Below are positions 1-33,070 of a DNA stretch of 33,070 nucleotides, piece by piece. Where the stretch lies: assembly GCA_005792285.1 (NCBI GenBank), contig SXSI01000002.1:1-33070 (forward strand), read 5' to 3'. The DNA comes from Bacteroidota bacterium. GTDB lineage: Bacteria > Bacteroidota > Ignavibacteria > UBA10030 > UBA8401. Position 1 is the stretch's first letter. Each line of letters begins with the position of its first letter. The notes under the pieces are model-generated. The model did no database searches and was not told the origin of the DNA. It saw nothing but the letters and a program-made list of their open reading frames with translations. The position numbers and the translations under genes were made by a program.

Positions 1-1
1 A

Positions 2-64
2 CCATTCAGAGTTCCAATTGCAAGATTAGCTTCTGCACAAGCTGTTGTAAAATCAAAAAATTAA
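2..64 (+). CDS. C-terminal tail of a gene cut by the window edge
   Basis: Reading frame 2 is open from the window edge to a TAA at 62-64 and encodes 20 residues, PFRVPIARLASAQAVVKSKN. The frame would converge on the phosphodiester glycosidase gene, whose stop lies 12 nt further on. The other plus frames give either an early stop or an unlikely Cys-rich tail. The product cannot be recognised from so short a piece, so this is only a probable gene end. Confidence 0.35.
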   Translation, partial: PFRVPIARLASAQAVVKSKN

Positions 65-76
65 ATTGTAATTAAT

Positions 77-1231
77 TTATTTATTATTAATAATGTAATT
101 TTTTCTTTCCGAAATAAATTTTTTGAGTTGACTTTTACTTATCAGCTGAAGTGAGTTTGCAACATTCCGTTCTCCTGTAAAATCGGAAGGAGAGTTGACA
201 ATTTGATTATGAATAACCATTGTTGTAGAACCTCCACCATCTAAATTTAAAGCATTTGAAATATTCCAAAATTTTAAAACTTCAATCATAGTTTCAAATG
301 ACATTCCGATACTTGAAGTTTGTCTTCCATCAACTACAAGAAAATAAAATTTTGTTGTATCGTAGTTGAACCCGATTAAAGTTCTCGGGTGTTCAGTTAG
401 ATGAAATGATTTTGAGAAATCTTCTTTACTCGTAAAATTATTTTTTAGCAAATGACCATTTCCTGAAATTATATCTGTAACATTATTAATCATTGGATTT
501 ATTGAAAAAATAATATTAACAGTGTCGGATAAACTAAATTTGTATTCCGGACTTAAGCTTTTTGGAATTGAAAGTATATAAAGTGAATCATTAGAAATGA
601 GATTAGAATTTAAATTTGTAATTACAAACGAAATAGTATCATTCAAATAATTTATAGGTTTGAGTAATCTCAGATCAATCAATAAATTCGAATTATCTAA
701 TTTATGTAACGCACCAAATTTATTAAAAAGTTTAATTGTGTTAATATTATTATTTAGATTTACTCCATCAATTATAAAAGTATCAGTTATTATAATGCCA
801 ATAATTGAAACAGAAAGATTTTCTAGAAATGGTTTTTGTTTATCCGAAAAAATAAGTTGTGTTTGATTTAGTTTAGGTATAAAAACTGGAACTCTATTTT
901 GTACATGTCCATTTATTGGAAATCCAGATTGAAAACTGAAAAAATCACCATTTATTGCAGCAATAACTTGCTTCCCATTTTCCTCATTTGTTAATGCTTG
1001 CGTTGTAGTTTTTTGGAGTGAGTCGGCTCGAAAAGATTCAAATTGTAAATCAGGATTAGCTAAATCAATTGAAATAATATTTACAATATGCCGATCATTA
1101 ATTTTACATCGAATATGATTAACTCCATCTGCAGCTTCAATATTTAATAAAGTATCACATTTAATTTGAGAAAATAAAATAGAAGGTAAAATATAAAAGA
1201 TAAATCCGACTAAAATGTGTCTAAGGTTCAT
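77..1231 (-). CDS. Secreted phosphodiester glycosidase family protein (NAGPA-like)
   Basis: A 384-residue protein with an N-terminal signal peptide (Lys/Arg-poor start, hydrophobic residues about 5-20, likely cut near SQ-I). From about residue 85 to 370 it has the features of the phosphodiester glycosidase/NAGPA domain (PF09992): an 'AAINGDFF' strand near residue 90, 'RTLIGF' and 'VVDGRQ' strands near 280-305, and the hallmark 'NLDGGGSTTMV' around 329-339, followed by 'ERNVANSL'. Family members remove covering sugars from phosphodiester-linked glycans or act in exopolysaccharide metabolism; the substrate here is unknown. The ATG lies only 4 nt from the 3' end of tRNA-Ala, so there is no room for an ordinary leader or Shine-Dalgarno site. 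The signal peptide nevertheless supports this start. Confidence 0.85.
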   Translation of the reverse strand: MNLRHILVGFIFYILPSILFSQIKCDTLLNIEAADGVNHIRCKINDRHIVNIISIDLANPDLQFESFRADSLQKTTTQALTNEENGKQVIAAINGDFFSFQSGFPINGHVQNRVPVFIPKLNQTQLIFSDKQKPFLENLSVSIIGIIITDTFIIDGVNLNNNINTIKLFNKFGALHKLDNSNLLIDLRLLKPINYLNDTISFVITNLNSNLISNDSLYILSIPKSLSPEYKFSLSDTVNIIFSINPMINNVTDIISGNGHLLKNNFTSKEDFSKSFHLTEHPRTLIGFNYDTTKFYFLVVDGRQTSSIGMSFETMIEVLKFWNISNALNLDGGGSTTMVIHNQIVNSPSDFTGERNVANSLQLISKSQLKKFISERKNYIINNK

Positions 1232-1235
1232 TGGT

Positions 1236-1311
1236 TGGTGGACCGTAGCGGGATCGAACCGCTGACCCCCACAATGCCATTGTGGTGCTCTCCCAGCTGA
1301 GCTAACGGCCC
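1236..1311 (-). tRNA. tRNA-Ala (anticodon GGC), CCA encoded
   Basis: The minus strand reads as a complete cloverleaf. The acceptor stem is GGGCCGT pairing with ACGGTCC, including the G3:U70 wobble pair that is the alanine identity element. The D arm follows AGCTCAGCTGGGAGAGC. The anticodon stem is CCACA/TGTGG with loop ATGGCAT, giving anticodon GGC. The T loop is TTCGATC. The discriminator A is followed by a genomically encoded CCA (1236-1238). The next downstream gene on this strand starts 4 nt later. Confidence 0.97.
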
Positions 1312-1323
1312 AAAATTGATTTA

Positions 1324-1352
1324 AATATACAAATCTAAAACAAACCGACCAA
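1324..1352 (-). promoter_or_regulatory. Candidate promoter for tRNA-Ala
   Basis: On the minus strand a TTGGTC box (1347-1352) and a TATATT box (1324-1329) are separated by exactly 17 nt, and the -10 box ends 12 nt before the mature tRNA. A Bacteroidetes-style TAnnTTTG match (TAGATTTG, 1330-1337) overlaps the spacer and is the alternative reading. In DNA this AT-rich either match could be chance. The position just upstream of a stable RNA is the main support. Confidence 0.35.
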
Positions 1353-1387
1353 TTGTTTTATATGCATTCTAATTGTAAATTTGTCCG

Positions 1388-2272
1388 ATGAGAAAAAAAT
1401 ATTTATTAATTATACAACTTTTATTATTTGGTCAACTTTATTCACAGATAAAAATAACCTCGCAAAGAGTTATTGCAGAAAAGGATAGTATTGAATTTGG
1501 ATATCCGATATTCTCAAAAGATGGAAAGCAAATTTATTTTACAACACTCGACTATAAAGATATTTGGCAATCAACAACCTTAAATCCCAAAAGAGTAGTT
1601 GAAGGAGAATTAATTGGATATGGCTTTTCAGTTTCTGATAATGGAAATTTAATTGCTTACCGTAAAACTACTTGGAATGGGAATTCAAGAATTCAGGAAA
1701 GTTTTGTAAAAGATATTTCCAAAAATAATACAAGATTAATTTCTTTTGGTGAAGAGTTACAATTACCAAAATTTGAATTATTACCAACTAAATTAAAAAC
1801 AGAATTTGGAATATTACAAAAATCAGCTTCAATAATTATAACAGGAATAGTTGATGAAAAAATTCAGATAATTGAAAATGGCAAATCAAAAATAATTGAT
1901 CCTATAAAAAATGGAAAATATATTTGGCCAAAATTATCTCCTGATAATAAATTTTTAATTGCTTATGAATTAGCAGAAGGGCTAATTATTTTTGATTTGA
2001 AGGGAAAGTTAATTTCAAAACTTGGATATTACGATGCACCTTCCTGGACGAAAGATGGAAAATGGATAATCTGCCATAAAGAAAAAAATGAAAATGATTC
2101 AATTGTTTCATCCGATTTATTTGCAATATCAGTCGATGGGAAAAAAGTAATTCAACTTACAAATACTGATCAAACAGAATTATATCCAGAAACATCTTTT
2201 ACGGTAAATGAAATCGTTTGTCATACAAAAAATGGTAAAATAATTCTGTTTAATTTTGGATTTAATGAATGA
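1388..2272 (+). CDS. Secreted TolB-like (PD40) beta-propeller protein
   Basis: 294 residues with a signal peptide (MRKK then a hydrophobic run, ending GQLYSQ). The body carries repeated WD40-like/PD40 blades of the TolB type: 'PIFSKDGKQIYFTT' near residue 45, 'GFSVSDNGNLIAYRK', 'WPKLSPDNKFLIAYE' near 180, 'PSWTKDGKWIICHK' near 220 and 'AISVDGKKVIQLTNT' near 250. Such propellers bind partners or ligands in the periplasm or at the surface and are not enzymes. The stop codon overlaps the start of the following amidase gene (ATGA, 2269-2272), so the two are probably translated together and may work together in the cell wall. No T9SS tail is present. The exact role is unknown. Confidence 0.75.
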   Translation: MRKKYLLIIQLLLFGQLYSQIKITSQRVIAEKDSIEFGYPIFSKDGKQIYFTTLDYKDIWQSTTLNPKRVVEGELIGYGFSVSDNGNLIAYRKTTWNGNSRIQESFVKDISKNNTRLISFGEELQLPKFELLPTKLKTEFGILQKSASIIITGIVDEKIQIIENGKSKIIDPIKNGKYIWPKLSPDNKFLIAYELAEGLIIFDLKGKLISKLGYYDAPSWTKDGKWIICHKEKNENDSIVSSDLFAISVDGKKVIQLTNTDQTELYPETSFTVNEIVCHTKNGKIILFNFGFNE

Positions 2273-3885
2273 AAATTCTATTCAAAGTATTAACTCTTAT
2301 TATTTTTGTAGTTATTCAAACTTTTGGCCAACGTCCGAACTTAAATGGATATAAATTTTGTATCGATCCCGGACATGGAGGAAATAATGCTGCAAACGAC
2401 AGAAGAATTGAACCCGATCCTGGAAATGTATTTTGGGAATCGGAAGGGAATTTTCAAAAAGCACTTGCATTAAAATCAATTCTCGAAGCTTGGGGAGCAA
2501 CTATATTTTTAACACGATACACAAATTATTATCCAAATGATGATGAGCCAAGTTTATCGGCAAGATCAACTGTAGCAAATTCAAATAATGTAAATTGGTT
2601 TCATTCAATCCATAGTAATGCAACTGGCGGAACTAATGCCGGAACTAATTATACTTTAATTCTTGTAAAAGAAAATATTACAACTCGTCAGGCAGAATTT
2701 CCTGAAGCTGTTACTATGAGTACAAAGATTTATAATCAAATTAGAAAAAGAAATCGAACTCAATCTTACGGTGTAAGGACTGATTATACATTTTATGGTG
2801 GAGCAACTGGCGGATTTAATCTTGGTGTTTTAAAAGGATTGCTGATGCCGGGACAATTATCCGAAGGATCATTCCATGATTACTCTCCAGAAACTCGCCG
2901 ATTGATAAATTTAGAATATTGCAGAATGGAAGCTTACGGAATTGCCGATGGTTTTTTGGAATATTATGGAATTCCATTTGATACTTTAGCTGTTATTGCC
3001 GGAATTATTAAAAGTGAAGAAAGTACTCTACCACAAAATAATACTACTATTGAACTTTATCCGAAAAATAAAAAATATACAACTGATAATTTTAATAATG
3101 GATATTATTTGTTCGACTCACTTGCACATGGAAATTATTCTTTAATATTTGATTTAGGCGGTGGTAAAAAAGATACAGTTCCACAAACACTATTAAAATC
3201 TGATGTAAAATTTATAGATAGATTATTGCCATCATTGACTCCACCTTTTATTACATATAGCAGTCCACGAAATGGAGATTCAACTTTTAATGTTGCAAAT
3301 GTATTGGGAGTAATATTTTCAAAAGCTATGGATACAACTTCAGTTAAAAATGCATTCTCAATTTTGCCAAATGTTGATGGATCTACGCAATGGACAAATG
3401 TAAACAAGACTTTTATTTTTAAACCGAAAGAAAATTTAAAATATAGTACAAATTATATTTTTAAAATTGATTCCACTGCTTTGGCAATTAATGGTATTGC
3501 TTTAGATGGAAATGGTGACGGAAAGGGAGCTGATCCTTTTATTATAAAATTTAAAACAATGTCGCAACCAGATTTAATTAAGAATGATGAAAATATTCCG
3601 GATAAATTTAATTTAACACAAAACTATCCAAATCCATTTAACCCTACAACAACAATAAGATTTGGATTACCAAATGAGTCTTTTGTAAAACTAGAAATAT
3701 ATAATTCACTTGGTCAATTAGTACAAACATTGGTAAATGAAGTTCTTTCTGCACATTATTATGAAGTTAAATGGGAAGCAGGAAAGATTCCAACAGGATT
3801 ATACTTCTACAAAATAATTGCAACTGATATTAATAATCCAAATAATAAACTTATTCAAACTAAGAAAATGATGTTGGTTAAATAA
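2269..3885 (+). CDS. N-acetylmuramoyl-L-alanine amidase with T9SS sorting domain
   Basis: 538 residues. A signal peptide (1-21) is followed by an Amidase_3 domain (about 27-235) that would cut the lactyl-alanine amide bond of peptidoglycan. The zinc and catalytic residues can be placed: His36 in 'DPGHGG', Glu57 in 'ESEGNF', His115 in 'SIHSNA' and Glu199 in 'LSEGSF'. A carboxypeptidase-regulatory-like beta sandwich (about 240-315) and an SbsA/Big_5-type Ig domain (about 325-430, 'SPRNGDSTFNVANVLGVIFS') follow. The C-terminus is a type A T9SS sorting domain (about 452-538) with 'QNYPNPFNPTTTI' and the ending 'KKMMLVK'. The enzyme is therefore expected on the cell surface or outside rather than only in the periplasm. 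It overlaps the upstream propeller gene by 4 nt and ends just before a strong terminator. Confidence 0.9.
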   Translation: MKILFKVLTLIIFVVIQTFGQRPNLNGYKFCIDPGHGGNNAANDRRIEPDPGNVFWESEGNFQKALALKSILEAWGATIFLTRYTNYYPNDDEPSLSARSTVANSNNVNWFHSIHSNATGGTNAGTNYTLILVKENITTRQAEFPEAVTMSTKIYNQIRKRNRTQSYGVRTDYTFYGGATGGFNLGVLKGLLMPGQLSEGSFHDYSPETRRLINLEYCRMEAYGIADGFLEYYGIPFDTLAVIAGIIKSEESTLPQNNTTIELYPKNKKYTTDNFNNGYYLFDSLAHGNYSLIFDLGGGKKDTVPQTLLKSDVKFIDRLLPSLTPPFITYSSPRNGDSTFNVANVLGVIFSKAMDTTSVKNAFSILPNVDGSTQWTNVNKTFIFKPKENLKYSTNYIFKIDSTALAINGIALDGNGDGKGADPFIIKFKTMSQPDLIKNDENIPDKFNLTQNYPNPFNPTTTIRFGLPNESFVKLEIYNSLGQLVQTLVNEVLSAHYYEVKWEAGKIPTGLYFYKIIATDINNPNNKLIQTKKMMLVK

Positions 3886-3910
3886 GTTTAGTAACTGAAA
3901 TTAAAGTTAT

Positions 3911-3942
3911 AAAAAAGCCCGGTCGTTTGACTGGGCTTTTTT
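3911..3942. terminator. Bidirectional intrinsic terminator
   Basis: A 14-bp hairpin: AAAAAAGCCCGGTC, loop GTTT, GACTGGGCTTTTTT, with one G-T pair. It has a T-tract on each strand, so it can end transcription of both the amidase gene (stop at 3885) and the convergent CocE-type hydrolase gene (stop at 3964). This is the only strong intrinsic terminator I found in the window. Confidence 0.9.
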
Positions 3943-3963
3943 ATATATTTTGATATTAACTTT

Positions 3964-5835
3964 CTAATTCACAATCGGTAAAATTATTTTACTTAAATAT
4001 TTTGAGGAGTGATGGATTGAGTTATTAGCAGTACTTGGCTTTGATTCATCAAAATTATTTCCACCGGTATTTAAATTTCTGTCGAATCGTGGGAAGTTAC
4101 TACTGGAAACTTCAATTCTAATTTTATGTCCAGCTTCAAAATAATTACTTGTTGACATTGGTGTCATATTAACTTCGTAAACTTTTCCTGACTCCATAAA
4201 AACTTCTTTCTCATATCCATCTCTATATCTAACTCTTTGAATTGTTTCATCCAAATTATATGCTTTACCATCTGGATAAACATCAATTAATTTTATAGTT
4301 ACATCTGTATCTTTTACATCCGAAGAAAGATATAAAGTTGATTCAATAAATCCACTAACTTCGGTTCCTTCTTTAAGTGGATCTGAAGTATAAACTAAAA
4401 CATCATTTCTTAATTCATTGGTCTGTTGATCAAATGAACCTCCTTGAATTGCATTTCCAGAACAACAGACATTGCCGCCGTGAGAGGGGACTGGATTTAA
4501 AGGATCGTAAATAATATTATCCGGTGAATCTTTTTTCGGTTTATCAAAAGTTAAAACACCATCTCCATTTCGCGTGTTTGCTTTTCCATTACTATTTAAA
4601 TAATAAGTTGTCATTTTAACATTTTGTGGTGGCCAAGTCTCAGAGGTTTGCCATTTGTTCGATCCCATAGTAAAATATTTTACTTTTGGAGTTGTTGAAT
4701 TAAAATTATTTTCTTTTCCTTTCAACAAAAAGTCAAACCAATTATAAATTAGTTCATCGTAATTTAATCTTGCATCACCAAGATTTCTTTCACCAACAAT
4801 TGTATTTTCTGTAGCTCTTGTGAAAGCACAATGAAGTGTTGGAGCAATAACTAAATATTGGTTGTCTCGAGCAAATTTATCTTTTGCATTTTTTCTTGCA
4901 TGATTATAAAGAGCTAAGTTTGGACTTGTTGAAACATCGTACCAAGAAACAAACCAGAAAGTTGGTTTATTAAAAGGCATTGAATCATGATACAATCCAC
5001 CATTAAACCATTCAGCGTCATTTGGTTTTCGTTTAATCATTTTATCAAATACTCCAACTGGACCGTCAACATTTTTTAGTAATTCACTTACAGGAAGATG
5101 TTTGAACGCTTGCGCCCAATCGACAGTTGGATATCGGGGAGCCATATCATAAAATTTTTGAATTCGTTGTAAATCTTTTTGTGTAATATCTTTTGGAAGT
5201 TTTGGTTCCATAATATCATGTTGAGTTCCGTAAAGCCAAGATGAAAAAAGTAATTGTACAGATCCACCTCTGTACCAATTTCCTTGTTCAAAATATTCTC
5301 CAACTTTACCAACACCTGCACCGTAACCTTGTGCAACTAAAGTTGTGTGAGCAGGATGATCGAGTGAAGCAACTGCCATTTGCCATTCAGCAGTTGATGA
5401 ACATCCAATAGTTGCAATTTTTCCAGTAGTCCAACTTTGTGAAGAGAGCCAACTAAATGCATCATAACCATCTGTTAAAGGAGTTCCCAAAATATCCCAT
5501 TCTCCTTCAGAAAAAAATCTTCCTCTTTCATTTTGAACTACGAATGCATAACCTTTAATTACTGCGTCGTATGCAGATTGAAGTGAACGAGTTACTAAAG
5601 CACCATCTTTGTATGGATTAAAATTATAAGGTGTTCGAGAAAAAATTATTGGAACTTTGTCTTTTGTTTTTGGTCGATAAATATCAGTTGCAAGTCGTGT
5701 TCCATCTCGCATTGGCATCATTACTTTTTGATCAATTATGGCAACTTCATTTAATTTTTCTAAAATACCTTTTTCTTGAGCGATCGATAAATTAAGTAAT
5801 ACGAAAGCAAGAATTAAAATTCTATTTCTTTTCAT
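3964..5835 (-). CDS. CocE/NonD family secreted alpha/beta hydrolase (S15-like)
   Basis: 623 residues with a signal peptide ([20 protein letters not shown]). The N-terminal X-Pro dipeptidyl-peptidase S15/CocE hydrolase domain (about 30-350) shows '[16 protein letters not shown]', '[13 protein letters not shown]' and the nucleophile elbow '[10 protein letters not shown]' with Ser146. 'SWYDVSTSP' and 'APTLHCAF' probably carry the Asp and His. The C-terminal jelly-roll domain (about 375-620, PF08530-like) contains 'HGGNVCC', 'LVYTSDPL' and '[16 protein letters not shown]'. The family includes cocaine esterase, glutaryl-7-ACA acylase and dipeptidases, so the substrate cannot be assigned. The elbow departs from the usual GxSYxG. 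An AAGGAA ribosome site about 6 nt before the ATG supports the start. The gene is monocistronic and diverges from the antiporter gene. Confidence 0.88.
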
Positions 5836-5935
5836 TTTGGTTCCTTATTTGTGATGTTTTCAATTTTTAAAATATAGTATTTACTTTAAACTTAATCAAT
5901 TTGAAATACAAGTTTCTTTTCGGATTTTGTAGCTT

Positions 5936-7192
5936 ATGAATACAACGTTATTTCAAATTATCTCACTTGTAATATTTTGCATTGCAATAGTTCATACTTT
6001 TTCAACAAAATATTTTGAGAAAGTTGCAAAGAGAAGTATTAAGCACTCCGGTATTTGGAGTTTACTCGGAGAAGTTGAAGTTGTATTTGGATTCTGGTCG
6101 TTTGTAATGTTAATATTTATGTATTGGTTTGAAGGGGGAGAGAAAACAGTAAACTATATTGACTCCAGAAATTTTAGAGAGCCATTATTTATTTTTGCAA
6201 TTATGGTAATTGCAGGAACTAAACAAATAATTCAATTTGTAACTTCAATAGTTAAAATATTTGCAAAAGTAATCCCACTTAAAAATATGGTTGGAATATA
6301 TTTTGTTACATTAACTATTGTTCCACTTTTTGGTTCGTTGATTACAGAACCGGGAGCAATGACACTTGCAGCTTTGATTTTGCGAGAATTATTTTATTCT
6401 CAAAATATTTCCAAAAAATTAAAATATGCAACATTGGGAGTTTTGTTTGTAAATATTTCCGTTGGTGGAATCTTAACTCCATTTGCAGCACCCCCTGTTT
6501 TAATGGTTGCAGATAAATGGGGATGGGATATTTGGTTTATGTTATCAAACTTTGGATGGCGAGCAATTATAATTATTTTGGTAAATTCACTTTCGGTAAC
6601 TTTTTATTTCCAGAAAGAATTAAAAGAAATAATATCCAAACCAATTCAAGAAAATTTAATTTTACCGAAATCTACAATTGTAGTTCATCTGTTATTATTA
6701 AGTGGAATAGTTTATTATTCACATCATCCGGTAATATTTCTTTCGATATTTTTATTTTTTCTTGGAATAACAAATGCATATCCACAATATCAAAATAAAT
6801 TATTGATTCGCGAAGGATTAATGATTGCATTTTTTCTTTCAGGATTAATTGTACTCGGTGGTCAGCAACAATGGTGGTTGCAAAAAATTCTTTCCGAAAT
6901 GGGTTTAGATGCAATTTATTTTGGAGCTATCGCATTAACTACAATTACCGATAATGCTGCCATAACTTATTTGGCTTCTTTAGTGGAAGGCATTAGTGAT
7001 GAGTTTAAATATGCAATTGTTGCAGGTGCCGTTACCGGTGGTGGAATGACGATTATTGCAAATGCTCCAAATCCAGCAGGATTTTCGATTTTAAAAAACA
7101 ATTTTGAAGATGGTGCAATTAGCAATGTTAGACTTTTTGTTGCGGCAATGCTACCAACTTTTGTAGCAATTTTAGTTTTTAAATTTTTATAA
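5936..7192 (+). CDS. Putative Na+/H+ antiporter (PF07399-like membrane protein)
   Basis: 418 residues with about ten to twelve hydrophobic segments and no signal peptide. The conserved stretches 'TEPGAMTLAALILRE' (from residue 137), 'GGILTPFAAPPVLMVA' (near 177), 'TDNAAITYLASLVEG' (near 337) and 'GGGMTIIANAPNPAG' (near 372) match the putative Na+/H+ antiporter family also called DUF1504. These TxP and TDN helix breaks recall the half-helix hairpins of ion-transporter superfamily members. The predicted role is inner-membrane sodium/proton exchange; transport has been shown for few relatives. The TerC-family gene starts 26 nt after its stop, which suggests co-transcription. Confidence 0.75.
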   Translation: MNTTLFQIISLVIFCIAIVHTFSTKYFEKVAKRSIKHSGIWSLLGEVEVVFGFWSFVMLIFMYWFEGGEKTVNYIDSRNFREPLFIFAIMVIAGTKQIIQFVTSIVKIFAKVIPLKNMVGIYFVTLTIVPLFGSLITEPGAMTLAALILRELFYSQNISKKLKYATLGVLFVNISVGGILTPFAAPPVLMVADKWGWDIWFMLSNFGWRAIIIILVNSLSVTFYFQKELKEIISKPIQENLILPKSTIVVHLLLLSGIVYYSHHPVIFLSIFLFFLGITNAYPQYQNKLLIREGLMIAFFLSGLIVLGGQQQWWLQKILSEMGLDAIYFGAIALTTITDNAAITYLASLVEGISDEFKYAIVAGAVTGGGMTIIANAPNPAGFSILKNNFEDGAISNVRLFVAAMLPTFVAILVFKFL

Positions 7193-7218
7193 ATCAATAT
7201 TAAATAAATTATACACAT

Positions 7219-7956
7219 ATGAACTTTACAGACATGCAGGCAATCTTTACAATTGAAGGATTAATTAGTTTTTCAACTCTGTTTTTACTTGAACTAGTTC
7301 TTGGGATAGATAATATAGTTTTTATCTCGATTATTGCAGAAAAACTTCCAAAAGAAAAACAGAAAAAAGCTAGAACTCTTGGATTATGGTTAGCGTTAAT
7401 AATGAGAATTTTACTTCTTTTATTAATTTCATTTATCGTTGGATTAAATATAAAATTATTTACTATTCTCGGAGTTGGATTCAGTGGAAGAGATATTGTT
7501 CTTTTACTTGGTGGATTATTTTTGATGGCAAAAAGTACAACCGAAATTCATTCAAAAATTGAAGGTGAAGAAACAAAGAATGAAGTAAAAAGTAAAAAAA
7601 ATATTTTTACTTTGGTAATTCTTCAAATTATACTTTTAGATTTAGTATTCTCATTCGATTCAATTTTAACAGCAATTGGTTTAGTCTCGAATGTTTCAAT
7701 TATGATTCTCGCAATTATTGCATCAATAATTTTTATGATGATATTTTCACAGATTGTCAGTGATTTTGTAAATCAACATCCGACTGTAAAAATGCTTGCA
7801 CTTTCTTTTCTATTGATGATTGGAGTTTTACTTGTAGTTGAATCTTTTAGTGTTCACGTTCCAAAAGGATACGTTTATTTTGCAATGGCATTTTCACTTT
7901 TTGTAGAAATGTTGAATTTGAGAATGAGGAAAAAAAGAATATTATCTGATAAATAA
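7219..7956 (+). CDS. TerC family integral membrane protein
   Basis: 245 residues with seven or so membrane spans. The two diagnostic acidic motifs of the TerC family are present: 'ELVLGIDNIVF' in the first span (Glu25, Asp31, Asn32) and 'DLVFSFDSILTA' (Asp141, Asp147) after a charged cytoplasmic loop ('SKIEGEETKNEVKSKK', about 114-129). Members such as YkoY and MeeF export Mn2+ or feed metal to secreted enzymes; classical TerC is linked to tellurite tolerance. The length and motif spacing fit the bacterial YkoY/YoaE-like group rather than the long Alx proteins. It lies downstream of the antiporter gene, and its stop is 4 nt from the convergent Smr gene. Confidence 0.88.
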   Translation: MNFTDMQAIFTIEGLISFSTLFLLELVLGIDNIVFISIIAEKLPKEKQKKARTLGLWLALIMRILLLLLISFIVGLNIKLFTILGVGFSGRDIVLLLGGLFLMAKSTTEIHSKIEGEETKNEVKSKKNIFTLVILQIILLDLVFSFDSILTAIGLVSNVSIMILAIIASIIFMMIFSQIVSDFVNQHPTVKMLALSFLLMIGVLLVVESFSVHVPKGYVYFAMAFSLFVEMLNLRMRKKRILSDK

Positions 7957-7960
7957 AAAA

Positions 7961-8170
7961 TCAATCGTAAATAAGTAGCTCGCCTAAATTAAAGTCATTA
8001 GGGTAAATGTATTTAAAATTATATTTCTTTAATACTTGATGAGTTAATTTTTTCATCTCATTACTTGAACCAGTAATAATTTTTAATGGACGTTCATTAA
8101 CTAAGATAAAGTTTTCAACGAGAGCTTCAACTTCAGAATGTTTAATTCCATGTAAATCGAGTGTTTGCAT
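7961..8170 (-). CDS. Small Smr-domain protein
   Basis: 69 residues when started at the ATG at 8168-8170. An upstream in-frame ATG at 8206 would add a 12-residue hydrophobic leader that does not belong to the domain. The protein is almost entirely an Smr (small MutS-related) domain: 'LDLHG' at the N-terminus, 'KIITGSS' in the middle where most relatives have a 'TGxG' motif, and a terminal strand 'GELLIYD'. Smr domains are nucleases or nucleic-acid binders; stand-alone short forms have few known roles. The usual 'HGxG' has become 'ITGSSNEM', so nuclease activity is uncertain. The stop is 4 nt from the convergent TerC-family gene. Confidence 0.75.
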   Translation of the reverse strand: MQTLDLHGIKHSEVEALVENFILVNERPLKIITGSSNEMKKLTHQVLKKYNFKYIYPNDFNLGELLIYD

Positions 8171-8319
8171 TACAGATATTTCAAAATAAGTAATAAATAG
8201 CAACAAAATAGTGCGATAAAAGTTAATTTAAATTTATTCAATGATAAATTAATATTCTTAATCCAAAAATAATTCTCGATATTGCACATGTACAAGATTA
8301 AATCTAAAATAAAAATAAA

Positions 8320-9369
8320 ATGAAAATGCAAAATTATCTTAAAAAAATACTTTTCTTAACTTTAATAATATTTTTGAATTTAAGCCGTTCTCAAGAATCT
8401 GCTAGTAATTATAAAGGTGTTATTTTTGGAGATTATTATTATAAGATGAATGGCGATAGTACTGGAACTTCAACTCAGTATTCAGGAATATCAAAAAACC
8501 ACCAAGCTTTTGAATTGCGAAGATTTAATTTAAGTTATTCCAACAATTTATCAGAAACATTTATACTTAATTTTTTAATTGAAGGAAATGAAGGTTCATT
8601 GGATTCAAAAAACAGAATGGGACTTTTTGTAAAAAATGCATTTGTCGAATGGAAGAATATTTTTGGAAATCATAATTTATCAATAGGACTTGTTCCAACT
8701 GCAACATGGTCATGGGGAATATCTGAAAGAAATTGGGGATTTCGTTCGTTAGAAAAATCGTCTCCCGATCTTCGAGGAGTTGGAAATCCAGCAGAATTTG
8801 GAGTATCACTTCGTGGAAAATTATTTGAACAATGGAACACAAATTATGTAGCTATGATTGCAAATGGTTCGGGACTTACTTCCGAAAAAAATCGTCAGAA
8901 AAAAGTATTTCTCGCAGTAAATACAACTCCGATTACAGGATTAATTACAGAAATTTATACAGATTACGAAGGAGTAACTTCAACATTGAGCAATTATGTT
9001 ATTAAAACTGTAATTGGATATCAAGTTGATAATATTGGAGTTGGGATTGATTATTTTAATAGAACAAATGAAATTAGTGAAACAAAAAAAATAGTTCCTA
9101 TTTCGACTTCAGTTTATGTTAAATACAAATTACCAACTGAAACCAATCTAACTTTTGTTGGAAGGTACGATATGTATGATCCTGATACTGAAATTACAAA
9201 TAGCGGATTTACTGAAACTATGATGATTTTTGGTTTGGATTATGCGCCAAATAAAAATGTTCATTATATACCAAATATTTGGCTTGTTAGTTACAAAGCA
9301 AAAGAGGGTGAGATTAAAACAAGAGAAAATAATTTAATTGCTCGTTTAACTTTCCAATTTAACTTCTAA
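8320..9369 (+). CDS. Outer-membrane porin-like beta-barrel protein
   Basis: 349 residues with a signal peptide (to about residue 25, ending NLSRSQ). The rest is alternating beta strands rich in Tyr, Trp, Asn and Gly and ends in an aromatic residue ('ARLTFQFNF'), as expected for a BamA-recognised barrel. 'FELRRFNLSYSNNLSETFILNFLIEGNEG', seen in shortened form around residues 67-95, resembles phosphate-selective porin O/P-type barrels. No substrate can be inferred. Two in-frame ATGs (8320 and 8326) are possible starts and neither has a clear ribosome site. The gene is followed after 39 nt by gltX. Confidence 0.7.
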   Translation: MKMQNYLKKILFLTLIIFLNLSRSQESASNYKGVIFGDYYYKMNGDSTGTSTQYSGISKNHQAFELRRFNLSYSNNLSETFILNFLIEGNEGSLDSKNRMGLFVKNAFVEWKNIFGNHNLSIGLVPTATWSWGISERNWGFRSLEKSSPDLRGVGNPAEFGVSLRGKLFEQWNTNYVAMIANGSGLTSEKNRQKKVFLAVNTTPITGLITEIYTDYEGVTSTLSNYVIKTVIGYQVDNIGVGIDYFNRTNEISETKKIVPISTSVYVKYKLPTETNLTFVGRYDMYDPDTEITNSGFTETMMIFGLDYAPNKNVHYIPNIWLVSYKAKEGEIKTRENNLIARLTFQFNF

Positions 9370-9408
9370 AATAAAATCAAAATTATTTTGTTATCTTTTA
9401 CAAAATTA

Positions 9409-10857
9409 ATGAAACAAATACGTACACGATTTGCTCCAAGCCCAACAGGGTTTTTACACGTTGGAGGATTGCGGACTGCACTTTATAATTATTTATTTGC
9501 AAAAAAAAATGGTGGGAAATTTTTACTCAGAATTGAAGATACCGATCAAAATAGAATTGTAGAAGGAGCTGTTGAAAATTTAATTTCAACATTAAATTGG
9601 TCCGGTGTCGATTATGATGAAGGTCCATATAAAGAGGGAGATTATGGTCCTTATATTCAATCGCAAAGATTAGAAATATATAAGAAGCATGCTCGTCAAC
9701 TTGTAGAAAGTGGAAATGCATATCAATGTTTCTGTACTCATGAACGATTGGAACAAGTTCGCGCAAAACAAATCGAAATGCATCTTCCTCCTTCGTATGA
9801 TAGATTATGTCGTTCACTTAATCCTGAACAAGTAATTGAAAAATTAAATAATAATACACCACATGTGATTAGAATGAAGATTCCGTTGATTGGAGAAACT
9901 ATATTTGAAGATGTTGTGCGTGGAAAAGTTTCTATTGCAAATAAAATTTTAGATGATCAAGTAATTATTAAAACTGATGGATTTCCAACATATCATCTTG
10001 CAGTTGTTGTTGATGATCATTTCATGGAAATATCGCATGTAATACGTGGTGAGGAATGGTTACCGAGTACACCGAAACATATTTTACTTTATAATTTTTT
10101 TGGTTGGGAAGTTCCGCTGTTTGCTCATCTTCCATTATTATTAAATCCCGATAAAAGTAAATTAAGTAAAAGACAAGGCGATGTTGCAGTTGAAGATTTT
10201 AGAGCGAAAGGATTTTTAAAAGAATCGATTATAAATTTTATTGCACTTCTCGGTTGGCATCCAAGCGATGATAGGGAAATATTTTCATTTGATGAATTGA
10301 TAAATGAATTTACACTCGAAAGAATAGGAAAATCTGGAGCAATTTTTAACATTGAAAAATTGCAGTGGCTCAATCAACAACATATCAGAAAACTTTCTGC
10401 AGAAGAAATATTTATTCTTCTGAGAAATGAATTTGATAAAGAAGGTTGGCTTAAATATCCAGAAGACTATATTCTAAAGGTAATAAATTTAATGAAAGAA
10501 AGAGTATTAGTTTTAACTGATTTTGTAAATCTCTGCAAATATTTTTATGAAGAGCCGAACTCATTCACAGAAGAAAGTATTTTAAAAAATTGGAAAGATG
10601 ATACTGTAAATACAATAAAGAGTTTTGTTGCCGAATTAGAAAAGATTACAGATTTCACATCAGTAAAAATTGAAGAAAGTTTAAAATTGTTTGCAGTAAA
10701 TATTCAAGTTAAACCTGGTATAATAATAAATCCATTAAGATTATTAATTTCTGGAACAAATGTTGGTCCATCTGTTTTTCATATGGCAGAATTATTAGGA
10801 AAAACGAAAGTGTTAGCCAGAATAAATTTTGGTATTCAAAAGTTAAGTTCAAAATGA
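9409..10857 (+). CDS. gltX: Glutamyl-tRNA synthetase
   Basis: 482 residues from the ATG at 9409; an in-frame TTG at 9388 would add seven residues before the conserved start and is less likely. The class I catalytic domain begins 'TRFAPSPTGFLHVGG' with the HIGH-type motif HVGG at 17-20. The 'RIEDTD' motif follows near residue 45, and the KMSKS-type motif KLSKR sits at 251-255. The alpha-helical anticodon-binding region occupies about 330-482, with 'VGPSVFHMAELLGK' near the end. It charges tRNA-Glu (and possibly tRNA-Gln) with glutamate. It heads a tightly packed operon, and its stop overlaps the folB start (ATGA). Confidence 0.97.
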   Translation: MKQIRTRFAPSPTGFLHVGGLRTALYNYLFAKKNGGKFLLRIEDTDQNRIVEGAVENLISTLNWSGVDYDEGPYKEGDYGPYIQSQRLEIYKKHARQLVESGNAYQCFCTHERLEQVRAKQIEMHLPPSYDRLCRSLNPEQVIEKLNNNTPHVIRMKIPLIGETIFEDVVRGKVSIANKILDDQVIIKTDGFPTYHLAVVVDDHFMEISHVIRGEEWLPSTPKHILLYNFFGWEVPLFAHLPLLLNPDKSKLSKRQGDVAVEDFRAKGFLKESIINFIALLGWHPSDDREIFSFDELINEFTLERIGKSGAIFNIEKLQWLNQQHIRKLSAEEIFILLRNEFDKEGWLKYPEDYILKVINLMKERVLVLTDFVNLCKYFYEEPNSFTEESILKNWKDDTVNTIKSFVAELEKITDFTSVKIEESLKLFAVNIQVKPGIIINPLRLLISGTNVGPSVFHMAELLGKTKVLARINFGIQKLSSK

Positions 10858-11225
10858 AAGAAAGTATTATTCGAATTAATAATTTAAAAATATTTGCATA
10901 TCATGGAGTTCATGATTATGAAAAAGAAAAGGGAAATAATTTTGAAGTTGATGTTGACTTACATTGTAATGTTGAGATTGCAAAAACAACTGATAATATA
11001 AATGAAACGATTAATTATGAGGAAGTTTACTCTTTAGTAGTTAATGAAATTGAAACAACTCGTCATAATCTCCTAGAATCATTAGCTTATTCTGTAATTA
11101 AAAAATTGTTTGATAAATTTAATAAAATTCATAAAATTAAAATTAAATTAAGAAAGCTAAATCCACCAACGATGACAATTATTGATTCTGTAGAAATTGA
11201 ACTAGTTGAAGAAAGAATTAGATGA
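10854..11225 (+). CDS. folB: Dihydroneopterin aldolase
   Basis: 123 residues, the usual size. It converts 7,8-dihydroneopterin to 6-hydroxymethyl-7,8-dihydropterin and glycolaldehyde in folate synthesis. Visible family features are 'AYHGVHDYEKEKGNNFEVDV' in shortened form around 15-34 with Glu23, 'INYEEVYSLV' (53-62), Glu74 in 'LLESLA' that binds the pterin, and Lys101 in 'RKLNPP', the candidate catalytic lysine. It overlaps gltX upstream and folK downstream by 4 nt each. FolK performs the next pathway step, which supports both assignments. Confidence 0.92.
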   Translation: MKESIIRINNLKIFAYHGVHDYEKEKGNNFEVDVDLHCNVEIAKTTDNINETINYEEVYSLVVNEIETTRHNLLESLAYSVIKKLFDKFNKIHKIKIKLRKLNPPTMTIIDSVEIELVEERIR

Positions 11226-11734
11226 ATTCTGAAGTCACTATATATTTAGGGCTTGGTTCCAATATTGGAAGCAAAATTGAAAATATAATTGTTGCTGTCG
11301 ATAAATTAAAATCTAATTCAGAGATAACATTTGTAGCTTTATCTTCTTTTTATGAAACAGAACCTCGTGAATATTTAAACCAGGATAATTTTATAAATGC
11401 AGTTGTAAAATTGCAAACTACATTTAGCGCAATCGAACTTTATAAAATTATAAAAAATATCGAAACTGAAATGGGAAGAAAGACAACATTTCAAAACGGA
11501 CCGAGATTAATTGATATAGATATACTTTTATACGGAGATAAAATTATTAATACAAATGAGGTATTAATTCCTCATGCAAGAATAAGTGAAAGGAAATTTG
11601 TATTGATTCCTTTTGCTGAAATAGATAATTCAGTAATAATTCCCGGCATTCAAAAATCAATTTTACAATTACTTAAAAGTTGTAATGATTCTGGAGTTGT
11701 TCAAATAATAGTTGAAAAAAATATATTAGTATGA
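11222..11734 (+). CDS. folK: 2-amino-4-hydroxy-6-hydroxymethyldihydropteridine pyrophosphokinase
   Basis: 170 residues. It transfers pyrophosphate from ATP to 6-hydroxymethyl-dihydropterin, the step after FolB. Seen directly: the N-terminal 'YLGLGSNIGSK' (8-18), 'SSFYETEP' (41-48), 'FINAVVKL' (57-64), and the signature 'GPRLIDIDILLYGD' (93-106), in which Asp98 and Asp100 are the Mg2+ ligands. 'IPHARISERKFVLIPFAEI' follows (116-134). It overlaps folB and the deoxynucleoside kinase gene by 4 nt each, so the four-gene string is very likely one translationally coupled unit. Confidence 0.95.
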   Translation: MNSEVTIYLGLGSNIGSKIENIIVAVDKLKSNSEITFVALSSFYETEPREYLNQDNFINAVVKLQTTFSAIELYKIIKNIETEMGRKTTFQNGPRLIDIDILLYGDKIINTNEVLIPHARISERKFVLIPFAEIDNSVIIPGIQKSILQLLKSCNDSGVVQIIVEKNILV

Positions 11735-12372
11735 ATCAACTTCGTTACATTGTTATTGAAGGAGTAATTGGAGCAGGGAAAACCACACTTGCTCAAATAC
11801 TTTCGAAACAACTTAACTCAAGATTAATTTTGGAGAATTTTGATGAAAATCCATTTCTCGAAAGATTTTATACTGATAAAAAAAGATATGCATTTCAAAC
11901 TCAAATATATTTTACGTTAAGTAGGTATCGTCAACAACAGGAAATATCTCAAATTGACTTATTCCAAAATACTGTGATATCAGATTATATATTTGATAAG
12001 GATAAAATATTTGCATATTTAAATTTGCAAGATGATGAACTGAAATTATATGAAGCTCTGATTTCAAATTTAGAAAAAAATATCCAACCACCTGATCTTG
12101 TTGTATATTTGCAATCAAATGTCACAAGATTAATGAAAAATATTCAACAAAGAGCACGTTCATTTGAAAGTCCAATCACTGAAAAATATATTACTCAACT
12201 AAGCGAAGCATATAATTATTACTTTTTCAGATACAAGGCGGCACCTCTTTTAGTTGTAAATGCTTCTGATATTGATTTTGTAAATAATAAAAAAGATCTC
12301 AAATTATTAGTTGAGGCAATTACATCTCCAAGAAAAATCGCAGTTGAATATTTTAACCCAGAGCCATTATAA
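11731..12372 (+). CDS. Deoxynucleoside kinase (dAK/dGK/dCK type)
   Basis: 213 residues of the deoxynucleoside kinase family (PF01712), which phosphorylates deoxynucleosides in the salvage pathway. The P-loop is 'GVIGAGKTT' at 11-19. 'ENFDENPFLERFY' (about 36-48) is the base- and sugar-binding segment, 'QIYFTLSRYRQQ' follows near 60, and 'SDYIFDKDKIFA' (about 85-96) stands where the family has its D/E-R-S region. 'VVYLQSNVTRLMKNI' and the Arg-rich 'QQRARSFE' form the lid area near 135-150. Specificity between dA, dG and dC cannot be read from the sequence. It overlaps folK by 4 nt and the next small gene by 1 nt (TAATG); a folK-dNK pairing is common in the FCB group. Confidence 0.9.
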   Translation: MNQLRYIVIEGVIGAGKTTLAQILSKQLNSRLILENFDENPFLERFYTDKKRYAFQTQIYFTLSRYRQQQEISQIDLFQNTVISDYIFDKDKIFAYLNLQDDELKLYEALISNLEKNIQPPDLVVYLQSNVTRLMKNIQQRARSFESPITEKYITQLSEAYNYYFFRYKAAPLLVVNASDIDFVNNKKDLKLLVEAITSPRKIAVEYFNPEPL

Positions 12373-12557
12373 TGATAAGATTTATTTTATATTCGTTAAT
12401 ATTTTATGTTTCAGTAAAAATCCTCTGGTCATTAATAATCTGGTTTAGGCAAGTATTTTCTAGTAACAAGCCAGTAATTAATAATAAAACACCGGAAAAA
12501 AAGAAATACAAAAATATTGAAGATGCAGATTTTGAAGATATTTCTGATAAGAAATAA
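12372..12557 (+). CDS. Small single-span membrane protein, DUF4834-like
   Basis: 61 residues: one N-terminal membrane span (about 3-25, ending LIIWFRQV), then a Lys-rich cytoplasmic stretch, then an acidic tail 'EDADFEDISDKK'. The layout of one span, a basic linker and a terminal '(Y/A)DFE(D/E)I' motif resembles the small DUF4834 proteins found near folK/kinase genes in Bacteroidetes. The match is by pattern only. Its ATG overlaps the kinase stop by one base and it precedes the glycosyltransferase gene by 9 nt, so it is very likely a translated operon member of unknown function. Confidence 0.65.
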   Translation: MIRFILYSLIFYVSVKILWSLIIWFRQVFSSNKPVINNKTPEKKKYKNIEDADFEDISDKK

Positions 12558-12566
12558 TCTTAGTCT

Positions 12567-13664
12567 ATGAAATATTTAGAAAATGCAATCAAAATTGCAG
12601 TTTTAAGATTTATATCATTATTACTCTCCCCACCAAAATTATTAAACAAAAATATTGATTTGAATTCTTTAAAAAGAATTCTTGTAATTAGACAGCACGA
12701 TCAATTAGGAGATTTACTTTTAATAACTCCGGGATTACGTGCATTAAGAAAAAATTTTCCTGATTCATTTATTTCAATTGTAGTGCGAGAATACACTTTA
12801 CCAGTTATTTTAGAAAATCCAAATGTCGATAAAATTATTGTTTTCAGAGAAAGTATTATGCGATGGAATATTTCCTATGCAATTAAATTTTATAAAGATA
12901 TTCGTCAAAAATATGACTGTACAATTATATTAAATACAGTTTCCCGTTCAACAAGCTCAGATTTAATTGCACTATTATCAAAATCAAAAATTATTCTCGC
13001 ACCGAACAATAATAAATTTGTTAAAGCTAGAAAAGAAGTTATATACAACTTACTCGCATACCGAAGTGATAAACAAATTCATCAAATTGAAAGAAATTTA
13101 GAAACAATTAAGTCAATTGGAGTTAAACCTAACGGAAAAGAATATGATCTTATTTTAAATAAGGCTGAAAGAGAAGAAGGAAATAAAATATTTAAGGAAA
13201 TTAATAAAAAAAATAAAAAGAAAGTAATTGGAGTTCATTTTGGTACACTAGATATTTCCCGACGATTACCTTTAACTGTACTTTCTGAAGCTTTAAATTA
13301 TTTTATTAAGCAGAATAAATATTTAATAGTTCTTATAATCAGCAAAAATGAAATTGATTTATGTCGGGAATTCGAATCACTTTTAATTAATAAAGTTAAA
13401 GTCGCACCATTAATGCCATTAAGAATTTTTACAGCTTTTCTGCAAAATATAAATTTATTTTTATGTAACGATACAGGTACATTGCACATCGCCTCATCGC
13501 AACGTGTACCAACAGTTTCATTCCATGCAAAAAATGATCCGAAAGAATGGAAGCCACCACATCCGAGGCATATTGGAGTTCGTGCAAAAGATCATCTAAT
13601 AACTTCAATTACTTCTGAGCAAGTTATTAAAAGTATTGAAAAAGCAATCAAGAGTAATCATTGA
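12567..13664 (+). CDS. Glycosyltransferase family 9 (heptosyltransferase-like)
   Basis: 365 residues. An N-terminal membrane-associating helix (about 5-25) is followed by a GT-B fold of family 9: 'RILVIRQHDQLGDLLLITPGLRALRKNFP' in shortened form at about 38-65, including the 'GDLL.TP.LRAL' motif. The C-terminal donor-binding half has 'VIGVHFGTLDISRR' (about 219-232) and 'LCNDTGTLHIASS' (about 300-312). Family 9 enzymes add heptose or related sugars to the lipopolysaccharide core; the 'N/SDTG..H.A' motif binds ADP-heptose. The acceptor here is unknown. It belongs to the same plus-strand run as the folate genes. Confidence 0.88.
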   Translation: MKYLENAIKIAVLRFISLLLSPPKLLNKNIDLNSLKRILVIRQHDQLGDLLLITPGLRALRKNFPDSFISIVVREYTLPVILENPNVDKIIVFRESIMRWNISYAIKFYKDIRQKYDCTIILNTVSRSTSSDLIALLSKSKIILAPNNNKFVKARKEVIYNLLAYRSDKQIHQIERNLETIKSIGVKPNGKEYDLILNKAEREEGNKIFKEINKKNKKKVIGVHFGTLDISRRLPLTVLSEALNYFIKQNKYLIVLIISKNEIDLCREFESLLINKVKVAPLMPLRIFTAFLQNINLFLCNDTGTLHIASSQRVPTVSFHAKNDPKEWKPPHPRHIGVRAKDHLITSITSEQVIKSIEKAIKSNH

Positions 13665-13697
13665 TAAATCTCTAAATGATTTTTAAATTTAAATATT

Positions 13698-14657
13698 ATG
13701 AAAACGGAAGTTGAAGAAATTATTTCTGAAGTGAACCCATTAAATTTTAGAACAGAAATATTAAATTTAAAAAAAGATTTGAATGCAGTTATTCTTGCAC
13801 ATTATTATCAGGAATCTGAAATTCAGGATTTGGCAGATTTTGTTGGTGATAGTTTAGAATTAGCTCGTCGCGCCGCTACAACATCTGCTGATGTAATTGT
13901 TTTTGCCGGAGTTCATTTTATGGCAGAAACTGCAAAAATATTAAATCCAAATAAACTTGTTTTACTTCCCGATTTGGATGCAGGTTGTTCTTTGGCTGAT
14001 GATTGTCCGGCACCACTTTTTAAAAATTTTCGCGAAGAAAATCCTGAACATTTTACAATTACATATATTAATTGTACTGCAGAAGTTAAAGCATTAAGTG
14101 ATTTGATTTGTACATCGAGTAATGCTGAAAAATTAATTCGACAAATTCCAGAAGGGAAGCAAATATTATTTTCACCAGATAGAAATTTGGGCGCCTACTT
14201 AATGAAAAAAACTGGCAGACAAATGACCCTTTGGAATGGAAGTTGTATTGTTCATGAAACTTTCAGCGAAAAGAAAATTATTAATCTTCTTTTGGAAAAT
14301 CCTGGCGCTAAACTAATTGCACATCCGGAATGCGAAGAACATATTTTGGATAAAGCTTTTTTTATTGGTTCAACAAGTTCACTTTTAAAATATGTACAGC
14401 AGAGTCCGAATAGCAAATTTATTGTCGCAACCGAAGTTGGAATAATTCATCAAATGAAAAAAGTTTGTCCGGAAAAAAAATTTATTCCTGCTCCGCCTGA
14501 AGCGAATTGTGCTTGTAACGAATGTCCGCATATGAAGAAAAATACGTTGGAGAAATTATATCTTTGTATGAAAAATAGAACTCCAGAAATCATTTTATCA
14601 GATGAAATTATTTCAAAAGCACGAATTCCAATAGAAAAAATGTTGCAGATGAGTTGA
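13698..14657 (+). CDS. nadA: Quinolinate synthase A
   Basis: 319 residues of the short NadA type. It condenses iminoaspartate with dihydroxyacetone phosphate to quinolinate in de novo NAD synthesis. Seen: '[22 protein letters not shown]' in shortened form at 31-52, '[13 protein letters not shown]' (70-82), and the three 4Fe-4S cysteine sites: Cys97 in 'LDAGCSLAD', Cys183 in 'NGSCIVHE', and the cluster Cys271/Cys273/Cys276 in '[10 protein letters not shown]', of which one is the third ligand. The partner genes nadB and nadC are not in the window. It starts 33 nt after the glycosyltransferase stop. Confidence 0.96.
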
Positions 14658-14704
14658 AATATTTATCTGAAAAACTCCCGCTTTTTTAATTAAATTTCGA
14701 AATT

Positions 14705-16000
14705 ATGTCACAAACTTATATAAATGAATTATCAAATCACATCGACTCGACAGTTGTTTTAAAAGGTTGGGTTTACAATTCCACAAACAAAGGGAAGTTA
14801 AATTTTCTTGTTATTCGGGATGGAACCGGAATTTGCCAATGTGTAGTTTTTAAACCAAATGTTGGTGAAGAATTATTTCAAAAATCATTAACACTCACAC
14901 AAGAGTCTTCCATAATTATTTCCGGAAAAGTTAAAGAAGATAAAAGAGCTCCCGGTGGATTTGAAATTGATGTAGCAAGTATGGAAATAATTCAAATCGC
15001 ACTAGAATATCCAATTTCTCCAAAAGAACATGGAATTGAATTTCTTGCAGAACGAAGACATTTATGGTTGCGTTCAGCTCGTCAACATGCAATTCTTCGT
15101 ATTCGTCATGAATTAATTCGAGCAATGCGAGATTTTTTTGATGGAAGAGGATTTACATTAATTGATGGTCCAATTTTTACACCAGCTGCTTGCGAAGGAA
15201 CTTCAACTTTATTTGAAACTGAATATTTTGATTTGGGAAAAGCATATCTAACACAATCAAGTCAGCTCTACGCCGAAGCTGCTGCAATGGCACACGGGAA
15301 AGTTTATTCGTTTGGTCCGACATTCAGAGCAGAAAAATCTAAAACTCGCCGCCACTTAACAGAATTTTGGATGATTGAACCTGAAGTTGCTTTCAATGAT
15401 TTAAATGATAATATGGATTTAGCGGAAGATTTTCTTGAATATATAGTTGGCCGTGTATTGAAAAATAAATCTGCAGAACTTCAAACTTTGGAAAGAGATA
15501 CAAAATTTCTTCAAAATGTAAAAAGACCTTTTCCAAGAATTAGTTATGATGAAGCAGTAAAAATTCTACTAAAAAAAGAAATCGCATTTGAGTGGGGAAA
15601 TGATTTTGGTGGAACTGATGAAACTATTATTTCACAGGAATTTGATCGTCCGGTTTTGGTCCACAGATATCCTTCTGCAATAAAAGCATTTTATATGAAA
15701 CGTGATCCTGAAAATGATAAATTGGCTCTCGCGATTGATGTTCTTGCTCCGGAAGGTTACGGTGAAATTATTGGCGGAAGCCAGCGCGAAGATGATTTGA
15801 CAAAATTAGAGGAAAGAATTAAAAAACATAAATTGCCAATGGAAGCATTTAATTGGTACCTCGATTTAAGAAAATATGGAACGGTACCACATTCCGGTTT
15901 TGGACTTGGTCTCGAAAGAACAGTCTCCTGGGTTTGTGGTTTGGAACATATCAGAGAAACATCTCCATTCCCAAGAATGATTAATAGAATTACACCATAA
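14705..16000 (+). CDS. asnS: Asparaginyl-tRNA synthetase
   Basis: 431 residues, class II, subclass b. The N-terminal OB-fold anticodon-binding domain covers about 1-105 ('[24 protein letters not shown]', shortened). The catalytic domain begins with '[12 protein letters not shown]' and motif 1 near 135-155. Motif 2 is '[21 protein letters not shown]' in shortened form near 205-226. Motif 3 is '[15 protein letters not shown]' near 399-413. The '[11 protein letters not shown]' form points to asparagine rather than aspartate. A direct AsnRS means asparaginyl-tRNA need not be made by the amidotransferase route. The methyltransferase gene starts 4 nt after its stop. Confidence 0.95.
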
Positions 16001-16003
16001 AAT

Positions 16004-16801
16004 ATGTTAACTCAGATTTATAGAATTCTTGTAAGCAATTCTTCACTCGCGAAAAGAATTATTTGGAAAAACTGGTACCAACTTATTTCCAGAAATAATC
16101 GAGAGCCGGAATTAATATTTATGAATTACGGATTTAGTAATGGATTAAATATTTCATTACAAAATGAGGATGAGATAAATCGACTTTTTATTCAGCTTTA
16201 TAATAAAGTTCTTTCCTCGATTTCAGTTGAAGGCAAAAAAATATTAGAAGTTGGATCCGGAAGAGGAGGAGGAGCATCTTTTGTTGCGAGATATTTAAAA
16301 CCAAAGCAATTAATTGGAATTGATATTTCTCCAAATGCAATTCAACTTTGCAATAAAATATTTAACTCACCAAATTTATCATTCAAAGTAGGTGATTCAG
16401 AAAATATTCCTTTTTCTGAAAATGAATTCGAAGTTGTTTATAATGTAGAATCATCTCATTGCTACGGCTCAAGAAAAAAATTTACAAATGAAGTTTTTCG
16501 CGTTTTAAAATCAACTGGTTATTTTTGTTGGGCAGATCTTTGTACTATTGAAGAATGGAATGAAGTTGTAAAAATTACAAATGAATCTGGATTCAAAATT
16601 ATTCATTCTGAAAATATTACTGAGAATGTAATTAAAGCACTTGATGATATTTCTATAAAAAAAGAAGAAGTAATAAATAAGAGAGTTCCAAAATTTATCA
16701 GAAAAACTTTTAAAGATTTTGCAGGTGTAAAAGGAACACGAGTTTATAATTCATTCAAATCTGGCACATTACAATATTTCCATGTTATTGCTCAAAAATA
16801 A
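16004..16801 (+). CDS. SAM-dependent class I methyltransferase
   Basis: 265 residues. A Methyltransf_11-type Rossmann domain occupies about 75-185: motif I 'ILEVGSGRGGGASFVARY' (80-97) binds S-adenosylmethionine, followed by 'LIGIDISPNAIQLC' (acidic loop), 'GDSENIPFSENEFEVVYNVE' (motifs II/III) and 'LKSTGYFCWADL'. The Gly-rich 'GSGRGGGASF' with 'HCYG' and the N-terminal 'MNYGFSNG' recalls lipid- and sterol-type methyltransferases such as the phthiotriol methyltransferase group, so a small lipid or quinone-like acceptor is plausible but unproven. Tight spacing to asnS and to the ABC ATPase gene (7 nt) places it in the operon. Confidence 0.8.
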   Translation: MLTQIYRILVSNSSLAKRIIWKNWYQLISRNNREPELIFMNYGFSNGLNISLQNEDEINRLFIQLYNKVLSSISVEGKKILEVGSGRGGGASFVARYLKPKQLIGIDISPNAIQLCNKIFNSPNLSFKVGDSENIPFSENEFEVVYNVESSHCYGSRKKFTNEVFRVLKSTGYFCWADLCTIEEWNEVVKITNESGFKIIHSENITENVIKALDDISIKKEEVINKRVPKFIRKTFKDFAGVKGTRVYNSFKSGTLQYFHVIAQK

Positions 16802-16808
16802 TTTGTAG

Positions 16809-17708
16809 ATGATCTCTGTAAAAAATCTTGTCAAAAATTTTAATGGTGTAACTGCTGTAAACGATTTGTCTTTTGATGTGAAGCAGGGAGAAATATTTGG
16901 ACTCCTCGGTCCAAATGGTGCGGGAAAAAGTACTACAATTAGAATGCTTCTTTCGATTCTACTTCCAGAAAGTGGAATAATTACTTACGACGGAAACTTG
17001 TTTGAAAATTCACTTAGAAATAAAATCGGCTACCTTCCAGAAGAAAGAGGAATTTATCAAAAAAATAAAATACTCGATGTCATAACATACTTCGCATCAT
17101 TAAAAGATATTCCTGTTTCGCAATCGATTAAACTTGGGCTGGAATGGTTAGCGAGATTTGATTTACAAAATTATGCGAAGAAACAAGTTTGTGAACTTTC
17201 AAAAGGGAATCAGCAGAAAATTCAGTTTATAATTTCTATTCTTCACGATCCTAGATATATAATATTAGATGAACCATTTAGTGGATTAGATCCATTGAAT
17301 CAAATGTTATTAAAGGAAATTATGATGGAGTTAAAACAAAGTGGGAAGATTATTATTTTTTCAACTCATCAAATGGAAGCTGCTGAAAAACTTTCCGATT
17401 CGATTGTAATTATTGATAAAGGAAAAGTTGTTGTAAAAGGAAACTTAGCTGAAGTAAAGAAAAAATTCGGATTTAAAACTATTAGAATTGAATTTAGCGG
17501 AAACAAAACAATATTTGAGTCTAACGAGAATATTACAAATTTACATTTGTATGAAAATTATCTCGAATGTGAATTGATTGATAATATTTCTACAAAAGAA
17601 TTTATCAATTCAATATCAAGCGGAATCGATATTAGAAAATTTGAATTTGTTGAACCTTCTTTGCAGACAATATTTTTATCTTCAGTTAGAGTCGTTAAAG
17701 AAAATTAA
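16809..17708 (+). CDS. ABC transporter ATP-binding protein (NatA-like)
   Basis: 299 residues. Walker A is 'GPNGAGKST' (34-42). The signature is 'LSKGNQQKI' near 135-143, replacing LSGGQ. Walker B is 'YIILDEPFSGLDP' near 155-167, and the H-loop is 'FSTHQMEAAEKLSD'. The C-terminal 70 residues match the DUF4162 extension of ABC-2 type exporters. Together with the adjacent permease it should form an inner-membrane exporter of the NatAB type, driven by ATP; the substrate may be sodium, a drug or a lipid. The permease ATG follows the stop codon directly. Confidence 0.92.
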   Translation: MISVKNLVKNFNGVTAVNDLSFDVKQGEIFGLLGPNGAGKSTTIRMLLSILLPESGIITYDGNLFENSLRNKIGYLPEERGIYQKNKILDVITYFASLKDIPVSQSIKLGLEWLARFDLQNYAKKQVCELSKGNQQKIQFIISILHDPRYIILDEPFSGLDPLNQMLLKEIMMELKQSGKIIIFSTHQMEAAEKLSDSIVIIDKGKVVVKGNLAEVKKKFGFKTIRIEFSGNKTIFESNENITNLHLYENYLECELIDNISTKEFINSISSGIDIRKFEFVEPSLQTIFLSSVRVVKEN

Positions 17709-18968
17709 ATGATTAAAACTTACGCAATTGCTCGTTGGGAATATTTAGAAAAAGTAAAAAAGAAATCTTTTATTGCGAGTCTTTTGATTGTCCCTTTATT
17801 TATGTTCGGTTCAATTTATATTCCAATTTATTTTTCAGACAGCGAAGAAGAAATTTCAAAAGCATTTGCAATAATAGATGCGTACGGATTTATAAATAAT
17901 TCTTTAGATACAACTTTAGCGAATAAATACAAATTACCTTCCGGGAAACCTTTATATAATTTAATAAGCTTTAATAATATTGAGAGTAATTCTGAAAGTC
18001 AAAAAAAATCTGCAATCTCACAAACACTTTCAGATGAAATTGAAGGATATATATTTATTCGCAAAACATTAGTTAATGATTCAAAAGTCGAAGTTGAATT
18101 TGGCAGTAAAAATATAATGAATCGCACCGATCAGGTAAGAATGCAAGCTGCCATCGAAGAAATTATTTTTGCGAACAGTTTACAAAAAGCAGGATATGAT
18201 TATTCAATTGTAAAAAAATATAAACCTAAAATTAATCTTTCGACTGTTCAAGTAACATCGCAAAATGAAAGTAAAGAAAAGGGAGCATTGGAAACTTTTT
18301 TTTCCGGTTACATTTTAAATATGCTTCTATTTCTTCTTGTTATGACAACCGGACAAATGATGGTACGAAGTTTGGTTGAAGAAAAGACAAATAAACTTGT
18401 AGAAGTACTTTTATCCTCTTGTTCGCCAAAAGAATTATTAAGTGGAAAAATAATTGGATTAAGTTTGCTTGGATTATCAATGGTTGGATTTTGGATAATA
18501 TTATTTGTTGCAGCTACTTTTGTTTCTTCCGAAAATATATTTACTATCGAGTCACTAAATTTAATTTTATCAGTTGCATATTTGGTTGGTGGATATTTTT
18601 TATTTGCTTCACTATATATTGCAATTGGTTCACTCTCTTCATCCGAACAAGATGCACAACAGATAACTGGATATTTAAGTATGATAATTGTAATTCCGTT
18701 ACTATTAATTGTTCCCGTAATGCAATCACCAAATGCTTTATTTGTAAAAATTTTATCATATATCCCATTTTTTACTTCATCCTTAATGATGTTGAGATTA
18801 AGTATTCAAACGCCACCAACTTTTGAAATTATATCAACTTTAATTTTATTATTTGCGTCTGGTTACGGGATGATGATTACTGCCGGTAAAATATTTAAAG
18901 TTGGCATTCTTTTTACTGGAAAAAAACCAAACTTTAAAGAACTCATTCGATGGATTCGGATGAAATAA
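17709..18968 (+). CDS. ABC-2 type transporter permease (NatB-like)
   Basis: 419 residues. There is one N-terminal span (about 20-42), a large extracytoplasmic domain (about 43-195), then five or so membrane spans from about 200 to 400. This is the ABC2_membrane_3 layout. The conserved 'MVRSLVEEKTNKLVEVLLSSCSPKELLSGKIIG', shortened here, lies around 218-250 and is the coupling segment of NatB-like permeases. It starts immediately after the ATPase stop. It closes the plus-strand housekeeping run, and the gene remnant that follows has different composition. Confidence 0.9.
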   Translation: MIKTYAIARWEYLEKVKKKSFIASLLIVPLFMFGSIYIPIYFSDSEEEISKAFAIIDAYGFINNSLDTTLANKYKLPSGKPLYNLISFNNIESNSESQKKSAISQTLSDEIEGYIFIRKTLVNDSKVEVEFGSKNIMNRTDQVRMQAAIEEIIFANSLQKAGYDYSIVKKYKPKINLSTVQVTSQNESKEKGALETFFSGYILNMLLFLLVMTTGQMMVRSLVEEKTNKLVEVLLSSCSPKELLSGKIIGLSLLGLSMVGFWIILFVAATFVSSENIFTIESLNLILSVAYLVGGYFLFASLYIAIGSLSSSEQDAQQITGYLSMIIVIPLLLIVPVMQSPNALFVKILSYIPFFTSSLMMLRLSIQTPPTFEIISTLILLFASGYGMMITAGKIFKVGILFTGKKPNFKELIRWIRMK

Positions 18969-18995
18969 TATATAATTACTATTTAACAAATATTT

Positions 18996-19700
18996 ATGAA
19001 ATCTATAAAGAAAAGACATTTACTAATTTTTATTTTACATTTTGCATTAAAGCAAGCGCACAAAATGCATTAAGTTTTGATGGTTCTAATGATTACGCTT
19101 CCATTAATGAGCTTTTACTTGTGGCTTCTGGTACTTGGACAATTGAAACTTGGGTGCGCCCAACTGCGATTTCCAGAAATAATTCTTTTCGCTCCATACT
19201 TGGCAGTCAAAATGGAGATCCCAACACCAGAGGACCTTAAGTTTGGATTTACAACAGCAACTTGTTTTTTCTAGCTTTAACGGCAGTACTGAGACTGTCG
19301 GCTTCACACCGGTAAACTTTTTCACCACAGGCGAATGGACACATTTGGCTTGGGTAAACAATGGCTACAATTACAACTTTTACCGCAATGGTAGCCTATT
19401 TTATACAGTCGTCGCACTTAACACTATCAACGCAGGGTCAGCAACATTCAATTTAGGAAAGGTAGACAATTATCTGAACTGCTCACTGGACGAGACTCGC
19501 ATTTGGAATGTAGCAAGAAGTGAAAGGGAGAACATACAGTAAAGTTCAGCGCATCAAACTTAACAAGTGGAGTTTACTTTTGTATTCTTAAAACAAAGCG
19601 AGAAACAATAACACAAAAATTAGTTTTAATGAAGCAATGCTTCCCGCCTGCGGCAGGCAGGCGACAAGCTCAGCATGACGATTATAATGTGTTACTCTAA
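18996..19700 (+). pseudogene. Broken LamG-domain gene with T9SS tail
   Basis: Pieces of one secreted protein lie in three frames. Frame A (ATG 18996) gives the start of a signal peptide, MKSIKKRHLLIFILHF. A one-base shift near 19045 leads to 'KASAQNALSFDGSNDYASI' and a LamG/laminin-G-3 fold ('TWTIETWVRP', 'GSQNGDPNTRGP'), stopped by TAA at 19238-19240. 'VWIYNSNLFF' continues, then a second shift at the T6 run 19265-19270 leads to 'GFTPVNFFTTGEWTHLAWV' and 'LDETRIWNVARSERENI', stopped at 19540. A third frame gives the end of a T9SS sorting domain, 'NLTSGVYFCIL...LVLMK' (to 19634), then 22 residues read from repeat DNA to a TAA at 19698-19700. The sequence between LamG and tail is missing. Hand counts give 25-26 G+C per 60 bases against 16 of 60 in the permease, which suggests transfer followed by decay. 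Confidence 0.85.
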
Positions 19701-19714
19701 GACTGTCGAAGAGT
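19629..19714. repeat. Composite palindromic repeat fragments
   Basis: This stretch holds a GAAGC/GCTTC hairpin (19631-19643), a perfect GCCTGC-G-GCAGGC palindrome (19646-19658), the inverted form of GTCATGCTGAGCTTGTC (19663-19679), and a TGTCGAAGAGTG piece (19703-19714) that recurs in related form at 29064-29101. Such short interspersed palindromes are common in genomes of this kind. They fuse with the last codons of the LamG/T9SS pseudogene. Confidence 0.7.
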
Positions 19715-19788
19715 GTCATTGCGAATCCCGATTTATTGGGATGAAGCAATCCCAAAGAATAGATTGCTTCGCTATCGCTCGTAATGAC
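19715..19788. repeat. 74-bp palindromic element (GTCATTGCGA family)
   Basis: The ends are GTCATTGCGA and TCGTAATGAC, a 10-bp inverted repeat with one mismatch. Inside are two further inverted repeats, ATCCC/GGGAT (19725-19729 and 19738-19742) and GAAGCAATC/GATTGCTTC (19743-19751 and 19762-19770). The whole can fold into a multi-armed hairpin. It has no coding capacity and looks like a MITE- or REP-like interspersed repeat. Together with the preceding fragments it fills the interval between the pseudogene and the convergent propeller gene at 19833, a 290-nt stretch that holds no intact gene. Confidence 0.8.
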
Positions 19789-19832
19789 AAACGTATTTGA
19801 TAATTAAAGATTGTAAATTGTTTTAATTAAAA

Positions 19833-21257
19833 TTATTTTATCAACATCATCGTCTTCGTCAAACTTTCACTTCCATTCGAAATTGTATAATAATAAGTTC
19901 CACTTGGAAATTGATTCATATCAATTTTTAATTCGTGAACTCCACGAGAAACTACTTCATTAACCGGAGTAAAAATTATTTGTCCCAAAATATTTTTAAT
20001 GGAGATATTTATTTTTGAATCATTTAACAGTGAAAATCTAATTGTAGTTTTCGGGTTAAATGGATTTGGGTAATTTTGATAAAGCTGAAAGTCGATTGGA
20101 ATTGCTGATTCAACTTTTTCAATTTTTGTAATTGTAGGAAGTATCCCATCATATTTCCATTTTTCAATTGTCCAGCCATAAAACGATTGCAAATATAAAT
20201 TTCCTTTTTCATCTATATCAACATCATAAGATGATGTATATCCCGAGACATTACCCGGAGTAATTCCCCCTGAACGTAAATTATATCCACCGGTTAATGT
20301 AAAATTCCATTTTGCTTGATCGATTGTATCGAGAACTGCTCCGGTTTTTGCGCTCAACATATAAATTCTACCATATTTATACCAACTTGAACCACCAAAT
20401 AATTTTGAACTCGCAACAAAAAGTAATCCTTTGCTGTCGTTGAATCCTAATCCCAAAACTGATGCTGTATCAATATTAGAGATTTGTAAAACTGTATCTT
20501 TGAGAGTGTTAAATTGAAAAGTATTTGTTTTTACATATCCAGTTGTTGGAGAACCATCGTATCTGTAAACATTTCTATTTTGATAATTACTGATAAATAA
20601 AACTTTTCCATTGTTGCTCGTTACAACTCCTTTATAAATCCCATCTGGTAAATCAATTGTTCTAATTGGGTTAGTTTTTCTATCTGCACTCCATTGATTT
20701 TTTGGTGGATATATTTTTAAGTCATTTGTTTTATTTAAACTTGTATCATTGAGAACATAAACATATCCATTTTTATCAACATGAATTGAAAAAATTCCAT
20801 TCGTTCCTGTTTCAGTTCTATAATCAACAGATTCAATTGTATCTTTAAGTGCAAAGACAAGTATGTTATGGTTCTCATCATTATTGGCAACATAAATTAA
20901 TGAATCAGGACCGATCGCAACTTGCCATGCATTTAGCATTGAAACTTCATCAAAACCAGAGCCCCATTTTTTGAAAATGCCAAGGGTTGAAGGATTATAA
21001 CCATAATCCATTTTACGACCTTTAGCAGAATCGGCATTTAAATAAGGAACTAAAAAGGATAAAGAATTTCTTCTAGTTACAAGTGCTATAAAAGTATTTT
21101 CTTTTAAAACAGCAACTCCTACAGTTTGATCTCCAGTACCATTTGATTCATCATCATAAGTGGCATAAACTTCTTTCCATTTTGAATTCCACTGAGAATT
21201 AGTTTCTGAGGGGGTTAAAACTAAAAATAGAACAAAAATTAAAAATAGTTTTTTCAT
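19833..21257 (-). CDS. Secreted propeller-like protein with T9SS sorting domain
   Basis: 474 residues from the ATG at 21255-21257. An upstream ATG at 21290 adds 11 residues, but an AGGAA ribosome site about 9 nt before 21257 and the signal peptide MKKLFLIFVLFLV favour the shorter form. The body (about 30-385) is made of repeated strand motifs such as 'WQVAIGPDSLIYVANND', 'IHVDKNGYVYVLND' and 'VDIDEKGNLYLQSF', an NHL/SMP-30-like propeller pattern. The C-terminal 85 residues are a type A sorting domain with 'YQNYPNPFNPKTTIRF' and the ending 'SLTKTMMLIK'. It is therefore expected to be exported by T9SS and surface-attached. No catalytic motif is visible. It diverges from the TonB-dependent receptor gene. 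Confidence 0.8.
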   Translation of the reverse strand: MKKLFLIFVLFLVLTPSETNSQWNSKWKEVYATYDDESNGTGDQTVGVAVLKENTFIALVTRRNSLSFLVPYLNADSAKGRKMDYGYNPSTLGIFKKWGSGFDEVSMLNAWQVAIGPDSLIYVANNDENHNILVFALKDTIESVDYRTETGTNGIFSIHVDKNGYVYVLNDTSLNKTNDLKIYPPKNQWSADRKTNPIRTIDLPDGIYKGVVTSNNGKVLFISNYQNRNVYRYDGSPTTGYVKTNTFQFNTLKDTVLQISNIDTASVLGLGFNDSKGLLFVASSKLFGGSSWYKYGRIYMLSAKTGAVLDTIDQAKWNFTLTGGYNLRSGGITPGNVSGYTSSYDVDIDEKGNLYLQSFYGWTIEKWKYDGILPTITKIEKVESAIPIDFQLYQNYPNPFNPKTTIRFSLLNDSKINISIKNILGQIIFTPVNEVVSRGVHELKIDMNQFPSGTYYYTISNGSESLTKTMMLIK

Positions 21258-21298
21258 AATTAAAATTCCTTTTGTATTAAAAATATTCATTTTCTATA

Positions 21299-21327
21299 TT
21301 GAAAACATTATAATAACAATATATATA
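21299..21327 (+). promoter_or_regulatory. Candidate promoter of the receptor operon
   Basis: TTGAAA (21299-21304) and TATATA (21322-21327) are separated by 17 nt, in the 97-bp divergent region between the propeller gene and the TonB-dependent receptor gene. The implied leader is about 20 nt. An overlapping TATAAT on the opposite strand (21307-21312) could serve the propeller gene. The region is nearly pure A/T, so box matching alone is weak. Confidence 0.35.
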
Positions 21328-21354
21328 ACTACTTGAAACTTACAAATATTTAGA

Positions 21355-24282
21355 ATGAATTTAAGAAAATTTATTAAAGAAATCCTTAAAAAATTATCGC
21401 CGGTATTTCTTGTTTGCATTTTTACTTTTCAAGTTTATGCAGGTGTTACAGGAAAAATTGTAGGTAAAATTGTTTCCGATAAAAATAACGAGCCACTTGT
21501 TTCCGCAATAATTCGTGTTGATGGAACTAATCTTGGTACAGTTACTGATGTTGATGGAAATTATGTAATTCTTAATGTCCCACCAAATACTTATACTTTA
21601 ACAATTTCAATAATAGGTTATCAGCAAGTAAAAGTTACAAATTTAAAAGTTTCTGCAGATTATACATCAATTCAAAATGTAACGATGAAAGAGTCAACTG
21701 TTGAATTATCTGAAGTAATTGTACAAAGTCAGCGTCCGCTTATAAAACAAGATCAAACAAATCCTGTTGTTGCAATTTCTGCGGAAGATTTTGAAACACT
21801 TCCTATTAATAGTGTTGCAGAAGTTATCGGTTTGCAAGCTGGAATTGTTGTTGGTGATGGTGGAGGAATTCATGTTCGTGGAGGACGAAGTAATGAAATT
21901 TCTTATTCGTTAAATGGTGTCTCATTAAATAATCCATACAACAATCAAAGTAGTGTTGATATTGCAACAAATGCATTGCAGGAAGTTTCAATTTCAACTG
22001 GAACTTTTAGTGCTGAATATGGAAATGCGTTAAGTGGAATTGTTAATTATGTAACTCGTGAAGGTTCAGATAAATATAATGGAAGCATTCGAACTTTAAC
22101 TGGCGATTATGTTAGTTCTAATAAAGATATTTATCCACATATAGATAAAATTGATCCATTAAATAAACAAAGAGTTGAACTTACTTTTGGTGGTCCATTA
22201 TTTATTGACGGATTAAAATTTTACACTTCATCAGTTTATAGAAATGATAATGGTTGGCTTTATGGTTCACGATTGTATAATCCTGAAGATTTTTATGCTT
22301 ATGCTTCAGATTTAAATTGGCAGGAAGTAAAATATGATTCTTTAGGAATCCCATTAAGAGATGCCGGTGGAAATTTTGTTTATCACACAGATCCGCGAAA
22401 AGGAAATTTAAGCGATCCATTTTATTTTAATCCAATTGCAAATGATACTTCTGATAAAAAAGGATTACCAACTGGTGATGGTGCTTTACTTCCACTTAAT
22501 TGGTTTACAAGTTGGAATTGGCAGGGAAATCTAAGTTATAACTTCAGCCCGACAGTAAAATTAAAATATGAAATGATTGCCGATAAAGGTGAAAGTCAAG
22601 ATGCATTTTATTATTCCTATCGTTACAATCCAAATGGAAGACCAACAAATTATTCAACTTCATTAATTCAAACTTTTGATTTTACTCATACACTTTCCAA
22701 TGAAATGTTTTATACACTAAAAGGTTCATTGGCGAACTCAACTGATAAAACTTATTATCGCGAAAGTATTGATGACCCTGATTATTTGCCAGGATTTTAT
22801 CAAACTTCACTACCATCAACAAGTTTTCTAACTGGTGGAACTTCTCTCGGAAGAACGTTTTTAAAATCTTCATCTTTAGGTTTAAAGTTTGATCTCGTAG
22901 CTCAATCAGGAAGTCACGAAATAAAAACAGGATTTGAATTACGAAAACATAATCTTGAACTTGAAAGTTATACTCTTCAATTTGTCGATATAACTAATCC
23001 AACAAAAGTTATTAATAATTTTCAAGACTTATATAACGACAGTATAAAATATAAAGCTAAAATTCCTGATGTTGCTTCTGGATATACTTATTATAAACGA
23101 CAACCAATTCAAATCTCCGGATATATTCAAGACAAGCTAGAATTTTGGAAATCACTAATTTTAAATGGCGGAATAAGATTTGAATACGAAGATCCTGCAG
23201 CAAAATATAATTCGAATTTAAGTGAAGCGCTTACAATGAAAGATACTTTATTTCTTGTAAAAGATTTGGTTGATACAAAACCAAAAATAAGTTTCAGCCC
23301 GAGATTGAGTATTGCATATCCAATTACTGATCAAGGTGTGATTAGATTTTCATACGGACATTTCTATCAGTTTGGAAATTTATCCTCGGTTTATACAAAT
23401 CCAAATTACAGAGCACCAGATGGAGTTCGACCGATTTTTGGAAATCCAAATGTTAAACCACAACGAAGTGTTCAGTACGAGATTGGACTTCAACAAGCAT
23501 TAACTTCTGATATTCGACTTGAAGTTGTTGGTTTTCAAAAAGATGTTCGAGATTATATTTTCAGACAAATTGTAATTACTGCAAAAGGGGATTTAAGTTA
23601 CGAAGTTTTAACAAACCTTGATTATGCTAATACTCGCGGAATTACAATTTCACTTTTCCAAAGAAGAATTGCAGGAAGTAATTTTAATTCGACTGTCGAT
23701 TATACTTTTTCAATTGCTGAAGGAAACAGAACTGAACCAAGAGAGGATTTCTTTTATAGCGAAAAGTCTGGTAAAAGCGCTGAAACATTTTTAGTTCCAT
23801 TAAGTTTCGATCGCACACATACATTAAATTCAACTTTTTCTTATACCGAAACGGATGATTATTCTGTAAGCACAATTGTCAGACTACAATCTGGTTCGCC
23901 ATACACACCTTCAATTCCTGCTAGTCTTTCACTTCAACAAACTCAGTTTATTCAAAATAGTGCAAATAAACCATTTCAATATACTGTAGATCTGAAAGCT
24001 GAGAAAACAATTAAGTATCTCGGATATAGAATAAAAGTTTTAACTCAAATCGATAATATATTTGATACCCAAAATGAAGTTGATGTTTATTCCAACAGTG
24101 GAAGAGCTTTGTACAATGCAGATGTTGTTGCAAATCCAACTCAGTTTAATCAAATCACAAGTCGCATAAATAAAGGTCATGCTGGTTTAATTCCACTTGA
24201 AGCAATTACGAATTATTATATCGATCCAATAAATGTTAGTCGTCCTCGTTTAGTCAGATTTGGATTTATGTTATACTTTTAA
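21355..24282 (+). CDS. TonB-dependent receptor with CarboxypepD_reg N-terminus
   Basis: 975 residues. A signal peptide (to about 30) is followed by a carboxypeptidase-regulatory-like domain (about 33-118: 'GKIVGKIVSDKNNEPLVSA', 'GTVTDVDGNYVILNVPP'). The plug domain (about 120-235) has 'GIHVRGGRSNEISYSLNGV' and 'ISTGTFSAEYGNALSGIVNY'. A 22-strand-type barrel follows, ending in '...PRLVRFGFMLYF' with a terminal aromatic. TonB/ExbBD-driven uptake or assembly across the outer membrane is the expected role. There is no SusD homologue next to it. Instead it is followed after 15 nt by a 1190-residue secreted protein and then a PorV-like protein. No canonical TonB box is evident by eye. Confidence 0.92.
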   Translation: MNLRKFIKEILKKLSPVFLVCIFTFQVYAGVTGKIVGKIVSDKNNEPLVSAIIRVDGTNLGTVTDVDGNYVILNVPPNTYTLTISIIGYQQVKVTNLKVSADYTSIQNVTMKESTVELSEVIVQSQRPLIKQDQTNPVVAISAEDFETLPINSVAEVIGLQAGIVVGDGGGIHVRGGRSNEISYSLNGVSLNNPYNNQSSVDIATNALQEVSISTGTFSAEYGNALSGIVNYVTREGSDKYNGSIRTLTGDYVSSNKDIYPHIDKIDPLNKQRVELTFGGPLFIDGLKFYTSSVYRNDNGWLYGSRLYNPEDFYAYASDLNWQEVKYDSLGIPLRDAGGNFVYHTDPRKGNLSDPFYFNPIANDTSDKKGLPTGDGALLPLNWFTSWNWQGNLSYNFSPTVKLKYEMIADKGESQDAFYYSYRYNPNGRPTNYSTSLIQTFDFTHTLSNEMFYTLKGSLANSTDKTYYRESIDDPDYLPGFYQTSLPSTSFLTGGTSLGRTFLKSSSLGLKFDLVAQSGSHEIKTGFELRKHNLELESYTLQFVDITNPTKVINNFQDLYNDSIKYKAKIPDVASGYTYYKRQPIQISGYIQDKLEFWKSLILNGGIRFEYEDPAAKYNSNLSEALTMKDTLFLVKDLVDTKPKISFSPRLSIAYPITDQGVIRFSYGHFYQFGNLSSVYTNPNYRAPDGVRPIFGNPNVKPQRSVQYEIGLQQALTSDIRLEVVGFQKDVRDYIFRQIVITAKGDLSYEVLTNLDYANTRGITISLFQRRIAGSNFNSTVDYTFSIAEGNRTEPREDFFYSEKSGKSAETFLVPLSFDRTHTLNSTFSYTETDDYSVSTIVRLQSGSPYTPSIPASLSLQQTQFIQNSANKPFQYTVDLKAEKTIKYLGYRIKVLTQIDNIFDTQNEVDVYSNSGRALYNADVVANPTQFNQITSRINKGHAGLIPLEAITNYYIDPINVSRPRLVRFGFMLYF

Positions 24283-24297
24283 TTAAAAAATTAGTTT

Positions 24298-27200
24298 ATG
24301 AAAATAAAAATATTTTTAGTTTTCTTAATTTCTACTTTGTTAATTAATTCTCAGTCGAATAAAAAAATTAGTTTTGAAACAACTGATGCAAAAGGATTAA
24401 CTCCTTCTGAATTACATCAATATGAATTATCAAGAAGAGAATTTAATTTACGCTTACGTAAATCAATTGGATATCGATCAGAAATAAAAAGTTTGGTTAT
24501 TCAGGGAAATAAAATTAAAACAATTCTTTATAATACTGGTTCAATAAGTCGGCCAGGAATTTCAGGAAATGTATTAGATTTAGTTTGGAATGGCCTTGGA
24601 TATGGTTATGAATTTGGCCCACTTGTCGGAGCAAAAGTACCGAAAGCAAAACGTGAGACAGTTGATTCTATAAAAATAGTTACTGAAGGATTTGATTCTC
24701 CATCTGATGGCGAATATGGTACGGATGGTTCAAAATGGGGTTGGTTGCCAAAAATTGGTTATTCAGCAACGGGACAACCTGATGTTGCAAGTTGGGGAGC
24801 TCGAGCCAAAGTTGGAAACGATTTAAGACTTCGTCCACCATCATGGCCGGAAAGTTGGTACAATTCCGGATTAAATCAATATGTCTATCCATCTTTTCTT
24901 GGTGGAAATTCTACAGTTCCTGATGAAGAATTATATTATGTAGTTGATGACTACACAAAAAAAGATTGGGAATATTATCCTTTTGCTGATGATTCAACAA
25001 AAAGAGGACTTGGTTTAAATTTAGAAGTTCGGACTTTTCAATTTTCAAATCCACTTGCTGAAGATATTATATTTTTAGTCTATACTGCGGAAAATTCTAG
25101 TCCTAAAACTTTACCAAAAGTTTATTTCGGAATGTTTGGCGATCCACACGTTGGTGGAGATAGAAATTATTCTGACGATGCTGCATCTTTTATTCCTTCA
25201 AGAGAAGGAACGGTTTTTAAAGATGGCATCGATCTTACAATTGTAAATGGAGTTCTCACTTCACAAAGAAGTAGAAATTTAGTTTATGCTTGGGATCCTG
25301 ATAGAAAAAGTGATATTCCAAATTTAGCTCCAGGTTATTTCGGATATAAATTTCTTGAAAGTCCAAATAATAGCACAGACAATCTTGATAACGATGACGA
25401 TGGAATAATTGATGAAGATCCATTTGGAGGAAGAGGAATTTATTTAAATCAAGCATTGGCTTATACTGGAATTGCCGATACCAATAAATATTCGAGAGTT
25501 TATGGAAAACCAAAAGCTCGATGGTCGGGCGATGAAGATGGAGATTGGGATCAAACTCGTGATGATGTTGGGGTTGATGGAATTTTAAATCCAAACGCAC
25601 CAGATTTTGGTGAAGGCAATGGAATGCCAGATCAATTAATTGGAAGTGATGGAACTTGGCAAGGATCTGAACCAAATTTTGGATTTAGAGATGTAAATGA
25701 ATCTGACCAAATTGGATTAAAAAGTTTTTGGGCTTTGGAATGGGGTGGAGCGAACAGACCAAAAAATGATATTTTGATGTACGATAAAATTTCTTCCGAT
25801 ACTTCGGATGTCAGTTTACTTTATCCGCCAATTCAAGGTGATAATATTTTTCTTTACGGTTCAGGTCCTTTTTCTTTAAAGCAAGGTGATCGTCAAAGAT
25901 TTTCAATTGCACTTTTAATGGGTTCCGATTTAAATGATCTACTTCTAAATTCTGAAATTGCGCAACGAGTTCTGGAAGCCAATTATCGATTTGCGCAACC
26001 ACCACCAAAACCAATTGTTCGTGCAGTTGCTGGAAATGGAAAAGTAACTTTGTATTGGAATACTGATTCCGAAAATGCTTTGGATCCATTAACAAATGAA
26101 AATGATTTTATGGGTTATAAAATTTATAGAAGTGAAGATTATACTTTTAGTGATGTATTTTCAATTACAGATGGCGCCGGTTATCCATTTTTAGGAAAAG
26201 CACTTTACGACGACAAAGCTCAGAAAGCTGCAATATTTCATAAACCATGGTCAGCAAATGAAAAGGCATTGTACGTAAATGGATATCATCCTTCAGAATA
26301 TCTTGGCCGTTCTGTAAAATATTATATGGGCGATCCAAATGATGTAAGTGGATTACGACATCAATATGTTGATTCAACTGTAACAAATGGAAAAACTTAT
26401 TTTTACGCAGTTATAGCTTTTGATAGGGGAGTTTATACTGACAGTTTAAAATTACCTCCAACTGAAACGCAATCAATTATTCAACGAGATGCAGTTACAC
26501 AAGAATTTAGATTTGATGTTAATACTGCAAAAGTAGTTCCTTCTGCATATGCATCAGATATTGTAAATCCATCGGACCAAATTAATTTAGGTACAACTTT
26601 ACTTCACACTTCTGGTGTTGCAACTGGAAAAGTAAAATTAGAAGTTTTGAATCCTGTATCATTGGGAAATAATTCTTATAAACTTGCATTCAGTAAAATT
26701 AAAAGTGGAAGTGATTCAGTTCTCAGTTATTCAATATTTCGCGAAACCCCTGTAGAAGAAAATTTTTTCGGAAAGGAAACTTTATTTACAAGTTTATTAT
26801 TTCCAAATATTGCCAAAACTTCTATCGTAATTAAAACTGAAAGCGGAACTATAATCGATCCATCAAAAATTACTGTCGACTCTATTGGTGGTTTGATAAA
26901 AGCAAAGTCAATGGGAATTCTTGTAAAAGGAATTAAATATATAATTCAATATCAATATTATCCTGTTGTAAATAGTAAAAATTTATCGGGACAAGATGCT
27001 AATTCATCGTTTGATGGAATGCGACTTTTTATAACTGATGATCCACTTGCACTAAACATAAAAGGAAGTGCTTTTAATATTCCTTCAACAAAAATAATTG
27101 GATCAATCAAAACCCCTACAATCGGAATTTCAAAACTTGCACCATTTGATATTCGTGTTACATTTAATAAAGTGGATACACTTGCGAATGGAAATTATTC

Positions 27201-27870
27201 TCAACCGGCAGATACAATGGGAACTCAATCTAATCCGAATGGGAAATTTACAATTACACCATTTAAAATTTCGAACGCAACTGATAATACTATAATAGGT
27301 TCATTTATTGGAAAAACCGGTACAACAATTACCAATTGGAAATTTGGAGAAAAAATAATTATTAGAACTCCTGCACCGTACGATGGTGGATCATCAACTG
27401 CAACTTTTATGGAGATTAATTTTAATCTTCCAAAAGATTCAATTGTAAATATTTCCGGTGGTGAATATTTTACAGGAAAAACTACAAGGCCATTCAGCCA
27501 AACCGAAAAATATAGTTTTAGTACAACAAAAGTTTCTTACGATGCAACGAAAATTCAAAATGGATTAAAAAATATTTATGTAGTTCCAAATCCATATGTA
27601 ATGTCAAGCCAGTTTGAACAACCTGCAAATAAGCCGGACTTAAGAGGAGATAGAGAATTGCAATTTAGAAGTCTTCCAAAAAAATGCACAATAAGAATTT
27701 ATACAATCACAGGTGAACTTGTAAAAATTTTAGAAAAAGATAATGAATCAGATTATTTAAGTTGGGATTTACTTTCTTCAGAAAGTGCAAGAACAAGTTA
27801 CGGTGTTTATATTTATCAAGTTGAATCTGATGGAGCTACAACAATTGGTAGATTTGGGGTGATCAAATGA
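24298..27870 (+). CDS. Large secreted multidomain protein with C-terminal FlgD/T9SS-like tail
   Basis: 1190 residues, function unknown. There is a signal peptide (1-19). The first 560 residues contain an Asp-rich 'DNLDNDDDGIIDEDPFGG' around 361-378, resembling a calcium-binding EF-hand/thrombospondin type 3 loop, and further acidic segments ('SGDEDGDWDQTRDDVGVDG') near 411-429. A fibronectin type III-like domain starts near 565 ('PPKPIVRAVAGNGKVTLYWN') and includes 'GYKIYRSEDYTFSD'. The last 85 residues ('IYVVPNPYVMSS', 'RIYTITGELVKILE', 'YGVYIYQVESDG') resemble the FlgD Ig-like/T9SS sorting fold, without the QNYPNPFNP motif. The preceding gene is the receptor, and the following PorV-like gene overlaps by 4 nt. 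A surface ligand-binding partner of the receptor is plausible but inferred. Confidence 0.8.
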   Translation: MKIKIFLVFLISTLLINSQSNKKISFETTDAKGLTPSELHQYELSRREFNLRLRKSIGYRSEIKSLVIQGNKIKTILYNTGSISRPGISGNVLDLVWNGLGYGYEFGPLVGAKVPKAKRETVDSIKIVTEGFDSPSDGEYGTDGSKWGWLPKIGYSATGQPDVASWGARAKVGNDLRLRPPSWPESWYNSGLNQYVYPSFLGGNSTVPDEELYYVVDDYTKKDWEYYPFADDSTKRGLGLNLEVRTFQFSNPLAEDIIFLVYTAENSSPKTLPKVYFGMFGDPHVGGDRNYSDDAASFIPSREGTVFKDGIDLTIVNGVLTSQRSRNLVYAWDPDRKSDIPNLAPGYFGYKFLESPNNSTDNLDNDDDGIIDEDPFGGRGIYLNQALAYTGIADTNKYSRVYGKPKARWSGDEDGDWDQTRDDVGVDGILNPNAPDFGEGNGMPDQLIGSDGTWQGSEPNFGFRDVNESDQIGLKSFWALEWGGANRPKNDILMYDKISSDTSDVSLLYPPIQGDNIFLYGSGPFSLKQGDRQRFSIALLMGSDLNDLLLNSEIAQRVLEANYRFAQPPPKPIVRAVAGNGKVTLYWNTDSENALDPLTNENDFMGYKIYRSEDYTFSDVFSITDGAGYPFLGKALYDDKAQKAAIFHKPWSANEKALYVNGYHPSEYLGRSVKYYMGDPNDVSGLRHQYVDSTVTNGKTYFYAVIAFDRGVYTDSLKLPPTETQSIIQRDAVTQEFRFDVNTAKVVPSAYASDIVNPSDQINLGTTLLHTSGVATGKVKLEVLNPVSLGNNSYKLAFSKIKSGSDSVLSYSIFRETPVEENFFGKETLFTSLLFPNIAKTSIVIKTESGTIIDPSKITVDSIGGLIKAKSMGILVKGIKYIIQYQYYPVVNSKNLSGQDANSSFDGMRLFITDDPLALNIKGSAFNIPSTKIIGSIKTPTIGISKLAPFDIRVTFNKVDTLANGNYSQPADTMGTQSNPNGKFTITPFKISNATDNTIIGSFIGKTGTTITNWKFGEKIIIRTPAPYDGGSSTATFMEINFNLPKDSIVNISGGEYFTGKTTRPFSQTEKYSFSTTKVSYDATKIQNGLKNIYVVPNPYVMSSQFEQPANKPDLRGDRELQFRSLPKKCTIRIYTITGELVKILEKDNESDYLSWDLLSSESARTSYGVYIYQVESDGATTIGRFGVIK

Positions 27871-28886
27871 GAAAAAGTTTAGCACTTTTATTTTTGATTA
27901 CATTTTCATTAAACGCACAGATTTTCCGTTCAACAACAAAAGTTGGAACAACTGCCGCACAGTTTTTAAAAATTGGTTCGAGCGCACGTGCAATTTCAAT
28001 GGGTAGTGCCGGAGTTGCAGTTCAAGGTGATGTTCATTCTTTATTTTGGAATCCAAGTTTAATTGTAAGTAATAATTCAACTGGTTCTTCTGCTTTCACA
28101 CATGCGGAATGGATTGCAGATGTGAATTATGATTATGCAGCTTCAATTTTAAATTTAGAAAACTTTGGATTAATTGGATTTTCATTTACATCACTTACAA
28201 CTCCGGAAGATATCGTTCGTACTGAAAATTATCCATTAGGTGATGGAAGAAAATGGAATGCCAAATCTCTCGCAATGAGTCTTTCTTACGCCCGATTATT
28301 AACAGGAAGTTTTGCAATAGGTGGCTCACTTAAATATGTTCAAGAAGGAATTTGGAATGAAAAAGCAACTGGATTTGCTTTTGATGTTGGTACAATTTAT
28401 ACAACTGAGTGGAATGGTTTGAGAATTGGTTCTTCAATATCAAACTTCGGAACAAAATTAAAATTAGAAGGTTCCGATCTTACATTTTCAAATGAACCGG
28501 GAAATATTACTAATCAAGGTCCTCAAAATGTAACTTCAAATTATCAAACAGATGCTTTCGATATGCCTCTGCTTTTTAGAGTTGGATTTGCAGTTGATTA
28601 TCTCTCATTTGAAAATTTAAATGCAACACTCGCATTGGATGCAATTCATTCGAACGACAATAATGAATATGTAAATATTGGAACTGAAATAAGTTACGAT
28701 AAAATGTTTTTCGGAAGAGTTGGTTACAAATCTTTATTTCTTGATGAATCAGAAGAAAGTTTAACTTGGGGAGTTGGAATAAATTATCCATTATCCGGAG
28801 CAATTTATATAACTTTGGATTATGCCTTTGCTGATTTTGGAAAGTTGAAAAACGTACACTACGTTACAGTAACAACTACATATTAA
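27867..28886 (+). CDS. PorV/PorQ family outer-membrane protein
   Basis: 339 residues with a signal peptide (ending SLNAQ). The N-terminal 'GTTAAQFLKIGSSARAISMGSAGVAVQGD', shortened here, lies about 27-55. It is followed by 'SLFWNPSLI', the hallmark of PorV/PorQ/UPF0164 barrels related to FadL. The rest is strand-rich and ends 'HYVTVTTTY'. PorV shuttles T9SS substrates from the translocon to the attachment complex; many paralogues accompany individual surface proteins. It overlaps the 1190-residue gene by 4 nt (ATGA), so it probably serves that protein. It could equally be a stand-alone transporter of the FadL type. Confidence 0.85.
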   Translation: MRKSLALLFLITFSLNAQIFRSTTKVGTTAAQFLKIGSSARAISMGSAGVAVQGDVHSLFWNPSLIVSNNSTGSSAFTHAEWIADVNYDYAASILNLENFGLIGFSFTSLTTPEDIVRTENYPLGDGRKWNAKSLAMSLSYARLLTGSFAIGGSLKYVQEGIWNEKATGFAFDVGTIYTTEWNGLRIGSSISNFGTKLKLEGSDLTFSNEPGNITNQGPQNVTSNYQTDAFDMPLLFRVGFAVDYLSFENLNATLALDAIHSNDNNEYVNIGTEISYDKMFFGRVGYKSLFLDESEESLTWGVGINYPLSGAIYITLDYAFADFGKLKNVHYVTVTTTY

Positions 28887-28907
28887 AAAAACCTATTAGC
28901 CGACTGC

Positions 28908-29018
28908 TCTCTTCGATACGTCCACCAAAAAACATGGCGAACTACTAAGAGAGCTATTCCTCTTCAAGCATTTTTTCCGTTCTCTGAGTAATTCACATTA
29001 GCGAATGTATCGAAGAGA
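28908..29018. repeat. 111-bp region bounded by 12-bp inverted repeats
   Basis: TCTCTTCGATAC (28908-28919) and GTATCGAAGAGA (29007-29018) form an exact 12-bp inverted repeat around about 87 bp without coding capacity. The size and ends resemble a miniature inverted-repeat element or a long hairpin. It lies 21 nt after the PorV-like stop and may also end transcription of the receptor operon. Confidence 0.6.
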
Positions 29019-29063
29019 ACAATTAAGAAATTAGTTTTTATGAACCAACCACTTATTACAATC

Positions 29064-29101
29064 CACTCTTCGATCCTTCGACAGGCTCAGGACTCAGAGT
29101 G
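29064..29101. repeat. 38-bp palindromic repeat (CTTCGACAGGCTCAGG family)
   Basis: CACTCT at one end and AGAGTG at the other flank an internal CCTTCGACAGGCTCAGG core. The minus strand reads CTGAGCCTGTCGAAGGATCGAAGAGTG, sharing TGTCGAAG and GAAGAGTG with the fragments at 19663-19714. It lies directly before the stop of the aldehyde dehydrogenase gene (29108). No gene is visible between 28887 and 29107; this repeat and the 111-bp element fill most of it. Confidence 0.7.
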
Positions 29102-29107
29102 ACAAAA

Positions 29108-31525
29108 CTAATTAATTCCACTTCCGTAGGGAATCCATAAAGTTTTCGATTCACAATTATCGTGCTGAACTCGTTCTCCTTGCGTCTTCTGATTATCAAA
29201 CCAATCAATTTCAACTCCATAATTTACATTGACTCGTTTAACAGTTTGTGCGCAAAGTTTTTTAATTGAATAACATTCTTCTTCACTTCCCAAAAAATTT
29301 ATTCCATCAACATCCGAATGCTGAGAAAGAACAGAAGCGAGTTCCATTTTTTTACCAAATACAATTTGTATTGCACCAGTTGGAATATCTCCGGCACGAA
29401 TAATTTCTATAAATGGAGAAATTGAAATTGGATATTTTTCAGATGGGATTACTATTATAGAATTTCCATAAGCAAGTGCTGGTGCAATTCTAGAAATAAA
29501 TGCAAGAAATGGAAATTCATCTGGTATCGTAATTCCGATTACACCAATTGGTTCTCTCCAAGTTTGAACAATATGCGATCCATTAACTGATTCAAGTTCT
29601 CCGGTTAATTTATCAGCACGTCCACCCCAATACATTAATCGTTCAATACTTTTTTGAATTTCGAGATTTGTACTTTTAATATTTCTTCCTGTCATTGTGG
29701 AAAGTTTTTCACTTATTGCATTAAATCGTTCACTACATCTTTCTGCGAGAAACATTAAAAGTTGCATTCGGTTAAAAGTTGTCGTGGTTTTCCAGGAATC
29801 ATTTCCATTTCGAGCTGCTTCAACTGCATTTCGAATATCTTTTCTATTTCCAAGTGGAACTTCACCAAAAAATTTTCCAGAGAAACTATTTACTGAAACA
29901 CTCATTCCGCCATCTGGACGAACTTCTTTCCCACCGATAAAATTTTTAATTGTTTGATCAATAATTGGTTTAGAAATATTCTGTTTATTTTTCGATTGTT
30001 TATGAATTGCAGAAGATTTCCAATTTGAATTTATTGGTTTTAAATATTCAAACATTCCAATTCTGCCACCTTCTCTTCCAAATCCACTTTCTTTAAATCC
30101 ACCAAAAGGTGCCGAAGCATCAAACTGATTTGTGCAATTCCACCAAATAGTACCAGCCAAAAGTTTTTTAGAAATTTCATAACCAAGATCAACTTGTTGA
30201 GTCCAAATACTTGCAGCTAATCCAAAAGGGGAATTGTTTGCAATTTGAATTGCCTCATTTGGTGTTCGAAATTTAATTGCAACAAGTACCGGTCCAAAAA
30301 TTTCTTCACGTACTAAAATATTTGAGGGCGTTGTATTTTCAACTAAAGTTGGTGGATACCAATAGCCATCTTTCGGGCAAGCCCAATCGGGATTCCAAAT
30401 TTTTGCACCTTCGCTTTTTCCATGCGAAATCATATTTGTAATTTTTTGTAATTGCTGCGAAGAATTAATTGCTCCCATATCAACTGCTTTATCCATCGGA
30501 TCGCCGATAACTAACTTTGACATTCTCAATTTTAATTTCCGAATGAATTCAGAATAAATATTTTCCTGTAAAATTAAACGTGAACCTGCGCAACATACTT
30601 GTCCTTGATTAAAATAAATTCCATCAACAACACCTTCAATTACATCGTCGATTGAAGCAGAATCGAAAACAATGAAGGCAGATTTACCGCCAAGTTCCAT
30701 TGAAAGTTTTTTGTGCGTATTGCTTGTCGCAACCATTATTTTTTTACCAACTTCAGTAGAGCCAGTAAAAGCAATTTTTGCAACATCCGGATGATTAACT
30801 AAATACGAACCTGTTTCACCACCACCAGTAATAATATTTATAACTCCTTTTGGAAAATTAATTTGTTCGAGAAGTGAAGCAAAATATAATACAGAAAGGG
30901 GAGTGAATTCTGCCGGTTTTAGAATTACACTATTTCCCGCCGCAAGTGCTGGTGCAATTTTCCAAGCCAACATTAATAATGGAAAATTCCAGGGAATAAT
31001 TTGCCCGATTACGCCGAGTGAAGTGTAATTTGGAAAACTCTCTTGCCAAGTTGTTGCCCATCCTGCGTGATGATAAAAATGCCGGACAACGAGTGGAATG
31101 TCGATATCGCGAGTTTCACGAATTGGTTTGCCATTATCTAATGTTTCAATGATTGCAAGTTGACGACTATTTCTTTGGACAATTCTTGCAAGTGAATATA
31201 AATATTTTGACCTCTCAGTTGGAGGTATTTTTTGCCACGAACGAAATCCTTTTTGTGCAGATTTAACTGCATTATCAACATCAACTTTATTTGCCGATGC
31301 AACTGAAGAAAGTTTTTTACCATTTGCCGGATTTATTGTATCGAAGTATTTTTTGGAATTTGGTTCAACAAATTTTCCTCCAATAAACAAATTATATTTT
31401 GGTTGAATCAATTCGCCAATACTTTTTGGAATTGATTCTGGCGCAGGAGAAAGCTCATCCGGGTTAGTGTAATACCATTTTGCATCCATCGGTGAGTTTG
31501 GTGAATTATTTTTTTTCGTTTTCAT
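29108..31525 (-). CDS. ALDH16-like double-domain aldehyde dehydrogenase
   Basis: 805 residues. The first aldehyde dehydrogenase domain (about 37-505) is complete: 'IIPWNFPLLMLAWKIAPAL' with Asn180, 'FTGSTEVG' (253-260), Glu277 in 'MELGGKS', catalytic Cys311 in 'NQGQVCCAGSR', and 'EEIFGPVL'. The second part (about 525-790) repeats the N-terminal NAD-binding half ('IKNFIGGKEV', 'WREPIGVIGITIPDEFPFLAFISRIAPALAYGNS', shortened) and 'GINFLGSEE'. It ends without the glutamate and cysteine positions, so it is a pseudo-domain. This architecture fits the ALDH16 group. deoC lies 5 nt upstream; deoC yields acetaldehyde, a plausible substrate. NAD+ oxidation of acetaldehyde to acetate is inferred from this context. 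Confidence 0.9.
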   Translation of the reverse strand: MKTKKNNSPNSPMDAKWYYTNPDELSPAPESIPKSIGELIQPKYNLFIGGKFVEPNSKKYFDTINPANGKKLSSVASANKVDVDNAVKSAQKGFRSWQKIPPTERSKYLYSLARIVQRNSRQLAIIETLDNGKPIRETRDIDIPLVVRHFYHHAGWATTWQESFPNYTSLGVIGQIIPWNFPLLMLAWKIAPALAAGNSVILKPAEFTPLSVLYFASLLEQINFPKGVINIITGGGETGSYLVNHPDVAKIAFTGSTEVGKKIMVATSNTHKKLSMELGGKSAFIVFDSASIDDVIEGVVDGIYFNQGQVCCAGSRLILQENIYSEFIRKLKLRMSKLVIGDPMDKAVDMGAINSSQQLQKITNMISHGKSEGAKIWNPDWACPKDGYWYPPTLVENTTPSNILVREEIFGPVLVAIKFRTPNEAIQIANNSPFGLAASIWTQQVDLGYEISKKLLAGTIWWNCTNQFDASAPFGGFKESGFGREGGRIGMFEYLKPINSNWKSSAIHKQSKNKQNISKPIIDQTIKNFIGGKEVRPDGGMSVSVNSFSGKFFGEVPLGNRKDIRNAVEAARNGNDSWKTTTTFNRMQLLMFLAERCSERFNAISEKLSTMTGRNIKSTNLEIQKSIERLMYWGGRADKLTGELESVNGSHIVQTWREPIGVIGITIPDEFPFLAFISRIAPALAYGNSIIVIPSEKYPISISPFIEIIRAGDIPTGAIQIVFGKKMELASVLSQHSDVDGINFLGSEEECYSIKKLCAQTVKRVNVNYGVEIDWFDNQKTQGERVQHDNCESKTLWIPYGSGIN

Positions 31526-31530
31526 AATTG

Positions 31531-32463
31531 TTAAGAAATTGGATTGTATCTCGTTGAACCGTAACCACCGGTTGCAAAATGTTGTAATTGTCTTTCGATA
31601 TCAGAAAGTAAAGTACTTGCGCCTAATCTAAATAATTTTGGTGTGAGCCATTCTTCTCCTAATTCTTCGCGAATAATTGTAATCCATTTTAAAGCATCGG
31701 AAGCAGTTCTAATTCCACCGGCAGGTTTGAAACCAATTTTAATTCCGGTTCGATCATAAAAAGAACGAATTGCACGAATCATAATTAAGCCGACTGAAAA
31801 AGTTGCATTAATTGGTTCAAATCCGGTTGATGTTTTTATAAAATCTGCACCGGCTTGCATTGCAAGTTCACTTCCGCGCCAAACCATTTCCAAAGTTCCA
31901 AGTTGTCCAGTTCCTAAAATTACTTTCATATGGTTTTTGCCGCAAGCTTCTTTCATTAATTTTATTTCATTAAAGAATTCTGAATAACGATTTCCCAAAA
32001 GAAGTTCCCGATTTATTACAACATCAATTTCGTTTGCACCAAGTTCAATTGAAGTTCTGATTTGTGATATTCTATTTTTTAAACTCGTTTGTCCTGCAGG
32101 GAAGTCAGTTGAAACTGCTGCAATTGGAATTCCAGAATTTCTGAGAGATTCTTTTGCGTACGGAATCATTCTTTCATAAACACAAACTGCGCCAACATGG
32201 ATTTTAGAATCAAATCCAACTTGTTTTAAAATTTCTGAGCGAACTGGATTAATTGCTTTTTCGCAAAGTCGATGGACGTTAGTTTCAGTATCATCGGCTT
32301 GTAAAGTTGTGAGGTCAATTGATTCGATTGCGCGAATATAAAATGCAACTTGCGATCCTTGTTTAATTGCACGACGTGTGAACATTGATGCCAACCTTTG
32401 ACGAACTGCAGGAGTATTTACTTTTATATTTTTAAGTAATGTTAAATCTAAATTTTGATGCAT
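31531..32463 (-). CDS. deoC: Deoxyribose-phosphate aldolase, animal-like type
   Basis: 310 residues, longer than the roughly 220-260-residue common bacterial enzymes and similar in layout to animal DERA. It cleaves 2-deoxyribose 5-phosphate to acetaldehyde and glyceraldehyde 3-phosphate in deoxynucleoside breakdown. Seen: Asp147 in 'NEIDVVINR', the Schiff-base Lys210 in 'GADFIKTSTGF', Lys246 in 'IGFKPAGGIRT', and 'FRLGASTLLSDIERQ' near the end. 'GTGQLGT' (184-190) stands where E. coli has 'ETGEL'. It lies between the asparaginase-like gene (16 nt) and the aldehyde dehydrogenase gene (5 nt), so the three form an operon. Confidence 0.95.
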   Translation of the reverse strand: MHQNLDLTLLKNIKVNTPAVRQRLASMFTRRAIKQGSQVAFYIRAIESIDLTTLQADDTETNVHRLCEKAINPVRSEILKQVGFDSKIHVGAVCVYERMIPYAKESLRNSGIPIAAVSTDFPAGQTSLKNRISQIRTSIELGANEIDVVINRELLLGNRYSEFFNEIKLMKEACGKNHMKVILGTGQLGTLEMVWRGSELAMQAGADFIKTSTGFEPINATFSVGLIMIRAIRSFYDRTGIKIGFKPAGGIRTASDALKWITIIREELGEEWLTPKLFRLGASTLLSDIERQLQHFATGGYGSTRYNPIS

Positions 32464-32479
32464 GAAGTAAAATTATATT

Positions 32480-32977
32480 TTAATTTGATTTCTTAATCAC
32501 TTCAAATTCGCCGGCTGTTTTATTTTTGCGGACGTTATTCCAAATAAAGTAGTGACCATTCATTACAATATAAATATTTGGTGGTAAAGTTTGAATAAAA
32601 GCCAACGAACTTCCCAAATTAAAAAGTCCGTCCGAACTTCCAAATTTGTAGGGAATCATTGCGCCAGTAAGAATTATAGTTTTATTTCTGATTTTTTTGG
32701 CGAGTGCTTTTGCTGTCTCAACAATTGTATCTGTGCCGTGAGTAATTATAATTTTAGTTTCTTTAGATTTTAGACAATTGCTGACAATAATATTTCTCTC
32801 TTTTTCTGTCATATCCAAGCTATCAATCATCATCAAAGTTTTAATTTCTACTTCAACACGAGATCGGCCGAGAAAAAGCATTTCATTTAGATGAGTTTTA
32901 TTGAAGAAGAGATTACCTGTAAGTTCGTTGTACTCTTTATCGAATGTACCACCAGTTACAAATATTTTAATTTTCAT
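32480..32977 (-). CDS. Short asparaginase-domain protein
   Basis: 165 residues, about half the length of L-asparaginases. Only the N-terminal domain is present. The catalytic set of that domain is intact: Thr11 in 'TGGTFD', Thr82 and Asp83 in 'ITHGTDTIVETA' (78-89), 'LTGAMIPY' (103-110), and a lysine (about 151) in 'VRKNKTAGEF' that aligns with the conserved VTK lysine. The C-terminal domain that completes the active site of classical dimers is missing. The frame ends with an ordinary stop and the next gene starts 16 nt on, so it looks like a natural short family rather than a truncation. The substrate is uncertain: asparagine or another amide. It is the first protein gene after tRNA-Phe. Confidence 0.8.
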   Translation of the reverse strand: MKIKIFVTGGTFDKEYNELTGNLFFNKTHLNEMLFLGRSRVEVEIKTLMMIDSLDMTEKERNIIVSNCLKSKETKIIITHGTDTIVETAKALAKKIRNKTIILTGAMIPYKFGSSDGLFNLGSSLAFIQTLPPNIYIVMNGHYFIWNNVRKNKTAGEFEVIKKSN

Positions 32978-33025
32978 TTAATTAAAATTAGATAGAAAGG
33001 GGAAGGAGTGCAAACTAAAATTTAG

Positions 33026-33070
33026 TGGACAGGGAGGGAATTGAACCCCCGACACATGGATTTTCAGTCC
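33026..33070 (-). tRNA. tRNA-Phe (anticodon GAA), 5' part beyond window
   Basis: The minus strand gives nucleotides 29-73 of a tRNA: the end of the anticodon arm with loop CTGAAAA (anticodon GAA), stem TCCAT, variable loop GTGTC, T arm GGGGG-TTCAATT-CCCTC, acceptor strand CCTGTCC and discriminator A. No CCA is encoded (CTA follows). The 5' half lies outside the window, so the acceptor pairing cannot be checked. Confidence 0.92.

Follow-up and report, generated by a model that had tools for sequence, protein, structure and literature searches.

At an alginate locus of Rhodothermus marinus, the published section on the locus lists a TonB receptor, a type A sorting-domain protein of the type IX secretion system (T9SS), and a PorV/PorQ family protein; the middle gene is placed there among the hypothetical genes, and the trio is left uncommented in that section (PMC9530828). 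According to two further papers, a single PorV serves every type A cargo (PMC12618676), and type A tails carry a near-terminal lysine (PMC10994853). A 2023 study of paddy-soil genomes describes susCD as scarce in the carbohydrate gene clusters of Ignavibacteriales and as absent in Ca. Kapabacteria (PMC10576277). Our literature search, in which subscription papers were mostly out of reach, found the trio only at the alginate locus.

We compared these systems with a locus in a 33,070-nucleotide stretch of DNA (hereafter the window) from a Bacteroidota bacterium of the Ignavibacteria (assembly GCA_005792285.1, contig SXSI01000002.1). The original prediction saw here a packed module of a TonB-dependent receptor, a large secreted protein, and a PorV-like barrel, and took it for a self-contained surface uptake or assembly machine using a T9SS-type partner where Bacteroidetes use SusD. 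The packing is as claimed, with three ORFs on the + strand separated by a 15-nt gap and then a 4-nt overlap, and the locus comprises the following features.

21355..24282, + strand: TonB-dependent receptor of 975 aa, with a CarboxypepD_reg-like N-terminal domain, a plug, and a barrel
24298..27870, + strand: LSP, our name for the 1190-aa secreted surface protein (ORF, profile searches, and predicted model)
24466..25992, + strand: LSP residues ~57-565, predicted galactose-mutarotase-like beta-supersandwich domain (predicted model and structure comparison)
25387..25416, + strand: LSP residues 364-373, Asp-rich loop D.D.DG..DE (sequence and conservation)
25531..25581, + strand: LSP residues 412-428, another conserved loop rich in Asp (alignment)
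25999..26433, + strand: LSP residues ~568-712, FN3-like domain with approximate borders (predicted models and Foldseek)
27571..27867, + strand: LSP residues 1092-1190, PorU/PorZ-like T9SS C-terminal domain (profile matches and covariation with the barrel)
27867..28886, + strand: PorV/PorQ-family outer-membrane barrel of 339 aa with a FadL-type fold (profile match and the model of a relative's barrel)
28200..28244, + strand: barrel loop, residues 112-126, including residues 118 and 124 (covariation with LSP 1094 and 1125)

Nearly every member of the LSP family shows the three-gene order, and the set recurs in several bacterial phyla. Of the 128 LSP ORFs that score 250 bits or more in the fetched stretches, 121 have a receptor upstream and a barrel downstream, and three of the seven that lack the full set of partners are truncated by the end of their stretch; the family is thus found with receptors and not, as the original prediction had to reckon with, mostly away from them. 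Under a strict rule, the triplet is present in 69 of 79 named loci, with the remaining 10 explained, and the 1.68-Mb source genome alone holds five triplets. Moreover, the module partners co-diverge specifically, with distance correlations of 0.931, 0.867, and 0.888 versus at most 0.634 after within-genome partner swaps, and swaps among the copies of one genome never reached the observed match (0/1000).

The receptor carries CarboxypepD_reg_2, Plug, and TonB_dep_Rec domains (Pfam), which agrees with its predicted identity, and the three-gene module indeed contains no SusD gene. By the family cut-off, the receptor is not a SusC/RagA protein (83.2 bits versus the TIGR04056 cut-off of 368.25). 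The sole SusD (PF07980) match in the genome lies on contig C15 (29.3 bits, cut-off 23.1), directly after what we judged by eye to be a receptor C-terminus, and the genome search gave no SusD match on the window's contig, C21. With the receptor under the SusC cut-off and the SusD match on another contig, the module is not a simple SusCD pair. Since a SusC/SusD-like pair is also present in the genome, the absence of SusD holds for the locus and not for the genome, and the proposal that the module replaces SusD is not supported in that form.

The barrel scores 190 bits with the PorV/PorQ family model NF033709 (cut-off 90), as expected for the PorV-like protein that had been proposed. It is not PorV, PorQ, or PorV2 proper (76, 73, and 74 bits versus 250, 220, and 325), and the four other module barrels of the source genome likewise fall under these cut-offs. 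For a relative's barrel, the predicted model finds its closest structural match in PorV (8gl6_F/6h3i_F, Z 34). Between LSP and barrel, the strongest coupling joins LSP residue 1094 in the tail to barrel residue 118 (z 10.8, versus at most 7.5 for the other nine LSP blocks and 5.2 and 4.7 after permutation); this pair ranked in the top five in 25/25 subsamples, and only 5 of 15 changes at barrel residue 118 fall on the same branch as an LSP change. A second pair, LSP 1125 and barrel 124 (z 8.2, top five in only 7/25 subsamples), does not rise above the noise level seen between LSP and receptor. The barrel loop 112-126 aligns to the loop of Flavobacterium johnsoniae PorV that holds F115, a residue that bonds to a lysine of the cargo C-terminal domain (CTD). 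A contact between the LSP tail and the barrel is predicted, and the dedicated barrel probably anchors the LSP at the cell surface. A fused chain of the LSP C-terminal half and the barrel was modeled with pTM 0.67. For LSP and receptor, no covarying pair stood out, the highest z among 50 block pairs being 8.8, and their contact is one that we infer.

The LSP tail resembles, at the sequence level, the tails of PorU and PorZ, T9SS proteins tethered by PorV/PorQ barrels: the PorZ model matches 13 of 24 family members and the PorU model 7 of 24, in line with the T9SS-like tail originally proposed, and the single match of the LSP among PDB sequences is the PorZ tail (E 0.099). The LSP is neither the PorU sortase (19.3 bits of 420) nor PorZ (27.4 bits of 260, in member L060), both models matching the tail only. 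The proposed link to type IX secretion is further borne out by the genomes, in that PorU, PorV, PorQ, and SprA all exceed their cut-offs in the source genome, where the PorU and PorV genes are adjacent, and SprA occurs in 121 of 121 LSP-positive genomes in a sample of 247.

These tail data bear on the possibility that the LSP is ordinary T9SS cargo, with the barrel doing no more than delivering it to the PorU complex for removal of the tail and for attachment or release of the protein. The receptor would then take up a small ligand, and co-regulation would be the only reason for the shared operon. Such an account draws on the kinship of the tail with T9SS tails, on the true PorU and PorV of the genome, and on K or R at position 1185 (167/169) and K at 1190 (162/169), which resemble the near-terminal lysine of type A cargo (PMC10994853) and either of which may correspond to RemZ Lys1110. 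However, the type A model TIGR04183 is missed (17.1 bits, cut-off 23; 4/24 members at E 0.01), so that plain type A cargo is not supported by this cut-off; the tail better matches tails that are retained; and each LSP has one dedicated barrel with partner-specific co-divergence, whereas type A cargo as a whole is said to share one PorV (PMC12618676). We therefore regard this explanation as unlikely, and the tail may well be left uncleaved.

The same resemblance to PorU and PorZ, together with the T9SS-tail cargo genes that often adjoin, could point to an additional attachment or assembly complex, in which LSP and barrel handle other T9SS cargo as an analog of PorU-PorV or PorZ-PorQ and the receptor is an accessory. 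That the PorU and PorZ models match nothing beyond the tail, that genomes carry many diverged copies, and that the receptor is the constant partner make this very improbable.

In its body, the LSP shows no Pfam family above cut-off. Its full-length predicted model (pLDDT 84.7, pTM 0.80) matches supersandwich folds in the N-terminal half with Z 18-20 over ~245-276 residues (rmsd 3.0-3.7), where models with no clear match typically reach Z 7-8, and ~260 residues align with the N-terminal regions of GH94, GH116, and glucodextranase enzymes. The N-terminal half is thus predicted to be a glycan-phosphorylase-type supersandwich, a shared fold that by itself is no proof of sugar binding. The FN3-like domain of the original prediction is backed by structure prediction: fibronectin III chains appear in the Foldseek list for the predicted model, on which this domain rests, and Pfam gives no match. 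Beyond residue ~740, the structure comparison hardly covers the LSP folds, and the matches of the fused model concern the barrel only. The Asp-rich loops were confirmed. The D.D.DG..DE pattern, presumably a calcium-loop-like motif, is present here and in 101 of 110 triplet LSPs, with D366 and E373 invariant over 74 alignment rows; in the second loop, D412, W417, D423, G425, D427, and G428 are invariant over the same number of rows.

Secreted glycan-binding or glycosidase genes often lie near related modules, whose neighbors include CBM9 (28/83), GH16 (10/85), and CBM20 (9/85), as well as T9SS tails (60/83 and 34/85, versus 4/100 control genes). The window copy is flanked upstream by a divergent T9SS-tail gene and downstream by an aldehyde-dehydrogenase-like gene on the opposite strand, with no glycosidase or other glycan gene among its neighbors. 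Glycan-active genes beside the transporter, the mark of a polysaccharide utilization locus, thus occur at many relatives but not at this copy. The idea of uptake gains from the relatives' surroundings and from the glycan-enzyme-type fold. Given the lack of a glycan gene here and a fold that alone reveals no ligand, the module might instead import a non-glycan ligand (a peptide, a metal complex, or peptidoglycan fragments), with the supersandwich as a scaffold; Amidase_2 in 13 of 85 downstream neighbors and the M6 peptidase found next to the C28 copy would fit. The glycan-related domains near related modules and the published alginate locus (PMC9530828) speak against such a ligand, which we consider improbable.

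Our preferred reading, to which we give slightly better than even chances, is an uptake module whose LSP, exported by the T9SS, anchored by its barrel, and probably able to bind glycans, takes the place of SusD. A signal peptide would take the LSP to the periplasm, and the T9SS translocon would pass it across the outer membrane by means of its C-terminal domain. The PorV-family barrel of the next gene would then collect the LSP by that domain and keep holding it, much as in PorV-PorU, PorQ-PorZ, and the SprF-like barrels with type B adhesins. The LSP body (supersandwich and Ig/FN3-like domains) would bind a polymer (glycans or products of glycan breakdown being most likely) and present it to the receptor for TonB-driven import. 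In this way, the LSP and its barrel would do for the receptor what the SusD lipoprotein does for SusC. Of the earlier interpretation, the T9SS link is supported, whereas "self-contained" is not, because the T9SS translocon is presumably needed and many relatives carry further cargo genes.

The module may thus be a route for sugar polymer uptake in bacteria without the usual SusD lid, and it is a concrete candidate for what susCD-poor lineages use instead, testable in cultured relatives. More tentatively, and with somewhat less than even confidence, we suggest a second, SusD-independent class of glycan importer, consisting of a receptor and a T9SS-exported supersandwich lid on its own PorV-like barrel. 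Extending across Ignavibacteria, Rhodothermales, Calditrichota, KSB1, and Neomarinimicrobiota, such a class would explain polymer import in susCD-poor lineages. If true, this would join TonB-dependent uptake and type IX secretion, usually separate fields, and the barrels of a large PorV-like family, distinct from both PorV and PorQ, would gain a function.

Among known systems, SusC/SusD (RagA/RagB) is similar in that a CarboxypepD_reg-domain TonB-dependent receptor is encoded beside a surface-exposed partner, sometimes with secreted glycan enzymes adjoining, but here the receptor is far under the SusC cut-off (83 versus 368 bits) and, in place of a SusD lipoprotein, the partner is a protein that has a T9SS tail and a barrel of its own. 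PorU-PorV and PorZ-PorQ share the related tail, presumed to be retained, and the PorV/PorQ-family barrel gene next to it; in the LSP module, however, (i) the body is a predicted supersandwich with Ig/FN3-like domains and not that of PorU or PorZ, (ii) the copies are many and the receptor is a constant partner, and (iii) the barrel falls short of both the PorV and the PorQ cut-off. Type B cargo, whose barrels are PorP/SprF-like, likewise has a dedicated downstream FadL-family barrel as shuttle and anchor, whereas the module combines a PorV-family barrel with a PorU/PorZ-like tail and has the TonB-dependent receptor as its third member (PMC12618676, PMC9143113). The R. marinus alginate utilization locus, likened here by gene order, has the same printed order, with alginate genes around it, while its middle gene, at 2,181 nt, is shorter than the LSP gene (PMC9530828).

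The original prediction described a packed arrangement of three genes, and their positions are confirmed, with a 15-nt gap between the first two and a 4-nt overlap between the last two:

21355-24282 (+), TonB-dependent receptor, 975 aa
24298-27870 (+), large secreted surface protein (LSP), 1190 aa
27867-28886 (+), PorV/PorQ-family outer-membrane barrel, 339 aa

The receptor contains CarboxypepD_reg, plug, and barrel domains in a Pfam scan, and it scored far under the SusC cut-off in a family model search; no Pfam family exceeded its cut-off in the 1190-aa LSP. The barrel scored 190 bits with the PorV/PorQ family model (cut-off 90) and missed each cut-off of the PorV, PorQ, and PorV2 models. 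The window is the entire contig C21 (33,070 bases) of a 1.68-Mb genome in 50 contigs (G000), which carries four further packed triplets (on C43, C33, C15, and C28), as well as a rearranged locus on C43. The latter (L013, G000:C43:86,000-98,000) encodes, on one strand, an LSP-like protein of 709 aa, a T9SS-tail protein, a probable lipoprotein of 556 aa, a receptor, and a PorV-family barrel.

A sample of 247 genomes from the phylum included 121 with an LSP match at E 0.001. For 29 of these the best E was above 1e-20, and the match there may cover a single domain. The matches listed merged into 121 genes, 120 of which were fetched as stretches. In a first count, both partners lay beside 109 of 148 LSP-labelled ORFs of ≥500 aa, many of the remainder being weak side matches or lost through ORF pruning; a recount with unpruned ORFs of ≥250 bits found both partners at 121 of 128 LSPs, a set in which overlapping tandem-module stretches cause a few fragments to be counted beside the whole gene. 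Three of the seven misses were cut by the stretch end, one was the rearranged C43 locus, and three (L086, L156, and L157) had one partner not found. A scan of named genomes retained 79 loci (Ignavibacteria, Rhodothermales, Calditrichota, KSB1, and Neomarinimicrobiota, among others; the named relatives are largely Bacteroidota MAGs, with Ignavibacteria well represented), and 69 of these had both partners by a strict rule. Seven of the ten misses were contig ends; in the others, the receptor was 501 nt distant (L199) or the LSP frame was broken with both partners in place (L245 and L247). Tandem modules were seen in two close relatives (L059-L062; G243:C59 and G093:C14), the downstream one being of the window type.

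Protein distances were compared across 110 triplets from 63 genomes, 44 of which had at least two triplets, and correlated at 0.931 for receptor and LSP, 0.867 for LSP and barrel, and 0.888 for receptor and barrel. Swapping partners among copies within genomes gave correlations of ≤0.634 and reached the observed value in 0 of 1000 trials; module copies therefore do not exchange partners. It is nearly certain that the triplet is conserved and co-evolves as a unit.

The window's genome has a PorU gene (949 bits) with a PorV gene (280 bits) after it, as well as PorQ (235 bits) and SprA (1031 bits), all above cut-off. SprA was present in all 121 LSP-positive genomes and in 190 of 247 overall, but this co-occurrence is weaker than it appears, because 19 of the 20 SprA-less genomes listed belong to one family. 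In 24 members, the LSP tail matched the PorZ model in 13, PorU in seven, and type A in four, the PorZ match spanning residues 1095-1196 in the LSP of locus L060; the sole match of LSP to PDB sequences was the PorZ tail (E 0.099). The tails of PorU and PorZ are retained, with PorV and PorQ, respectively, acting as the tethers (PMC5562754), and type B cargo is described as having a dedicated barrel encoded by the next gene (PMC12618676, PMC9143113), an arrangement that LSP resembles. It is likely that the T9SS exports LSP and that its own barrel holds it. In the same genome, a 1749-aa ORF (G000:C6:10,122-15,371; L272:8123-13372) has a region resembling PorU (219 bits against a cut-off of 420), occurs in addition to the true PorU, and is possibly a second, larger sortase relative. 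At G000:C20:10,641-13,975 (L269), a 517-aa protein whose LSP-tail match is weak (E 1e-5) is followed by two consecutive PorV-family barrels, another tail-plus-barrel arrangement, without a receptor.

Blockwise mean-field covariation over 169 modules (110 plus 59 named; records present in both subsets were down-weighted; effective number 124) placed the top LSP-barrel pair in the LSP tail, between LSP 1094 and barrel 118 (z 10.8). The other nine LSP blocks gave 6.3-7.5 and permuted pairings 5.2 and 4.7. The pair was among the five strongest in each of 25 subsamples. The 1125-124 pair, next in rank, reached that level in seven of 25, and its z of 8.2 is equalled by noise elsewhere (up to 8.8 for LSP-receptor pairs and up to 8.1 for receptor-barrel pairs). 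An aromatic residue at LSP 1094 was accompanied by Arg or Lys at barrel 118 in 85 of 85 cases, and a basic residue by a residue other than these in 24 of 28. On the tree, LSP 1094 changed 21 times and barrel 118 changed 15 times, with five changes on the same branch (P 0.0012). Barrel 118 and 112 align to R121 and F115 of Flavobacterium johnsoniae PorV; F115 bonds to a lysine of the cargo tail in a cryo-EM complex, assuming that the alignment and paper numberings are equal (PMC10994853).

Same-strand neighbours were scanned upstream of the receptor (n = 83) and downstream of the barrel (n = 85, i.e., 87 minus two that are the next module's receptor), with families that may overlap. Upstream, we found T9SS tails (60), CBM9 (28), FG-GAP (22), and LacI-type sensors (7), FG-GAP T9SS proteins preceding several window-like modules (L068, L071-L074); downstream, we found T9SS tails (34), Amidase_2 (13), GH16 (10), malectin (10), CBM20 (9), glucoamylase (6), and CBM48 (5). 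Among 100 control genes, from 20 stretches in 20 of the same genomes, four had a T9SS tail, and each glycan family occurred at most once, none being among the best 25 of 141 listed. The window module has no adjacent glycan gene. Its upstream neighbour (19833-21290, −) encodes 485 aa that include a type A sorting tail; this gene points away from the receptor gene, the two starts being 64 nt apart, and may share a promoter region with it. Elsewhere in the window, 2269-3885 (+) encodes what is probably a peptidoglycan amidase destined for export: an N-acetylmuramoyl-L-alanine amidase that carries both a T9SS tail and a Big_5 domain. An 805-aa protein (29108-32463, −), by eye two aldehyde dehydrogenase halves with the second degenerate, adjoins a DeoC/LacD-type aldolase gene, the two possibly serving deoxyribose use. 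On C15 (~31,000-43,000; L275, L012), an apparent receptor C-terminus and a SusD-like lipoprotein lie ~3 kb before the triplet, which puts the new module almost next to a SusC/SusD-like pair.

The full-length LSP model (pLDDT 84.7, pTM 0.80) gave re-aligned Foldseek matches at Z 18-20 to N-terminal parts of GH94 phosphorylases, a GH116 glucosidase, and a glucodextranase, over about 245-276 residues mostly inside residues 57-743, and Z 14.0 to two galactose mutarotase-like proteins. We take the shared fold to be the galactose-mutarotase-like β-supersandwich. As modelled, the LSP fold is a glycan-enzyme context and no proof of binding. In a fused LSP-barrel model, the barrel half was nearest to PorV (Z 34). 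The best reading is that LSP serves the receptor as a putative glycan-presenting partner, to which we give about even weight, because we infer both the receptor contact and the ligand. The alginate locus of Rhodothermus marinus, as drawn in the published map, encodes a TonB receptor, a T9SS sorting-domain protein, and a PorV/PorQ protein (PMC9530828), the same three protein types in the identical order as in the module.
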